Shown here piece by piece: positions 1 to 64,000 of a DNA stretch of 64,000 nucleotides (position 1 is its first letter; each line of letters starts with the position of its first letter). Below the pieces are notes generated by a model. That model worked only from the letters and a program-made list of their open reading frames with translations. It had not been told where the DNA came from and did not search any database. This stretch comes from Aporhodopirellula sallentina SM41 (lineage in GTDB: Bacteria > Planctomycetota > Planctomycetia > Pirellulales > Pirellulaceae): positions 1 through 64,000 of the forward strand of contig NZ_ANOH01000095.1 of the NCBI RefSeq assembly GCF_000346505.1. Reading direction: 5' to 3'. A program made the translations under genes and the position numbers.

Positions 1-276
1 TTGTTTGTCAATCATCTCGACCTTGTAGTTGCTCTCAGGAGTTTCATCAAAAATGGCTTCAAAGACACCTTCGGGGTGCAACCGACGCATCGGCCTTCGC
101 AGCCCGCTGGCGGAATCGACGACCCAAATCGATTGGGCTTCGGGTTCGTACATTCGAATCGCCGTGGCCTGCGTTCCACGATAGTCGACTGAGTGTCTAC
201 CAAGCAAACTGCCGGGGTCGGACACATTCCCGTCAATGAGCGATTGGATGCTGGAGAGGGAGAGTTGCGTATTCAT
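1..276 (-). CDS. glgB: 1,4-alpha-glucan branching enzyme, N-terminal part (runs off the window)
   Basis: The ATG lies at 276 and the frame stays open to base 1, giving 92 residues of an incomplete gene. The sequence has the N-terminal pattern of glycogen branching enzyme: D-P-G-S-L-L-G-R-H near residue 21, then A-I-R-M-Y-E-P-E-A, then R-L-H-P-E-G-V-F-E-A-I-F. This is the GlgB N1/CBM48 region that precedes the GH13 barrel. The full enzyme makes alpha-1,6 branches in glycogen in the cytoplasm. The catalytic domain lies outside the window, so activity cannot be judged here. The family call rests on the motif pattern alone. Confidence 0.8.
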   Translation of the reverse strand, partial: MNTQLSLSSIQSLIDGNVSDPGSLLGRHSVDYRGTQATAIRMYEPEAQSIWVVDSASGLRRPMRRLHPEGVFEAIFDETPESNYKVEMIDKQ

Positions 277-398
277 GCGGTGTCTGCAAGACGTTAGGAG
301 GTGGCAGAAGCGTGTAAGGGAATAAGACTCAAATAAAACAAAAAATGATGTGCGGTTTTGACACGGGTCGATCGGCGGCGTTTGGCCATCGCACGCTC

Positions 399-461
399 TC
401 TGCGATCAAGCGTGCGGGCTCTGCAATCAAACGTGTGGGCTCTGCGATCAAACGTGCGGGG
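399..461. repeat. Tandem repeat, three 21-bp units
   Basis: Three adjacent 21-bp units (399-419, 420-440, 441-461) share the core ctctgcgatcaaacgtgcgg with a few substitutions. They sit between glgB and the stop of the RNase H-like gene. No credible gene covers them. Confidence 0.85.
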
Positions 462-475
462 CAGGATCGCGTTTG

Positions 476-1237
476 CTATCGGGGGCGTTGTTGTCCGATC
501 ATGGCGATGCGGTGTGCCCGTTGGCTGGTGTCGACAGCCGACTGCAACAACCAATCTCTCAGACGGTTGCCGGTGTGCGGTCCGCTGTGTCGATGGTGAG
601 CCGATTCGACTCGCGATCGAGGCGTGTGGCAGACAATGGACTGCCGCGGTGTTTCGGAGGTTGTTTCGGATTCACTCGCAGGGCTCGGTGCGGGGAGGTG
701 TTTGGTGCAGTTGTCGGGACGACTGACCATCCGCGCGGTCAACAAACACGCCTGAACCTCATGGATCCCCAAGGCGTGATCGATCCGCCGCCACAGATCG
801 GCATGTTGGACCTCGACCCGCCTGCCGAAGTGATCCCACACGAAATCGCTGCGCCGCCAACGTGGCAGCGAATCGGTCAGAGACCTGATCAAATAGCGAT
901 TGTGGCTAAGCAGCGTTACCCCAGATGGGCCGTCAATTGCTTCGAGCCCACGGACCGCCGCCAACAGCGTCAAACGGTTCAAATCGCCCCGTTCGTGGTC
1001 CTCGGCTTCCAGGATCGGTTTGCCACCGGCGGTTTCGATCGCAAACTGCCATCGTCCGTCGTCGAGCGTCGTGCTCTGTGCGGAGACCACGAGCAACAGG
1101 GATGCCAAGTTGGGCACCGGTGAGGATTCCGCAACGTCCATCGACGGATTCAACGCTTCCTCGACGGCACGCTCGGCAAACGCGAGGCGGTCCAGGGCGA
1201 GTGATTCCGGTGTCTTCTTTGGGGAGAATTCAATCAT
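476..1237 (-). CDS. RNase H-like fold protein lacking the catalytic residues
   Basis: A 253-aa protein whose middle aligns by eye with RNase HI: D-L-N-R-L-T-L-L-A-A-V-R-G-L-E against N-N-R-M-E-L-M-A-A-I-V-A-L-E of the E. coli enzyme, then R-Y-L-I-R-S-L-T and A-D-L-W-R-R-I-D-H-A-L against V-D-L-W-Q-R-L-D-A-A-L. The metal-binding carboxylates are not conserved. The Glu of MEL is Thr, the Asp of TDS is His (S-H-N), and no counterpart of the first or last Asp is visible. The C-terminal third is low-complexity, rich in Ser, Arg and His. An ATG at 1237 is preferred to the in-frame TTG at 1255. Probably a non-catalytic RNase H-fold protein; its role is unknown. Confidence 0.7.
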   Translation of the reverse strand: MIEFSPKKTPESLALDRLAFAERAVEEALNPSMDVAESSPVPNLASLLLVVSAQSTTLDDGRWQFAIETAGGKPILEAEDHERGDLNRLTLLAAVRGLEAIDGPSGVTLLSHNRYLIRSLTDSLPRWRRSDFVWDHFGRRVEVQHADLWRRIDHALGIHEVQACLLTARMVSRPDNCTKHLPAPSPASESETTSETPRQSIVCHTPRSRVESAHHRHSGPHTGNRLRDWLLQSAVDTSQRAHRIAMIGQQRPR

Positions 1238-1300
1238 GGGAGGTTTCGTCGCCAACGGTGGGCGGCTGCGAAAAGGAATCGAAAATGGGAGGTTAACTTT

Positions 1301-1360
1301 CGGGCGACGGCCCGAGTCGCTCTGGTTGGTGGGAAGAACCAGAGATCGGGCCGTCGCCGG
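1301..1360. other. Long inverted repeat (hairpin)
   Basis: The arms cgggcgacggcccga (from 1301) and tcgggccgtcgccgg (ending at 1360) are nearly perfect reverse complements. An inner pair, ctctggtt/aaccagag, extends the stem to more than 20 paired bases around a short loop. There is no T-tract, so it is not a canonical terminator. It lies just upstream of the RNase H-like gene and downstream of the frameshifted gene at 1421-1659. Confidence 0.7.
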
Positions 1361-1420
1361 AATCGCGGCGTTTGCGGAGGTGTGGGAGGGAAGTCACGAC
1401 CGTTTACGCGATTGATCGAA

Positions 1421-1659
1421 TCACCCGGCAGCCTCAACCGGAATCGCCCGCATCAGATCCACCCGGCGCGGCGGATCCACAGGCAAACACCCATCGACGA
1501 TTCGCAGCGACAGCCACGGCACCCGACCGTTCATTGCGTCATGCAATGCAGTCCATCCAGTGGACTCGGGGGGGCTGTACTTCCTTGCTGCTCGGAGCCG
1601 ATGAGCCGGCGATCGTTGAGGCGTTCAACGAGTAACTCGACAAGTGTTGGTTTCGACAA
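1421..1659 (-). pseudogene. Small frameshifted gene of unknown function
   Basis: On the minus strand a protein-like frame (L-V-E-L-L-V-E-R-L-N-D-R-R-L-I-G-S-E-Q) runs from about 1700 to a seven-base C run (plus-strand G run, 1568-1574). Coding character then continues in another frame (T-G-W-T-A-L-H-D-A-M-N-G-R-V-P-W-L) to a TGA at 1421-1423. Removing one base from the run joins the frames into one product of about 79 residues. No ATG is available; TTG at 1659 is the best start, and the frame is open to 1707. It may be a decayed gene or a homopolymer sequencing error. The family is not recognised. Confidence 0.45.
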
Positions 1660-1833
1660 TCTCAGCGGGTTCTCCCGAGTTGTCCTGATCGAAAACGTCG
1701 ACGCAAATTAACAGTGTGTGGGACAACCGGAATATCCTGCACGACCGTTCGTTTTTACGATCAGGACGACAACATCATCGCGTCGCCGGCATGCCGGGCT
1801 TGTACCTGGCATGTGGATTCTTAACATCAAGGC

Positions 1834-2715
1834 ATGAGCCAACCTCGCCCGAACGAATCGTCTCCCGAACCCACCTTTGTTTCGCAGCAGGTGTCGGGGG
1901 CTCGGCGGTATTACCTGGATCTAAATCCATCGGAGGAGTCGGCTCTCACGGTCGTGTGTGGCGGCGTGGAACGGATGACGCCGGAATACGAAGTCGCTCG
2001 AACCCAGTTTCCGTTCTACGCGATCGAAATGGTGACCGAAGGGGCGGGGCGGTTGGAACTCGACGGCAACATGTTTCCGTTGCAACCCGGAGTGGTGTTC
2101 GCCTACGGGCCGCGAACTCTGCACCGCATTTGGACCGATTCGATTCACCCGATGCGGAAGTACTACCTCGATATCGCTGGTCAGACGACCGAGCGTTTGC
2201 TCGGCGAAGCGGGATTGCTCGACGGCCGACCGCTGCGGGTGATCGCGCTGCATGAGTTTGTTGAGATCTTCGAAAGCCTCGACCGCGAGGCTCGCAGTGA
2301 CAGCGAATGGACGCCCGACGTTTGCCGTTCGCTCGCGGAGTTGTTGGTGTTGAAAATTCGGCAGCGTACCGTGGTCGAAGGCAAAACCATGTCGCGTGCC
2401 TACGCCACCTATCGCCGAATCCGCGACGAGATCGAAGAAAACTACATGGAACTGCGAACCGCCGAAGACGTCGCGGCGAAGTGTGATTTGTCACCGATCC
2501 ACGTTTCGCGATTATTCAAACGGTTCGGCGGAGTGGGGGCGTACCAGTTCCTGCTGCGAAAGAAAATGAACCATGCGGCGGAACTGTTGATCGAGGAGCG
2601 ACTCTTAGTAAAGGAGGTTGCCGAACGGTTAGGGTTTTCTGACGCGTTTCAATTCTCCCGAGCATTCAAACGCGTATACGGAATCCCGCCGAAAGAGCTG
2701 AGCAAAGTTCGCTAG
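1834..2715 (+). CDS. AraC-family transcriptional regulator
   Basis: A 293-aa regulator. Residues about 30-120 form a cupin-like AraC N-terminal sensor domain (Y-A-I-E-M-V-T-E-G-A-G-R-L, L-Q-P-G-V-V-F-A-Y-G-P). Residues about 190-290 form the double helix-turn-helix: T-A-E-D-V-A-A-K-C-D-L-S-P-I-H-V-S-R-L-F, then V-K-E-V-A-E-R-L-G-F-S-D, ending F-S-R-A-F-K-R-V-Y-G-I-P-P. The cupin suggests sensing of a small ligand, in many relatives a sugar. No sugar operon adjoins it, so the target is unknown. The ATG at 1834 is the natural start. Confidence 0.93.
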   Translation: MSQPRPNESSPEPTFVSQQVSGARRYYLDLNPSEESALTVVCGGVERMTPEYEVARTQFPFYAIEMVTEGAGRLELDGNMFPLQPGVVFAYGPRTLHRIWTDSIHPMRKYYLDIAGQTTERLLGEAGLLDGRPLRVIALHEFVEIFESLDREARSDSEWTPDVCRSLAELLVLKIRQRTVVEGKTMSRAYATYRRIRDEIEENYMELRTAEDVAAKCDLSPIHVSRLFKRFGGVGAYQFLLRKKMNHAAELLIEERLLVKEVAERLGFSDAFQFSRAFKRVYGIPPKELSKVR

Positions 2716-2760
2716 TGACTTTCGCTAGTGACTTTCGCCGGCAAAGTTCGCTGGCGACGT
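2716..2760. repeat. Short direct repeats after the AraC stop
   Basis: The 15-bp string ctagtgactttcgct occurs twice in a row just after the stop, followed by a degenerate third unit (caaagttcgctggcgac). Low-information repeats with no obvious function. Confidence 0.5.
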
Positions 2761-2896
2761 TTTGACGCAGCGTTCAGCCGATGAGGTTCCGTTGCACTCG
2801 GTCGCAGAGTTCTTCGCCGCCGGCGTGTTTATTGTTTGCTCGGAATAGTCGGTGCACGAAGAAATAGCAGTGCACAGAGCAAAGAGAGCCTACGTC

Positions 2897-3361
2897 ATGA
2901 ATTGGTGGCAACAACTGCGGAAGAAGTGGGACGATTGGTGCGGCGATCGCGAGATGGAAATGTCGATCCGATCGCACCTGACCCAAAACGGCTACTTCGG
3001 CCATACCGCGAAATTCGAAGCAGTCCGTTTGGTCGCGGTGCAGCGTCCCGGTTGGTTACAAATTTTTCGATTCGAAGTGACCGCTCGGGTGAACCCGGCC
3101 AGTTCATCAACAGCAGGCACGGATTCATCATCGGCAGGAACAGACAACATGATTGCAAACGCGGAGCATTCTGAGCATGACCATGGGCCTGATCCCGAGG
3201 CAGAGTACCACCGTCTGTATGGTCTCGTGCGAGAAGACCATCGTCAGAACCGAAGCAACGTGCGTGTCTTTCAAAGCGAGTCACAGCGGCTCGAGTTATT
3301 TCAACGTTGGAGCGATGGTTTAATTTGTCTACGGGGAGCCAAAGGGCTCGCGAACTCGTAA
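2897..3361 (+). CDS. Hypothetical protein, Trp-rich N-terminus
   Basis: From the ATG at 2897 the product is 154 aa and starts M-N-W-W-Q-Q-L-R-K-K-W-D-D-W-C. An upstream in-frame ATG at 2852 would add 15 residues of less convincing sequence. Residues about 20-60 (S-I-R-S-H-L-T-Q-N-G-Y-F, then V-Q-R-P-G-W-L-Q-I-F-R-F-E-V) look like a small globular domain. A Ser/Thr/Ala-rich linker and a charged, His-rich C-terminal half follow. No signal peptide or membrane segment is seen. The family is not recognised. Confidence 0.65.
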   Translation: MNWWQQLRKKWDDWCGDREMEMSIRSHLTQNGYFGHTAKFEAVRLVAVQRPGWLQIFRFEVTARVNPASSSTAGTDSSSAGTDNMIANAEHSEHDHGPDPEAEYHRLYGLVREDHRQNRSNVRVFQSESQRLELFQRWSDGLICLRGAKGLANS

Positions 3362-3433
3362 ACTAACGGGTCGGAGTCCGTTCGGGTTCCCTACCAACCG
3401 TTTCCATCCCACCTAGCCTGTTGCCCCACCAAA

Positions 3434-6400
3434 ATGCAGATAACTCGCTCGACTTATTCCGCACTGCCCCATCCGATTCTGCTTGTGTCGTTGGCTGTTT
3501 CCTGTTTCTACGTCGACGTGACGGGATGGGCCCAGGAGCACGCTGTTGCAGGCCCGGCCGATGCGTCCGTGGCTGCCGAAACCGAGTTGTTGACCAACAC
3601 GCGGAAACTGACTTGGGAAGGCCGCCGGGCAGGAGAAGGGTACTTCAGCGCGGACGGATCGAAGATGGTGTTCCAAAGCGAACGCGATCCCTCCAATCCG
3701 TTCTACCAAATCTATCTGACCGATCTCGAAACAGGAGACCTGCGTCGGATCAGCCCGGGGTTCGGAAAGACGACTTGCGCGTGGATTCATCCCGATGGTG
3801 ATCGCGTGTTGTTCGCCAGCACGCACGAAGACGAAAAAGCCGTGGCGAAGCAGGAAGAGGAAATCGCACTTCGCGAATCAGGCAAACAGCGCCGCTACAG
3901 TTGGGACTACGATCCGAACTACGAACTTTACGCGGCCGATTTGGATGCGATCGAAGAGGGCACCACCGAAGGATTGCGGCGACTGACCGACGCGAAAGGT
4001 TATGACGCGGAGGGTAGCTACAGTCCCGATGGCAGTTTGATCGTGTTCGCGTCCAATCGCGAAGCCTACCGCCGTGAATTGACGCCGCGCGAGAAAGAAC
4101 AGTTCGAAACGGATCCGGCTTTCATGATCGATCTGTACATGATCAAGGCCGATGGATCCGCTTTCGAAAACGGCGAGACGGTCAAACGTCTCACGGACGA
4201 ACCGGGTTACGACGGTGGACCGTTCTTCTCACCCGACGGCGAAAAGATTTGTTGGCGACGTTTTGCACCGAACGGCGCAACTGCCGAAATCTTTACGATG
4301 AACGTCGACGGAACCGATGTGAAACGTTTGACGAGTTTGAACGCGATGAGTTGGGCACCGTACTTTCATCCCAGCGGTGACTACCTGATCTTCACGACGA
4401 ACCGTCACGGCTTTGCGAACTTTGAGCTGTACCTCGTTCGTGCCGATGGAACCGGCGAACCGGTTCGTGTGACGACCACACCCGGTTTTGACGGGTTGCC
4501 GGTTTTCTTGCCCGGTGGCGATCAACTCTCGTGGACATCCAACCGTGTCTTGAACGCGGACGGAACGTTGGCGATGGAAGACGAGAAACCGAAACAGGGA
4601 ACGTCGCAGATCTATCTCGCTGACTTCGACGATCAAAAAGCACGCGAGTTGCTCGGGTTGACCGAAGACGGCGAGGACGGACAAAGCCGCGAGACCGAGA
4701 TCGCTCGCGAGAACGTACAAGCCACTGCGCCGGAGTATCGTCCGAGCGACGTGATGCGGCACGTGGATTTCCTGACCCGCAAGGAACTCGCCGGACGGAT
4801 GACGGGAACCGAAGGCGAACGCCGGGCGACGGCTTACGTGGCCGCTTATTTGGAAAGCCTCGGTTTTGTCGGCGCGGGCGACGACGGAACGTTCTTCCAA
4901 TCGTTCGAGTTCCCGGCCGGTTCGTCGTTGGGCGACGCCAATCGCGCGACGCTGACCCTTTCGTCCAAAGAACAGTCGCAGGCGTTGGATTTGTCATCGC
5001 AGTGGACTCCGTTGTCCTTCTCACAGACGGGCGAAATCGAACCGGCGGAAATCGTCTTTGCCGGATACGGGATGCAGATCCAAGGTGACGAGAACCACGA
5101 CCAATACGACAGCTACGTTCACCTGGATGTGTTGGACAAATGGGTGATGGTCTTCCGCGACGTGCCGCAGGACATTACGCCGGAAACGCGGCAATGGATG
5201 GCACGTTATGGGTCGCCACGCCGCAAGGCGACGATTGCCCGCGATCTAGGGGCCAGGGGTATTTTGTTTGTGTCGGGGCCGACCAGCAAAGTGAACCGGC
5301 AACTGATCCGGTTTGACCGCTCGGCGTCGCAAGCGGAGGTCAGCATTGCGGCGGTTTCGATCGACAATGAGACGGCGGCCAAAATTATCAGCCACGCGGG
5401 AGAGGATCTCGGTGAACTGCAGAAGTCGCTTGATGACGGATCGCTCGCGATGGGATTCCCGATCGAAGGAGTCACCCTCGGTGCGAATGTCGAAATCATC
5501 CGCCGGACGGGAACCGGGCGTAACGTGTTGGCTCGATTGCCGGCGAGCGATTCCGGTGACGCGACTTATCCGGTCGTGATGGTGGGAGCTCACATCGATC
5601 ACCTCGGACGCGGCGGCAGCAGCAACTCGTTGGCACGTGATGACGAGGAAGGACAGATTCACTACGGCGCCGACGACAACGCCAGCGGTGTCGCATCGAT
5701 GCTCGAGATCGCTCAATCGATCGCCTCAGAGAAACGGGCGGGCAAATGGAAGATGAAACGCGATCTGTTCATCGCCGCATGGAGCGGGGAGGAACTCGGG
5801 TTGTTCGGCTCGCAGTACTTCGTCGAGAACTTTTCCAAACAATATCCCGACGCGCCCAAACCGATCGTCGACGAGCAGGCGGCTGCGATGGCGACGGCTC
5901 ACGGGATGACCCCGGAGCCTTCGTCGCTGTCACCGGCGATCGGCGTCTACCTGAACCTCGACATGGTCGGACGATTGGATCAAAAACTGATCATCCAAGG
6001 CATCGGTTCGTCGCCTGGTTTCGAAGGTGAAGTGGGCCGCCGGAACGTGCCGGTCGGATTGCCGATCCAACTCGACCGCGCGAGCACAGGTTTGCCGACC
6101 GACGCGTCGGCGTTTGTCTCGCGAGGTGTTCCGATCCTGTCCGCCTTCACCGGTGCTCACGAAGACTACCACACGCCTCGTGATACGGCCGACAAGTTGA
6201 ACTACGACGCGACGGCAAAGATCGCCCGCTTGTTCGGTTTGCTGACCCGTGGCTTTCTCGGTTCGTCGAGCTTGCCGAAGTTCGAACTCAACGAAGGCGA
6301 CGCTGGCAAAGAAACGCCTCGGGTTGCGTTGCGGGCCTATCTCGGAACGATTCCCGATTACGCCGCCGGCGAAGTCAAAGGACAACGGCTCAGTGGCGTG

Positions 6401-6598
6401 ACGGCGGGTGCTCCGGCGGCCGAGGGTGGATTGCGAGGCGGTGACGTGGTCGTGAAGGTGGCCGGCCGAGTGGTCGAAGACATCAACGACTACACCTACG
6501 CGATCGAGGCCCTGAAGATCGGCGAACCGATTACGATCGAAGTCGTCCGCGACGGCGAAACGTTGCAGTTCGAAGTGACACCGGGGTCGCGAGATTGA
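3434..6598 (+). CDS. Secreted TolB-like propeller / M28 aminopeptidase / PDZ protein
   Basis: A 1054-aa exported protein with a hydrophobic signal peptide in the first 33 residues. Residues about 45-400 carry repeated PD40/TolB-type blades (Y-F-S-A-D-G-S-K-M-V-F, Y-S-P-D-G-S-L-I-V-F, F-S-P-D-G-E-K-I-C-W). A PA-like insert follows at about 500-680. The M28 zinc-peptidase core spans about 700-940 with metal-ligand motifs G-A-H-I-D-H (about 717), G-A-D-D-N-A-S-G (about 745), W-S-G-E-E-L-G (about 784), N-L-D-M-V-G-R (about 840) and D-Y-H-T-P-R-D-T (about 911). A PDZ domain ends the protein. All M28 ligand motifs are present, so it is probably an active periplasmic or extracellular aminopeptidase. 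The next gene overlaps its stop by 4 bp. Confidence 0.93.
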   Translation: MQITRSTYSALPHPILLVSLAVSCFYVDVTGWAQEHAVAGPADASVAAETELLTNTRKLTWEGRRAGEGYFSADGSKMVFQSERDPSNPFYQIYLTDLETGDLRRISPGFGKTTCAWIHPDGDRVLFASTHEDEKAVAKQEEEIALRESGKQRRYSWDYDPNYELYAADLDAIEEGTTEGLRRLTDAKGYDAEGSYSPDGSLIVFASNREAYRRELTPREKEQFETDPAFMIDLYMIKADGSAFENGETVKRLTDEPGYDGGPFFSPDGEKICWRRFAPNGATAEIFTMNVDGTDVKRLTSLNAMSWAPYFHPSGDYLIFTTNRHGFANFELYLVRADGTGEPVRVTTTPGFDGLPVFLPGGDQLSWTSNRVLNADGTLAMEDEKPKQGTSQIYLADFDDQKARELLGLTEDGEDGQSRETEIARENVQATAPEYRPSDVMRHVDFLTRKELAGRMTGTEGERRATAYVAAYLESLGFVGAGDDGTFFQSFEFPAGSSLGDANRATLTLSSKEQSQALDLSSQWTPLSFSQTGEIEPAEIVFAGYGMQIQGDENHDQYDSYVHLDVLDKWVMVFRDVPQDITPETRQWMARYGSPRRKATIARDLGARGILFVSGPTSKVNRQLIRFDRSASQAEVSIAAVSIDNETAAKIISHAGEDLGELQKSLDDGSLAMGFPIEGVTLGANVEIIRRTGTGRNVLARLPASDSGDATYPVVMVGAHIDHLGRGGSSNSLARDDEEGQIHYGADDNASGVASMLEIAQSIASEKRAGKWKMKRDLFIAAWSGEELGLFGSQYFVENFSKQYPDAPKPIVDEQAAAMATAHGMTPEPSSLSPAIGVYLNLDMVGRLDQKLIIQGIGSSPGFEGEVGRRNVPVGLPIQLDRASTGLPTDASAFVSRGVPILSAFTGAHEDYHTPRDTADKLNYDATAKIARLFGLLTRGFLGSSSLPKFELNEGDAGKETPRVALRAYLGTIPDYAAGEVKGQRLSGVTAGAPAAEGGLRGGDVVVKVAGRVVEDINDYTYAIEALKIGEPITIEVVRDGETLQFEVTPGSRD

Positions 6599-7485
6599 GC
6601 GACCTGCGAAAACCGTTGATAGAGAAATGGCTAGGTCCGTCGCGTGTGACAGCCTGGCCGGGCATCGCAGATCGAGAACATCGGGCGTTCGGATGGGTTG
6701 GCATGATCGCGATCGTTTTGCTCGCGGGCAGCGTTTTACTGTATCCGCAGAGCGTTGCCCGGGCGGACGAGGGGCTCGGTTCGCCCAATCAGCACGGCCA
6801 GCGAAAGTTGTCGCTGAGGAGTTTGCCCGAACCGCCGGCTGAATTGAAGCAATTGATCGGGAAAGGGGACATCACCTTTTTAATTGGTGGCACGCGTCCG
6901 TCCGTTGTCGACCCAAGTCGATCGACCGGAACGCGTGGCCGTACGTTTGATGCGGAGACGCAGTTCCGGCTGAGCTACACGTTCAAAAGCCGATGTCGTT
7001 GGGCGTGGAACGGTTCGCCGAACGATCGGGAACTGGCGATCGGGGTCGGGTATGACCGATTGCGTTTGAACGTCAGCCATCTGATGTGGTTTGAGGACAT
7101 GCCCGATCGAGAGGCGTTTTGGGAATCGCCGCTGGTGCTGCATGAGTTCGATCACGTGCGTTTGTCGACGGATCCGCGGGTGACGTCGCGTTTCCTGTCG
7201 GCCGTCCGCAAACAGGATCGGGTGATTTTGACGCGGGAAGAAAGTGAACCGCTGATCACGGCAGCAAGCCGCCGATCGGGTCGTTCGCGGTACGGCCGCT
7301 CGTCGGTTTTAAGATCGTTGACCGGGGGCGACGCACAGCCTTGGCTCAAAGAGATTGTCAGCGCCGAGTTTCAAAAAGCCGTCGACCTGATTGGCATCCG
7401 GTACCGCGAACTCGATCGTCAAACCGACCACGGAAAATTCGCGGTTCCCCGGTCAGGCGATCTGCATCAATGGCTCAACCCCTGA
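6595..7485 (+). CDS. Exported HExxH-containing protein of unknown family
   Basis: A 296-aa product if the TTG at 6595, overlapping the peptidase stop (TTGA), is used; the in-frame ATG at 6703 gives a shorter form. A hydrophobic segment at about 35-55 (M-I-A-I-V-L-L-A-G-S-V-L-L-Y-P) followed by A-R-A-D-E looks like a signal peptide or anchor. The middle holds L-V-L-H-E-F-D-H-V-R-L (about residue 185), an HExxH zinc-protease-like motif, within a compact domain with W-F-E-D-M-P and S-H-L-M-W. No third ligand is clear. The overlap with the M28 peptidase gene suggests co-translation. It may be a minimal zinc hydrolase or an accessory factor; the family is not recognised. Confidence 0.7.
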   Translation: MSDLRKPLIEKWLGPSRVTAWPGIADREHRAFGWVGMIAIVLLAGSVLLYPQSVARADEGLGSPNQHGQRKLSLRSLPEPPAELKQLIGKGDITFLIGGTRPSVVDPSRSTGTRGRTFDAETQFRLSYTFKSRCRWAWNGSPNDRELAIGVGYDRLRLNVSHLMWFEDMPDREAFWESPLVLHEFDHVRLSTDPRVTSRFLSAVRKQDRVILTREESEPLITAASRRSGRSRYGRSSVLRSLTGGDAQPWLKEIVSAEFQKAVDLIGIRYRELDRQTDHGKFAVPRSGDLHQWLNP

Positions 7486-7792
7486 ATGAGCGTCATGCCG
7501 CCGGCGAGAGAGTGCCGCGTGGTGCTTCACGAAACCCGCTTGGACGATCAACTGCGGTGCGTTCCCCACTCGAATCTCGCAAGGGGTTGTCGCACATCGT
7601 TAACGGGGCCGGCGATTTGACGGAACTTCCGCGAGAGGACGGTGTTGAATCGGCATATCCGGTCGGGAACACGGCATTGACGGCGGTTCGCCCCAATTTT
7701 TAGTGGGGAAAATTGCCGAGTCGAGTAGACTGATCGATTCCCGTCTGGCCGGTTGTCCCGCTTCGCTTTCCTTTTCTAGTCAACGCCGCGAA
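7486..7792. other. Intergenic region before the GspDEF-like operon
   Basis: About 300 bp without a convincing gene. Small frames on both strands look non-coding, with Arg/Pro/Ser-rich translations. The promoter of the secretin-like operon should lie here, but no clear -35/-10 pair was found. Confidence 0.5.
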
Positions 7793-10700
7793 ATGCCACT
7801 CATCGTCTCAACACTCTTCCGTCCAGTTCGCTGCGTCCTGGTCGTATTTTTGATCGCGACGGCAACCAACGAGGGAGCTTCGGTTGCGGTTGCCCAAACC
7901 GATTCCGATGCCCCCGCGGTTGCGGACACCACGTCCGCTCCGCCCGAAGCCGCTGAGGAGCAGGCTCCGGCATCGGCCGAGCAACCCGCGCCCACCGAAC
8001 CGGCGGCGGACGAACCGGACACTGCCCCCGAACCGGACACTGCCCCCGAACCGGTTTCCGCCCCGGAACCGGTTTCTGCCCCCGAACCGGCCGCTGCCTC
8101 TGAACCTGCTCCCGCGTCCTCGCCCGAGCCTCAACAAGACGGTCTGCGGTTCAACTTCTCAGGCGCGAGCTGGAATGACGTTTTGCAGTGGATCTCGGAC
8201 GAAGCCGACCTGTCGTTGCAAGTCGACGCGGTTCCCGCCGGGACGGTCAATTTTGTCGACCCGACCAAGGGATACACGGTTTCCGAAGCGTTGGATTTGA
8301 TCAACCGACTTTTGCTCGACCGAGGTTGGGCCGTCGTTCGCCGAGGACGCATGTTGCTCGTCGTCGACTTGGAAGCCGACAACGCCGAGAAACTGATCTC
8401 GGAAATGGCCGAACTGGTCACCCCGAGCACATTCGGCGAACGTGGGAACAGCGACATTGTTCGCTGCGTGTTCCCACTCGGATCGATTTCGGCCGATCAG
8501 GCCCGCGAAGAGTTGTCACAAATCATCGGGCCGTGGGGCCGGATCAATGTGCTCGCCGGTGCCCGCCAAGTCGTCGTGACCGAGACGGTTGGCAAACTGA
8601 AGGTGATCGACGAAGTGCTTCGCGCCGCAACCCAGGCTCAGTCGAGTGTGGTGGAATTGACGTTGAAACATCGGGCCGCCGACGAGGTGCTCGAAATCGC
8701 TCGCCCGTTGCTCGGGTTGGAACCAGGCAGCAACGCCAACGACGAGATTCGTTTGTCCGTTTCGATCTACGGCGATCGCATCTTCGCGACCGGCAACCAA
8801 TCCAAACTCGACCTACTGTCGAGCGTGATCGAGAAAGCCGACCGGCCGATGCCGGGCGAGACCGAAGAGGTCGACGCAACTTTGATCACCCCAGAACTGC
8901 GAACGCATCCGGTCGCGTCGGCGGATCTGCAAACGGTTTACGACGTGTTGCAAACGTTGATCGCGGGTTCACCCGATGCCCGTTTGGCGATCGATGCCAA
9001 CCGCGGTGCGGTGATCGCGTTCGCCCGTCCGGAGACTCAAAAGACCATTTCGAAAACGATCGCGGAACTCGAAGGCACCGGAAAAGATTTCACGATCATC
9101 GATCTGAAACGACTCGAACCGGCACAGGCACTTTTGACGATCAATAAATTCTTTGGTGTCACCGAAGAAGGCGGCGGCAACGGCCCGATCGTCGACGGCG
9201 ACCCGGTCACGGGACGTTTGTGGGTTCGCGGTTCGACGGACCAAATCGAGTCGGTCAAACGACTGATCGCGGAACTCGAGAACGATCCTCTGTCCGGTGG
9301 CCTTGGCGACAATGTCCGGATCCTTCCGTTCACCGGAACGGCCGCCTCGGAAACATTGCGGCAAATCGAAAGCCTGTGGCCGTTGACCGGTCGCGCCAAC
9401 CGAATCCGCGTGATCACTCCATCGGCCGCCCAAGATCGGCAGGACTCGCGAGACCGCGGTTCTTCGCCGTCGAACAACGACCAACCGGATCGTTTCGATT
9501 CGTCGCGACTCGAAGACACCAGCGTTTCTTACCAAACGAACAACGAAACGTTGGTGTGGCAGTATCCCGGCGACGAGTCGGATCAGAGCGACGATTCGTC
9601 GGAAGCTCAATCACTCGTGGCCCAGCCAAACGACGTTTCCTCACAACCACGCACTGCGCCGGAGAACGGTGACATGCCTGCCGAGCGAGATTTCGCCGGT
9701 GAAGACATCGTGGTTCAATTGACTCCCGGTGGGATCGTCATCGCTTCGCGAGATCAGAACGCGTTGGACTTGATGGAACAATTGGTTTCGTCGCTCGGCA
9801 CGGACAACTCGTTCGCCTCCGACCTGCCCACGATCTTTTGGCTACGATTCCTCAAAGCAGACATCGCGGCGGAATTGGTCGCAGGGGTTCTCGGCGGTGC
9901 CGACTCGAGCGGTTCGGCGGCGGCGTTGACGGAGTCGATGATGGGCGGAATCGGTGGCGGGATGCTGGGCGGTTTGCTCGGCATGGGTGGCGGCGGAGGC
10001 GGCGACCAATCCGACACACGGACGATCCTGACCAGCCGTGGTAGCGTGAACATTGTTCCCGACAACCGATTGAATGCGTTGATCGTTCAGGCTCCTCCGG
10101 CGGACCTCGACTTCATCCGCACGGTGCTGCAGGAAATTGACCGGGAGGAAAGCCCTGAAACAATTCAAACGATCGCTCGCCCGACGTTGATTCCGGTGAT
10201 CTACCAGGACGCAACGGCGGTTGCGAACATCGTCAAAGCGGTCTTTGCCGATTTGATGGGCGACTCCAGCAGCGGAGGCAACAACCAACGTGGTGGCCAA
10301 CCGAGCCCTCAAGAATTCTTCGAAGCACTCCGCGGCGGCCGTGGTGGTCGAGGCGGCGGGGGTGGTGGCAATAACCAGGCTGCACCGAAAAGCGAACCGA
10401 GTAAAATCATTGTCGCTGTCGATGAGCGGAGTAATTCGCTCGTCGTGACGGCAACCCCACAGAACCTGCAGGCGGTCCGTGATCTGGTCGAGACGCTCGA
10501 TCAGCAAGGACTCGAATCCGAACAACGCGTGGAAGTCATCGCGATGGGAGGATCGGTTCGTCCGGAAATCATGTTGCAGGCTTTGCAGTCGGTGACCGGC
10601 AAAGAACCTTCCACAACGGACTCGTCGTCGAGCAGCAGTTCTTCCTCGAACAATTCATCGGGCCGTTCGTCCGATCAGAGTTCCCAGGAAGAAATCCAAC

Positions 10701-10855
10701 GTCGAATCGAAGCCTTCCGTTCACGATTTGGTGGCGGTGACCGAGGCGGTCGAGGTGGCGGCGATACAGGACGTGGCGGAGGAAACACACGCGGCGGGGG
10801 AGGCACCCGCGGCGGAGGCGGAAACACAGGCGGACGCGGAGGACGCGGAAGATGA
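7793..10855 (+). CDS. GspD/secretin-like protein built of N-domains, no visible barrel domain
   Basis: Starting at the ATG at 7793 (signal peptide P-L-I-V-S-T-L-F-R-P-V-R-C-V-L-V-V-F-L), the protein has 1020 aa. A Pro/Ala/Glu repeat linker covers about 40-115. A GspD N0-like domain follows at about 120-200 (F-S-G-A-S-W-N-D-V-L-Q-W-I-S). A chain of secretin N1-like repeats comes next, for example V-E-L-T-L-K-H-R-A-A-D-E-V-L-E-I at about 287 and N-I-V-P-D-N-R-L-N-A-L-I-V at about 750. Gly-rich loops interrupt it, and the tail is Gly/Arg-rich. The conserved secretin barrel signature is not seen. It overlaps the GspE gene by 4 bp (ATGA), so it probably works with GspE/F in a type II secretion or type IV pilus-like machine, perhaps as a periplasmic ring or scaffold. 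ATG 7703 would add 30 residues ahead of the signal peptide. Confidence 0.85.
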   Translation: MPLIVSTLFRPVRCVLVVFLIATATNEGASVAVAQTDSDAPAVADTTSAPPEAAEEQAPASAEQPAPTEPAADEPDTAPEPDTAPEPVSAPEPVSAPEPAAASEPAPASSPEPQQDGLRFNFSGASWNDVLQWISDEADLSLQVDAVPAGTVNFVDPTKGYTVSEALDLINRLLLDRGWAVVRRGRMLLVVDLEADNAEKLISEMAELVTPSTFGERGNSDIVRCVFPLGSISADQAREELSQIIGPWGRINVLAGARQVVVTETVGKLKVIDEVLRAATQAQSSVVELTLKHRAADEVLEIARPLLGLEPGSNANDEIRLSVSIYGDRIFATGNQSKLDLLSSVIEKADRPMPGETEEVDATLITPELRTHPVASADLQTVYDVLQTLIAGSPDARLAIDANRGAVIAFARPETQKTISKTIAELEGTGKDFTIIDLKRLEPAQALLTINKFFGVTEEGGGNGPIVDGDPVTGRLWVRGSTDQIESVKRLIAELENDPLSGGLGDNVRILPFTGTAASETLRQIESLWPLTGRANRIRVITPSAAQDRQDSRDRGSSPSNNDQPDRFDSSRLEDTSVSYQTNNETLVWQYPGDESDQSDDSSEAQSLVAQPNDVSSQPRTAPENGDMPAERDFAGEDIVVQLTPGGIVIASRDQNALDLMEQLVSSLGTDNSFASDLPTIFWLRFLKADIAAELVAGVLGGADSSGSAAALTESMMGGIGGGMLGGLLGMGGGGGGDQSDTRTILTSRGSVNIVPDNRLNALIVQAPPADLDFIRTVLQEIDREESPETIQTIARPTLIPVIYQDATAVANIVKAVFADLMGDSSSGGNNQRGGQPSPQEFFEALRGGRGGRGGGGGGNNQAAPKSEPSKIIVAVDERSNSLVVTATPQNLQAVRDLVETLDQQGLESEQRVEVIAMGGSVRPEIMLQALQSVTGKEPSTTDSSSSSSSSSNNSSGRSSDQSSQEEIQRRIEAFRSRFGGGDRGGRGGGDTGRGGGNTRGGGGTRGGGGNTGGRGGRGR

Positions 10856-12543
10856 TCATGCACGCGGCGGAAATTCTATGCAGACGAGGTCTGCTCACAT
10901 CTCAACAACTCGAGCAATCGCGTAGCGGTGATCCGGAGTCGATTGTCGACAACGCGGTCACGTTGGGATATGTCTCCGCCCGCGAAGCTCTCGAGGCAAT
11001 CGCCGATGAAGTCGGTTTGGACTTCATCGATCTGCGTACCGCCGAGGTCGATTTGTCGGCTCTGCAGGGCTTTCCGCAAAAGCTGATCTATCGTCATTCG
11101 TTGTTCCCGATCGGATGGGCCGACGGTGGTCTGCGGGTCGCAACTCCTGACCCGTTCGACCTCTACCCGCTCGACGAAGCATGCGCGGCGACGGGAAAAA
11201 CTGTCACGCCAGTGGTGGCCGAGCGAGCCGAGATCAATCGCCTCGTCAAGAAACACCTCGGTGTCGGTAGCGAAACGATCGAAGGTCTGGTCGCGGCGGC
11301 GGGCGAAGAAGAAATTGAACTGCTCGAGAGCATCGAGACCGACGGCAGCGAACTGAGCGAGATGGCTCAGGAAGCCTCCGTGGTGCGATTGGTCAACGAG
11401 ATTCTGACCGAAGCGGTCGACTCGCGGGCGAGTGACATTCACATCGAATCCCAGTCCGACGGGTTGGTCATTCGGTATCGGATTGACGGGATCCTGCACC
11501 CGCAACCGGTGCCGCCCGAGATCACACGTTTCCAAGCCGCCATCATCAGCCGCCTGAAGATCATGGCTCGGCTGAACATCGCTGAAAAGCGTTTGCCGCA
11601 AGACGGACGCATCCGATTGCGTGTCCACGGACGCGAGGTCGACATTCGTTTGAGTGTGATCCCAATGATCCACGGCGAAGGCCTCGTGATGCGGGTGCTC
11701 GATAAATCCTCGATGGTCTTCGACCTGAAAGGGTTGGGGATGTCCACCGAAATCTACAACCGGTTCAAAAGTTTGATCCGGATACCGCACGGCATCATTT
11801 TGGTGACCGGTCCGACGGGTAGTGGTAAAACGACGACGCTCTACAGCAGCCTGCTCGAGATCAAAGGTCCCGAAAACAAAATCATCACGACCGAAGATCC
11901 GGTCGAGTACCAACTCGATGGGATCAACCAGATTCAGGTCCACTCCAAGATCGGCTTGACCTTTGCCGCGTCCCTGCGGAGTATCCTGCGTCACGACCCG
12001 GACATCGTGCTCGTCGGGGAAATTCGCGATTTGGAAACCGCCGAAAACGCGACCCAAGCCTCGTTGACCGGTCACTTGGTTTTCAGCACGCTGCACACCA
12101 ACGACGCCGCAGGAGCGTTCACTCGGATGGTCGACATGGGCGTCGAACCGTTCTTGGTGGCGGGAACCGTCGAGGCGGTCATGGCCCAGCGTCTGCTTCG
12201 CCGGCTCTGCCCGCACTGCAAAGAAGCCTACCAACCGGACCGCGACGAGTTGCCCAAGGACTTCCCATGGGACGAACTCAACGGCGAACCGTTGTACCGT
12301 TCGGTCGGTTGCCGTGAATGTCGAAACGTCGGGTATTCCGGACGTCTCGGTATCTACGAATTGCTCGTCTCGAGCGAACCGATCCGCGAATTGGCTCAGG
12401 CCCGGGCGAGCAGTTGGGACATCCGACGCGCCGCCGTCAGTGAGGGAATGCGAACACTGCGGATGGACGCGTGGGACAAAGCCGTCGCCGGTGTCACGAG
12501 CATTGACGAGGTGCTCCGTGTTACCAAGGGCGAGGCATTGTAG
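10852..12543 (+). CDS. Type II secretion / type IV pilus assembly ATPase (GspE/PilB)
   Basis: A 563-aa cytoplasmic traffic ATPase. Residues about 1-135 form an MshEN-like N-terminal domain (Q-Q-L-E-Q-S, G-Y-V-S-A-R-E-A-L). The catalytic part has the Walker A G-P-T-G-S-G-K-T-T-T near residue 320, an Asp box/Walker B region (R-S-I-L-R-H-D-P-D-I-V-L-V-G-E-I-R-D) and a His box (H-L-V-F-S-T-L-H-T-N-D-A). A C-P-H-C ... C-R-E-C zinc motif lies at about 454-490. All expected motifs are intact. It would power pseudopilus or pilus assembly together with the GspF homologue downstream. Confidence 0.95.
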   Translation: MIMHAAEILCRRGLLTSQQLEQSRSGDPESIVDNAVTLGYVSAREALEAIADEVGLDFIDLRTAEVDLSALQGFPQKLIYRHSLFPIGWADGGLRVATPDPFDLYPLDEACAATGKTVTPVVAERAEINRLVKKHLGVGSETIEGLVAAAGEEEIELLESIETDGSELSEMAQEASVVRLVNEILTEAVDSRASDIHIESQSDGLVIRYRIDGILHPQPVPPEITRFQAAIISRLKIMARLNIAEKRLPQDGRIRLRVHGREVDIRLSVIPMIHGEGLVMRVLDKSSMVFDLKGLGMSTEIYNRFKSLIRIPHGIILVTGPTGSGKTTTLYSSLLEIKGPENKIITTEDPVEYQLDGINQIQVHSKIGLTFAASLRSILRHDPDIVLVGEIRDLETAENATQASLTGHLVFSTLHTNDAAGAFTRMVDMGVEPFLVAGTVEAVMAQRLLRRLCPHCKEAYQPDRDELPKDFPWDELNGEPLYRSVGCRECRNVGYSGRLGIYELLVSSEPIRELAQARASSWDIRRAAVSEGMRTLRMDAWDKAVAGVTSIDEVLRVTKGEAL

Positions 12544-12676
12544 GCTTTCGTTTCCGATTCGACGCGGGCGTCCGATGCCGGCGCGTTGATGATCGCCCCC
12601 ACTTCGATCGCTATACTCGTTGTTGGGTTTGCCCTTCCGAGTCCGTTTCCCTTTCTCACACAGTACGACGTCACCG

Positions 12677-13888
12677 GTGCCATCCTTTAGTTACTCCGCT
12701 CGCGACCTATCCGGCAAAATGGTTTCTGGCACCATTGAGGCCGGCAGCGCGCGTGAGGCGAGTTCGCTGTTGTCGGGCAAAGAGCTGTTTCCCACAAAGA
12801 TTACCGAACAGGCGTCGGCCGGTTCGAGTATCTTTCGCCGGGGTCGCAAGAAGGTCAAAGGCCAAACGATGGCGACCTTCTACGGGCAACTCGCATCGCT
12901 GTTGCGCAGCGGCGTGCCGATGATTCGTTCGTTGACGTTGCTCGGCTCCCAATCGTCCGAACCGGTCCTCGGCGAAGTGATGTCGGAAATCAAAGCCCGT
13001 GTCGAAGACGGCGAGACGCTCGGCGACGCGATGGCCCGCTATCCCGGCGTCTTCAGCGAGATGGCGATCAACATGGTGCGGGCGGGAACCGAAGGCGGTT
13101 TCCTCGAAGACGCATTGGACCGGGTGAGCGTGTTTACCGAACTGCAGGAAGACCTTAAAGGCCGAACCGTCAGTGCGATGGCGTACCCGACGTTCCTGTT
13201 CGCCGTCGGAACGGTCGTGGTCTCGGGTTTGTTAGTGTTCTTCGTGCCGAAGTTCGACATGCTGTTCGACCGACTTCGCAAGAAGGGAGAGATGCCCGCG
13301 ATGACGGAATGGCTGCTCGTATTCAGTCATTTCTTGCAGAGCTACGGCATCTTTATCTTGATCGCTTTGGCTGCCGCGGTGATCGCCCTTCGGATGCACC
13401 TGCAAACCGACAAAGGAAAAGAACAGGCCGATCAATTCAAACTGAAAATCCCCGTCCTCGGGGACATCCTGATGAACCTATCCGTGGCTCGGTTTTGCCG
13501 CGTGCTGGGAACGTTGCTCGGCAACGGGGTTCCGATCATCAAATCGCTCGACATCAGCCGCAGTGCGACCGGCAACCGGTTGCTGAGTCAATCGATCGGC
13601 GACGCGACCGACAACATCCGCAGCGGTGAAAGTTTGGCAAAACCGCTCGGCGCGTCGGGCTATTTCCCGATGGCGGTTGTGGAGATGATCCGCGTCGGCG
13701 AGGAAAGCAACTCGCTCGACCGCGTCTTGCCCGAGATCGCCGATTCGTTGGAGAAGCGAACGTTCCGGCGACTCGATTTGTTTGTCCGTCTGCTCGAGCC
13801 GATCATGTTGCTGATCATGGCGATCATGGTTCTCGCCGTGGTCCTCGCCCTGCTCGTTCCGGTCCTCAAGAGCAGCACGACTCTGTAG
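12677..13888 (+). CDS. Type II secretion / pilus inner-membrane platform protein (GspF/PilC)
   Basis: A 403-aa protein with two GspF domains (about 55-175 and 255-380). The hydrophobic segments are near F-L-F-A-V-G-T-V-V-V-S-G-L-L-V-F-F-V-P, I-F-I-L-I-A-L-A-A-A-V-I-A-L and the C-terminal L-L-I-M-A-I-M-V-L-A-V-V-L-A-L-L-V-P. Starting at the GTG at 12677 gives the family-typical opening M-P-S-F-S-Y-S-A-R-D-L-S-G-K. A TTG at 12620 would add 19 atypical residues. It follows the ATPase by 133 bp. It would be the membrane platform on which the ATPase acts. No pseudopilin gene follows directly. Confidence 0.93.
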   Translation: MPSFSYSARDLSGKMVSGTIEAGSAREASSLLSGKELFPTKITEQASAGSSIFRRGRKKVKGQTMATFYGQLASLLRSGVPMIRSLTLLGSQSSEPVLGEVMSEIKARVEDGETLGDAMARYPGVFSEMAINMVRAGTEGGFLEDALDRVSVFTELQEDLKGRTVSAMAYPTFLFAVGTVVVSGLLVFFVPKFDMLFDRLRKKGEMPAMTEWLLVFSHFLQSYGIFILIALAAAVIALRMHLQTDKGKEQADQFKLKIPVLGDILMNLSVARFCRVLGTLLGNGVPIIKSLDISRSATGNRLLSQSIGDATDNIRSGESLAKPLGASGYFPMAVVEMIRVGEESNSLDRVLPEIADSLEKRTFRRLDLFVRLLEPIMLLIMAIMVLAVVLALLVPVLKSSTTL

Positions 13889-13922
13889 GCGACCGCCCTC
13901 TCGGCCCCCAACTGCTGCAAAC

Positions 13923-13950
13923 CCTGGGCGGATCTTTTTTTCGCCCGGGT
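13923..13950. terminator. Possible hairpin terminator after gspF
   Basis: cctgggcg and cgcccggg pair around a loop that contains a run of seven T. Because the T run is in the loop and not after the stem, this is not a standard intrinsic terminator, and the call is weak. Confidence 0.3.
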
Positions 13951-14017
13951 GGGAGGAGTGTTCTGCGCGATTTGCCAGGGCGAATGAGGTCGCCGCGACG
14001 ACGCCGGGGCAACTGAC

Positions 14018-14107
14018 CGCGGAAAATGCATCTGCTCGCGGAAAACGCTGCTGTGTGGGAAACGCTGCTGTGTGCGGAGAATGCGGTCGCGTGCCGAGAA
14101 TGCGGAT
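14018..14107. repeat. Degenerate 18-19-bp tandem repeats
   Basis: Five degenerate units with the core cggaaaacgctgctgtg run through the intergenic space ahead of the large surface-protein gene. The unit drifts from ggaaaatgcatctgct through ggaaacgctgctgtg to ggagaatgcggtcgcg. No coding frame explains it. Confidence 0.65.
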
Positions 14108-14159
14108 TGTTCCCCATTGGTGGGTCTGAACGTTTGCATTGGTCGCGCCGGTATTTAGT

Positions 14160-17100
14160 ATGTCAGGGTCTGTGATGCCCCCCAAAATTACCCACACCCT
14201 CGCTACCGGAATGAAACCGTCCATCCTGCGCCGTCGGTCCCGCGACCAAAAGCCGCTCGAACTCCAACGGCAAAACCACTGGTCGTTGGCTCACCTCGAA
14301 CCGCGGAGGATGTTGGCCGGGGATGCCGGGGCCGAGGTCGCCGCTGCGGTGGATTCCGCTCCCACGTCGACAGATGTCTCCGGATCCGAGCATGCGGAAT
14401 CCTCCCCCAAAGCCACACTGCAAGCTGAAACGGCCGCCCGCGAGATCGCGTTTGTTGATTCCGAGGTGGCAGTTTCGGAACAGATCGATGCCTGGGTTCG
14501 AGACGGCGTTGAGTTGGTGATCGTCGACTCATCGTCCGATGCGGTCATGCAAATGGACGCGGCGATTCAAAAGCGATCTGCTATCTCTGCGATTCACATC
14601 CTTTCGCACGGTGACTCGGGCCGTTTGATGATTGGCGACCAACTGATCGACGCCGAGCGATTGAAATCGCACGCGGGGATGCTGCGTTCGTGGGCAGAAC
14701 GGCTGACAGACGACGCAGACATCCTGATCTATGGGTGCAAAGTCGCCGCCGGAAGCGAGGGAGAACGTTTCGTCCAGATGCTCGCTAGGCATACCGGCGC
14801 CGATGTCGCTGCGTCATCCGACGTCACCGGATCGGACCGGTTCCGCGGCGACTGGGATTTGGAAGTCACCACCGGTGCGATCGAGGCAAACCTACTCGCC
14901 TCAGCGAAAGATCTGAATCGCTTCACAACGACATTGCCAATCACCGTGTTCGCCGCCGGTTCGACGGGCGAAGAACAGATGCAACTCGAGATCGATGGGA
15001 CGATCGTCCAAACGTGGAACAACGTTGCCGGTGACGCGGAGGCGGGCGTCTTCCAAGAGTTCACCTACAACGGCGGGGCCGACGCGACCGCCGACCAAGT
15101 GCGTGTGATCTTCAGCAACGATGCTTACGAACCGTCGCTCGACCTCGACCGCAACCTGCGTGTTGACCGCGTGGTCGTCAATGGCAACACCGTGCAATCG
15201 GAAGATCCGCTCGTGTTCGGAACCGGAACGTGGTTGCCCGATGACGGGATCTCGCCGGGGTATCGCCAGAGCGAATGGATTCACGGCAACGGATATTTCC
15301 AATATTACGACAACTCCGAATTGCCGAGTTCGATTTCAATCTATGCCGCCGGCAGCGAGAACACAGAACGGATGGAACTGTGGATCGACGGAACGCTCGC
15401 CAACACGTGGAACAACATCGGTGGCGACGCCGACGCGAGAGAGTTTGTGCGGTACGACTACACCGCGACTTCGCAGGTCAGCATCGATCAGGTGAAAATT
15501 GTCTTCTCAAACGATCTCTACGAAAACGATGGCGAGATCGACCGAAACCTGCGTGTCGACAAAGTCGTGATCGACGGTGCGGTGTACGAAACCGAAGCCC
15601 CGGACGTCTTTTCGACAGGCACCTACCAGGACGATGAAATCTCGCCTGGATACAAACAAGCCGAAACGTTGCACATCAACGGATACTTCCAGTACGGCAG
15701 CGCATTGAACCCGGGCGTGATCTCGCTGCAAACGAGCAACGTAAACGTAGACGAAGATGCCGGCACCGTGAGCATCGAAGTCATCCGCAGCGGAGGCAGC
15801 GACGGGGAGGTAACGGTCGACTATGAAACCCAGGAAGGAACCGCGACCGATGGAGCAGATTTTGTCGGCCAGCAAGGAACGCTGACGTTTGAAAACGGTC
15901 AGACGTCCCAAAACATCGTGATCGCACTCAGCAATGACAACACGATCGAATCCAACGAAGCGTTCAACGTCACGATCGACAACGTAACCGGAGGTGCGAC
16001 GTTGCTCGTGCCCCGCACGGCTACGGTGACGATCGTCGACGATGAAGTAGAACTGCCGAGCTACTCGAACTTCAACTCTGTCGCTGGGTTGCAACTCAAC
16101 GGCGACGCACGACGTACCGGTAACGCGCTGGAGTTGACGACGGACAACCTGAATCGCGCCGGTAGTGCGTTCTTCACCTCTCCGATCAAACTCGATCAAA
16201 ACGCGTCATTTCGGTCTGCGTTCAGTTTCGAAATCACCGGAGGCGGTGGCCCCAACGGTGCCGACGGCTTGACGTTCACGATCCAAAACGATCCTCGCGA
16301 GGCCGATGCGGTGGGCGCCAACGGTGGGCGTCTCGGATACGAAGGAATCGAAAACTCGGTTGCCATCGAATTCGACACCTATCGCAACGGCGATCTCGAA
16401 GTCAATGCAAATCACGTATCGATCATCTCAGGAACAATCTTTGACAGCCTGCGAACGGCCATACCCGATGTGGACCTGAACGATGGCGGCCGGTACTACG
16501 TGTGGGTCGACTACAACGGGGTCAGTGACAATTTGTCGGTGTTCCTTTCGTCGACTCCCGACAAACCGGCGTTGGCGTTGATGAAAGCGACTGTTGATTT
16601 AGGCACGATCGTTGGTGACACCGGCTACGTCGGCTTTACCGCCGGGACCGGTGGACTGGACAACTCGCATCGAATTCGCAATTGGAGTCTCGACCAACAA
16701 GCCCCCGCGCTCGACCCGCCGGCCGAACAACCCGACACGGTCTACTCTTTGACCCTCGCGTCGGGATTGAATCAACCAACAGCGATCGACTGGCTCCCCG
16801 ACGGAACCATGTTGATTGCCGAAAAGGGAGGCGTCGTGAAGGCACGCGTCGGCGAGAGTGTTTCGTCGACTCCGTTCATTGACATCTCAACGATGGTCAA
16901 CGGAACCCGTGACCGTGGACTGCTCGACATCGCCGTTCATCCGGACTTCGAAAACAACCCGTACGTTTACCTGCTGTTCACGTACGACCCGCCGGAGGTT
17001 TACAACCAAGCGGCAGGAACACTGGCCGGCCCCAACGGGAACGGCAATCGCGCAGGACGACTGATTCGCGTCACCGCCGACGTCGACAACGGATACCACA

Positions 17101-17999
17101 CCGCAGTGGCGGGCAGCGAAGTTGTCCTGCTAGGGACCAACAGCACATGGGACAATTTCAACGGGTTCGCCAACAGCACGTTCGACTTCAATGAACCGCC
17201 CGCCGGCGAACTGCCTGACGGTTCCTACCTCGAAGACTTTATTCCGAGTGACAGTGAGTCGCACACCATCGGCGCTCTCGCGTTTGGCACCGATGGCAAT
17301 TTGTTCGTTTCGATTGGTGACGGGGCGAGCTACAACCGCGTCGACGTTCGTGCCGATCGGGTTCAGGACATCGATAGTCTTTCGGGCAAGGTTCTCCGGA
17401 TTGATCCGATCACCGGTGAAGGGCTGACCGACAACCCATTTTTCAACGGCGATGCGGACGCTAACCGCAGCAAGGTGTATCAGCTCGGACTGAGAAATCC
17501 ATTCCGCATGTCCGTGGATCCTGAAACCGGGCAACTCTATGTCGGTGATGTGGGTTGGACAAAATGGGAAGAGATCAACGCGGCCGGACCGGGTGCGAAC
17601 TTTGGATGGCCGTTCTACGAGGGCGGCAGTGGAGTGAGCGAGGTCAACACGCGTTACCGTGATACCCCAGAGGGTCAGGCATTCTTTTCTCAGAGCATCG
17701 ATGTCGAAGCGTCCATCTACGGACTGAATCACCAGGTGGACGGCATCAACGCAATCGTGATGGGTGACGTCTACCGCGGCGACTTCTATGGCGAAGTGTT
17801 TGATGGCGACATCTTCTTCAATGATCTCGGCCAGGGGATTGTTCGTCATGCGTCGATCGATGCCAACGGAAACGTTACCGACGTGCAAACTTTCGTAACC
17901 GGTGCAAACGTTGTCGTCGCGATCAGCCAAGGACCGGACGGGATTCTGCATTACGTCGACCTTGACGACGGCCGCATCGGACGCTGGGAACTGATCTAG
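14160..17999 (+). CDS. Giant surface protein: LEPR-XLL, DUF4347, two CBM-like domains, Calx-beta, lectin, PQQ sugar dehydrogenase-like
   Basis: 1279 aa from the ATG at 14160; TTG 14139 and ATG 14211 are alternatives. The N-terminus has the planctomycete LEPR-XLL motif, L-E-P-R-R-M-L-A (about 47-54). Next come a DUF4347 domain (about 90-255: I-H-I-L-S-H-G-D-S-G, I-L-I-Y-G-C-K-V-A), two similar CBM60-like domains (about 262-385 and 393-510, sharing A-A-G-S and W-N-N), a Calx-beta domain (about 520-620), an L-type-lectin-like domain (about 635-850: G-A-D-G-L-T-F-T-I-Q, A-I-E-F-D-T) and a glucose/sorbosone dehydrogenase-like propeller (about 860-1279: L-R-N-P-F-R-M-S-V-D, V-G-D-V-G-W, N-F-G-W-P). 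It is probably exported and cell-surface bound, with sugar binding and possible sugar oxidation. Domain edges are by eye. Confidence 0.88.
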   Translation: MSGSVMPPKITHTLATGMKPSILRRRSRDQKPLELQRQNHWSLAHLEPRRMLAGDAGAEVAAAVDSAPTSTDVSGSEHAESSPKATLQAETAAREIAFVDSEVAVSEQIDAWVRDGVELVIVDSSSDAVMQMDAAIQKRSAISAIHILSHGDSGRLMIGDQLIDAERLKSHAGMLRSWAERLTDDADILIYGCKVAAGSEGERFVQMLARHTGADVAASSDVTGSDRFRGDWDLEVTTGAIEANLLASAKDLNRFTTTLPITVFAAGSTGEEQMQLEIDGTIVQTWNNVAGDAEAGVFQEFTYNGGADATADQVRVIFSNDAYEPSLDLDRNLRVDRVVVNGNTVQSEDPLVFGTGTWLPDDGISPGYRQSEWIHGNGYFQYYDNSELPSSISIYAAGSENTERMELWIDGTLANTWNNIGGDADAREFVRYDYTATSQVSIDQVKIVFSNDLYENDGEIDRNLRVDKVVIDGAVYETEAPDVFSTGTYQDDEISPGYKQAETLHINGYFQYGSALNPGVISLQTSNVNVDEDAGTVSIEVIRSGGSDGEVTVDYETQEGTATDGADFVGQQGTLTFENGQTSQNIVIALSNDNTIESNEAFNVTIDNVTGGATLLVPRTATVTIVDDEVELPSYSNFNSVAGLQLNGDARRTGNALELTTDNLNRAGSAFFTSPIKLDQNASFRSAFSFEITGGGGPNGADGLTFTIQNDPREADAVGANGGRLGYEGIENSVAIEFDTYRNGDLEVNANHVSIISGTIFDSLRTAIPDVDLNDGGRYYVWVDYNGVSDNLSVFLSSTPDKPALALMKATVDLGTIVGDTGYVGFTAGTGGLDNSHRIRNWSLDQQAPALDPPAEQPDTVYSLTLASGLNQPTAIDWLPDGTMLIAEKGGVVKARVGESVSSTPFIDISTMVNGTRDRGLLDIAVHPDFENNPYVYLLFTYDPPEVYNQAAGTLAGPNGNGNRAGRLIRVTADVDNGYHTAVAGSEVVLLGTNSTWDNFNGFANSTFDFNEPPAGELPDGSYLEDFIPSDSESHTIGALAFGTDGNLFVSIGDGASYNRVDVRADRVQDIDSLSGKVLRIDPITGEGLTDNPFFNGDADANRSKVYQLGLRNPFRMSVDPETGQLYVGDVGWTKWEEINAAGPGANFGWPFYEGGSGVSEVNTRYRDTPEGQAFFSQSIDVEASIYGLNHQVDGINAIVMGDVYRGDFYGEVFDGDIFFNDLGQGIVRHASIDANGNVTDVQTFVTGANVVVAISQGPDGILHYVDLDDGRIGRWELI

Positions 18000-18611
18000 C
18001 AGCCGTGCATACGTCGACGCGTCTTCTTCATCCGGTCGATTGAAACGAAAGATGGATGAGGCACGCAGTCTCGTTCGGTAATATTTTCATTTCCGAACGA
18101 CGTGACTTTGACGCAAAAACAGGCATTTACTGAGGCAACTCGGACGCGTGAGGTGTTTCCGCCGGAGCGTGATCCTTGCCCGGCGTGTTGACACTGCCTA
18201 TTAATTGACTGACGCCAAAGACGTTCGGCCCACTCGCCACGGAGCGAGTGAATGTGTTTCACGATTCCGTTTGTGAAACACGAAGGAGTGCCGGACTCTT
18301 TCTCAGTGCACAGGATGCACTAGCAGATCCGAAAGGTCGCCCGTCCGCCGGTGAAGATTGATTCACGACCGGCTCGGGCGAATTCGTTCGCAAAAATCTT
18401 GAGACAGAGTGATGACACTTCCGTCTCTTGATCACCCTAACCCGCTCGATCGTACCACCTAAGGTCGGCTGATTCGGGTTAGTGGAAATGGAACGATTTT
18501 TTTTCGGCGCGGTTTTTTGACCGGGCACCAATCGTGACCTAAGTTTGCTCAGCCGCGTCTTCTCGAGTGTCGATTTCGCGGCCGTCCCCCTGTGCCCAGA
18601 CACTCCAATGG
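18000..18611. other. Intergenic region with a perfect 9-bp hairpin
   Basis: Only one structured element stands out in this roughly 600-bp gap: gtgtttcac (18254-18262) pairs with gtgaaacac (18273-18281) around a 10-base loop. It has no T-tract. Long minus-strand frames here have low-complexity translations and are rejected as genes. Confidence 0.55.
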
Positions 18612-20312
18612 ATGTTCCGTATGGATTTGTTGTCAAGCGTATTGTGTCGTCGTTCGCGTCGAGTTTACCGCGCCGGGATCGTGCTGGGTTCGTTGGTTCT
18701 GTTTTCCACGATCCAACTCGCACCGGTGGCGTCTGCCCACGCTGCGGATTCTGCGTCCGGCGGTGTTGCGACACAAAACATTGACGGCCAATCGGCTCGC
18801 GATCGCTTGCTCGAAGACGGCCTCGCTCTTGAGCGTGCCGGTCAGTGGGGCGATGCGATCGACCACTACGACTCTGCAACTCGGGCTTATCCGGAAGATC
18901 GGATTTTGTATCAACGGTTGTTGATCAGCCGTTTGCACTTCGACGTCCGACGTCGCTACGAAGACAAAACCTATCTCGCGAGTGTTCGCGACATGAGCAC
19001 TTCGCAGACGTTGGATTTATACAGCGAAATCCTCGCGAACCTGCAAACGCATTACGTGGAAACGATCGAGTGGTCGCGAGTCCTGCTGCACGGCACCGCA
19101 GCGTTGGAAGTCGCGTTGACCGAACCTGCCTTCGTTGACCGTGTTGTCGGAGCCGACAAGCACGAACGTATCGAAGCGTTTCGCCAAGCGATCCATCATC
19201 GCATCGCCGAACGATCGACGCAGAGCCGTTTCGATCTGCGTTCGACGGTCGGCTTGGTCGCCAGCATGGCACACGAGGAGCTCGGCATTTCCGGCACCGC
19301 GACGGTGCTGGAATACGTCAGCGGTGCGGTCTCGACGCTCGACACCTACACCCGCCTGTTGTCGCCCGGTCAACTCGATGAAATGTTCTCGACGATCGAA
19401 GGTAACTTCGTCGGCTTGGGCGTGGAGTTGAAATCGGCAGACAATTCGTTGTTGATCCTTTCGGTGATCCCAGGCGGCCCTGCGGCTGAAGCCGGGATCG
19501 TTGCCGGTGATCGGATCTTGGCGGTCGGCTCGAACCGTGCCGACGAAAAGGATCCGGACTACATCGCCGACTTGCTGCGTGGACCGGAAGGCACCGCGGC
19601 ACGATTGACGATCCTCCGTGCCGATCAGACGCAACGTGAAGTGTCCGTTACCCGTCGCCGTGTCGATGTGCCTTGTGTGGAAAACGTTCACATCGTCGAC
19701 CGTGCCAACGGCATCGGCTACTTCCGCCTGACCAACTTCCAAAAGACGACTCCGCGTGAAGTCGAACAGGCGTTGTGGGCGTTGCACCGTGACGGGATGC
19801 GATCGCTGATCATGGACCTGCGGGACAACCCAGGCGGTCTGCTGTCCGCCGCAGTGGAAGTCGCGGATCGGTTCATGAGTAACGGACGAATCGTGACAAC
19901 CCGTGGCCGAAACGCTCGCGAGAACTTTGACTACGCCGCACATCGCCCCAACACTTGGGACGTCCCAATGGTGGTCTTGATCGACCGCAACAGTGCGAGT
20001 GCCAGCGAGATTTTCTCGGGAGCGATCCACGACAGCGAACGCGGTGCGGTCATCGGGGAAACCAGTTACGGCAAAGGCAGCGTGCAGGGCATCTTCCGGA
20101 TGCAGTCGGCCCGGTTCGGGTTGTGCCTGACGACGGCGAAGTTCTACTCGCCGAGCGGAAAGGCAATCAGCCGCAACGGTGTCGAACCCAACATCGTTGT
20201 CCCACCAACCTACATCGCCGCTCGCCCCGACGACCAGGGACGACTAACCACCGAACTGGATGACTCGGTCCTGCAAAAAGCAATCGAGCACCTCAGTGCC
20301 GCCGGATTCTAA
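18612..20312 (+). CDS. S41-family carboxyl-terminal processing protease (CtpA-like)
   Basis: From the ATG at 18612 the product is 566 aa with an N-terminal signal segment (A-G-I-V-L-G-S-L-V-L-F-S-T-I) ending near A-H-A-A-D. A TPR-like stretch (about 60-110) and an N-terminal helical region precede a PDZ domain at about 255-345 (G-V-E-L-K, V-I-P-G-G-P-A-A-E-A-G-I). The S41 core follows: G-Y-F-R-L-T-N-F, L-I-M-D-L-R-D-N-P-G-G-L-L, then the serine region N-S-A-S-A-S-E-I-F and the lysine region Y-G-K-G-S-V-Q. The Ser/Lys dyad is present. It is expected to process or degrade proteins in the periplasm. In-frame starts at 18567 and 18621 are alternatives. Confidence 0.93.
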   Translation: MFRMDLLSSVLCRRSRRVYRAGIVLGSLVLFSTIQLAPVASAHAADSASGGVATQNIDGQSARDRLLEDGLALERAGQWGDAIDHYDSATRAYPEDRILYQRLLISRLHFDVRRRYEDKTYLASVRDMSTSQTLDLYSEILANLQTHYVETIEWSRVLLHGTAALEVALTEPAFVDRVVGADKHERIEAFRQAIHHRIAERSTQSRFDLRSTVGLVASMAHEELGISGTATVLEYVSGAVSTLDTYTRLLSPGQLDEMFSTIEGNFVGLGVELKSADNSLLILSVIPGGPAAEAGIVAGDRILAVGSNRADEKDPDYIADLLRGPEGTAARLTILRADQTQREVSVTRRRVDVPCVENVHIVDRANGIGYFRLTNFQKTTPREVEQALWALHRDGMRSLIMDLRDNPGGLLSAAVEVADRFMSNGRIVTTRGRNARENFDYAAHRPNTWDVPMVVLIDRNSASASEIFSGAIHDSERGAVIGETSYGKGSVQGIFRMQSARFGLCLTTAKFYSPSGKAISRNGVEPNIVVPPTYIAARPDDQGRLTTELDDSVLQKAIEHLSAAGF

Positions 20313-20348
20313 GTCGCACCAACGTTTGACCTTGGCGGAAAAACAAAA

Positions 20349-20433
20349 ACGCAAAGACGCAGAGAAAAAGACACAGGACAGACGCAGCAGCATCTCCCTT
20401 GCGTCCCTGCGTCTTAGCGACTTCGCGTTAAAA
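20349..20433. repeat. Palindromic dispersed repeat, copy 1 (left of GxxExxY gene)
   Basis: acgcaaagacgcag at the left and ctgcgtcttagcgacttcgcg at the right form a long imperfect hairpin. A direct, diverged copy lies at 20887-20963, on the other side of the GxxExxY gene. Confidence 0.75.
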
Positions 20434-20494
20434 CAACTTCCCACCTAGCGTTAGCCGCGATTCCATAGCAATGCAACGTTAGCGAACCGATCGA

Positions 20495-20873
20495 TGACTG
20501 AGAACGAGATCAGCAAATCGATCGTCTCTTGGCTATCGAAGTGCATCGCACCTTGGGCGGTCCTGGTTTGCTCGAATCAGTCTACGAAGAAGCCCTAGCG
20601 TATGAATTGCCTCAACACGGTTGCAATGTTCGTCGACAGGTTCCCTCTCCGATCCAATACAAAGACGTCACGCTTGCGACGCCCTTGAAGATCGACTTGA
20701 TCGTCAACGACCTCGTGATTGTCGAATGCAAAGCCGTCACGCAGTACAATCCAATCTTTGCAACTCAGCTACTGACGTACCTACGATTGAGGAAACTCAA
20801 ACTGGGCCTAGTCATCAACTTCGGCAAAAAGCTCGTCAAAGACGGAATCCACCGTGTCGTGAACGACCTGTGA
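20495..20873 (+). pseudogene. GxxExxY-family protein with an N-terminal frameshift
   Basis: The main frame reads A-I-E-V-H-R-T-L-G-G-P-G-L-L-E-S-V-Y-E-E-A-L, the defining G-x-x-E-x-x-Y block, then K-I-D-L-I-V-N-D-L-V-I-V-E-C-K-A-V, a PD-(D/E)xK-nuclease-like core, and ends near N-D-L. The usual N-terminus (M-T-E-N-E-I-S-K-S-I-V) is present from ATG 20495 but in another frame; one base appears to be missing near 20528. The intact reading would be about 126 aa. Translation from TTG 20529 would give a truncated 114-aa form. The gene is embedded between two palindromic repeats, which hints at a mobile cassette. The family function is not established. Confidence 0.75.
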
Positions 20874-20886
20874 GACTCCACACCAC

Positions 20887-20963
20887 AAAGACGCAAACGT
20901 AAATCCACAGACACGCCAGTCTCATCTTCGCGTCCCTGCGTCTTAGCGACTTTGCGTTAAAAA
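20887..20963. repeat. Palindromic dispersed repeat, copy 2 (right of GxxExxY gene)
   Basis: The segment aaagacgcaaacg ... cgcgtccctgcgtcttagcg ... tttgcgtt matches copy 1 at 20349 in the same orientation, most strongly in its right arm. Confidence 0.75.
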
Positions 20964-21030
20964 CACCTACCACAACCCTACGTTTCCGCCCCCGAGCAAC
21001 GACGGATAGGCTGTCATTGAGTCTGTGAAG

Positions 21031-21065
21031 TTAAAGCGCAGAGACGCTACGGCGCAAAGAAAAAA
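21031..21065. repeat. Partial copy of the cgcaaagacgcag repeat
   Basis: ttaaagcgcagagacgctac followed by ggcgcaaagaaaaaag resembles one arm of the repeats at 20349 and 20887. It is followed by a gccgg...ccggc stem-loop (21065-21114). Confidence 0.45.
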
Positions 21066-21144
21066 GCCGGAGTTGCCAGGCTTCGGGGCACTGAAGTCTG
21101 ACAACATCCGGCTTCGAACGTTTTCGGCGGAAAGCAATTCCGCG

Positions 21145-21606
21145 TTAGCTCGACTTGCGAACCGGTTCGCCACTCATTGAAGCGTGAGCGGCTGGGGTGT
21201 CGCGGAGTAATTTGGTGTACTCGTCGACGCCTTCTTGTTCTTCGAGCAGGATGTCTTCGAGGAACACGACGAGGCTGCGATGAGGTTCGGCGAGCTCGAG
21301 GGCCTTGGTATACATTTCGACTGCTTTGGCTTCGAACGCGAGACTGAACTCGAGCACTTCGCGAAGGTCTTTGCTCTGTTTGATCTCGTTACGCGTGGCG
21401 ACGGGCACTCCGCCGAGTGCGGAGATTTTCTCACCGACCAATCTCGCGTGTTTGAACGATTCTTTTGCATCGCCTTCAAACTTCGGCGCGTAAACTTCTC
21501 GCCACAATCCTTCGATGATGAAGGAAGCTTGCGAGTACTGAGCGACGCCGGTCCACTCGTGCTTCAAGATTTCGTTGAGACAATCGATCAGGGCTTCGTT
21601 GGCCAT
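21145..21606 (-). CDS. Ferritin-like (bacterioferritin-type) four-helix protein
   Basis: A 153-aa protein opening M-A-N-E-A-L-I-D-C-L-N-E-I-L-K-H-E-W. The carboxylate/His pattern fits a ferritin-like di-iron bundle: E17, E49 and H53 in E-S-F-K-H-A-R, a Glu in F-E-A-K-A-V-E-M-Y, and E-E in L-L-E-E-Q-E-G-V-D-E. The last iron-ligand motif reads EEQE where bacterioferritins have ExxH, so the site may be modified. No haem Met can be assigned. Likely role: cytoplasmic iron storage or oxidative-stress protection. It stands alone, between the repeat cluster and a 445-bp gap. Confidence 0.85.
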   Translation of the reverse strand: MANEALIDCLNEILKHEWTGVAQYSQASFIIEGLWREVYAPKFEGDAKESFKHARLVGEKISALGGVPVATRNEIKQSKDLREVLEFSLAFEAKAVEMYTKALELAEPHRSLVVFLEDILLEEQEGVDEYTKLLRDTPAAHASMSGEPVRKSS

Positions 21607-22051
21607 GGCGTTTTCTTTCGATTAGGGGGTGAGTGACGAGGTTGTGATTGGGGATGTCGGTTCGCGTGCAACGGCTACAGCGAAACGGCGTGCGGAGCTG
21701 GCAATCGCCCGCGGCCGGTTTCAGTGCCGGTAATTGCATTGTGAAACGATGGCTAGGATTGTGACACGGTGGAAAGGGTTTTCTCCACCACCGTCGACTC
21801 TTGCGAGGGGCGGACGTCCCACACGAGCGTCAATCTATCTTTTTACGCGGCGAGCATCCAGTGCATCGCTTCGCCCAAACACGCCGCTTCGACGATCAAA
21901 GCGGAGCGAGCAGTTCGACGCGTCCGATCCTGTAGCTGAATTCGCCAGGATCCACGGCACCGAAGTCTGGCGGCATCGATTACATCAGTTTGGCGACATC
22001 GACTACTTCGTTTTCAAAGACGCGCCAAACAGCCGCTGAATTTCGATGTTG
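21607..22051. other. Intergenic region upstream of the ferritin-like gene
   Basis: About 445 bp between the ferritin start and the stop of the minus-strand gene at 22052. A 101-codon plus-strand frame (21734-22039) is Arg/Ser-rich and is not accepted as a gene. No clear promoter was identified. Confidence 0.45.
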
Positions 22052-24982
22052 CTAATTCGATGCCGTTTCGAGCGGACGCAGCAACGAGGCTGGATTGGCG
22101 GTCGTTTCCCAAGTCCGAATTTGGATATTGTCGATGATCGCTTCGCCACCGCCGATGACCTCCATCATGACATGCACGACGGAATTCTTGCCGACCTGTC
22201 GAAACAGGGTGACGGGCGTCCATTGCGGTTGATCGTTGACCAGGACCCCCATTTGCTGAGTTCCGATCGAATCGTAGATCAGTAGCCCTTGATGCGGGTT
22301 CGCGAACCCGAGCGTTCGAACGACGGCATCGATCCGCACGACGCCTTCTTCCTGCAGCCGAACTGCGGGACTGCGGACCATCAGGCACGTGCCCTCGTAA
22401 CCTCCCGGCAACGGATCACTCCCGCGAGGCGTTACCCGAAGACGCAGAGCTCCATTGCCCGAAAACGCGCCCCGGTGAATCAACGTCGCCTCCGCTTCGG
22501 CCCACTTCGCGTGACGTCGTCCGAGAGTCCACCCCTCTCGCGCCAATGCATCACGATCGCCGAGATGCCCGCCACGCTCAAAGTCGCCGCCAGCGATCCG
22601 GTTCACGCCCCAACGCGATCGCAACCCCAATTGATTTGCGACCGAAGGAGCGAACGTTGCCAAATCATCGACCGGCGTTTTCAACAGCGGCGACCAAGCC
22701 ACCTGCGTTTCGAAGTCGCCAACGATCGTCGGTGGACTGCTGATGAAACGCTGTGAAGATGACTCAGGCGTCGTTGGCAGGGATTGCGAATGAGTATGAA
22801 CGTCGTCGAGCAACGCGTCCTGCAACATCCAGTCACTCTTGGCGCACCACGCGTCGGCTCGCCGTGACATGCGAAGCGAAGCTTCCGATTGGCCACTGCG
22901 GACGAGTTGTTCGGCGCTCTCCAAAGACGCCGCTGCGACTTGGAGCAAATCATTCGGTGCCGCCCGTGATACAACGCGTGCGGCGACGGCTTGTGTCCAC
23001 GCGTTCTCACTGCGACGGATCGCCTCACTCGTCAATTGCCAACGGTCCATCGCGGCTTGGCGGGCGAAACGTTTCGCGGAGCTCGCGATTTTACCCGCTT
23101 CGGAAATCTCGTCACTGATCGCGATCACCTCCACGACATCTGGCGACACGATCGGAACAACGGTGCCACCCATTGTTGTTTGAGGTGTCAGGCGTTCGGC
23201 GGAAAAATGCGTCAGTCGCCAAATCAGTTTGCCTTCATCAGACGGCGGGAGACGAATTCCGATCGATTTGCCGTCGCCGGCGATGGCCGAATCGCCGCGT
23301 CCCATGACGCTCGTCAAAATCAGGAGCGTTGTCGGCCCACTGCTGACGCGGTGAGCGAAATACAGCGGACGGTCGGAGTCGACGTCATGAATCAGTTCCC
23401 CCTGCGGATCGGTTAACCCGCCGTTGACCCATTGCTCGAGTGCGGCGGTGAAGCGGTTGACGAACGACAGCGACATCGCGCGGTTCTGTTGCAACGGCGT
23501 GCCGCCCGAGAGCGGCGTGGTCGAACGAATCAGGATCGCATCAGGGGCGTCCCCAAGTGCGTCGGCGATCTGACGCCACATCCCGTGCCACCGGAAACCG
23601 TTTCGCCCTGGCGTGCCAATCCGAGCGGCGATGGCGTCGGTCTGCAGCGAAGCGACATGATTGGCCATCCCGGAGATGCCGACCGCCATCGGCTTTCCGT
23701 TGGTGCGGATCGACTGTTGTGCACGGAATGCTTTGGTCGCCGCGGTTGAGAGGTTTCTGACACGCGGCGGAGCGTCGAGCACGACCGCGTCGAGCATCGC
23801 CGAGTATTCCCGGAACGATTCCACCGGGCACCCCACCAGCGGTCGTTGCCATCGAGCAGGCATTCGCCGCAGCCTGCGAACATCTTCGGAGTGCTCCCAG
23901 GTGTTGGACGAATCCATCGGGCGGTCACCTCCGACGATCCATCCGGCGACCGGTTCGAGCAACGGAGCGAGCGATTCGTCCGGCGAGGAAGGTGCGGGGG
24001 CGTAGATCTTCATCCGCGCCGCGATCGCTTCGGAAAGGATCGACGCGTTGGGCGGTTGTGACATCCAAACGCTGTCGAACCCCAGTGAACGAACCCATGC
24101 GAGCGGTTCGCCGTTGTGCTGCAGAATCCTCGTCACACGTCCGGGCGGGAACGCCACCGCAGGCAATCCCGTCGAGGGGGTCAACCGATTCGCGTCATAC
24201 GAGGTCACGTACGGATTGGGGACACTCAACATTTTTTGCGATCCCGAGTCACCGCCCGAAATCGATGTTCCGGCCGCGCGCGTGATCGCTGACTTGCCTG
24301 ATGCATGGGCCGCGGCAAGGTCATCGATCAGAGGCACCATCGCCTCGATCCGCAGTTGATCCAAACGCAGCGTATGATTGCCCGGTCCGCCATAGGCATT
24401 GATCACCACCGCGTCGACGTACGGTGATGAAACGTCGGAGCGTGCACCGAATTGGTTGCGCAGGGCCACACGTTTGAGTTTTAGGTCGCCTTCGATATCA
24501 CTGATACCGAGCCGTTGAAACTCGCCGATGTGCTCGTACGACGAACCATACACCAGCAACGCAGCGGGACGTTTCGTTTCTGGATCTATCACATACGGGA
24601 ACCGAACGCGAAATCCGATTTGGATCCCCCGGCTAAGTCCCTTGACCGAAAGGGTCGCTGTCAACGCATCAATCGGACGCACCGGTTCGATCGGGTAAAC
24701 CAAGACAGCTTTCGTGCCATGGGACATCAACATCGTGATTGTTTCACAACGACCGCCGTCGGCCCCCGGATCGTTTGCGTGGCCCTGCTCGGTGATCCGC
24801 GCGTCGCAGTCGTTTTCGTCGAGTGACCACCGTGGCGGATAGGCATCGAGCGGGTCGATTAACTGTCCCTTTGCGACCGCAGAAAAAACAAACGCCGTCG
24901 CCAAGATTGCGAGCAGCCCCGGCCACACGCGAGGGCCACGCGTGGGCTTCGGCTGAACAGTTTTCCTACCCGGCACAGCCAT
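22052..24982 (-). CDS. Large exported hypothetical protein
   Basis: 976 aa from the ATG at 24982; an upstream in-frame start at 25063 gives extra residues ahead of the signal and is less likely. The N-terminus has a basic stretch and a hydrophobic helix (W-P-G-L-L-A-I-L-A-T-A-F-V-F-S-A-V-A-K-G). A beta-sandwich-like domain (about 40-230), a middle region with G-F-D-S-V-W-M-S-Q and A-G-W-I-V-G-G-D that resembles a TIM-barrel scaffold, and a helical segment (A-E-Q-L-V-R-S-G-Q) follow. The C-terminal CBM-like domain (N-R-I-A-G-G-D-F-E-R-G to I-I-D-N-I-Q-I-R) recalls carbohydrate-binding folds. No catalytic motif was recognised. Confidence 0.75.
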   Translation of the reverse strand: MAVPGRKTVQPKPTRGPRVWPGLLAILATAFVFSAVAKGQLIDPLDAYPPRWSLDENDCDARITEQGHANDPGADGGRCETITMLMSHGTKAVLVYPIEPVRPIDALTATLSVKGLSRGIQIGFRVRFPYVIDPETKRPAALLVYGSSYEHIGEFQRLGISDIEGDLKLKRVALRNQFGARSDVSSPYVDAVVINAYGGPGNHTLRLDQLRIEAMVPLIDDLAAAHASGKSAITRAAGTSISGGDSGSQKMLSVPNPYVTSYDANRLTPSTGLPAVAFPPGRVTRILQHNGEPLAWVRSLGFDSVWMSQPPNASILSEAIAARMKIYAPAPSSPDESLAPLLEPVAGWIVGGDRPMDSSNTWEHSEDVRRLRRMPARWQRPLVGCPVESFREYSAMLDAVVLDAPPRVRNLSTAATKAFRAQQSIRTNGKPMAVGISGMANHVASLQTDAIAARIGTPGRNGFRWHGMWRQIADALGDAPDAILIRSTTPLSGGTPLQQNRAMSLSFVNRFTAALEQWVNGGLTDPQGELIHDVDSDRPLYFAHRVSSGPTTLLILTSVMGRGDSAIAGDGKSIGIRLPPSDEGKLIWRLTHFSAERLTPQTTMGGTVVPIVSPDVVEVIAISDEISEAGKIASSAKRFARQAAMDRWQLTSEAIRRSENAWTQAVAARVVSRAAPNDLLQVAAASLESAEQLVRSGQSEASLRMSRRADAWCAKSDWMLQDALLDDVHTHSQSLPTTPESSSQRFISSPPTIVGDFETQVAWSPLLKTPVDDLATFAPSVANQLGLRSRWGVNRIAGGDFERGGHLGDRDALAREGWTLGRRHAKWAEAEATLIHRGAFSGNGALRLRVTPRGSDPLPGGYEGTCLMVRSPAVRLQEEGVVRIDAVVRTLGFANPHQGLLIYDSIGTQQMGVLVNDQPQWTPVTLFRQVGKNSVVHVMMEVIGGGEAIIDNIQIRTWETTANPASLLRPLETASN

Positions 24983-25461
24983 GTCGGCAAAGTCCACCAA
25001 ATGGTTTGGAAGAGGCATTGATCGTTGACCCGAGCACTCGCGGGCGGAACAATCCCTTCGCACGCAGAATGCTGTCGGAGCGAAGTCAACCGATCACCAC
25101 GACGCCACCGGAGGCTGGCACGAGAAACTCTCTCGCGAAGCACCAATGTGGCGGACAAACAACGACATGTTGCTTTTTCGCACCGACGATCAAATTCGAA
25201 CTAAAATGAGACCTAAGTCCTTCTGGTATCAAGTTTTGGGTCCGCCGTCCAGGCTGATCCGACGTTGCTTCCAGACAACGTTGCGTTTTCGCAACAGAAC
25301 ACACCAAATCACGTAAGTCCATTACAGGAAACGACTTACGGAGATTCGACGAGGTGCCTCAGTGAAGTGGCATCGTGAATGCAATGGATGGCTATCAATC
25401 AAGAACAACACGGCCGTCGCCGACACGCCGGCACGAAACTTTCCAGCAGAAAGAACTGATC
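24983..25461. other. Divergent intergenic region
   Basis: A 479-bp gap between the large minus-strand gene and the small plus-strand gene at 25462. It includes a short hairpin, gttgcg-tttt-cgcaac (about 25281-25296). No convincing gene is present. Confidence 0.45.
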
Positions 25462-25749
25462 ATGACCAAGATTGCCGCCACCCAAGCGAAACTCACCGAC
25501 GAAACCCCTGTGGAACTGCAAGAAATGGCTGCCGCCATCGAAGCCCTTCCGCAACGTTACCGTGATTCGGTCGCTCCCGCATTGGCCCGCGTGATCGAGT
25601 GCAGCACCCGTCGTCGTCGGATTTTGAACCTCGTCCAAGAAGCTCTCTCGCAGTTGCGTCTGGACATGAAGTATCTGATCTTCGACCTCGAAGCGACCCG
25701 CCGCGAACGGGATCAATACAAAGAAATGCTCGAAAAGGACCAATCCTAG
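25462..25749 (+). CDS. Small helical hypothetical protein
   Basis: From the ATG at 25462 the product is 95 aa. It is largely helical and charged: V-E-L-Q-E-M-A-A-A-I-E-A-L-P, then E-C-S-T-R-R-R-R-I-L-N-L-V-Q-E-A-L, then a coiled-coil-like tail (D-L-E-A-T-R-R-E-R-D-Q-Y-K-E-M-L). No signal peptide is seen. An in-frame ATG at 25375 would add 29 residues of low quality. A strong intrinsic terminator lies about 150 bp downstream, so it is probably a monocistronic gene. The family is not recognised; a DNA- or RNA-binding role is only a guess. Confidence 0.7.
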   Translation: MTKIAATQAKLTDETPVELQEMAAAIEALPQRYRDSVAPALARVIECSTRRRRILNLVQEALSQLRLDMKYLIFDLEATRRERDQYKEMLEKDQS

Positions 25750-25897
25750 GCCTCCGGCTCCCGAGCACCCCCGACCGCCAGCCACCAAAGCTCCGGCCCC
25801 GCGAATACTCACCCTCGAGTGAGCCATTTCGACGGCCAGAATTCGAATCAATTGGCTGCATGCGGCTCCTCGCAGGCAAGCCCACACACGCCCCAAC

Positions 25898-25929
25898 GCC
25901 GTCCGTTCTTTGACCGGGCGGCTTTTTTT
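25898..25929 (+). terminator. Rho-independent terminator
   Basis: gccgtccg (25898-25905) pairs with cgggcggc (25915-25922), with one G-T wobble, and is followed directly by a run of seven T. This is the clearest intrinsic terminator in the window and fits transcription from the small gene at 25462. Confidence 0.85.
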
Positions 25930-25965
25930 ATGCATTTTCGACCAGAAAGCTCCGTTTGCTTTTGT

Positions 25966-25980
25966 TGCAAATGATTCGCA
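25966..25980. promoter_or_regulatory. Putative Fur box upstream of hemP
   Basis: tgcaaat-g-attcgca is a 7-1-7 inverted repeat (six of seven positions pair), matching the general form of Fur-binding sites. It lies about 100 bp upstream of hemP, a gene family commonly controlled by Fur. This is inference from sequence only. Confidence 0.5.
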
Positions 25981-26082
25981 ATAACGTCTTGCTCGCTTTC
26001 CGCTCGCTGCTTAAATTGGTGCTGAATTGACCCTCGCGAGTGATGATATCGCGGGATTTCTCCAGACTCAGCGACTTACTTG

Positions 26083-26385
26083 ATGGACTCAACGCCGCCG
26101 ACCTCTGAACCGAATGAGCCAGGGCCGCCTGTGCAGCCTGCTCCCGGTGCCGGTCTCGCCGCGACTGAATCGACCGTGGTGGAGTCGGCTGTGATCGAAA
26201 CGCGTGTGATGGGATCGACCGGTGCTCCGGGGAGCCCGGCGGGAGCCAATCATCCGCCGCACGCCATGAAAGTGGTGAAATTCGAGAGTCTCGCCCGGTG
26301 CGGAGACGAGATCTGGATCGAAAACGAAGGTCAGCTCTATCGGTTGCGAAAAACGCGACAAGGAAAGTTAATTCTCACTAAGTGA
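26083..26385 (+). CDS. hemP: HemP-family hemin uptake protein
   Basis: A 100-aa protein whose C-terminus, I-W-I-E-N-E-G-Q-L-Y-R-L-R-K-T-R-Q-G-K-L followed by I-L-T-K, is the HemP signature. HemP proteins are small cytoplasmic factors linked to haem and iron uptake. The first 60 residues are a Pro/Ala/Glu-rich extension that short HemP proteins lack; the N-terminal part is probably disordered. ATG 26083 is chosen over the TTG at 26080. The stop overlaps the next gene's GTG by 4 bp. A Fur-box-like site lies upstream. The call rests on the last 25 residues. Confidence 0.85.
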   Translation: MDSTPPTSEPNEPGPPVQPAPGAGLAATESTVVESAVIETRVMGSTGAPGSPAGANHPPHAMKVVKFESLARCGDEIWIENEGQLYRLRKTRQGKLILTK

Positions 26386-26885
26386 TTGAGTCAGTCGTGA
26401 CGCCCAACGAAAACGTTCTATCGGTAGTCCCCGGGGCATCGGAACATCAACGATTGTTGATCGTGCACCGGTCGATGGATTCCCGTGACGCGGTCGGTTT
26501 GTTCGCCCCCGAACAGCCCGACGACACCTCCGCTCAAGCATCTTTGCAGTTGGGCAGTCGTCCATTCTGCGAACAGGTCCAAGCGATCCGGGATCGCCCG
26601 ATCGTCTTGCGCCAGGAAACATTCAGCCCCGCGGTCGGATGGTTCACCCAGAGCGAAATGGAATTGACGATGCAGCAGTGGGCAGCAATGAAGACCACCA
26701 TGCTGCCCGGTAGCGGTTCGGAGTCTGCGACCGGCTCACCGTCACGTTTCGCATCTTCGCGTTTCGAACAAAAGACGCGACGCCGAGAAGTCCAACGGTC
26801 CCGCAGTAGAGCCAACCGCGTTCTGTCGGCCGATGGCGAAGTGATCGCTCTCTCGATCACGAACGAAGACGCAGTCCCTGCTTAG
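26382..26885 (+). CDS. Hypothetical protein coupled to hemP
   Basis: A 167-aa protein that begins with a GTG overlapping the hemP stop (GTGA), so it is probably translated with hemP. Recognisable stretches are L-L-I-V-H-R-S-M-D-S-R-D, F-C-E-Q-V-Q-A-I-R-D-R-P-I-V-L-R and W-F-T-Q-S-E-M-E-L-T-M-Q-Q-W. The C-terminal part is basic and low in complexity (R-R-R-E-V-Q-R-S-R-S-R). No signal peptide, metal motif or membrane segment is evident. Position suggests an iron- or haem-related role, but nothing in the sequence proves it. Confidence 0.65.
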   Translation: MIESVVTPNENVLSVVPGASEHQRLLIVHRSMDSRDAVGLFAPEQPDDTSAQASLQLGSRPFCEQVQAIRDRPIVLRQETFSPAVGWFTQSEMELTMQQWAAMKTTMLPGSGSESATGSPSRFASSRFEQKTRRREVQRSRSRANRVLSADGEVIALSITNEDAVPA

Positions 26886-26968
26886 GGAATCGCCGTCTTG
26901 CCATTGGAGGTTCTTCCAATGGCAGTAGCGGATTTGGCGAGCGATCACGAAAAGACTGAGCTACGTGG

Positions 26969-27064
26969 GTGAGCCGCATGGCCGTAAGGCGTCGGGCCGA
27001 ATCGCCAACCGATCTCCAAAACCCAACACGCCCAAAACCCGAGTGCTCACGCACTTCGGCTCAC
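26969..27064 (+). repeat. 96-bp dispersed element with inverted ends, copy 1
   Basis: Begins gtgagccg and ends cacttcggctcac, so the ends are inverted repeats. Internal blocks (ggccgtaaggc, gcccaaaacccgagtgctcac) recur at 34421-34516 (same orientation) and at 31985-32081 and 40416-40511 (reverse orientation). Confidence 0.85.
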
Positions 27065-27119
27065 TCGCCCCGGTCGTCTCAGTCTTGGAAAGATTCTACA
27101 ACGTGGGGCGTCTTCGGTT

Positions 27120-28007
27120 TCACTCGTCGGGAAAAACCATCTTTTGGATTCGGTCGATCGCGGCCTGTGTTTGCCCGCGGGATCGCAGCGGCGGGATTCG
27201 CTGCATGAATTTGTCGTTGACCCCTTTTAACTGCAGAAAACGCTGTAGCATTTCCGGGTCGCCGTCGCGATAACGTTCGGCTTCGTGGTGAAGACGCGGT
27301 CCGTAGGTCGCATCGACAAGACGCTCGATCACGCTGGTCCACCACGCCATCCAGTCCGGTTCCTCCTCGCGAGAATCGTTTGCGGAGTTCCGCGTTTTTC
27401 TGCCGAGCGAATCTTCGTTTCGATCGCTTGGGCTGGATGATGATTCCAGATCGGATGCGTTTGCTTCACTCGTTTGATTCGCATCGGCGGCCTCTTCTTC
27501 CGATTGGGCTTCGTTCCACTGCCGGGTCAGCGACGGTGGCAAACACGGATCCATCGTGGTTGCCTCGAACTGCAACGCGCCGAGAAGGCTGTCCTCCGGG
27601 CACCGCTGCACGTACGCATCCAACAGCGAACCACGCCAACTGCCGCGCTGGATCGGCGCCCCCGTGGTGATCTCCATCGCGATCAGATCGGCAATCTCGA
27701 CATAGACCGCTTCCACGGTTGCTTCATAGATCGCCGATTGAGGTGGTGCCACGCGAGCGGCGAGCAACGATGTCGTGACTCGTTCGAGCAGCCAAACCCG
27801 CTGCTGCGGTTCCCACATCGAATACCAACGCGGCGGACGGAATCCGAAGTCGCTGCTCGGTTCGTCTTCAACAAAAGGGGGCGCTGATTCTTCTGAGGTG
27901 GAATTCAGTTCCATCACGATCTGATCGATCATCATCCCCACACCGCCGCGAAACAGCGACGCTTCCGGCCCGGTAAGGCATCGTAAACCGTTGGTCAGTG
28001 GCCACAT
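27120..28007 (-). CDS. Hypothetical protein
   Basis: A 295-aa protein with an ATG at 28007. The first half is well ordered (W-E-P-Q-Q-R-V-W-L-L-E-R-V-T-T-S-L-L, A-I-Y-E-A-T-V-E-A-V-Y-V-E-I-A-D-L-I). A Ser/Asp/Glu-rich linker (about 175-215) leads to a C-terminal helical region (W-M-A-W-W-T-S-V-I-E-R-L-V-D-A). No signal peptide or catalytic motif was recognised. An alternative start at M25 or M26 would trim a less convincing N-terminus. The coding character is good; the family is not recognised. Confidence 0.7.
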   Translation of the reverse strand: MWPLTNGLRCLTGPEASLFRGGVGMMIDQIVMELNSTSEESAPPFVEDEPSSDFGFRPPRWYSMWEPQQRVWLLERVTTSLLAARVAPPQSAIYEATVEAVYVEIADLIAMEITTGAPIQRGSWRGSLLDAYVQRCPEDSLLGALQFEATTMDPCLPPSLTRQWNEAQSEEEAADANQTSEANASDLESSSSPSDRNEDSLGRKTRNSANDSREEEPDWMAWWTSVIERLVDATYGPRLHHEAERYRDGDPEMLQRFLQLKGVNDKFMQRIPPLRSRGQTQAAIDRIQKMVFPDE

Positions 28008-28664
28008 GTTGGATTACCGCGAGAAGGAGAAGGAATCGGGTTACGAGGCAGCGTTCCGATCGCAGACGCACGACCGATCGACATACCAGAGCATGACCGC
28101 CGACATGCCGAACAATCTTTCGCCGAACAATCTTTCGCCGAACAATCTTTCGTTAAACCATCATTCGCCGAATCACGATCCGCCGAATGAGTTCGCTGAG
28201 TGCTGCCTGCCGAAAGTAATCTGCCGAGCGATCGCGTGCCGGGTCGCTGCACTCCGGAGAGCGCCGGCCCAGCAACTGCCCCCGAACACTGCCGCCGGGT
28301 TCGACACTGCTGCCGGGTCTGCTCCGTGGTTGCGATCCGCCCGAACACAACCGATCGGAGGCTTTGTCAGTCTAGTCGCCTCACTCTAGTTTATGTCAGA
28401 TCGTGACGTCTGCATCGAATTTCCAGTCTTCCATTTTGAGCGTTTGTTCACAAAATGCCGCTGTTTCCTAGCACTCGCACGAAATGGGATTATTCTGCGA
28501 AAATCATGAGAGCCTTTCCGACCACCGCCATCAATTCGCTTGCTCGAATAGGTTCGTAACTATCCTTTGCGTTGCAGGGATTTCTCCTTCCGGTTCGGTG
28601 TGAACCGCGAGGCACTTCCCGTTTCCTGCCAATTCAGTTTGTCTCGTATCTCTCGAGAGTCCCC
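28008..28664. other. Intergenic region with tandem repeats
   Basis: About 650 bp between divergent genes. Apart from the 15-bp repeats at 28107-28196, nothing coding is seen. Frames across it translate into low-complexity P-N-N-L-S or S-A-K-D-C repeats. Confidence 0.5.
28107..28196. repeat. 15-bp tandem repeat, six units
   Basis: Three identical units gccgaacaatctttc (28107-28121, 28122-28136, 28137-28151) are followed by three diverging ones (gttaaaccatcattc, gccgaatcacgatcc, gccgaatgagttcgc). Confidence 0.85.
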
Positions 28665-29333
28665 ATGTCGAATCGCATTTTCCTTTCCGCATCTTTCGCC
28701 GCACTCGTTTGCGTGGCAGGGATCAGTGCAACCGCACCGCTAAACGCTCAGGAAGTCGTCAAGGCAGAACCGATCAAAGCGGAACCAACCGAAGCCAAAC
28801 CGATTTCACCGGCGAAGGCGTCGCCCACCGTTCGCCCGCTCAGCGTCACGGTCGGTTTGATCACAAAAAACACGATCGAAGGGACGCTGACCGACACGAC
28901 GCAGTTGCAAATGCAAACGTCGTTCGGAACCGCGAGCATTCCGCTGTCGGAAGTCGCCGGGGTGCGTTTTGCATCGGCCGACGATGCGACCACCACAGTC
29001 GTCATGCTCAACGGTGACTCGATCACCGGAGCGACCGATGTCAAAATGATCACCGTGGAAACCGAGTGGGGCACCGCGTCGATCAATGGACCAAGCATCG
29101 CATCGATCATGTTCGTGCCCGGTTTGACATGGAATTCCCAGTCCGGACTCAATGGAAAACGTTGGACGTTGTCGGATGACAAACCGGCACAACTCCCCAC
29201 CGATTCGCAATCGACCGGGTCACGCCCCTCAACGTCGCCACAACCGTCGCGAAACACCACCCGCGGCAACACGCTCCCGCCACCTTCACGTAGTTTTCAA
29301 AACAGCAGCCAGCCGTTTTACCCTAGCCGATAA
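28665..29333 (+). CDS. Exported hypothetical protein with LSm-like repeats
   Basis: From the ATG at 28665 the product is 222 aa, with a clear signal peptide (S-N-R-I-F-L-S-A-S-F-A-A-L-V-C-V-A-G-I) and likely cleavage near A-P-L-N-A-Q. A charged E-P-I-K-A-E-P linker follows, then two similar beta-rich repeats (I-E-G-T-L-T-D-T-T-Q-L-Q-M-Q-T-S-F-G and I-T-G-A-T-D-V-K-M-I-T-V-E-T-E-W-G). The tail is Ser/Pro/Gln/Arg-rich. The repeats resemble planctomycete outer-compartment proteins with 'GDxixG' turns. Function unknown. The ATG at 28572 would place 31 residues before the signal peptide. Confidence 0.75.
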   Translation: MSNRIFLSASFAALVCVAGISATAPLNAQEVVKAEPIKAEPTEAKPISPAKASPTVRPLSVTVGLITKNTIEGTLTDTTQLQMQTSFGTASIPLSEVAGVRFASADDATTTVVMLNGDSITGATDVKMITVETEWGTASINGPSIASIMFVPGLTWNSQSGLNGKRWTLSDDKPAQLPTDSQSTGSRPSTSPQPSRNTTRGNTLPPPSRSFQNSSQPFYPSR

Positions 29334-29367
29334 TTTTCTGGCGGTTGATTTCTTCGTCGGTTGATTT

Positions 29368-29437
29368 CGCAGCGTCTTATTCCGCTGCGTCTAATTTTGC
29401 TGCGTCTGATTTTGCTGCGTCTGATTTTGCTGCATCC
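29368..29437. repeat. 15-bp tandem repeats after the gene at 28665
   Basis: Units of the form tgctgcgtctgattt (29398-29412, 29413-29427), with variants before (29368-29382, 29383-29397) and a partial unit after. They start 34 bp past the stop codon. Confidence 0.8.
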
Positions 29438-29565
29438 ACGCAAGTGACCTCCTCTAGAGAGGTCTCGCGTGAAATGTTTGGAGACGAGGCGCTTCCATAC
29501 GAGAAGCGTTGATTTTGCGCGACGACCGGACGCGTTCCGCGGTTTTTCCGCGTCTTAGATCAATC

Positions 29566-29593
29566 TTGACCCAGATTGCCAAACCGTTAGAAT
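29566..29593 (+). promoter_or_regulatory. Sigma-70-like promoter for the HTH-REC/kinase genes
   Basis: ttgacc (29566-29571), a 16-bp spacer and tagaat (29588-29593) match the -35/-10 consensus at five of six positions each. The start codon of the downstream regulator is about 245 nt away, implying a long leader. Confidence 0.5.
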
Positions 29594-29599
29594 CTTCAA

Positions 29600-29841
29600 T
29601 ATCGGCAATCCAGGGAAGACAGGTCGCTTATGTCGCCTGCGGACCGCACGTGTTCTGCACTCGCTACCGGGCTTTGAGCCCATGAAAAGAGTTTAGGGGC
29701 AGCGTGCTCGACTGCAGGGCATAAGTGCTAGTGCATCGTGCCCGAGGTTTTGCTAAATGAAGTGAATCAGTGAAGGTGGGATAACTAAGCCTTCGCTATT
29801 TTAGGTAATGGTACTACCCCACAGGGAGGATGGTTCCGGCC
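29600..29841 (+). other. Long, probably structured 5' leader or small RNA region
   Basis: About 240 nt between the putative promoter and ATG 29842 contain no frame worth calling but several stems: gggctttgagccc (about 29669-29681), and paired cgtgc/gcacg-type blocks between 29702 and 29745. A gggagg stretch (29824-29829) precedes the ATG by 12 nt. It may hold a cis-regulatory RNA. No known riboswitch class was recognised. Confidence 0.4.
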
Positions 29842-30429
29842 ATGACCAAGAAAACTGTCTTTACGACTGGCGAAGCCGCAAAAATTTGCAAGGTGAGCCA
29901 ACAGACGATCATCCGTTGCTTCGACAACGGCTCGCTCAAGGGATTCCGCGTCCCCGGCAGCAAATTCCGCCGCATCCCGCGTGAACAGCTTTATATGTTC
30001 ATGAAGGACAACGGCATTCCGACCGACGCCCTCGAAAGCGGCAAGAAAAAATTGCTGATCGTTGACGACGATCAGGATCTTGTTGACTTGATGCAGGACG
30101 GCTTCCAACGTGACGGTCGCTTTGAAATTCGCACCGCCAACAACGGCTTCGACGCCGGAATGGGCGTGAAAGAATTTCGGCCGGACCTCGTCGTTCTCGA
30201 CGTGATGCTGCCCGATATCAACGGGAAGGAAGTCTGCCAACGCGTTCGCAGCGATCCTTCGATGGACATGGTGAAAATCCTGTGCATCTCGGGGATGGTC
30301 GAACACAGCAAGGTGGACGGACTAAAGGCCGCCGGCGCGAACGATTTCATGCAAAAACCATTCTCGATCGACGACCTCGTCGGACGTGCGTGTGACTTGC
30401 TCGAAATGGAACGTGGCGTGATGGGTTAA
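29842..30429 (+). CDS. HTH (MerR/excisionase-type) plus receiver-domain regulator
   Basis: 195 aa from the ATG at 29842; ATG 29830 abuts the gggagg stretch with no spacing and is less likely. Residues 5-55 form an excisionase/BldC-like winged helix (F-T-T-G-E-A-A-K-I-C-K-V-S-Q-Q-T-I-I-R). Residues 68-190 form a response-regulator receiver: acidic pocket D75-D76-D77, phosphoacceptor D120 in V-V-L-D-V-M-L-P, S150 in C-I-S-G and K172 in M-Q-K-P-F. All receiver residues are present. The DNA-binding domain comes first, the reverse of the usual order. The kinase gene overlaps its stop (TAATG), so the two are a probable two-component pair. Confidence 0.92.
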   Translation: MTKKTVFTTGEAAKICKVSQQTIIRCFDNGSLKGFRVPGSKFRRIPREQLYMFMKDNGIPTDALESGKKKLLIVDDDQDLVDLMQDGFQRDGRFEIRTANNGFDAGMGVKEFRPDLVVLDVMLPDINGKEVCQRVRSDPSMDMVKILCISGMVEHSKVDGLKAAGANDFMQKPFSIDDLVGRACDLLEMERGVMG

Positions 30430-31766
30430 TGCCACCGAAGACCACGCGCTACGCAGGTTGGCTGCCGCCGATTGTTCGAGGCGGTGGCGGATGGTTTCCT
30501 CTCAAAGCGACCTCGGTCGCGGGAATCGTCGACGCGCTGTCGGTGGTCGACTCCAACGCCGCATCCCCATGCGGCACTCTCGTCCGTGCATTTTCCACGG
30601 ACCCGGCCTTGGTGCTCTTCACGATCGCTCGATTAGCCCAAGAACAGTCCGGCCAAGATTCAAACGAAGTTCCGCCAACGCACTTTGAAGATCAATTTGC
30701 CTCGGCAGATGAACTAGCCCCGAACGAACTTTCACGCTGGTGGCAACGAAACGGGCGAAAGGTTTGGAACGAAACCGATTGGTTAGCGGCTCCTGACGTC
30801 GCGGACTGCGACGCCGGTCTCGCCGAGTTCCAACGTCTCGATGATTATTTCCGTGTCGTTCCGATGTCCCGATGGGTCGAGCAATCGGATCCCTGGTTCG
30901 ACGCAGTCGGAATCGCAAACCCGATACCGTCGTCGTGGAAAACTAAGCTGCGCAGTCCCGCATGCGCCGACGACAGTCCGTTCGGCCAAGCGCATCTGGC
31001 AATCGATCGACTCGTTCGCCGCTTGGACGAATCCGACGTGCGATCCGGTTCGTTCAGCGAAGCTGTCCAACGAAACAAACGCGGGCTGGCTCACCGGTTG
31101 GCGTACGGCCTGAGCCACGAGATTAACAACCCGTTGGCAAATATATCGACACGTGCACAGTCGCTCGTTCATCGCATCAACGAAGCCGACGTTAAGGATT
31201 CGCTGCAAAGAATCGTCGACCAAACATCACGTGCTCACGCGATGATCGCGGACTTGATGTTCTACGCGAACCCGCCTGCGATGAACGCGACTCGTTTCGA
31301 TTTAATTCAGCGCATCGAGCGAGTCGCAGATTCCGCGCGCCAGACCGCGGATCGTTTGGGAATTTCGATCGACATTGAAAATGGATCGGCCCCAACACCC
31401 ATCGAGATCGTCGGTGACGATGAAATGATCGGCGAAGCGATAGCGGTCTTGGTAAAGAATTCGATCGAAGCGATCGGGACCGATGGCGTGATTCGATTGA
31501 ATGTGACCGTCAACGAATGCGAAGTCGAAATCTCAGTCGCCGACAGCGGACCTGGGATGACTCCGCAGCAGACCTCCGTCGCGACGGACCCATATTACAG
31601 CGGCCGGGAAGCCGGACGAGGCTTGGGACTGGGACTCTGCCGAGCCGACCGGATCGCAGAACTACACGGCGGCCATCTCGAACTGGTCCCTGCCATCGCC
31701 GGATGTGTCGCCAAGATAACATTGCCGACCCAAAACCACCCAAACACCCGTAGTGGATCTTGTTAA
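30429..31766 (+). CDS. Soluble sensor histidine kinase
   Basis: A 445-aa kinase starting inside the stop of the receiver gene. Residues about 1-200 are an unrecognised input region with W-R-R-N-G-type and D-D-Y-F-R-V-V-P motifs; no transmembrane helix is visible, so it is probably cytoplasmic. The H-box [12 protein letters not shown] (His230) is of HisKA type. The ATPase part has the N-box V-K-N-S-I-E-A-I, G1 V-A-D-S-G-P-G-M and G2 [11 protein letters not shown]. All catalytic boxes are intact. The last few residues and the stop lie in a dispersed repeat (31750-31900), so the C-terminus may have been altered by its insertion. Confidence 0.92.
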
Positions 31767-31900
31767 AGATCCAACATCACAACGCAAATCGAAGTGGCCG
31801 ATCGGGACGTCGTTTGTTGATCGTCGGGGCAACACGTAGCTCGGTCTTTCCAAGACCGAGACCACGCGTCGGTTACCTCAATGAACCGATCTGCTTCGAT
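31750..31900 (+). repeat. 150-bp direct duplication, copy A
   Basis: Starts gtagtggatcttgttaaag and is nearly identical to 32088-32232, with a few substitutions and a short indel. It includes the ggatctt-gtt-aagatcc hairpin (31755-31772) and the block ctcggtctttccaagaccgag. It carries the stop codon of the kinase gene. Confidence 0.9.
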
Positions 31901-31906
31901 CTGCCC

Positions 31907-31953
31907 GCGAGCTAAACGGTGTTTTGTCCGCCTCGGAGATGCGAACCAACGTG
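31907..31953 (-). repeat. Partial inverted copy of the 126-bp module
   Basis: On the reverse strand, ccacgt...cgcatctccgaggcggacaa matches the left part of the modules at 34544-34669 and 40621-40746. Confidence 0.7.
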
Positions 31954-31984
31954 GAACGCTTTCACAAAGCCAACGTCCCCACCA

Positions 31985-32081
31985 GTGAGCCGAAGTGCGT
32001 AAGCACTCGGGTTTTTCGGCCGGCCAAGTTCGCACAACCGACCGACGCTTCCACCCGAGGCCTCACGGCCATTCGGCTCAC
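31985..32081 (-). repeat. 96-bp dispersed element, copy 2
   Basis: gtgagccgaagtgcgtaagc at one end and ggccattcggctcac at the other. It is the reverse orientation of the copies at 26969 and 34421, and lies between duplication copies A and B. Confidence 0.9.
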
Positions 32082-32087
32082 GCCCCC

Positions 32088-32232
32088 GTAGTGGATCTTG
32101 TTAAAGATCCAACATCACAACACAAATCAAAATGGCCGATCGGGACGTCGTTTGTTGATCGTCCGGGCAACACGTAGCTCGGTCTTTCCAAAACCAGGCG
32201 TCGGTTACCTCAATGAACCGATCTGCTTCGAT
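32088..32232 (+). repeat. 150-bp direct duplication, copy B
   Basis: Matches 31750-31900 over its whole length. Its right end supplies the last codons and stop of the minus-strand membrane-protein gene (stop at 32205-32207). Confidence 0.9.
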
Positions 32233-32537
32233 AACATCGCCGGAGTGTGTGGCACCAAACGAACGACGAGGACCGCCAAACAAATCGCCAGCGGCACCCA
32301 CGTGACACGTCCCCGGCACGCGGCGACGGTGAACACGCCCAACCACCCGGCGATCATCCAAGGCAGAACACTCGGAAAAACGAGCAGCGACAACGCGATG
32401 GCGAACCCGATCACAAGCGTTCGCAAAATCCTCGCCGGAGACGACCGGACTTTCTGTGTCGATCTGTTCTCGTCGGGGCGGTCTGAGGATTCCGATTCGC
32501 CAGGAGCAGATTCAGCAGGAGTTTCGAGTTGATTCAT
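32205..32537 (-). CDS. Small membrane protein of unknown function
   Basis: From the ATG at 32537 the product is 110 aa; an upstream start at 32618 would add 27 doubtful residues. The first 35 residues are acidic and Ser/Pro-rich, and two hydrophobic segments follow ([20 protein letters not shown] and [15 protein letters not shown]). The C-terminus S-K-Q-I-G-S-L-R is encoded by repeat copy B, which suggests that the original 3' end was replaced. Function unknown. Confidence 0.6.
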
Positions 32538-32881
32538 CAATGCCTTTGGCGAGATCGCATGAGTTTGCCGACTGAAACGAGAATGCCAACGATCGAGAAG
32601 GCTAACCAAGATGAGCACGCCCGTCAGAAGGCTGTGTCCCGGGCTAGCCTGCGGTTCATTATGCCGTATCTGCCGGCAGCTCGTACGAGCGAACGTTTAC
32701 CGGGCCCGCGACGCCGGGGTTCACGGTCCCTACTTTCGATTTTTCCGGTTGTCAGATACCTTCGTCGGGTAAAACTCGTCCGATCAATTCGGTCCGGCCC
32801 GGAACCACTCTGAACGAATCCGAACGATCCCGCGATCGTGCCGCCGAACGTCATTTTTATTTGCCCGGAATTTTGCCGAAC

Positions 32882-34381
32882 ATGTTGGATTCGACCTCGA
32901 CGATTTTGGAACTCTTGGAATCTGGTGACGCGACCGCGAAGGAGGTCACCGAGACCGCTTTGCGAGCCATCGGGGCGACCGAACCGACGCATAAATCGTA
33001 CACACACGTTTCCTACGACGCGGCGTTGCAGGCGGCGGCGAAGGTGGACGAAGATCGCAAAGCCGGCCGCCCACTGCCGCCCTTGGCAGGTTTGCCGGTC
33101 GCAATCAAAGACGTTCTGTGCACGTCAGATATGCCGACAACCTGTTCGTCGAACATGCTGCGGAACTTCACGCCGCCGTACGACGCCACCGTGGTCGCCA
33201 AATTGAAACAGGCAGGCGCGATCGTGATCGGAAAGACGAACATGGACGAGTTCGCCATGGGCGCGTCGACCGAAACCAGCGCGATGGGCGTGACCCGAAA
33301 CCCATGGGACACCGACCGAACCCCCGGCGGCAGCAGCGGCGGTGCGGCCGCCGCGGTTGCATCGGGCACGGTGCCATTGTCGATCGGTACCGACACCGGC
33401 GGATCGATCCGGCAACCCGCCGCGTTCTGCGGCATCACCGGATTGAAGCCCACCTACGGACGTTGCAGCCGATACGGGTTGGTGGCGTTTGCGAGCAGCC
33501 TCGATCAAGCCGGTCCGATGGGATGGGCGGTGTCGGATGTTGCCATCGGGTTGCAGGCCATGGCCGGTTACGATCCCGCCGACAGCACCTCGGTTGACCA
33601 CGAGGTGCCCGACTACCGCGCCGCGATCACGGATCCCGACATGAAAGGCGTGAGGATCGGAGTGCTGAGGAGCGCGGTCGATCAAGAAGGCGTGACTCCC
33701 GCGATTCGCACCGCGTTCGCCGAAGCGGAAAAGGTCTACCGCGATTTGGGCGCCGAGATCGTTGAGATCGACCTCGAACACAGTCCTTACTGGGTGCCCA
33801 CTTATTACGTGATCGCGCCGTGCGAAGCGAGCAGCAACTTGTCGCGTTTCGACGGGGCTCACTACGGCTATCGTCACGAGGCAGGCGCCAGTGGCGAAGC
33901 GGCACTCGAAAACACCCAACCGCTCGAAGCGATGTATCGTTCGAGTCGTGCTGCGGGCTTTGGCAGCGAAGTCAAACGCCGCATCATGGTCGGCACGTAT
34001 GCACTGAGCGAAGGTTACTACGACGCCTACTACAACCAAGCCTTGAAGGTGCGTCGATTGATTCGCGGCGACTACGACGCGGCGTTCGAGAAAGTCGACT
34101 TGATCCTCGGCCCGGTGACTCCTTCGCCCGCGTTTCGTTTAGGCGAAAACATCGACGATCCGATCTCGATGTACCTGTGCGACCTGTTCACCGTCGGAGC
34201 GAACTTGGCCGGAGTCCCCGCGATTTCGCTGCCAGGTGGAACCAACGATGACGGCTTGCCTGTCGGTGTGCAGTTGCAGGCCCCCGTGATGCAAGAATGC
34301 AAACTACTCGCCGCCGGAGCCGCATTCCAATCCGCGACCTCACACCACCAACAGCGTCCCGAAGGATTCGTCGCGACCTAG
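32882..34381 (+). CDS. gatA: Asp-tRNA(Asn)/Glu-tRNA(Gln) amidotransferase subunit A
   Basis: 499 aa from the ATG at 32882; TTG 32861 is an alternative seven codons upstream. It belongs to the amidase-signature family, with the complete catalytic triad Lys76 (V-A-I-K-D-V-L-C), cis-Ser151 (G-G-S-S-G-G-A-A-A-A) and Ser175 (D-T-G-G-S-I-R-Q-P-A). The GatA-typical stretches R-Y-G-L-V-A-F-A-S-S-L-D-Q-A-G-P and A-N-L-A-G-V-P-A-I-S-L-P are present. It releases ammonia from glutamine for transamidation of mischarged tRNA in the GatCAB complex. gatB and gatC are not in the window; a gatC would normally be expected upstream. Confidence 0.95.
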   Translation: MLDSTSTILELLESGDATAKEVTETALRAIGATEPTHKSYTHVSYDAALQAAAKVDEDRKAGRPLPPLAGLPVAIKDVLCTSDMPTTCSSNMLRNFTPPYDATVVAKLKQAGAIVIGKTNMDEFAMGASTETSAMGVTRNPWDTDRTPGGSSGGAAAAVASGTVPLSIGTDTGGSIRQPAAFCGITGLKPTYGRCSRYGLVAFASSLDQAGPMGWAVSDVAIGLQAMAGYDPADSTSVDHEVPDYRAAITDPDMKGVRIGVLRSAVDQEGVTPAIRTAFAEAEKVYRDLGAEIVEIDLEHSPYWVPTYYVIAPCEASSNLSRFDGAHYGYRHEAGASGEAALENTQPLEAMYRSSRAAGFGSEVKRRIMVGTYALSEGYYDAYYNQALKVRRLIRGDYDAAFEKVDLILGPVTPSPAFRLGENIDDPISMYLCDLFTVGANLAGVPAISLPGGTNDDGLPVGVQLQAPVMQECKLLAAGAAFQSATSHHQQRPEGFVAT

Positions 34382-34420
34382 TTCGTGCTCTGCACAGCAA
34401 ACTCAAACCGCGCTCCTCAA

Positions 34421-34516
34421 GTGAGCCGAACGGCCGTGAGGCCTCGGGTGGAAGCGTCGATCGATTGAGTGAACTTGGCACGCCCAATGCCCGAGTGCTC
34501 ACGCACTTCGGCTCAC
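34421..34516 (+). repeat. 96-bp dispersed element, copy 3
   Basis: gtgagccgaacggccgtgag at the left end, gcacttcggctcac at the right end. Same orientation as the copy at 26969. Confidence 0.9.
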
Positions 34517-34543
34517 CGGTGGAACGCGGCGTCGCTAGCAGCC

Positions 34544-34669
34544 ACCGCCACGTAGGTCCGCATCTCCGAGGCGGACAAACCACTGTTGAGCTAGCAAACC
34601 AATCGAAGCACAACGGTCCACCAATCCAACCGACGCCTGCACTCGGTCTTGGAAAGACCGAGCTACGTG
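34544..34669 (+). repeat. 126-bp dispersed module, copy 1
   Basis: accgccacgtaggtccgcat through actcggtcttggaaagaccg to agctacgtg. It is matched almost base for base by 40621-40746. A short accompanying block (gcctaacccaggccaacg, 34685-34712) recurs at 40592-40620. Together with the element at 34421 this fills the gatA-phosphatase gap. Confidence 0.9.
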
Positions 34670-34715
34670 GTTCCCCATCCGTTCGCCTAACCCAGGCCAA
34701 CGGCCTGGCACCACC

Positions 34716-35408
34716 TCAGTCTCGCATCAATGCCTCGAGCACTTCCTCGGTTTTCGAGAAGTCCGGGAACATCTGCGATGGGTTCTCGGCCGCAAGCTGG
34801 TCGATCGTGAACTCGCCGGTTGCGACGGCGATGGTTTTAGCGCCGATCGCGTGCCCGCATCGAATGTCGGCTGGGGTGTCACCCACCACGACCATTTCCT
34901 TCACCCGATTGCCGTGTCGACGGGCGACAATTTTCGCCGTCCTGCGAGCCAAGTCGTCGCGATCGACGTGCGCGTCACCGCCGGCGATCCACGCAAACCA
35001 CTGCCGCAGGTCGAAATGTTCGAGTTTTCGAGTTGCCGTCTCGGGGAAATTTCCGGTCATGACAGCAAGCTCGAGAGCGTCGCGACGAAACAAATTCGTC
35101 AAAAGCTGCCGGATTCCGGGCAAAACGATCCCGCCCTGACGAGCAAGCTGGCCGCCCATTAGACTGATGTAGCGATCACGGAGTCGGTCGCAGTGTTCGT
35201 CGGACGGTTCGAGGTTGTTACGCTGCAACAATTCGATGACCAAACTGCGATCGGTTCGGCCCGAAAACATCACGTCGCAATCCGGCAGCAGAACGCCGAA
35301 CTCCTCCTTCAACGCCAAGGAGAGTGCCGAGTTACCGACGCCTTTGGTCGTCAACAACGTTCCATCGATATCAAATAAAAAAACCCGCACGTCGGCTCCC
35401 GCCGGCAT
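34716..35408 (-). CDS. HAD-superfamily hydrolase (phosphoglycolate phosphatase-like)
   Basis: A 230-aa protein with all four HAD motifs: motif I F-L-F-D-I-D-G-T-L-L (nucleophile Asp and Asp+2), motif II A-V-M-T-G-N, a motif III Lys/Arg region, and motif IV V-V-V-G-D-T-P-A-D-I-R-C. A helical cap (about 25-95) places it in subfamily I, close to phosphoglycolate or pyrophosphate phosphatases. The substrate cannot be fixed from sequence. It is transcribed divergently from the menaquinone operon, 45 bp away. Confidence 0.9.
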   Translation of the reverse strand: MPAGADVRVFLFDIDGTLLTTKGVGNSALSLALKEEFGVLLPDCDVMFSGRTDRSLVIELLQRNNLEPSDEHCDRLRDRYISLMGGQLARQGGIVLPGIRQLLTNLFRRDALELAVMTGNFPETATRKLEHFDLRQWFAWIAGGDAHVDRDDLARRTAKIVARRHGNRVKEMVVVGDTPADIRCGHAIGAKTIAVATGEFTIDQLAAENPSQMFPDFSKTEEVLEALMRD

Positions 35409-35453
35409 CGTTCCTGCCAGCCAATTTGTGGAATCAATTAGTCACGCCAATGA

Positions 35454-36413
35454 GTGTCCCAGAGCCCAGCCGAAAACGACCAGCCCATCCGCGACGAACT
35501 CGCGGCCACGGACGATACGCCGCATCACGATCGCCCGGCTGCGTCCACACGTTCGGCAGACTGCCACTCCGCCCGCGATTCCCATTCCGGAAACGACACC
35601 ACACCGCCGCTGGACAAGAGCGGCAAACGGGTTCGCGAGATGTTTCGGCAAATCGCCCCACGTTACGACACGATGAACCATCTCCTGTCGCTGAACATCG
35701 ACAAATGGTGGCGACGCAAAGCGGTCGATCGGCTGAAAATCAAAGGCGACGCACCAATTCTCGACATGTGCTGCGGCACCGGCGACCTGGCGATCGAAAT
35801 TGCCGACCGGGCGGGCAGCGACGTGCGTGTGATCGGCAGCGATTTCTGCCACGCGATGTTGGAGATCGCTCGCGACAAAGAGGCCTCACGGGTGATCGAT
35901 ACCTCCGGCGGAGCGGGCCGTCCGACGATCCCGTTCTTCGAAGCCGACTCGATGCAGTTGCCGTTCACCGACGACCGGTTTCAATGCGTGACGGTCGCAT
36001 TCGGGCTCCGAAACATTGTCGATACCGACCAGGGAATCCGCGAGATGGTTCGCGTTTGCCGTCCGGGCGGGCAAGTCATGGTGCTCGAATTTTCGCAGCC
36101 AACGCTGCCGGTCCTCAAACAACTCTACGGTTTTTACTTTCGTGCGATCTTGCCGAAAGTCGGCCAGTGGCTCGCACGTAACGACAAATCCGCGTACGAA
36201 TACCTGCCCGCCTCGGTCGGACAATTCCCCTGCGGCGAAGCTCTCGCGTCTCGACTTCGCGATGCCGGATTGGATTCAGTCGAGTTCCACCCGCTGACCC
36301 TTGGGGTGGCCACAATCTACATCGGCACTAAACCTGGGAAACCTTCCGCTGCGCCGGAGAAAACGGCTACCGATCAGGAAGCAGATCAACCGCTGAAAAT
36401 GGTGGCGCAGTGA
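35454..36413 (+). CDS. menG: Demethylmenaquinone C-methyltransferase (MenG/UbiE)
   Basis: A 319-aa class I methyltransferase. The first 50 residues are a low-complexity extension, then [13 protein letters not shown] and K-W-W-R-R-K-A-V, the UbiE/MenG signatures, followed by SAM motif [12 protein letters not shown]. The second family signature, [17 protein letters not shown], is also present. It carries out the last methylation in menaquinone synthesis at the membrane. The start is GTG 35454; an ATG at 35450 is out of frame. The next gene overlaps by 4 bp. Confidence 0.93.
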
Positions 36414-37099
36414 CACCGGTGGCGACGCAAAACAACGACACGGGACGTCCCCGACGGATTGTCGTGGCGATCACGGGAGCCAGCGGCGCACCGTACGCGG
36501 TCAAGCTTCTGCAGGCGCTGCGACTCAGCGACGTGGAGATTCACCTCACGGTCAGCCCCAGCGGTGCGGCGGTGATCGGACAGGAACTCGGATTGTCTTT
36601 CAACCTTCGACAACCCGACCTCGATGCTTTGGTGACGTGTGTCCCGCAGTGGTCCGAATTGCCTGCCTTTGAGCTCGATAGCTCGCTCGGTCAAAAAGGG
36701 GACGAACGTTTCTTTTACCACCAATTCGATGACTACATGACGCCCATCGCGAGCGGATCATTTGTGACCGACGCGATGGTTATTTGTCCGTGCAGCGGTA
36801 GCACACTCTCGGGTGTCGCACGCGCCGCCGCGTCGAACCTGATCCAACGCGCCGCGGAGGTTCACTTGAAAGAGCACCGCAAACTCGTGCTCGTTCCACG
36901 CGAGACGCCGATGAGTGTGCTGCAGATCGAAAACATGCATCGGCTCGCTTCGGCCGGCGCCGTTCTTCTGCCCGCGATGCCCGGTTGGTATCACGACGTG
37001 CAACGCATTGACGATCTCGTGGATTTTGTCGTCGCTCGTATCCTCGACCAAATCGGCGTCGACAATACATTGATCTCTCGATGGAAGGAGACGTCATGA
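36410..37099 (+). CDS. ubiX: UbiX-family flavin prenyltransferase
   Basis: A 229-aa protein opening with the UbiX flavin-binding signature [14 protein letters not shown] middle [12 protein letters not shown] region and [12 protein letters not shown] and [11 protein letters not shown] are conserved UbiX stretches. It makes prenylated FMN, the cofactor of UbiD-type decarboxylases; in the futalosine pathway a UbiD homologue (MqnL) needs it. Its GTG start overlaps the menG stop (GTGA), and its own stop overlaps the mqnP ATG (ATGA). No ubiD homologue was found in the window. Confidence 0.93.
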
Positions 37100-38052
37100 C
37101 GACGGTGAATCCCACGACCGACAACGGTAACTCAACCGGTTCGGCATCGATCGGAGATTGGTTGGGACTGATTCGGTTCTCTCACACCATCTTCGCCCTT
37201 CCGTTCGCGATCCTCGCCGCCTTCCTGGCCTGGTCAACTCCGCTCTCGTCGACAGACGCAGTCACACCCGCGGTACGGGTGACCGACATCATCGGCGTGC
37301 TGCTTTGCATGGTCACCGCACGCAGCGCCGCGATGGCGTTCAATCGTTTGGTCGATCATCGGATCGATGCGGAGAACCCACGCACGGCGACACGTCACCT
37401 TCCCGCCGGTGTGCTTTCGCGTCGCGGCGTTTTGATGTTCACGATCGCCTGCTCAGTCGGTTTTGTAGCGTCGACGTTGCTGTTTTTACCCAACCGGATG
37501 CCGCTTTACGGATCCATTCCGGTGCTCGCGTTTTTGCTCGGATACTCGCTCGCCAAACGGTTCACCGCTTCGGCTCACCTTTGGCTCGGCGTGGCGTTGT
37601 CGCTTTCGCCGATCTGCGTTTGGGTGGCGATCCGAGGTAATGCGATGTCGTGGGAATACATTTCGATTCCGTTATTTCTCGCCGGTGCGATCGCGTTTTG
37701 GGTTGCCGGGTTTGACATCCTGTATGCGTGCCAGGACGCGGACTTCGACCGCTCGGCCGGTTTGCACAGCGTTCCGAGTCGGTTTGGAATCGCCGGAGCG
37801 TTGCGGATCGCCGCTGGGATGCACGTCGTCATGCTCGGCTTTCTCGTCGCTCTTGTGATGAGCGGTTCGCCGGCCGGGCTCGGATGGATCTTTGCCGTCG
37901 CAGTTGCCTTGACAGCAGTGTTGGTTTTGGTCCAGCATTGGCTCGTCCGTCCTGACGACCTCAGCCGCGTGAACGCTGCGTTTTTCCACACCAACGCCAT
38001 CATCAGCTTGCTGTTGCTAGTCGCCGGAACCGCCGATTGCCTTGCCGGCTGA
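37096..38052 (+). CDS. mqnP: UbiA-family prenyltransferase, menaquinone route (MqnP-like)
   Basis: 318 aa from the ATG at 37096, which overlaps the ubiX stop and is preceded by an aaggag ribosome-binding site 6 nt upstream. The polytopic protein has the first Asp motif N-R-L-V-D-H-R-I-D and the second D-I-L-Y-A-C-Q-D-A-D-F-D-R that bind prenyl diphosphate through Mg2+. About eight membrane helices can be made out. It would attach the polyprenyl chain to the ring precursor. The operon position next to mqnE supports this substrate class over 4-hydroxybenzoate. Confidence 0.9.
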   Translation: MTTVNPTTDNGNSTGSASIGDWLGLIRFSHTIFALPFAILAAFLAWSTPLSSTDAVTPAVRVTDIIGVLLCMVTARSAAMAFNRLVDHRIDAENPRTATRHLPAGVLSRRGVLMFTIACSVGFVASTLLFLPNRMPLYGSIPVLAFLLGYSLAKRFTASAHLWLGVALSLSPICVWVAIRGNAMSWEYISIPLFLAGAIAFWVAGFDILYACQDADFDRSAGLHSVPSRFGIAGALRIAAGMHVVMLGFLVALVMSGSPAGLGWIFAVAVALTAVLVLVQHWLVRPDDLSRVNAAFFHTNAIISLLLLVAGTADCLAG

Positions 38053-38110
38053 ACACCACCAACCTGTTACCTATCACCTCACCCTGTTACCTCTCCCCCT
38101 GACGTCTCTC

Positions 38111-39268
38111 ATGTCCAACTCCAACATCCGTGCCCGCCTGCGAGAGATCCGCGACAAAGTCGAAGCCGAAGAGCGTTTGTCGCTGCAGGATGGGTTGTTT
38201 TTGTACGAGCCCGATGTGTCCATCCAGGCGATCGGTGAACTCGCCAACTATGTCCGCGAGCGGATGAACGGGAACGTCGGTTACTACAACATCAACACGC
38301 ACCTGAATCCCACAAACGTATGTGTGTACCGGTGTCGCTTCTGTGCGTTCCGCAAAGACCTTCGCGACCAGAACGGCTACGCGATGACGGACGACCAAAT
38401 CCTCGAACGCGGCCGCGAAGCGACTGCCAATGGTTGCACCGAAATGCACATCGTCGGTGGACTCCACCACCAACGAAAATACGAGTGGTACCGCGACATG
38501 CTCACGTTGTTAAAAGAGAACTTCCCGCAAATCCACCTCAAAGCGTGGACGGCGGTCGAGATCGATTGGTTCCGCTTTCAAACGAAGAAGTCATTCCGTT
38601 GGGTGCTCGAAGACATGCGGGACGCGGGCCAAGGCAGCATGCCTGGCGGCGGAGCGGAGATTTTCCACCCCGAGGTCCGCGACCAACTCTGCGAACACAA
38701 AGCCAACACGCCGTCATGGATTGAGATCCACAAAACGGCCCACGAAATCGGCATGAAGACGAACTGCACGATGTTGTACGGGCACGTCGAAAAGGCGTAC
38801 CACCGGATCGACCACCTGATGCGTTTGCGTGAACTGCAGGACAAGACCGGCGGATTCCAGGTATTCATCCCGTTGGCGTTCCACCCGGAAAACACACAGC
38901 TCTCGGACCTGAAAAAGCCTTCGGGTTTGATGGACCTGCGAACGATCGCGATCAGCCGTTTGATGCTCGACAACGTGCGTCACATCAAGGCGTACTGGAT
39001 CATGCTCGGTATCGAAACGGCTCAAACCGCGTTGGCCTATGGAGCCGATGACATCGACGGTACGGTCCGGCACGAACTGATCTACCACGACGCCGGGGCA
39101 CAGACGCCTGAGTTCCTGTCGGTCGATCAGATCCAACAATTGATCCGGGAAGCCGGCCGCGATCCGATCGAACGTGACACGACGTACAACCGTGTGATCC
39201 GCGACCCAAACGACTTCACGAAGTGGCATTCGGGCGAAAGTGTCGACGTCGAACTAGCGAGCGTTTAA
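38111..39268 (+). CDS. mqnE: Aminofutalosine synthase (radical SAM)
   Basis: From the ATG at 38111 the product is 385 aa. The radical-SAM [4Fe-4S] motif C71-V-Y-R-C75-R-F-C78 (CxxxCxxC) is intact. Family stretches include H-I-V-G-G-L-H-H-Q, K-A-W-T-A-V-E-I-D-W and F-I-P-L-A-F-H-P-E-N. MqnE couples the chorismate-derived enolpyruvyl benzoate to SAM-derived adenosine, the first committed radical step of the futalosine menaquinone pathway. The related MqnC is an alternative, but the H-P-E-N and G-G-L-H-H features point to MqnE. The in-frame start at 38042, overlapping the mqnP end, is less likely. Confidence 0.92.
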   Translation: MSNSNIRARLREIRDKVEAEERLSLQDGLFLYEPDVSIQAIGELANYVRERMNGNVGYYNINTHLNPTNVCVYRCRFCAFRKDLRDQNGYAMTDDQILERGREATANGCTEMHIVGGLHHQRKYEWYRDMLTLLKENFPQIHLKAWTAVEIDWFRFQTKKSFRWVLEDMRDAGQGSMPGGGAEIFHPEVRDQLCEHKANTPSWIEIHKTAHEIGMKTNCTMLYGHVEKAYHRIDHLMRLRELQDKTGGFQVFIPLAFHPENTQLSDLKKPSGLMDLRTIAISRLMLDNVRHIKAYWIMLGIETAQTALAYGADDIDGTVRHELIYHDAGAQTPEFLSVDQIQQLIREAGRDPIERDTTYNRVIRDPNDFTKWHSGESVDVELASV

Positions 39269-39412
39269 GCAAAATCGGCACCGAATACCGCCGCGAGAAC
39301 GTTTGTTTACCAACGAAATACGATTTTTCGATCCGCAGATGCTTCCCCGGGAGGGGTGATTGGGCGAAAATGATGGCCGATCGATCCTCGCCTCCCCACA
39401 CTCCCGCCGCTC

Positions 39413-40390
39413 ATGCCGTCGACGCGACCACCCCTGCAGCGCCCCCGAACCGGGTTCACCCTGGTTGAGCTATTGGTGGTGATCGCCATTATCGGAGTGA
39501 TGGTGGGTTTGCTGCTGCCGGCTGTTCAGGCAGCCCGCGAGGCCGCTCGCCGAGTCCAGTGTTCGAACAATTTGAAACAGATCGGGCTCGGCATCCATAA
39601 CTACGAGGCCACCTACCGCCGAATCCCGTGGGGAGCCAAGGGCGGGTGGGGGCTGAGTTGGACGACGGACATCTTGGGTTTCATCGAACAACGCGCTCTC
39701 GCGGACATTGTCCCCTACGGCGAACCCGGTGGTCCGACCGGCGGACAGATCGAAAGCCAACGTTTTCGACAACTCGCTCAAACGCCAGTGATGGCGTTCC
39801 GGTGTCCGTCGCAGTACGGACCGATCGCCCTCGGTGAATCGATCGACCAGATCGAAGGTCGCGTTCTCAACAGCTATCTCGGTATCGGCGGCGGTAACGT
39901 CCAAACGGACAATTACTCCACGTCGCGGATCGGGTTCGACAAAGGCGACGGTGTTTTTCTAGCCACCGATTTTTGCCACATCGTGAACCCGACGGACAAG
40001 TGCGACAATAACCCGGAACGTTTAGCGATGTCGTTCGCCGACGTGCTCGACGGACTCAGCAACACGGCCCTGGTCGGCGAGACCCGATACATCGAATTCA
40101 ACGACTGCAACATCTGCGACCACTTTTCGCTGTACCACCCCGAGATCGACAAACTCAACGGCCAAGACTTTTCAGAAGTCCTCGGATCACTGCACTACGG
40201 CTTCAACCTCAACGGCGACGAACGTGAAGAAGAGAAAGAGATCTCTCTAGGCAGCTATCACCCAGGCGGTTTGCACATTCTGATGTGCGACGGTTCGGTA
40301 CGCTTCGCAAACGAAGCAATGAACCACGAAGTACGCCACGCAATCGGCTCCCGCGCCGAGCACGAAGTCATCGACATGTCAGAATTCTGA
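39413..40390 (+). CDS. DUF1559 prepilin-like protein
   Basis: A 325-aa protein with a type IV prepilin N-terminus: cleavage site R-T-G|F-T-L-V-E-L-L-V-V-I-A-I-I-G (Gly14/Phe15, with the conserved Glu+5). The DUF1559 stretch A-A-R-E-A-A-R-R-V-Q-C-S-N-N-L-K-Q-I-G-L follows. The C-terminal motif H-P-G-G-L-H-I-L-M-C-D-G-S-V matches the H-X9-DG tail common in planctomycete paralogues. It is expected at the cell envelope after prepilin-peptidase processing. The many paralogues in these genomes make a specific role impossible to assign. Confidence 0.92.
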   Translation: MPSTRPPLQRPRTGFTLVELLVVIAIIGVMVGLLLPAVQAAREAARRVQCSNNLKQIGLGIHNYEATYRRIPWGAKGGWGLSWTTDILGFIEQRALADIVPYGEPGGPTGGQIESQRFRQLAQTPVMAFRCPSQYGPIALGESIDQIEGRVLNSYLGIGGGNVQTDNYSTSRIGFDKGDGVFLATDFCHIVNPTDKCDNNPERLAMSFADVLDGLSNTALVGETRYIEFNDCNICDHFSLYHPEIDKLNGQDFSEVLGSLHYGFNLNGDEREEEKEISLGSYHPGGLHILMCDGSVRFANEAMNHEVRHAIGSRAEHEVIDMSEF

Positions 40391-40415
40391 TAGCAGGTTC
40401 GACCGAATCTGAATG

Positions 40416-40511
40416 GTGAGCCGAAGTGCGTAAGCACTCGAGTTTTCAGCCTGCCAGGCTCGCAAAATCGCACAACCCTTCCACCCATGGCCTCACGGCC
40501 ATTCGGCTCAC
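40416..40511 (-). repeat. 96-bp dispersed element, copy 4
   Basis: gtgagccgaagtgcgtaagc to ggccattcggctcac, reverse orientation relative to the copies at 26969 and 34421. It lies 26 bp after the DUF1559 stop. Confidence 0.9.
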
Positions 40512-40620
40512 GTGCGTAGCTCGACCTTACCAAGACCGAGCTAGTTTTACCCCAACATCTCAACATCAAACGGCCCAAAGGACCAACCATTTGCCTAACC
40601 CAGGCCAACGACTTGGCAGC

Positions 40621-40746
40621 ACCGCCACGTAGGTCCGCATCTCCGAGGCGGACAAACCACTCCCGAGCTAGCAAACCAATCGAAGCACATCGATCCACCA
40701 ACCCAACCGACGCCTGCACTCGGTCTTGGAAAGACCGAGCTACGTG
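40621..40746 (+). repeat. 126-bp dispersed module, copy 2
   Basis: Nearly identical to 34544-34669, and like that copy it neighbours a 96-bp element and a gcctaacccaggccaacg block. It ends just before the stop of the minus-strand acyltransferase gene at 40768. Confidence 0.9.
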
Positions 40747-40767
40747 TTTATCCCAACGACGGGCCCA

Positions 40768-43062
40768 CTACTTTGCGGTGGCTTTGCTGGTTCGCTCCAA
40801 CGCCAAATCCTTTGCCCCTTTGAGATCCAACTTGCCGGTACCGAGCAACGGGATCTCATCGACCTCGATGAACGAATCCGTTCCGGGGATGAAAAGGTTC
40901 GGCAACCCAGCCGCTCGCAAACCTTCTCGCATTTCGTCGACCGAAACCGCGGTGTGCTTGTGCAACACGATAATCCGTTCGCCCTTCTTTTCATCCGGTA
41001 CCGCGGTGACGCATGCCCGCAATTGATCGTCCTCATCGCCCTCGCAAAGCATCTTCGCGATTTCCTCTTCGATCTTCAAATGCGGCACCATCTCGCCGCC
41101 GATCTTGGAGAACCGACTCAACCGCCCGGTGATGTGCAGGAAACCGTCCGCGTCGATGTGGGCAATGTCTCCCGTGCTGTACCATCCGTCGACGACCGCT
41201 TTTTCCGTCAACTCCTTTTGCCCGGCATAACCTCGCATCACGTTCGGACCGGTCACCAACAACATGCCGTCTTCGCCCGTCGACAATTCGCTGCCGTCGT
41301 CTGGCGACACAATCTTCGCCGAGATCCCAGGCAGCGGTCGGCCCACGCTGCCCTCCACGCGATCGGGTTGATACTTCGCCTGCGAACGCGACATCGGGAT
41401 ATTCACGCTCACCAACGGACTCATTTCCGTAGTCCCATAACCTTCGACCGGTCGGACGCCGAACTTCTTTTCGAACGCATCGAATAGATCGAGTGGCATC
41501 TTCTCGGCTCCAACGACGACCACGTCGAGCGTCTTGAACTGTTCCACCGTGACCCGCCGGAGATAGCCCCGCAAAAACGTGGGTGTCCCCAAAAGCACCG
41601 TGGCTTTGTATTTCTCGGACAGCTTTCCGATCTGCTTCGAATCGAGCGGATTGAAATGGTAGACACCGGCCGGACCGAGTGTTTGAGCCGCCCACAATGT
41701 CACCGCGTACCCGAACGAGTGGAAAAACGGCAGGATCCCGATCACGACATCTTCCTGGTCGAGCCGGATCGCTCGCTGGACCGCGTCGACGTTGTGGCTG
41801 ACGTTCGCGTTGGACAGCAGAACCCCCTTGGGCATCCCGGTCGAGCCGCTGGTGAAAATCACCGTGAGCAGATCGTCACTCTTGACTTTGTTGAGCCCGA
41901 GGATCCAATCGAGCAACCACGACGGAACCACGGTGGCTTGGAGAGCAGCGATGATTTTGTCGAGCGTCGAGACCTTCTTCTTCAGCTCATCGAGCGAAAC
42001 GACCTCCGCGTCGAGATCGAGATCGAGCTTCTCCATGAACCGATCGCTAGTCAAAACGTGTTTGACCCCAACGTCATGAATGCAGTGATTCATCACCTCA
42101 CTCGTCACGGTGTAGTTTAGGTTCGCACTGACGCGGCGATCGGCGGCGAGAGCCACGTTCACCGCGACGGCACCGACACTCGGTGGCAACAACACACCAA
42201 CAAACTGCTCGTCATCGGTGAACACTTCGCGGCGAAGACACCGACGCAGTGCCAAGGTGCGGATCAACAACGTGCGACCGCCGGCCTCGATTCCGAGTGA
42301 ATCAGCGGCTTGCAGTCGTTTCCCCCGTCGTCGCCATTGTTTGAGAACTCGTCTGGCCAAGACAGGGAACTCTCGTCGGTTGTCGATCTGAGCCTGCGAC
42401 CCGAGAGCTTGAACGCGGGTGCGGATCGTCGAGATCGGCGTGTCCGGCGGCAGAGGCTCGCCAACATACAACGTCACGGTGCGGCGAATTTTGTTCGGCC
42501 ACTTCTTAAAGAAACGCCCGCCCGAGAAACTGAAGATGCTGCCCCAAAGTCCCTCGAGATAAACAGGAACGACCTGCGCGTCGGTCTTCTGAAGAATCTT
42601 TGTCATCCCCGGTCGGAACGCCTGCACCTGACCGGTTCGGGTGATCGTGCCCTCGGCGAAAATACCGATCACGTCGCCGTTGTTGAGACCTTCGCGGGCC
42701 GTTCGCAAGGCTCGCCCGATCGCTTTGGGGCCGCCCATCATGTAGATCGTGTCGAACGCTCGGCCGAGATAATCACCCAACCGCGACTTGAAGTTGCCAC
42801 CGTCGACGACGAACCGAACGTTTCGCGGCAGCAGCCACAAAATGAGAATCCCGTCGATCCACGACACGTGATTGCTGACCACCATCACGCCGCCTTCCTT
42901 CGGCAGATTCTCCAACCCGACGGTTCGACCGCGATAAAGCGTGCCTAGAATCGGCCGAAAAATCCCGCGGACGAATAGCCGCGGGTGTTGGTAAGCCATG
43001 TAAACGCAAATCGCAATAATGACTGCGATGATCAGCAACGTGATAGTCAGCGGGGACAACAT
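40768..43062 (-). CDS. Acyltransferase / acyl-AMP ligase fusion (Aas-like)
   Basis: A 764-aa two-domain protein. Residues 1-25 form a membrane helix. The PlsC-type acyltransferase domain (about 40-235) has the catalytic N-H65-V-S-W-I-D70 (HX4D) and F-A-E-G-T-I-T-R. From about 265 on it is an adenylate-forming enzyme: T-S-G-S-T-G-M-P-K-G-V (P-loop), P-V-E-G-Y-G-T-T-E-M-S-P, W-Y-S-T-G-D-I-A-H and the C-terminal Lys region G-T-G-K-L-D-L. This is the architecture of Aas, 2-acyl-glycerophosphoethanolamine acyltransferase/acyl-ACP synthetase. It is likely to re-acylate lysophospholipids at the inner membrane. The extra MFS domain of some Aas proteins is missing. Confidence 0.9.
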   Translation of the reverse strand: MLSPLTITLLIIAVIIAICVYMAYQHPRLFVRGIFRPILGTLYRGRTVGLENLPKEGGVMVVSNHVSWIDGILILWLLPRNVRFVVDGGNFKSRLGDYLGRAFDTIYMMGGPKAIGRALRTAREGLNNGDVIGIFAEGTITRTGQVQAFRPGMTKILQKTDAQVVPVYLEGLWGSIFSFSGGRFFKKWPNKIRRTVTLYVGEPLPPDTPISTIRTRVQALGSQAQIDNRREFPVLARRVLKQWRRRGKRLQAADSLGIEAGGRTLLIRTLALRRCLRREVFTDDEQFVGVLLPPSVGAVAVNVALAADRRVSANLNYTVTSEVMNHCIHDVGVKHVLTSDRFMEKLDLDLDAEVVSLDELKKKVSTLDKIIAALQATVVPSWLLDWILGLNKVKSDDLLTVIFTSGSTGMPKGVLLSNANVSHNVDAVQRAIRLDQEDVVIGILPFFHSFGYAVTLWAAQTLGPAGVYHFNPLDSKQIGKLSEKYKATVLLGTPTFLRGYLRRVTVEQFKTLDVVVVGAEKMPLDLFDAFEKKFGVRPVEGYGTTEMSPLVSVNIPMSRSQAKYQPDRVEGSVGRPLPGISAKIVSPDDGSELSTGEDGMLLVTGPNVMRGYAGQKELTEKAVVDGWYSTGDIAHIDADGFLHITGRLSRFSKIGGEMVPHLKIEEEIAKMLCEGDEDDQLRACVTAVPDEKKGERIIVLHKHTAVSVDEMREGLRAAGLPNLFIPGTDSFIEVDEIPLLGTGKLDLKGAKDLALERTSKATAK

Positions 43063-43331
43063 TCAAACTCCCGGGCGCGTGTCGGATTCATCCCGTGGCA
43101 CGCGATTCTGGACAGTAGGGATTTCTAATTCACCAAAACGCATGATGATACCGATCTGGTGCCCTCGGCGCAGAGACCGATGCGCGAGATTTGTCCCGGT
43201 TCACCAAGAAATGTTCGACAGAAAACCGCCACCGGTTGCCGGGGGATCGGAATTTCGGCGCGAGATGATACGATTCATCGATCGGACGTCTTGCTGTCTC
43301 CGCACGAACCCCACTGAGCAGTTTATTCATC

Positions 43332-44033
43332 ATGAGCGATCCATCCGCTAACGAAGAATCCGAATCACGCGTCAAACCGCTAACCGCGGTCGCCCGCCGA
43401 TGCCTCGCTGTGCTGGTCGAAAAAGCGAAAACGACCCCGGATAGCTATCCGTTGAGCTTGGCGGGAATCATCACCGGTTGCAACCAAAAGTCGAACCGTG
43501 ATCCCAAAATGGACGTCGACGAAGGAGACGCATTGCGGGCACTCGACGAACTCCGCGAAGCCGGCGCGGTCCGCGAAATTCAAGGCAGCGGCCGGGTGAC
43601 CAAATACCGACACGCCGCCTACGAATGGTTCGACGTCGACAGCCCCGGCGCGGCCATCATGACGGAACTGCTGCTGCGTGGGCCGCAAACCCTCGGTGAA
43701 CTGCGAACACGCGCCTCGCGAATGCACCCGTTCGTGGACCTCAGCGCCGTGCAGGCCGAAGTCAATGCGTTGGTCGAAAAAGACCTCGTCTTTGCCGTCA
43801 CTCCACCCGGACGCGGCCAGACTTTCGCCCATACCCTCTACACACCCGCCGAGCGTCAACACATCGCGGCGAAAGTGGAAAAGCAAGCCGCGACGGCAGG
43901 CTCGACCGTCCCCGCGACCGCTCCCGGATCGGCCGCGAACGAAGGCAAGATCGACAAGATCCAACAACGCCTCGACGACGTCACCGCTCGCCTCGAAGCC
44001 CTCGAAAAGAAACTCGCTGACCTCGAGTCCTAG
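43332..44033 (+). CDS. YceH/DUF480-family protein
   Basis: A 233-aa protein with the DUF480 pattern: R-C-L-A-V-L-V-E-K-A-K-T-T-P-D-S-Y-P-L-S-L at the N-terminus, then C-N-Q-K-S-N-R-D-P, two winged-helix halves (L-R-A-L-D-E-L-R-E-A-G-A-V and M-T-E-L-L-L-R-G-P-Q-T-L-G-E-L-R) and a C-terminal coiled coil (I-Q-Q-R-L-D-D-V-T-A-R-L-E-A-L-E-K-K-L). The winged-helix fold suggests nucleic-acid binding; the cellular role is not known. It is transcribed divergently from the acyltransferase gene. The ATG at 43332 is a good start. Confidence 0.92.
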   Translation: MSDPSANEESESRVKPLTAVARRCLAVLVEKAKTTPDSYPLSLAGIITGCNQKSNRDPKMDVDEGDALRALDELREAGAVREIQGSGRVTKYRHAAYEWFDVDSPGAAIMTELLLRGPQTLGELRTRASRMHPFVDLSAVQAEVNALVEKDLVFAVTPPGRGQTFAHTLYTPAERQHIAAKVEKQAATAGSTVPATAPGSAANEGKIDKIQQRLDDVTARLEALEKKLADLES

Positions 44034-44124
44034 AACGTTTTCAAAAACGACGTAGCTGGATTGAACATGTCAGTGTTCGAATCCACTGGGGTAACAACAC
44101 TCGCCAAGAGTTTGTCGATTTAAT

Positions 44125-44190
44125 CGTTTAGCGGGCAGCCGTAGGCGACCTACTTGCCACTGCACGTCGCCTACGGCTACCGGCTAAACG
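44125..44190. repeat. 66-bp palindromic dispersed repeat, copy 1
   Basis: cgtttagcgggcagccgtagg and its complement ctacggctaccggctaaacg form a long hairpin. Related copies lie at 63247-63312 and 63350-63416. The same gap (44034-44349) also has a cgccgaaagtcttggcgactttcg block that recurs in form near 63455-63515. Confidence 0.85.
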
Positions 44191-44349
44191 AAAACAGGTT
44201 GACTCTTGATTAAATCAACACCCCCCGAAGAGTTTCGGCGTGCCTCGTGCAATCGCCGAAAGTCTTGGCGACTTTCGCTACGGATGATCAGGCTCGTCAG
44301 ATTTTTGGATGGCCCAATGAAACGTTTTCTATCGAGCGCGACCTCATTT

Positions 44350-45030
44350 CTAGCCCTCTTTGGTCGAAACGGACTCGACCGTGGGCAATCCGTTCAACGT
44401 GGCCACCATCTCGACCGCGTTGGCATCGGTTTTTGGAACGATTCGATACACCAACTCCATCGCGCCGCCACGGCGTGTCGTTTGGGCTGACACCAACTGA
44501 TGGCTTTCGGCGAACTGTTCCAGCGCCGGCTCCCATCCTTCGGTGGAACTCAAACCAACGACCATGTTCAGCCGCCACGCTTTCGTCTTGCTGCTGCCGC
44601 GTGATTCACCGCTGGTACGACTGGGTTCGGTGCGATTGAACTGGCTCGCCAAGGCGACGAAGCAAAGCCCGAAACCGGCGACCCAGTACTGACCGGCACC
44701 GACGGCCATTCCGACCACGACCGCAGCCAAAACGAACGCCACGTCGCGCGTCGCCGGCACCGCGGTCCGGAACCGAACGATCGACAACGCACCGACCAGG
44801 CTGAACGCCCGAGCGATATTGTCGCCAATGATCTGCGTCGCCATCGCGATCAGAATGCTCATCAAGATCAACGTCAACGTCAACGTGTCCGGGGAATCCG
44901 CGGGCCGTTGACGTCCGGCCAACCATGCAACCACGCACCCGCACAACCACGCCAGTGCCAACCGAGTGACCAGCACAGGAAGGTTGGGATCCACCTGAGT
45001 CGTCGTGACGCTCGTGAACCATTCAGGCAT
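44350..45030 (-). CDS. DUF4956 membrane protein
   Basis: A 226-aa integral membrane protein. About four hydrophobic segments lie in the first 130 residues (L-V-T-R-L-A-L-A-W-L-C-G-C-V-V-A-W-L, L-T-L-I-L-M-S-I-L-I-A-M-A, V-A-F-V-L-A-A-V-V-V-G-M-A-V-G-A), with the DUF4956 motif A-F-S-L-V-G-A-L-S-I-V-R-F-R-T next to T-R-D-V-A-F. The C-terminal part is a cytoplasmic ferredoxin-like domain. It is the last gene of the CotH-VTC-DUF4956 operon, its ATG overlapping the VTC gene end by 8 bp. The family function is unknown, but its association with VTC genes suggests a polyphosphate link. Confidence 0.92.
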   Translation of the reverse strand: MPEWFTSVTTTQVDPNLPVLVTRLALAWLCGCVVAWLAGRQRPADSPDTLTLTLILMSILIAMATQIIGDNIARAFSLVGALSIVRFRTAVPATRDVAFVLAAVVVGMAVGAGQYWVAGFGLCFVALASQFNRTEPSRTSGESRGSSKTKAWRLNMVVGLSSTEGWEPALEQFAESHQLVSAQTTRRGGAMELVYRIVPKTDANAVEMVATLNGLPTVESVSTKEG

Positions 45031-45868
45031 TGCTCATCTGCTCCGTCGCATGAGTGCGGTGAAAAGCGGCGTCGGGAATCGCTGGCCTCGCCACCCCGGT
45101 GTGGGCTCGGTCCGTTCGTCTCAATTGATGCTTCATCGCGGTACGAAATTTCGAGAACCGCGTGCCAGGAATCGGAAAACTCCGCAGCAACTCTTTGAAC
45201 AGATGCGGCATCTGTTTTTCAAACTTCAGCTCGAGAATCTCAAACTCACCGATCGACCGAAAACCGCTGCGGGCGTCATCACCATAAACATCACCGGGCA
45301 TCGCAACGCTCCACCCACGAGGCGAACGGGCCACCATGTTGCTGTCGATGGTCAGTCGCAAATTCTCGCCGTTGACCATCGAAGTTCGTGCGAATCGCCG
45401 GTACGCAATTTCTGTCGCCGGGAACAAACGTCGCTCCGCGATTCGTTTCAAGAACCAATCGCCACACCAAGGCTCACCAGACGATTGGTCCGATGCCACT
45501 ACGCTGCCACCGGACTGCCGCGATAATTCGAGAACCTGTGCGGCGAAGTCCGATTCGAAAACGGCGGAGCGATTCTTTCGCACGACCATGTTCTTTTTGC
45601 GTTTGGTTTCGAGTACCAACATCTCGTCGCTGCCGTACCGGCGAACGCGATGTTTCGCTTTGCCAATCACACCGGTGCGATGATACAGATCGTAGTCGGG
45701 CGTATCGAGGTAGAGCGAATGGATGTCGTAACTATTGCTGCCATCGGAGGCACTGTTTTCATCGACACCGAGTCGGTCGATCGCCCAGTCCCTCACCTGT
45801 TCGGACAAATCCGCGTCGAGCATGAACTTCATCTCGACGCGTCGCAGCCTAGGATTCGCGTAGGTCAC
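45023..45868 (-). CDS. VTC-domain polyphosphate polymerase-like protein
   Basis: A 281-aa protein in the VTC/triphosphate-tunnel family. The N-terminal basic stretch R-R-V-E-M-K-F-M-L provides the ExK-type motif. [28 protein letters not shown] and the late E-L-K-F-E-K are tunnel-lining Lys/Arg/Glu positions. VTC domains make polyphosphate from ATP in yeast Vtc4; bacterial homologues are less well characterised. The GTG start overlaps the CotH gene stop (GTGA) and the 3' end overlaps the DUF4956 gene, so all three are one operon. Confidence 0.92.
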
Positions 45869-47856
45869 TTGGAAGCCTCCTTCAACAAAAACGCACCACG
45901 ACTGTCCGCGAACGCCTTCAAATTCATCGCGCCGTGGCCGCGTTGCGGAACGGCCTCGTGAGCGGGACTGGTCGATTCGGACATCACGGACGTGAACTGT
46001 TCGAACGTCGACAGACTTCGCGTTTCCGCTTTGACCGCATCTTCGATTAGCGAACGTTGCTGCTCGACAAACGGTCCGAGGTTGTTCCAGTTCAGATCAT
46101 TCTCGGCGAGCTCACGGAGGTTGCTCAGATACTGCTCGCGGTACTTAGGAACAGCCAACACTTTACTGCGTAGCGGTTTGCTGGCGTCGTTCAGGCCGAT
46201 CAACGGATCGAGTTCGACCGGTGAGGCGGTGTTGTCGCGTTCGCCCTGCTCGGGGCCTCCACCTCGTCGACCTCCACGACCTCGGCCGCCCATGCCCGGA
46301 CCACCTGCCCCGCGGAACGCTTCGTTCATATCGTGAGGGATGAAGTGAAACACGTCGTCCTTATCCAAAAACATGCTGTAGTCGCTCGCCCGAATCCAAT
46401 AGCCGTCCGAGTTAATCAGTCCATTGTCGAGAGCCAAGAACCACAACAATTCGTCAACGTCGACGATCGGCTCGAGAGCAGCGGGCAGGTCCGCGGTCGG
46501 CGTTTCTTCGAGGACGCGGCACAGTTCGATCAGTTTGGCGAGATCTTTGTCGTCGCCCGATTTTTGCTCATACGGGTGCTGATAGTTCGTAGGATCAGGA
46601 CCACGGTAATCGAGCCCACCGCCCCCGCGAGGCGATCCGCTGACTTTCCATCGGGCTCCCTTGCCACTGCCATAATTCTCTTTCAAGAACGCTTTGTTGA
46701 ATTGCTGAACGTTGCTGTAGACGCCCCAGTACTCGCCGTTGATGACAACGCGAACCAAGTTCGACTTGGGGACAACCATATGTTTTCCGGCAATCCGCGA
46801 GTACAAGACGGTGCTAAGCAGCGAGGCGTCGCCGTTGCAGTTGAGCAGGTTGAGCGTCTTGTACCCGAGCACGCGTTGGTCTTCGTTGGCCATGTCGACC
46901 GAAACGTTGAGCGAACGCTTGTATCCCGAAGGCACCATCCCGTACGACGACGCACCGCGGAAACGAATCCCGCAATTGGGATACTCTTCACCGTCCACCG
47001 TCAACGTTGCCGCAACATCGACATCGGTGTTGTGAAAGTCTTCCATCTCCGACTCCCAATCGTCGTTGGCAAAGTCGATGAAGATGGTTCGCAGCACCGA
47101 GGTATCGTAGAGCTCGTTGTCGAGCGGTTTGACGGATGACTTTTCGATCTTCTCTCCCGGTTTGGCTTCCGGACGATTGCCACCGCGTCCGCCCATCGGT
47201 CCGCCGGGACCTCCCGGTCCACCACGACCTCCGCGTCCGCCAAATCCACCACGGCCTCGCTCACCTCGTTCGAAACCGCCACGGTCAAAGCCGCCCCGAT
47301 CTCGGCCACCCTGATCTCGCCCTCGCTGATCTGGGCCGCCACGATCTGGGCCGCCACGATCTGGGCCGCCACGATCTGGGCCGCCACGATCTGGGCCGCC
47401 GCGATCTGGGCCACCGCGATCAAACCGGCCCTCGTCTCCTTCTGGGCCGAACTCAGGCGGAGGCCCAAATCCGGGTGGCGGGCCGAATCCTTCCGGTGGC
47501 CCACCAAATCCGCCGGGTCCACCCGGTCCGCCCGGTCCGCCGGGTCCGCCGGGTCCGCCGGGTCCGCCGGGTCCGCCGGGTCCGCCGGGTCCGCCGGGTC
47601 CACCAAACCCGCCCTGGCCGCCGGGGCCACCTGGCCCTCCAGGCCCGCCAAAGCCTCCTCGCTGGGCCGGGTTTTCTTTGACGTATTCTCTCGCCGATCG
47701 CCGTTCCGCCTCGTCCAACCATCCGTTTTGGTCGGTATCAAACTGGTCGAGAATTTCTCTTTCCTCACCGCCCATTCCCGGCGGTTGTGCGAGAGTGAAG
47801 GTGGCCGCAGCGACGACACCGAGAGCAAAAACAATCAAACCGACACGGGACAACAT
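45865..47856 (-). CDS. CotH-kinase-like exported protein with EF-hand and collagen-like repeats
   Basis: From the ATG at 47856 the product is 663 aa with a signal peptide ([17 protein letters not shown]). An EF-hand-like loop [10 protein letters not shown] (about 39-48) precedes a long G-G-P repeat and a G-G-P-D-R repeat region (about 70-220). A CotH kinase domain follows (about 245-600: [32 protein letters not shown]), with a second Gly/Arg-rich segment inside it. CotH proteins phosphorylate other proteins in spore coats, but here the target is unknown. The gene opens the operon with VTC and DUF4956. ATG 48048 would put 64 residues ahead of the signal peptide. Confidence 0.9.
47326..47415. 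repeat. 15-bp tandem repeat inside the cotH-like gene
   Basis: Six copies of acgatctgggccgcc (first and last slightly changed), each encoding G-G-P-D-R or G-G-P-D-Q on the minus strand. Copy-number changes would leave the frame intact. Confidence 0.9.
47512..47602. repeat. 9-bp tandem repeat (Gly-Gly-Pro codons) inside the cotH-like gene
   Basis: About ten units of gggtccgcc encode a G-G-P collagen-like run. Such arrays are prone to slippage in replication and assembly error, though every change stays in frame. Confidence 0.9.
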
Positions 47857-48330
47857 CAGGGGCTTCTCAACGGAACGGGGACTAGAAGGATCGCAGCCCT
47901 GCCCTCCTTTTGATGCCCTCTTTCGATAAACACCAAAACGGCTCACGCCGCTGTGGCCATCACCGAGGCCACGATTCACGCAGGAAACAGCGATCGAAAT
48001 CAATCTGCTGTTGAACCAGTTGCGTGGCAGCCGACAAACCGCCACCAAAAATTAACATTTCTCCCGCGCCGCAAAACGCGACCTGGGCTTTGGATCGGCG
48101 CCACCCTGAAATCGCGACGAGAGAGAGAGCCTGCCAGAGAGAGGCATGTGGAAATCGCCGCGTTTTGAGATATAAAGCCGCCCCGATCGGGCGGGCAGGG
48201 CAGCTACCGGCTAAGGTCGCTCGAACGTTAGAAGGACATACGCTTCGCGTACAAACCCCTAAACGCAAAATGCCCCGAATGGTCGAGGTGTAGGCCGGCC
48301 TAGAGGCGGGACATGATCGCTCCTCCGCCC

Positions 48331-48442
48331 CGTGGATGGCACCATCCGGCCATCGTTGGAGTCAAGGCTTTAGCCGATTGGTGTTTCGGTCGATGGGCGG
48401 CACCATCCGACCTCTCATGGGTGGCACCATCCAACCTCTCAT
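48331..48442. repeat. ggatggcaccatcc direct repeats plus a REP copy
   Basis: Three units of the form (g)gatgg-gca-ccatcc, each with an internal ggatgg/ccatcc palindrome, lie at about 48333, 48394 and 48419. Between the first two is REP copy 1 (cgttggagtcaaggctttag, 48354-48377). Confidence 0.75.
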
Positions 48443-48627
48443 TCTCTTTAAGAACCGGTTAATTCAAGAAAAATAGTGGGGGGCGACGGTGTGTTTCCGT
48501 AAATACCCTGTAAGCTGTGTTTTACCCCGTCGGCTGTTTGTGACCTATCTAACTCCGTCACCGAAAACCAAGTAATCCACTCACTTGGTTCAATTGACGA
48601 TCAACTCGTGGAAATAAGAGATTTGGA

Positions 48628-49389
48628 ATGTTCTCCAACAAACTAAGAACGATGCTTCACGCACTCCGGGTTGCGGCATTCGTGCTTCTTCTAGCGGCTG
48701 AATGCCAATCGTCGGTAATCACCATTGTTGATATGAATGCAGATGGGAACCCCTCTTCAGGAGCCGAACTCGAGGGAACCGTCGGAGGTAACGGAACTGA
48801 TGGAACTAGCTCCTTTGCTATTAACACGGCGCCCTCCTCGGTCCAGGTCGGCTCAACATCCGCTCGGTTCACAGTCTCCAACGTCGACTTGAATGATGAC
48901 AATTCTTTCAATGAGTCTTTCGTTTTTGATCTCACTTTCTCCTCTCCCAACGATATAAACTTCACCACTTCACTAGAAACAATGGGATTAGGGGGCGACG
49001 GACAGATCACGCTGGGCGAGTCATTCACAATGACATTCGACATCGTTTCCGATACATCAGCGACTCATGATGTTGTCTTTGATGGAGTCAGCGAAGTTGA
49101 TTTCATCAATCTCGCCGATACCGATCTCAGCATTACAAGTATGTCTGGTGGAACGACAATTACACTTGTCGGTGGTAGCACGCCGCTAGGTGGTTTGTAC
49201 GTCAACCCAACTTTCGAGTACTCCAACACGGGGGACCTGGCTGATTCCGGGACTTTTGAAGATTGGAGCGTTCAGTTCAGCACAATAACGGCAACTGCCG
49301 TTCCAGAACCATCGTCGCTCGCATTGCTAGGAGTAATTGCGGGGGTAGTCACCCTTCGGAATCGTCGAAGATTGGCGAAAGTGAATTAG
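48628..49389 (+). CDS. PEP-CTERM sorted exported protein
   Basis: A 253-aa protein with a signal peptide (A-L-R-V-A-A-F-V-L-L-L-A-A-E-C) and a C-terminal PEP-CTERM tail: V-P-E-P-S-S-L-A-L-L-G-V-I-A-G-V-V-T-L then R-N-R-R-R. The body is Asn/Asp/Ser/Thr-rich beta structure without recognised catalytic motifs. PEP-CTERM proteins are recognised by an exosortase and remain at the cell envelope; the exosortase gene is not in the window. Base composition looks more AT-rich than the neighbours, which may mean separate origin. Function unknown. Confidence 0.85.
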   Translation: MFSNKLRTMLHALRVAAFVLLLAAECQSSVITIVDMNADGNPSSGAELEGTVGGNGTDGTSSFAINTAPSSVQVGSTSARFTVSNVDLNDDNSFNESFVFDLTFSSPNDINFTTSLETMGLGGDGQITLGESFTMTFDIVSDTSATHDVVFDGVSEVDFINLADTDLSITSMSGGTTITLVGGSTPLGGLYVNPTFEYSNTGDLADSGTFEDWSVQFSTITATAVPEPSSLALLGVIAGVVTLRNRRRLAKVN

Positions 49390-49628
49390 GGTAGGACCTA
49401 GCCCAAGATGGATAGTTCCACGCCAAGGCAAATCAGTTTTTGAGATTGGATAGGGTCCACATGAGTTCGCTTGTCTTGGGTTCAGATGATAGGGGGGCCT
49501 TAGATGTGCTTCCCCTCCAAGGTAACGCAACGCCTTCAAGGTCGCGTTCGGTAAGCGTTTCAAGCTCACGGCATTATGAGTAGGAATATTAGAGAGAGTT
49601 GTTCATCGCGCCCCGCAGCCACTCCCAC

Positions 49629-49652
49629 CGTTGGAGTCAAGGCTTTAGCCGA
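49629..49652 (+). repeat. REP copy 2 (left of transposase)
   Basis: cgttggagtcaaggctttag plus ccga, identical to 48354-48377. It pairs with the inverted copy at 49737-49760, so 49629-49760 forms a BIME-like inverted pair in front of the transposase gene. Confidence 0.9.
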
Positions 49653-49736
49653 TCGCGGCCTGATCCCAAGTCACCATTCATCACACCGAACTCAAGTCCA
49701 TCATTCGGCGCGTCATCTCGCTGAGTGAGGGTAAAG

Positions 49737-49760
49737 TCGGCTAAAGCCTTCACTCCAACG
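49737..49760 (-). repeat. REP copy 3 (inverted, immediately before the transposase)
   Basis: tcggctaaagccttcactcc plus aacg is the inverse of copy 2 with one mismatch. It ends 12 bp before the transposase ATG. Confidence 0.9.
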
Positions 49761-49771
49761 GTATTCAGATC

Positions 49772-50401
49772 ATGCCGCGTGAATCGGAAACGATGTATCG
49801 CTGGCGGAGTTTGACGGACGAGCAGCGACGTCAGACGCTCGAACAGCGTCGCCAGTATCAACAGCCTTGGCACAGCATCCCGCATCGCAGTGACGAGACG
49901 CGAACGGTTTACATGCTTACCGCTGCATGCTTCGAGCACGTTCCCGTCATCGGCGAGTCTCCCGACCGCATGGCGAAGTTCGAAGCGGACCTTGTTCGTG
50001 TGCTTGGCGAGAACTGCACGCAAATCTACGCGTGGACCGTGCTGCCCAACCACTACCACGCGCTCGTTCAAACCCAGGAAATCCAGAGCCTGCTCAAGCA
50101 ACTCGGCAAACTGCATGGCCGCACCTCGTTCGACTGGAACGGCGATGATGAAACTCGCGGGCGGCAAGTTTGGTGCAACACCGCGGAAACCGTGATGAAG
50201 TCCGAGGGGCACTTTCATGCCTCGACCAATTACGTTTTGCATAACGCGGTCAAGCACGGGTACTGCGAAAAATGGACGGAGTGGCCGTACTGCAACGCAC
50301 GCGAATATCTTGAATCCGTTGGACGTGAGAAAGCCTTGCGAATCTGGAAGTCATACCCGATCGATGATTACGGGAATGACTGGGATCCGGCGGAGTTTTA
50401 G
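49772..50401 (+). CDS. REP-associated tyrosine transposase (RAYT, Y1/HUH family)
   Basis: A 209-aa protein with an HUH motif in T-V-L-P-N-H-Y-H-A-L-V (about residue 93-98) and a catalytic Tyr candidate in T-N-Y-V-L-H-N-A-V-K-H-G-Y. The size and fold match Y1-Tnp proteins related to IS200/IS605 TnpA. The gene is bracketed by four copies of a 24-bp REP (48354, 49629, 49737, 50443), two of them inverted, which is the setting expected of RAYT proteins. RAYTs cut and mobilise single-stranded REP DNA. No IS terminal repeats or accessory gene are seen, so this is a domesticated RAYT unit and not an IS. Confidence 0.93.
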   Translation: MPRESETMYRWRSLTDEQRRQTLEQRRQYQQPWHSIPHRSDETRTVYMLTAACFEHVPVIGESPDRMAKFEADLVRVLGENCTQIYAWTVLPNHYHALVQTQEIQSLLKQLGKLHGRTSFDWNGDDETRGRQVWCNTAETVMKSEGHFHASTNYVLHNAVKHGYCEKWTEWPYCNAREYLESVGREKALRIWKSYPIDDYGNDWDPAEF

Positions 50402-50442
50402 CGGAATGTGGGGGCCGTGAAATACGATGGGGTGTGACTTGG

Positions 50443-50466
50443 TCGGCTAAAGCCTTCACTCCAACG
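50443..50466 (-). repeat. REP copy 4 (right of transposase)
   Basis: Same sequence and orientation as 49737-49760, beginning 42 bp after the transposase stop. Confidence 0.9.
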
Positions 50467-50778
50467 GTTTCTGGCCTGCTCCTGTACTGGCTCGGCGGAT
50501 CAGGGGGAAACCAATCGTGTCTCGCCAGCCGCCTCCCAGACCGCGACCGCTGCACTGGCGTTCACCATGTTTTTGATGCGTGGCATTTCGGCCGCATTTG
50601 GCTTTGCAATCGCAAGGCGGTGATGCACAATTTCTTTTAGTCTATACTTTGTGACTGAAATCGATGCACCCGCGTTCGGTATCCTGAACGCGCCCGCCTT
50701 GCCCCCGCCCCGGTCGACCGACAGCCGACGTGAATCGTTCGCTGCTCGTCGCCACCACACCTACCCGCCGCTGAAAAT

Positions 50779-53700
50779 ATGAAACGCATTTGCCGTTGCA
50801 TCCCCGCCGAGCGACTCGCCCGGCTCGGGAGTGTGCTGCTTCTCACGCTCGCTATTGGTTCTGTTCTTGATCCTCATCGTGCCGGTGCCGACGAGTCCTT
50901 TGCGTTCCAAAAAGACGACGTCGTTGCAATCTACGGCAACGGTTTGGCCGACCGAATGCAGCATTCACCGTGGGTGGAAACGTTCCTTCAGTGCCAAACC
51001 CAAGGGCTCGACGTTCGCTTTCGAAACATGAGTTTTTCGGGCGACATGGTCAACAAGAAACCCCGCAGCAAAGGGTTCACCAACGATGACGAATACCTAC
51101 AGCACGTCGCACCGAGCGTCGTCTTCACCTTTTACGGGTACAACGAATCGTTCGCCGGACCAGAAGGAGCCGACGCCTATCGGCAAGAACTCATCAAACT
51201 CGTCCAACGCTATCGTGGACTGATGCAGGAGCAAGGCAAGGAAGTTCGCTTCGTGCTCTTCAGCCCAATCGCGTATCAAAACCTGGGCGATCGCAATCTG
51301 CCCGAAGGCACCGACCTGAACACCAACCTGGCCATCTACACCGAGGCAACGGCGAAAGCCGCCGAGGATGCGGGCGTTTCGTTCGTGGACCTATTCACAC
51401 CGACTCGCCGGCTGTTCGCTAGCACATCCGAACCGTACACGCTCAACGGCATTCACTTAAACGCCAAAGGATACGAGAAACTCGCCGAGATCATCACGGA
51501 CGCTCTGACCGGCACGACGCTCACGCAGACATCCAACATCAGCAAAGTTTATGACGCCGTGCAAGACAAAAACTGGCACTGGCACAATCGCTACCGAGCC
51601 ACCGATGGCAATGACATTTGGGGATCCCGCTCGACGTTGACTTTTGTTGACGGACAGAGCAACGCGGACGTGCTCAAACACGAACTCGAGATGCTCGACG
51701 TGATGACGGCCAACCGCGACGAAGCCATTTGGGCAGCGGTCGCCGGAAAGCAACACGTCGTTGACGACAGCAACGTACCTCCTCCGGTCGAAGTCATCTC
51801 GAACATCGGCGGTGGCAGTCGCAGTTCGAGCGCAAAGAAGGAAGGCAACATCGACTACCTGACGCCGGAAGAGTCGATCACAAAGATGAACGCCCCCGAA
51901 GGATACGAATTAAACGTCTTCGCATCCGAGGTGCAGTTCCCCGACCTCGCCAATCCGGTGCAAATGCAAGTCGACGGGCACGGCCGGTTGTGGGTCGCGA
52001 GTTGGAACTCCTATCCGAAATGGGAACCCGGCACGGAACTCAAAGACAGCCTCATGATCCTGGAGGACACCGACAACGACGGCAAAGCGGACTCGCGAAA
52101 GATCTTTGCGACCGTTCACAATCCGCTCGGTTTCGAATTCTGGGGTGGCGGCGTGATCGTAACGTCCGGCCCCGATCTGCTGTTTCTCAAAGACACCGAC
52201 GGCGACGACAAAGCCGACGTGCGTCAGGTGTTGCTGCAGGGACTCGGCACGTCGGACACTCACCACGCGGCCAACAATTTGGTCTACGGTCCTGACGGTG
52301 GTATCTACTGGCAGAGCGGAATCTTCCTGGTCCACAACCACGAAACCCCGTGGAAGCAAAACCTGCATATCGGTGCCTCGGGCATGTACCGATTCGATCC
52401 ACGGACGTTTGCCATCACGCCTCATGCCGCCAACAGCCCGAACCCGCACGGCACGAGTTTCGACTACTGGGGCTACTGCTATGCCAACGACGGCACCGGC
52501 GGTCGGTCGTACCAAGTGCGTCCCGAAGGCAAGGGATTCAAGATGCACACGTTGCTGACCAAAGAGTTCCGCCCCGTTGCCGCGAACGCGATTTTGTCAT
52601 CGCAGCACTTCCCCGAGGAGATCCAAAACGATTTCCTCATCTGCAACACAATCGGGTTCCTAGGGGTCAAACAATATTCTCTCGATCGCGAGGGCGACGG
52701 TAAATCACGAAAGTTCGGCGAAGTCTGGGGCACGCCGGGGCTCGAACTGATCAACAGCGATGATCGCAACTTTCGCCCGACCGATGCGGTCGTCGGTGAA
52801 GACGGTGCGTTATACGTTTCGGATTGGCACAATGCCATCATCGGGCACATGCAACATAACATTCGTGACCCCAATCGCGATCACGCACACGGCCGTATCC
52901 TGCGTTTGACGGTCAAGGATCGTCCGCTGCAGGAACCGGTCAAGATCGCCGGGCAACCGATCGCTGCCCTCCTCGAAAACCTCAAACACCCGACCAACGG
53001 CGTTCGACACCGAACCCGCGTGGAACTCAGCGCGCGCGATTCCAACGAAGTGATTGCCGCCGCACAGACATGGTGTGCCGATTTCGATCCGAACGACGAA
53101 ACGGAAGCCCACCATTTGCTCGAGGCCCTTTGGCTGCATCAGCAACACAACGTTCGAAACGAAGAACTGCTCGAGACGTTGCTCAGCTCGAATGTCAAAC
53201 ACGCTGCCATGGCTGCCAAAACGGTTAAACACTTTTGGGAGAACGTCGACACGACCGGAGGAAGCGGTTTCGCATCCGAGGCCGAAAGCGAGTTCGTCAA
53301 ATTCTCGACACCGAAGCACCTCGATCGATCACTTCGCAAAACCTATCGCCTCGGCTCACAGGTCTATCAACGTGAATCACACTGCGCGACGTGTCACCTG
53401 ACGCACGGCAAAGGGAACGAAACGGTTTACCCGTCGCTGGTCGACAGCCCCTGGGTTCTCGGCGACGAAGAACGCTTGATTAAATTGTCACTCCACGGCC
53501 TTTGGGGAAAACTCTCGGTTCACGGCAAGACGTTTGATCCTGCACGCGGCACCCCGCCGATGACCGCTTTCCGGTCACTACTGAGCGACAAAGAACTCGC
53601 CGCCGTGCTCACCTTTGTCCGCAACACATGGGGCAATGAAGCCTCCCCGATCAGTTCCCGTACGGTCAAACGTGTCCGCGAACAAACCGCCGGACGTTCC

Positions 53701-54288
53701 ACGTTCTATAAACCCGCCGACCTGCTCGCCGAGCATCCGTTGGAACCCGAATTTGCCGATGCGGCAATGGCGGCCGCAGAAGAGTTCTCCAACGAACCTC
53801 TCGAAGCCGAACTGCTCGCGTCGTCGGCTGCTGAACTCGCTAGCGTTGCGATCGAACGCGGCAACGCGAAGCGAGGACAGAAGGTCTTCTACGAGTCATC
53901 GGCGGCATGCTTTGCGTGTCACGACCCTCCGGGCGGCGCTGCGAAATTCGGACCCGACCTGGCTCAAATGACCACCGCGTTAACGCCCGAACAACTGGTC
54001 GATGCGATCCTACGACCGTCTGTGTTGATCAACAAAGACTTCGCGCAGGTCAGTGTACTGACAGCCGACGGCGAATTGATTACCGGCATCCTGGTTTCCG
54101 AAACGGACGATGAGGTCGTTCTACGCAACGTCGCATCACCGGAACCGATCACGATCCCACAAGACGACGTCGAAGAGATCATCGAATCGAAAGTCTCGAT
54201 GATGCCTGAGAACTTGGTCCGGCAACTCAAGAGCCGCAGCGAGTTCGATGACTTGGTAAAATACATCATCGACGTCCGCAGTAAGTAA
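50779..54288 (+). CDS. SGNH-like / propeller dehydrogenase-like / cytochrome c fusion (PVC-type)
   Basis: A 1169-aa exported protein (signal peptide to about residue 38). Residues about 45-240 resemble an SGNH/GDSL hydrolase (Y-G-N-G-L-A-D-R, late D/H region [10 protein letters not shown]), but the usual GDS serine block reads G-N-G. About 370-760 is a membrane-bound-dehydrogenase-type propeller ([29 protein letters not shown]). Two c-type haem sites follow, C-A-T-C-H (about 868) and C-F-A-C-H (about 1044), the second starting the PVC haem-binding domain. A role in periplasmic electron transfer or polysaccharide oxidation is inferred; the substrate is unknown. Confidence 0.9.
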
Positions 54289-54477
54289 CCACGTCGCGAC
54301 GCTCGTCGCCAATCGCGTGTTACTCGTTCGCTGTGATGATTCATGATCACGCGGATTACTCATTATCAAACGCCAACGCCGACGGGATCGATCCTCGTTG
54401 CGTGGCGTCCCACCGGAAGTCACGCCCGGCTCGAACAACCGGACGCCTTCGCGCAGAGACTCCACTAGCCCCTCGCC

Positions 54478-55971
54478 ATGAATCCCATGTCTTCAATCAA
54501 CGCCTGCTCCTCGGCAATCACCGCATGTTTGCTGAGTCTCGTTCTTTCCGTGCTCATTCCCGTTGCCGCATCGGCCGAAACCACTCCGCCCAACGTGGTG
54601 TTGATTCTGGCCGATGACATGGGCACGGGAGACGTTCATGCGTTGAACCCTGACTCGAAGATTCCAACCCCGCATCTCGATCGGCTCGCCGGCGAGGGTA
54701 TGACGTACACCGACGCCCACACGCCTAGCAGCGTCTGCACACCGACACGGTATGGCTTGCTGACCGGACGCTACTGCTGGCGCACGAGACTCAAATCCGG
54801 TGTACTCAATGGTTACGGCGCCCCCTTGATGAAACCCGATCGGATCACGATCGCAGACATGCTGAAGAACGCTGGGTATCAAACGGGGATTGTTGGCAAG
54901 TGGCACCTCGGATTGGGATTCGCAAAGAACGGCAAGGAGTTCGATTTCACCCAACCGGTCAGCGACGGTGCACACACGCACGGATTCGAGTCCTCGTTCA
55001 TCATTCCTGCTTCGCTCGACTTTCCGCCATACGTCTATATCCGCGACGGAGAGCTGACGCAGTTCCCGTCGCTGCCACAACCGGCCCGCGGCTTTCCCGA
55101 GTTCCTCCGCAAAGGCGAACGGTCGCCTGATCTCGTCATGGAAAATGTTCTCGACGACATCGCTCGCGAAGCAGGCTCGTACATCACAGAACAAGCGAAA
55201 ACCGATACCCCCTTCTTTCTCTACGTGCCACTGACGGGGCCACACAAACCTGTGATTCCACACCCACGATATCGTGGCAAAACCGGCCTCGGCCCGTACG
55301 GCGACTTTGTGGTGCAAGTCGATGAAACCGTCGGCCAAATCATGCAGTCGATCGACGATGCGAAAGTCCGCGACAACACGATCGTGATCTACACCAGCGA
55401 TAACGGTTCGTTCATGCGTTGCAGCGAAGACCCCGACTTTGTTGACCATGTCGAGGATCATTCGGTTCAGGAATACCGGGCCGACCATCACCGTGCCAAC
55501 GGACCGTACCGTGGAACGAAGGCTGATATCTGGGAAGCCGGCCACCGCGTCCCGTTCTTCGTCCGTTGGCCTGACCATGTGCCTGCCGGCGAGAAATCAG
55601 CAGCAACAATTTGCCTGACCGACGTCTTCGCAACGCTCGCTGAAATCGCCGGTACCGAGGTTGACCCGAAAGCGGCCGAAGACAGCTACAGTTTCACGGC
55701 GACCTTCGACGGCAATTCGCTCGAGCGTCCCCCCGTCATCCATCACTCGGTCGGCGGCATGTTCGCGATCCGTGAAGGCAAATGGAAACTCGTTCTCGGA
55801 AACGGATCAGGTGGTCGTGAAGCTCCTCGTGGCAAGCGAGACAAACGGCCATACAAGCTCTTCGACCTCTCGACGGATATCGCGGAAACGAAAAACGTCA
55901 TCGACGATCACCCGGAAGTCGCTGATCGCCTCGAGAAAGCCTGCATGGCGATCCGCAACCAAGGCATCTAA
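54478..55971 (+). CDS. Exported sulfatase (arylsulfatase type)
   Basis: A 497-aa type I sulfatase with a signal peptide to about residue 33. The metal-binding opening N-V-V-L-I-L-A-D-D-M-G (Asp46, Asp47) and the formylglycine motif S-V-C87-T-P-T-R91 (CxPxR, Cys type, matured by a formylglycine-generating enzyme) are intact. Other family stretches are G-K-W-H-L-G, H-K-P-V-I-P-H and Y-T-S-D-N-G-S. It hydrolyses sulfate esters in the periplasm or outside the cell. Neighbouring glycosidase and esterase genes suggest algal or animal sulfated polysaccharide as substrate. It follows the cytochrome fusion by 189 bp. Confidence 0.95.
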   Translation: MNPMSSINACSSAITACLLSLVLSVLIPVAASAETTPPNVVLILADDMGTGDVHALNPDSKIPTPHLDRLAGEGMTYTDAHTPSSVCTPTRYGLLTGRYCWRTRLKSGVLNGYGAPLMKPDRITIADMLKNAGYQTGIVGKWHLGLGFAKNGKEFDFTQPVSDGAHTHGFESSFIIPASLDFPPYVYIRDGELTQFPSLPQPARGFPEFLRKGERSPDLVMENVLDDIAREAGSYITEQAKTDTPFFLYVPLTGPHKPVIPHPRYRGKTGLGPYGDFVVQVDETVGQIMQSIDDAKVRDNTIVIYTSDNGSFMRCSEDPDFVDHVEDHSVQEYRADHHRANGPYRGTKADIWEAGHRVPFFVRWPDHVPAGEKSAATICLTDVFATLAEIAGTEVDPKAAEDSYSFTATFDGNSLERPPVIHHSVGGMFAIREGKWKLVLGNGSGGREAPRGKRDKRPYKLFDLSTDIAETKNVIDDHPEVADRLEKACMAIRNQGI

Positions 55972-56105
55972 AGCGTTCTAAGAATGACGTAGCCGATGTC
56001 GCCAGACGTCGGTGGTTTGACTTGTGGCCAATCCAGTCACAGGGATCGAACAAGTCGAGCATCAAAATGGTCGCGTAGTTTACGCCAGTCCTATTTCCGC
56101 GCAGT

Positions 56106-56151
56106 GGATCTTGTGAAAGATCCTCACACAGCAGGATCTTCAGCAAGATCC
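56106..56151. repeat. Tandem gatcttg hairpins
   Basis: Two adjacent stems: ggatctt-gtg-(a)aagatcc (56106-56123) and ggatctt-cagc-aagatcc (56134-56151). Related to the hairpin at 31755-31772 and its copy near 32093. They lie between two convergent genes and could act in termination. Confidence 0.8.
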
Positions 56152-56199
56152 AATACGGCCTACAGGAAACCTCAACGCCGCGATTCGCTCACCAAAGCA

Positions 56200-57747
56200 C
56201 TACACGAGTGCCGCCTTCACCCGACCGACGAGCCCGTTGTCGCGGTCGAGCGTGCCGGGCAACAGGTAAGCCGCGTTGGCCAGATAGGCCGCCCGAAACG
56301 GTGGCGAAACCGCGTAGTAGTCCTCCAGCACGGCGCTGCTGAATTTGTAGTCGTGGGAATCGTTTCCTTTGAGAAATACCAACCTTCGCGCCGCGTTGAT
56401 CAACGCTTCCGGTTCGCCTCCCGTTGCGAGATAAGTTCGCATGTCGGCCGCGGCACTTGGACGGTCCGTTGATACGGCACGAAAAATCTCATCGACCGTC
56501 GCTGCCTGAGTCGCGTTCGATTCGTCGGTATTGGCGTGAGCATCTATTTCGATCGTCCGATCGTTTACCTTTCCGCGTGACCGCATCGATTCGCGGAAGT
56601 ACGGCAGGAACGCGGCGTTCTGCAGCAACAATTCCTTGCGGGTTTGGTCACCGTACGTGGTTCGCAACGCAAACTGCATCGCGTTGGTGGACGTCGTCGA
56701 ATGCAAGGACACGATCCCGGGTTGTTGGCCGAGCGTTTCGGACGCCGAGAGAAAGATCGCGTCGCTAATGGACTGCGTCGCTACACCATCGCGGAGCATC
56801 TTCGCGACCGCCCGCACCGAATCGGCTGGCGTCGACTCACGCAGGACAGCCAACAAATCCTGCGTCGCCGCCGCGTCGGTTCGGCCATGGTTCCAGTTCT
56901 CTCCGAGTCGGCGACTCTCTTCCTGAGTCGTGTGCCACGCCTCGTCCGCGTGTAGGTTGCTGGTCGACGGGTTGGGTTCACCGTTGTGATTGAGAATCGC
57001 GTAGGCGAGCGATCGCAGCACAGGTTCCGCGTACTGCCACCCGATGCACTGGAGAGTCCGATACGCGTTGGCGACGTAGATTGCCTTGTGACCGATGCTG
57101 CGAAAGTCGCGACATCCGTAGTGAGCCATCAGGTCGAAAACACGGTTAGCCGGTATCGACCGACACAACGCGGCAACCGCAACATCGGCCGCGTCCCCAT
57201 CCCAATGATCCATTGCGTCGCGGAACGCCTGCTCGGCACGATGCGATGGCGGAACGTTGGATTCGTCGACAGCCGACATCGTCCAATCACCCTCGCGTTC
57301 GTCCCGCGCCTGCGAAGACTTGAAGTAATCCAACGCCCAGAAAATCGGCAACCATCGGTCCGACTCCGGCGCCGCCAGACTGGCCAGATGCGCCGAGTTA
57401 ACGACCAAAACCGCATGGAATTTGAATCCGACGCTCGGACGTGGCTGCACGTTCCTGACTCCTGCGAGCAACAACGCGGCCAATACTTCGCGGTAGCTCG
57501 TGCCCGATGCGATCTTTCGAGCGAATGTCTCGATCACTTTGCTACGTTCGGTTTCCTCGAGCAAACGCACCAAGGGTTCGATGTCATCGGAAAACTGAAC
57601 CGAACCTGCCGGCAACCGCGTCTCGTCCGCTGCGACACGAGGCAACCGCGAAAGAAAACCGAATTGGTCCAACGCCAATGTTGCTCCCGCCAGACCCGCT
57701 GACCGAAGAAACGCACGTCGTTCTGGGATCCCCCGGTTTGCCAACAT
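56200..57747 (-). CDS. Exported (Tat) hypothetical protein
   Basis: A 515-aa protein with a twin-arginine signal: E-R-R-A-F-L-R-S-A-G-L-A-G-A-T-L-A-L. The mature part is mostly helical and repetitive in outline (V-L-A-A-L-L-L-A-G-V-R-N-V-Q, F-K-F-H-A-V-L-V-V-N-S-A-H-L-A, H-Y-G-C-R-D-F-R-S-I-G-H-K-A). Several conserved His residues (V-V-N-S-A-H, D-L-M-A-H-Y, S-I-G-H-K-A) could bind a metal. Tat export fits a folded cofactor protein. I do not recognise the family. It is convergent with the sulfatase gene. Confidence 0.75.
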   Translation of the reverse strand: MLANRGIPERRAFLRSAGLAGATLALDQFGFLSRLPRVAADETRLPAGSVQFSDDIEPLVRLLEETERSKVIETFARKIASGTSYREVLAALLLAGVRNVQPRPSVGFKFHAVLVVNSAHLASLAAPESDRWLPIFWALDYFKSSQARDEREGDWTMSAVDESNVPPSHRAEQAFRDAMDHWDGDAADVAVAALCRSIPANRVFDLMAHYGCRDFRSIGHKAIYVANAYRTLQCIGWQYAEPVLRSLAYAILNHNGEPNPSTSNLHADEAWHTTQEESRRLGENWNHGRTDAAATQDLLAVLRESTPADSVRAVAKMLRDGVATQSISDAIFLSASETLGQQPGIVSLHSTTSTNAMQFALRTTYGDQTRKELLLQNAAFLPYFRESMRSRGKVNDRTIEIDAHANTDESNATQAATVDEIFRAVSTDRPSAAADMRTYLATGGEPEALINAARRLVFLKGNDSHDYKFSSAVLEDYYAVSPPFRAAYLANAAYLLPGTLDRDNGLVGRVKAALV

Positions 57748-58150
57748 AACTATCCCCTTGCTTTCGCGTTTGATGTCGAATTGGTCACAGAAACACCTCT
57801 TCGTATCCTAACGCGCACGATCGCGACTCACGCAAAGTTTTTCCTTCCTCGCGAAAGATTCGCCGCCACTTTGCGCACAATGAAAACGTGCGACGTCTCA
57901 TCCAATTTGGATTGCAACCGTCTGCGTTCAACGCTCCTAAAAACGTATAACCTCCTAGATAAACCTAACGCAGCCGACTAGAACCAGTATCAAGAACCGA
58001 TCTGAAAGACTCGGCAAATTGATCCGCCAACGGGCGTTAGCCCCGACGCATTGTGTAAACCGTGGCTAACGCTGATCGGCTGTGTCGCATTCGGATCGGT
58101 TCTAAGTAGAGGTTCGATAAAACCATCAATACCAGAGTGGATACCACGCG
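57748..58150. other. Divergent intergenic region with a perfect 9-bp inverted repeat
   Basis: In this 403-bp gap gcgttagcc (58034-58042) pairs with ggctaacgc (58064-58072). The region is AT-richer than the flanks and probably holds two divergent promoters, none resolved. Confidence 0.6.
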
Positions 58151-60511
58151 ATGAAAACCGGCATTGTGCGCATCAAGTCTTATACATCCAACATGTCAGA
58201 TTACATCGCAATGCTTTATGCGCGAGCCAATGTGTTAGTAGTTTTCGGCGCACTGCTATTACTGTCCTTCTCTCAAGCCTCCGCGAGTGAAAACAAGGTT
58301 GCATGGCAGGATGAAATATCAAAACACGACTTAACATGGGACCGATTGCCAAATCGTTGGATGGAGTCTCCGTTTCTCGGCAACGGGGAACAGGGAACGA
58401 TGATGTACCAGGAGAACGAAAAGACGTTGCGATGGACGGTCGGTAACTCATCCGCGTTCGACCATCGCCCTGCCAACAAAGATGACTTCAACGAAAAAAA
58501 TGTCGAAGTTCTCAACCGCGGCCGATTGTTCATCGGACACCTGCGAGTCGAATTTCCCGCAACGCTCCGCGCCAGTTCCTCGCGTCTTTCACTTTGGAAC
58601 GCGGAATCAATCGGGCAGGTTCAATCCGAAAACGGTTCGGCATCGTGGAAGACTATCGTCCACGCCAATGCCCCGGTCATGCGATTCGAGATTGAAACGA
58701 CGGGCGATCTCTCCGGTGCAAAATTTGTTTACGTTCCCGTCGAAGCACAGAACCCTCGTGCCCTACGCAGCAAAAACCCGCGCAAGCCTGCAAACCCACC
58801 GGCGGTGCTCGACCAACTCACCGACGGAACTCAAACGGCCGTTCACAATCTCTATGCCGGCGGACAAACAGCCGTCGCGTGGAAGCAATCCGTTACAGAC
58901 AACCGCACGACGTTGTGGTTGAGCGTCCTACACTCCTTTCCCGAACTGGATGCCGTTAACCGAGCCGTCGCGGCCGTTCGAAATGCCGCTTCGAAGGACC
59001 AGGACGCGTGGACTCAGCAGCATCGTCAGTGGTGGCATGACTACTACCAACAGAGCTTCCTCGCGACCGGCGATCCGTACTGGGACGCGTTTTACTGGAT
59101 CCAGCAATACAAACTCGCGTCAGCGACACGGGCCGACAAATGGATCATCGACAACCAAGGCCCATGGTTGCACCCGACGGCGTGGAACGCGATTTGGTGG
59201 AATCTCAACGCACAGCTATCGCACAGCGGTTTTGCAACTGCGAACCGGCGTGGCATGGGAGCCGCACTGGGGCGACGCCTCGATCAATGTCGCGATCAAC
59301 TCGCGGAAAACGTCGCCCAAGAATACCGACACGATTCCTACGCGATCGGCCGAACCTCGTCGGGTTGGGACTTGGCAGGCCATGCGGGCCAGCCCGGTGA
59401 CGGCCGCCCTCCTAAAGACGGCAGCATCGGACGAGAAACCGCCAACCTTCTTTGGGCACTCCACAACGTCGACATGGAATGTCGTTACTGGCAGGACGAT
59501 GACCTTCGTGATCGAGTTCTGTATCCATTGCTCGTGCGGGCGGTCAATTACTACCGGCATTTTCTAGTCGAAGAATCCGACGGCTATCTACACCTTCCGA
59601 AAACGTACAGCCCTGAATACCGCATCGCGGAGGACTGCACGTACGACCTCGACCTGCTGCGTTGGGGCTCCGGACGGTTGCTCGAGTTGGCCGATGAAAT
59701 GAACCTCAACAAAGAGGAACAACCACTCATTTCTTACTGGACGCAGTTGCAAGAGAAACTCGTCCCGGTTCACGTCGACGAAACCGGTCGCATGATCGGC
59801 CGGGGCGTGTCACTGACCGGTCCGCATCGCCACTGGTCACACTTGTTGGCGATCTATCCCCTCCGCACGCTCGTGCCGGACTCGGCGGACAATCGCGAAC
59901 TGATCGAATTGAGTCTGGACAATTGGCACAGCCACGGAAAACGAATGGCAGGTTACTCCGTCACCGGCGGCGCGTGCATTTCCGCGATTCTCGGCGATGG
60001 CGAGCGGGCCTACGAATTCCTCAACAAACTCAAACCGTTCTTGCACCCCAACACGTTCTACACCGAAGCAGGGACCCTGCCGGTGATTGAGACACCGCTG
60101 CACGGGGCCACCACGATGCAGGAAATGTTGCTGCATCAATGGGGCGGACGCATTCGCGTCTTTCCTGCCGTGCCAAGTCGATGGGCCAACGCTCAGTTCG
60201 ACCGATTCCGTTGCGACGGAGCCTTCCTCGTCAGCGCCCAACAAAAAGACGGCGAAACACACTGGGTCGAAATCATTGCAGAAACCGGCGGCACGGTCGA
60301 TGTGCAACCGCAATTGATCGACGCGAATTGGGAGGCAGCCCAAGACGCGAGCGTAGAACCGGTGGAACCCGGTGTCTATCGACTCAAACTCGCCAAAGGA
60401 GAGAGCGTCCTGTTCTGGCCAAACGATCAGCCCAAACCCAGCCCTGAAATTCGCATCGACGACACCGAACAACCGTCGTATTCGTTCGGTGTGTCTGCGA
60501 AACGTGAATAA
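58151..60511 (+). CDS. Glycoside hydrolase, GH95-like
   Basis: A 786-aa protein with a hydrophobic signal segment (about 27-45: V-L-V-V-F-G-A-L-L-L-L-S-F). The mature N-terminus begins like GH95 enzymes (W-M-E-S-P-F-L-G-N-G-E-Q-G-T-M-M). The (alpha/alpha)6 barrel region has W-L-H-P-T-A-W-N-A-I-W-W-N-L-N, and the late part shows H-R-H-W-S-H-L-L-A-I-Y-P-L and E-M-L-L-H-Q-W-G-G-R-I-R-V-F-P-A-V-P, typical of GH95 (alpha-L-fucosidase or galactosidase). Probably a secreted exo-glycosidase acting on fucose- or galactose-containing glycans. Substrate unproven. Confidence 0.85.
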   Translation: MKTGIVRIKSYTSNMSDYIAMLYARANVLVVFGALLLLSFSQASASENKVAWQDEISKHDLTWDRLPNRWMESPFLGNGEQGTMMYQENEKTLRWTVGNSSAFDHRPANKDDFNEKNVEVLNRGRLFIGHLRVEFPATLRASSSRLSLWNAESIGQVQSENGSASWKTIVHANAPVMRFEIETTGDLSGAKFVYVPVEAQNPRALRSKNPRKPANPPAVLDQLTDGTQTAVHNLYAGGQTAVAWKQSVTDNRTTLWLSVLHSFPELDAVNRAVAAVRNAASKDQDAWTQQHRQWWHDYYQQSFLATGDPYWDAFYWIQQYKLASATRADKWIIDNQGPWLHPTAWNAIWWNLNAQLSHSGFATANRRGMGAALGRRLDQCRDQLAENVAQEYRHDSYAIGRTSSGWDLAGHAGQPGDGRPPKDGSIGRETANLLWALHNVDMECRYWQDDDLRDRVLYPLLVRAVNYYRHFLVEESDGYLHLPKTYSPEYRIAEDCTYDLDLLRWGSGRLLELADEMNLNKEEQPLISYWTQLQEKLVPVHVDETGRMIGRGVSLTGPHRHWSHLLAIYPLRTLVPDSADNRELIELSLDNWHSHGKRMAGYSVTGGACISAILGDGERAYEFLNKLKPFLHPNTFYTEAGTLPVIETPLHGATTMQEMLLHQWGGRIRVFPAVPSRWANAQFDRFRCDGAFLVSAQQKDGETHWVEIIAETGGTVDVQPQLIDANWEAAQDASVEPVEPGVYRLKLAKGESVLFWPNDQPKPSPEIRIDDTEQPSYSFGVSAKRE

Positions 60512-61143
60512 GCGGTCGAGCAACTCTGGCGTTAGATCGTGCTTCAAAATGACGTAGCGGATGCCGCAGGCTATCGCAAACAGCCCCAAAGCGGCGACGC
60601 TATGTCAGCTCAAGGCAACGCCCAGTATTCCACTGCAGCGTGGCTTTCGGGTGCAATCGTAGTGGATGACGCAAGGAATCCCCTTACGTGACTAGCGCAT
60701 CAAGGACTCGTCGCCTCGTCCACTACCCGAAAATTAAGTTGACTGAAGTACTCGGGAATGGCAACTAAACGCCCGAGCCCCAAGCCTCGAAGTGGCAGCC
60801 CTAATCGGGATGTTGCGAGTGATCCGGCTAGATTGGGGTCGCCCCGTTGAGGCTTGTTGGGAATAGGAACGCTCCGTTGGAGCGTGGCGGAATCGGGTGG
60901 TGGGTTGCCGTGATGAGAGAGTTACCTCAGCAACGGGAATGTGTTGCTATGTCCTCGAACGAGACATTCCCTCCCGGAGAATTCGAATCGGCCGGTAGGA
61001 ACCAACTCCACGTCATTCTTTAAAATTTTCTAGCAGCATTGGGCTGCAACGTTTCGGCGAATGGACCGCAGTTTGTACAGCAGCGTGTGTGACACGCTGC
61101 GATATACAAACCGCGTTACTTTTCCTAACGCGTCTTCGCGGTT
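60512..61143. other. Intergenic region with several inverted repeats
   Basis: About 630 bp between two convergent genes. gtagtgga (60659-60666) pairs with tccactac (60719-60726), and acgctcc-gtt-ggagcgt forms a stem near 60870. No convincing gene was found. Confidence 0.6.
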
Positions 61144-62634
61144 TTACTTCACCGGCCAATCGTCGGTTCGGAACGACGAAGCAGGCAGGCCTTCCTTGTT
61201 GGACAAGTTGGGCATGTCGCCGCTGCCCCAACCGTACCGGACGGAAACGGGGGCAGACACATTTTCGCTGCTGACCACGACGGTGTCGCCGTCGATGACC
61301 GCGTTTGCTTCCACGAAGTTTTGATCTTCGCCGGCGATCGTGAAGTGAGTCAACTCTTTCCCGTCTCGGGTCACCAGCCCACTGCCGATGCCAGTGAACT
61401 CGATACGAACTGAGCTTCCGTCAATTGTATGACTCTTGTAGAGCGGTCCCGAGTCAACGATGTCAGACATCCCATAGTCGCGGGCCAAGGCGAGTTTCGC
61501 GAGTCGCTCGCCGACCGGTTTCTTGGGTTTGGGGTGGATGTTGCTAACGTTGCCGATATCCATCGTGACCACCATCCCGGTCTTCGGAACGGACAACGCC
61601 ATCGTTTGAGCTTCACGCAGGAACGCCGCGCTCATGGGGTTGGTTTTGTACGCGAACGGTGCGATTTGAACGAAGTAGAACGGGAAATCACCGCGTCCCC
61701 AACGCTGACGCCAATCCTCGATCATCGCCGGGAACAGCGTGCGATACTGCACTGGATTCTTGACGTTCGATTCGCCCTGGTACCAAACCACACCTCGAAA
61801 CGCGAACGGAATCAACGGGCGGACCATACCGTTGTACAGCACACTGGGAGTGCGTTGATTGAGGCCTTTGGGCTTGGCCTGACCGCGATTGTAGGTCACT
61901 CCGGTTTTCTCAGCGATCGCAGGCAAACCGTCCAACACTTCGTTGAACTCAGGAAATTGTTTGCGAAGCACTTCGGGACTCACCCACGCCTCGGCACTCG
62001 ATCCGCCCCAGTTGCAGGAAACCAACCCGATCGGCACATCGAGTTCTTCGTACAATCGTGAACCGAAGAAGTAGCCTACCGCACTGAAGTTCAAAACCGA
62101 TTCGGGAGTGCAAACGCTCCACGCATTTTTCACGTCGTCTTGGCCTTCCAACGCGATCGTCGCGGGAATTTCACAGAACCGGATTCGTGGACGGTCCGCT
62201 TTCGCGACGTCTTCGGCAAAGTGATCGACGCCGAACCCACGCATCCGCCACTGCATGTTCGATTGACCAGAACAAATCCATACTTCGCCAACGTAAATGT
62301 CATTCCACTCGATCCGATCCCCTGCCGAGGCGATCGTCAATTGGAACGGTCCACCTGCGGATGGCGTTTGCACGGACGCCCGCCAATTTCCGGCGGCATC
62401 CGCAACGGTCGTCACGTCATCCTGCGACCAGGACACATCAATGGTCACGGTTTCGTTGGCAGCACTCTTCCCCCATATCGTGTTAGCAGTCTGCTGCTGC
62501 AAAACCATGTGATCGCCAAAGATGCCGGCCACGCTCAGGGGCTGGGTATCGGCGGCGACCACACCGGTGATGTGGGTTAAACAAAAAAGCGCACAAGCCA
62601 AGACGGCGTGCGTGACTCGGTAACGACAACGCAT
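61144..62634 (-). CDS. Sialate O-acetylesterase-like exported esterase
   Basis: A 496-aa protein with a signal peptide (A-V-L-A-C-A-L-F-C-L-T-H-I). The SASA family opening P-L-S-V-A-G-I-F-G-D-H-M-V-L-Q-Q is followed by the nucleophile region I-C-S-G-Q-S125-N-M-Q-W, then V-V-W-Y-Q-G-E-S-N and, late, V-S-N-I-H-P where the family usually has D-I-H-P. The Ser is present; the Asp beside the catalytic His appears as Asn. It would remove O-acetyl groups from sialic acid or other acetylated glycans. Near the sulfatase and GH95 genes it fits a glycan-degrading set. Confidence 0.9.
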   Translation of the reverse strand: MRCRYRVTHAVLACALFCLTHITGVVAADTQPLSVAGIFGDHMVLQQQTANTIWGKSAANETVTIDVSWSQDDVTTVADAAGNWRASVQTPSAGGPFQLTIASAGDRIEWNDIYVGEVWICSGQSNMQWRMRGFGVDHFAEDVAKADRPRIRFCEIPATIALEGQDDVKNAWSVCTPESVLNFSAVGYFFGSRLYEELDVPIGLVSCNWGGSSAEAWVSPEVLRKQFPEFNEVLDGLPAIAEKTGVTYNRGQAKPKGLNQRTPSVLYNGMVRPLIPFAFRGVVWYQGESNVKNPVQYRTLFPAMIEDWRQRWGRGDFPFYFVQIAPFAYKTNPMSAAFLREAQTMALSVPKTGMVVTMDIGNVSNIHPKPKKPVGERLAKLALARDYGMSDIVDSGPLYKSHTIDGSSVRIEFTGIGSGLVTRDGKELTHFTIAGEDQNFVEANAVIDGDTVVVSSENVSAPVSVRYGWGSGDMPNLSNKEGLPASSFRTDDWPVK

Positions 62635-63246
62635 GAACGGTTTCCTCTGCGGTGTTTCGGACTGGGAATCGGAGCAAGGGGCATCGAAAGGCGGCGCCCT
62701 CAGAGTCCCCTGGATTGAACCGGCCGGCTGCTGAATGAAACGGAACGTTCAACAAAATCGCTCCGAATTTCATCTAATCACAGCGGCCGATTCGAACGAG
62801 GCTACTCTTTCGTATTCCGCCGGGCAAGTTTGTCAGCGTCAGCAAAAAGCGTCGGCAAAACCTCCCGATTCGAAACGACGCTCCCGTTTACGCCGATGGC
62901 GTGCGCAGCGATTTGAAGGCAGAACCGGCACGGCACAATTGAGTCTTCTGGATCGCCACCACGGGCTATCAACAAGCAGCCAAAATACGGTCGAAATTCA
63001 AAACAATTTTTTCGACCGACCTCTTTTGACCGCAAATCAAACCCCACGATTGATCCCAAAACACACCGGTTCTCAGAAGCGAGCGAATATTCCAGATGCG
63101 CACAAACCTCGTTCCAGCGCAAAAGTCGATCAGCCGACACTGTCGAGGTCGAGCTCGTGTGGTGCGTCACGATCAAGAATGAGGATTCAGGGCCGTAGCG
63201 AAAACCGCCAACGGTTTGTCGATTTCATCAAGAACCAACCTACTTT

Positions 63247-63312
63247 CGTTTAACCGGTAGCCGTAGGCGACGTGCAGTGGCAAGCAGGTCGCCTTTGGCT
63301 GCCCGTTAAACG
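63247..63312. repeat. 66-bp palindromic dispersed repeat, copy 2
   Basis: cgtttaaccggtagccgtagg to ggctgcccgttaaacg, close to the reverse complement of 44125-44190. Confidence 0.85.
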
Positions 63313-63349
63313 CAATACCCTTCAATGAAGCACCGGGTTGTGGCGTTTT

Positions 63350-63416
63350 CGTTTAACCGGTAGCCGTAGGCGACGCTTGACGGAACACAACCTACCCTTC
63401 GGGCACGGGTTAAACG
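63350..63416. repeat. 66-bp palindromic dispersed repeat, copy 3
   Basis: Same left arm as 63247 (cgtttaaccggtagccgtag) with a more diverged right arm (gggcacgggttaaacg). Confidence 0.8.
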
Positions 63417-63540
63417 ACAATTGAACGGTATTGCCGTTAAACGAAGAAATCAACAGCCCGCCAAGACTTTTGGTGATTCACCAGCCATCCCGATACTTTT
63501 GGCGAGTTTCGCTACTCCTAACCGAAGTGTTCACGAATCA

Positions 63541-64000
63541 CTAAGTTGGATTCGTGATGGCCGCGAAATGTTGCTGTACCTTTTCTCGGGTCGGGCGCTC
63601 GATCACTCCTTGTTCGGTCACGATCGCTGCGACCAACTCCGCCGGGGTCACATCAAACGCGGGGTTGATCACCGACGCTTCTCGCGGGACCGCCATTCGG
63701 CCTTCCGCGTGGACAGCCGAATTCGCACCGAGCGTGTAACGCACTTCGTCTTCGCTGCGTTGCTCGATCGGAATCAGATCGCCCGACTGCAGTTCGAGAT
63801 CAAACGTGTTCGTTGGCGCCACAACGTAGAACGGCACGTTGTGATAGTGCGCGATCACCGCGAGCGGGTAAGTACCGATCTTGTTGGCGACGTCGCCGTT
63901 TTCCGCGATCCGATCGGAACCGACGATCACTGCGTCGACCAAACCACGCTGCATCAGACTGCCTGCCATCGAATCGGTGCACACCGTCACGGGGATGCCG
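63541..64000 (-). CDS. mtnA: S-methyl-5-thioribose-1-phosphate isomerase, C-terminal part (runs off the window)
   Basis: The frame is open to the right edge and ends at a stop at 63541-63543, leaving about 152 residues. The sequence matches the C-terminal half of MtnA/eIF2B-like isomerases: [29 protein letters not shown] and [11 protein letters not shown]. The Asp in V-G-S-D-R-I is the conserved catalytic Asp. The enzyme acts in methionine salvage. The N-terminal half is outside the window. Confidence 0.93.

Follow-up and report, generated by a model that had tools for sequence, protein, structure and literature searches.

A compact unit made up of an inverted pair of REP hairpins (a REPIN), a RAYT (REP-associated tyrosine, Y1/HUH) transposase gene and one further REP was found at 49627-50468 of the analysed window, a stretch of 64,000 nt from Aporhodopirellula sallentina SM41, a planctomycete of the Pirellulaceae (C95:1-64000 of a genome of 8,186,686 bases in 491 contigs). 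Very probably, this is a RAYT/REPIN unit of the known kind, belonging to a variant whose guide differs from GT[AG]G in most cases. The computed evidence consists of the fold and catalytic residues of the protein, the inverted hairpins that flank its gene, compensatory changes in the hairpin stems and a dependence of REPs on the RAYT within the genus. A sequence-only reading of the same DNA had described a compact RAYT/REP unit in a planctomycete; fold, residues, inverted hairpins and the REP dependence among congeners bear this out, but the textbook REP tag is missing.

Organization of the unit

Four copies of a REP 24-mer lie around the Y1/HUH gene, at 48354 (+), 49629 (+), 49737 (-) and 50443 (-). 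The sequence-only reading had counted four copies of one 24-mer; all were found, and they are one sequence up to a single substitution that separates the orientations, GTCAAG in both plus copies and GTGAAG in both minus copies. REP copies 2 (49629-49652, +) and 3 (49737-49760, -), with 84 nt in between, are the left and right arms of the upstream REPIN (49627-49762, 136 bp), in which the two inverted REPs have their heads outward and which is homologous to the REPIN plus RAYT of the congener G373. As had been claimed, this inverted pair is immediately upstream of the gene, copy 3 ending 11 nt short of the ATG at 49772. Another copy was correctly placed just after the gene: REP copy 4 (50443-50466, -) starts 41 nt past the stop codon, and together with copy 2 it flanks the RAYT gene in inverted orientation. 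REP copy 1 (48354-48377, +) is a solitary member of the same repeat family outside the compact unit, upstream of a PEP-CTERM protein gene. The unit had been drawn from 48354 to 50466, and this extent has to be shortened because copy 1 stands 1,251 nt from the next copy, with the PEP-CTERM gene in between.

The REP reads 5'-GTT-GGAG-T, followed by two to three bases that are unpaired or mismatched, a GGC/GCC stem and a TTTA loop. The stem has three pairs only, above an AA/GA mismatch that bears only a resemblance to the AA/GC bulge described for the E. coli REP (PMC8266576). Since it lacks the canonical GT[AG]G tag, we regard it as a variant and not as a textbook REP. The REPIN folds end to end at -34.8 kcal/mol (z -7.05), a fold that the inverted repeat itself gives. 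Three of the own copies, folded as single REPs, did no better than shuffled sequences, and no Rfam match at the gathering threshold was obtained in 48000-51000.

The RAYT gene (49772-50401, +) is an open reading frame of 209 aa. The catalytic Tyr/HUH residues, whose absence would have refuted the sequence-only reading, are present, as NHYH at residues 93-96 and a putative catalytic Tyr154 within YVLHNAVK. Among the aligned stop-free proteins, own included, His94 and Tyr154 are conserved in 75/75 and His96 in 74/75; in 7 of the 80 named loci described below the matched frame is interrupted by a stop, and these do not enter the counts. Of the 73 named loci without a stop, 53 were used in the fold alignment together with the window protein. 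From the order scan, which had 15 match rows, 12 went into orthologue set A1, and nine of those into A2. With a nine-orthologue profile, the top solved match was TnpA_REP (4er8, E 7.6e-9), followed by the ISDra2 transposases (2xm3, 2xma, 2xo6) near 0.01. The AlphaFold model of the protein (pLDDT 88.5, pTM 0.82) gave 4er8 as top Foldseek match as well (E 4.8e-9; TM-score 0.66 relative to target length, 0.54 relative to the query), with IS608 and ISDra2 transposases ranked after it. We assign the protein to the RAYTs on its Y1/HUH core, its HUH motif with a downstream Tyr and TnpA_REP as its nearest match, with both family scores below their cut-offs (NF047646, 69.9 bits against 80; PF01797, 17.1 bits against 23).

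REP copies in the A. sallentina genome

The 24-mer matches nine genome places at up to two mismatches, four of them without mismatch and all four local, and the pattern read backwards as a control matched nowhere in the 8.19-Mb genome at this threshold. A looser REP pattern with up to three mismatches found 20 places versus 2 in the control, and a covariance model (R1) gave 27 at E <= 1, of which 19, the four local ones included, reach E <= 1e-3. The sequence-only reading had suggested a genome count of the 24-mer and was to be given up if the REP was not enriched elsewhere. No exact copy exists outside the four local ones in the 8.19-Mb genome, which comes near to that outcome; the count yielded 15 diverged relatives dispersed in the genome (R1, E <= 1e-3), 7 of which had been R1 seeds and match the model by construction. 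In several distant copies GCC/GGC stands in place of GGC/GCC, so that both sides have changed and the stem still pairs.

Classical REP families are described as having high copy numbers, usually over 100 per genome (PMC2817692). With 19 members at E <= 1e-3 and only four exact 24-mers, the own family is not a classical abundant one. The unit itself is intact, and the REPs of the own genome appear to be few and old. The RAYT clade has a single match in the own genome, all other NF047646 matches scoring 49 bits or less, and several near-identical full copies, as would mark an IS200/IS605 element, are not found. Nine NF047646 matches at E <= 0.01 (L033-L041) were also recorded in the own genome; they have open frames of 148-434 aa, and none is over the cut-off.

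REP number and RAYT presence in the genus and order

Among the 13 genomes of the genus, a RAYT at E < 1e-100 occurs only in the own genome and in G373; ten congeners have weaker matches only (best 5.2e-11) and G379 has none at E <= 1e-5. REPs at E <= 1e-3 number 19 in the own genome, 45 in G373, one each in G379 and G386 and 0 in the other nine. Both genomes with the RAYT thus hold 19 and 45 REPs and all 11 without it hold 0-1 (p 0.013), and G373 was not among the R1 seeds. Within the genus, REP number follows the presence of the cognate RAYT.

At least 15 inverted REP pairs were found in G373, with lower coordinates that lie 80-120 bp from each other (107 here). The DNA common to both units is 49622-50401 at 82%, beginning 5 nt outside the REPIN and ending at the stop codon, and 176/206 aligned residues are shared by the two RAYT proteins. 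The two units adjoin different genes: the orthologue of the own 1169-aa downstream gene lies on another G373 contig, and the stretch fetched around it contains no RAYT match. On contig C8 of G373 (L185), positions 187-267 and 4903-4942, beside REPs, match the first and the last part of the RAYT gene and are likely remnants of further unit copies.

These observations bear on a reading that we consider unlikely, in which the RAYT and its flanking hairpins travel together as a self-moving insertion sequence (IS-like or TIRtron-like) and the REPs are by-products. A REPIN and RAYT block that is common to two genomes beside different genes agrees with such movement, and apparent 5' and 3' remnants of the RAYT next to REPs in G373 are what whole-unit copies would leave. 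However, those remnants are short (alignments of 95 and 40 nt) and could be produced by local recombination between REPs, and the RAYT clade is single-copy in the own genome, unlike an active insertion sequence. The patchy presence of the RAYT (2/13 congeners and 13/296 genomes of the order at E <= 1e-10) would suit an insertion sequence, but gain, loss or rearrangement explain it too.

In the order, 13 of the 296 genomes, own included, have a RAYT match at this threshold. R1 matches at E <= 1e-4 were found in 10/13 of the RAYT genomes and in 20/283 others, with only part of the candidates per genome scored. This association is partly by construction, because the R1 seeds include REPs beside several of these RAYTs. 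Nine of the 20 genomes that have REP matches but no RAYT at E <= 1e-10 have 10 or more of them. The three RAYT genomes without an R1 match are G267, which has a different head, and the distant G004 and G241.

Hairpin design among relatives in other phyla

A scan of named genomes returned 267 relatives, the best 80 of which were kept as loci; by record titles, these 80 belong to Planctomycetota, Verrucomicrobiota and Acidobacteriota, with a few from KSB1, Calditrichaeota, Hydrogenedentota and others. A plasmid search for the RAYT returned one distant match (23% identity) among 72,556 records. The seed REPs of R1 had been picked with a stem required. Therefore, guide counts were taken from a hairpin-only search and pair counts from a head-loop search.

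The hairpin-only search asked for a perfect 5-bp stem and a TTYA loop in the 80 named loci, and it was run without the head because the head pattern cannot match GTGG. It found 305 hairpins within 500 bp of the gene, in 65/80 loci, and 19 beyond 1 kb. The place of the guide is taken by GGAG in 149 of the 305, AGAG in 42, GGTG in 40, GTAG in 39, TGAG in 15, GGGG in 7 and rarer ones in the remainder. GTGG was found in none, and the tag of the GTAG REP superfamily (GT[AG]G at the hairpin foot), which the own GGAG does not match, is thus confined among these relatives to the 39 hairpins with GTAG. The tetranucleotide conforms to NKWG in 287/305 hairpins, and the next base is T in 299/305.

The second search required head, spacing and loop, not the stem, in the 80 loci plus the own one. 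It gave 302 matches within 500 bp in 71/81 loci, the other ten having no head-loop match. Stem pairs 1-3 form in 97-98% of these matches. At pair 2, 163 distinct sequences have G-C in 79 cases, C-G in 61 and A-T in 13; at pair 3 they have G-C in 104, A-T in 32 and C-G in 16. The 22 matches beyond 1 kb are also mostly paired (91-95%), so head plus loop alone marks REPs in these loci, and the near-far contrast is one of number. After the head alone, a stem of at least 5 follows in 262/455 cases near the gene versus 29/263 beyond 1 kb. REPs on both sides of the gene face outward in 50/81 loci and inward in 30/81. The distances of RAYTs and REPs are correlated over 65 loci (Mantel r 0.35, reached by 0/5000 permutations), which shared ancestry alone could also yield. 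A common design recurs in several phyla: GTT(N), a guide (GGAG, AGAG, GGTG, sometimes GTAG), T, a short stem with compensatory changes and a TTTA or TTCA loop. Beside five RAYT orthologues (L043, L044, L045, L046 and L049), REPs or REP pairs are arranged head to tail at intervals of 27-80 bp in BIME-like arrays.

That a chance or unrelated repeat family happens to adjoin a Y1 gene would fit the lack of an exact copy elsewhere in the genome, but is contradicted by the same architecture beside relatives in 71/81 loci, by the near-far contrast obtained without the head and by the dependence seen in the genus; we consider it highly implausible. A further reading, to which we give slightly less credence than to the insertion sequence, holds that the RAYT is domesticated or idle and that the hairpins mainly act on RNA, as terminators or in translation control of the RAYT and its neighbours. 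In favour of this, REP copy 3 ends 11 nt from the ATG, the REPIN can form a long hairpin, and the own REP population is small and diverged. However, compensatory stem changes over many loci and a kept catalytic site are expected if an enzyme-hairpin pair is selected, and an RNA role alone leaves it unexplained that NKWG-T is conserved beside one arm of the hairpin. The RNA and transposase roles are compatible with each other.

Neighbouring genes and a second hairpin repeat

The PEP-CTERM protein gene (48628-49389; PF07589, 24.6 bits against a cut-off of 20.7) lies between REP copy 1 and the rest. Upstream lies a CotH protein gene (45865-48048, -; PF08757), in which a run of 9-bp repeats at 47500-47667 encodes a GGP-rich stretch, and downstream of the unit follows the gene of the 1169-aa cytochrome c/GDSL-domain protein (50779-54288, +). 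A composite element from 48354 to 50466 carrying the PEP-CTERM gene as cargo was considered and rejected, because the G373 unit has no adjoining PEP-CTERM gene and the shared block starts at 49622. In eight relatives, the stretches fetched around the 1169-aa gene lack the upstream CotH gene at E <= 1e-30, and their comparison with the own 48000-51200 gave no DNA match starting before about 50886. A base-level empty site that would delimit the insertion was not found among these relatives.

A second hairpin repeat with the core TGGTGGGTGGCACCAT has 29 places in the own genome at up to two mismatches versus 3 in the control. The related copies in the window, at 48333-48351, 48394-48412 and 48418-48436, surround the REP at 48354, and one of them is among these 29. 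Four Y1 genes examined in the own genome (L037-L040; 386-389 aa) have NH[ML]H, YVDLNP and a HUH-Tyr distance of 113, like subclass 2.3. The second repeat (up to three mismatches) lies 64-71 bp upstream of 4/4 of them, with an inverted copy 176-286 bp downstream in 3/4. For subclasses 2.1 and 2.3, PMC6006769 reports no REP-like sequences. One of these Y1 proteins has no Pfam match at 1e-3, and another scores 36.5 bits with NF047646, below the cut-off. Two of four Alteromonadales plasmid homologues have no inverted flank; in a third the flank measures 16 nt, and in the fourth 11 nt (background for the latter 25/300).

Discussion

The unit resembles the E. coli TnpA_REP (4er8) and the RAYTs of Pseudomonas and Stenotrophomonas in its Y1/HUH fold and in a single gene with inverted REP flanks (PMC2817692; PMC8266576). 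With the gammaproteobacterial REPtrons described there it also shares REP pairs and a conserved 5' tag ahead of the hairpin. It differs from them in a guide that is mostly GGAG, AGAG or GGTG with GTT before it, in the very short own stem and in the few copies in the own genome. A literature search returned no paper joining GGAG, RAYT and REP as whole words, and none joining Rhodopirellula with 'repetitive extragenic palindromic'.

REPtron Mb comes from Marinomonas, which is a gammaproteobacterium. This group 3 REPtron is alike in having a REP with a TTTA loop and differs in its GTAG guide, and its enzyme is described as tolerant of guide changes (PMC8266576). TnpA_Y1 subclass 2.8 (PMC6006769) is alike in its length of about 200 aa and in NHYH; in the published motifs, which alone were compared, it has W[YH] and YIHYNP, versus W[CHFY] and Y[VI][HL][HN]N[PA] here. 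In the sample described there, it consists of 8 proteins from Cyanobacteria only, with long canonical GT[AG]G REPs.

Another comparison is with 'R. baltica', which we take to be the planctomycete Rhodopirellula baltica. Several GTAG REP families are described for it, together with many genes for tyrosine transposases that have repeats at their flanks (PMC3733652). These repeats are filed under the GTAG tag, by which they would differ from the own repeat with its head GTTGGAGT.

Returning to the RAYT/REPIN unit as the preferred reading, we infer that the RAYT may bind the REPs, use their guide, cleave them and mobilise them. Most likely it works like TnpA_REP, the Y1 transposase recognising one strand of the REP as a single-stranded hairpin, with GGAG as the guide that would choose the cleavage site. 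By analogy with TnpA_REP, Tyr154 and the HYH metal site would cut beside the hairpin and then rejoin the DNA. The likely mobile cargo is the inverted REP pair, the 136-bp REPIN. The RAYT would work in trans and spread REPINs, its own gene staying nearly single-copy. In G373 a homologous RAYT coexists with dispersed REP pairs, and the own genome has an intact unit with few and diverged REPs.

It is tempting to speculate further that one lineage of RAYTs, which record titles place in Planctomycetota, Verrucomicrobiota, Acidobacteriota and other phyla, has an extended tag, GTT(N)-NKWG-T, instead of GT[AG]G, and that its enzymes have differing cleavage dinucleotides under one guide rule. We put this forward tentatively, as somewhat short of an even chance. 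The guide varies (GGAG, AGAG, GGTG, GTAG, TGAG) on a constant stem and loop design, so each enzyme would pick a different cleavage dinucleotide. If the guide rule holds, cleavage sites would be predictable from sequence, and the members of the clade would form a natural panel from which to read the guide code of TnpA_REP. The REP biochemistry described in PMC8266576 comes from gammaproteobacterial systems that have GTAG as their guide; in this clade, many enzyme-hairpin pairs occur naturally whose guides differ. The genus, with few and diverged REPs here, a larger set of paired ones in G373 and 0-1 REPs in eleven genomes, provides a testbed for the dependence of REPINs on their RAYT.
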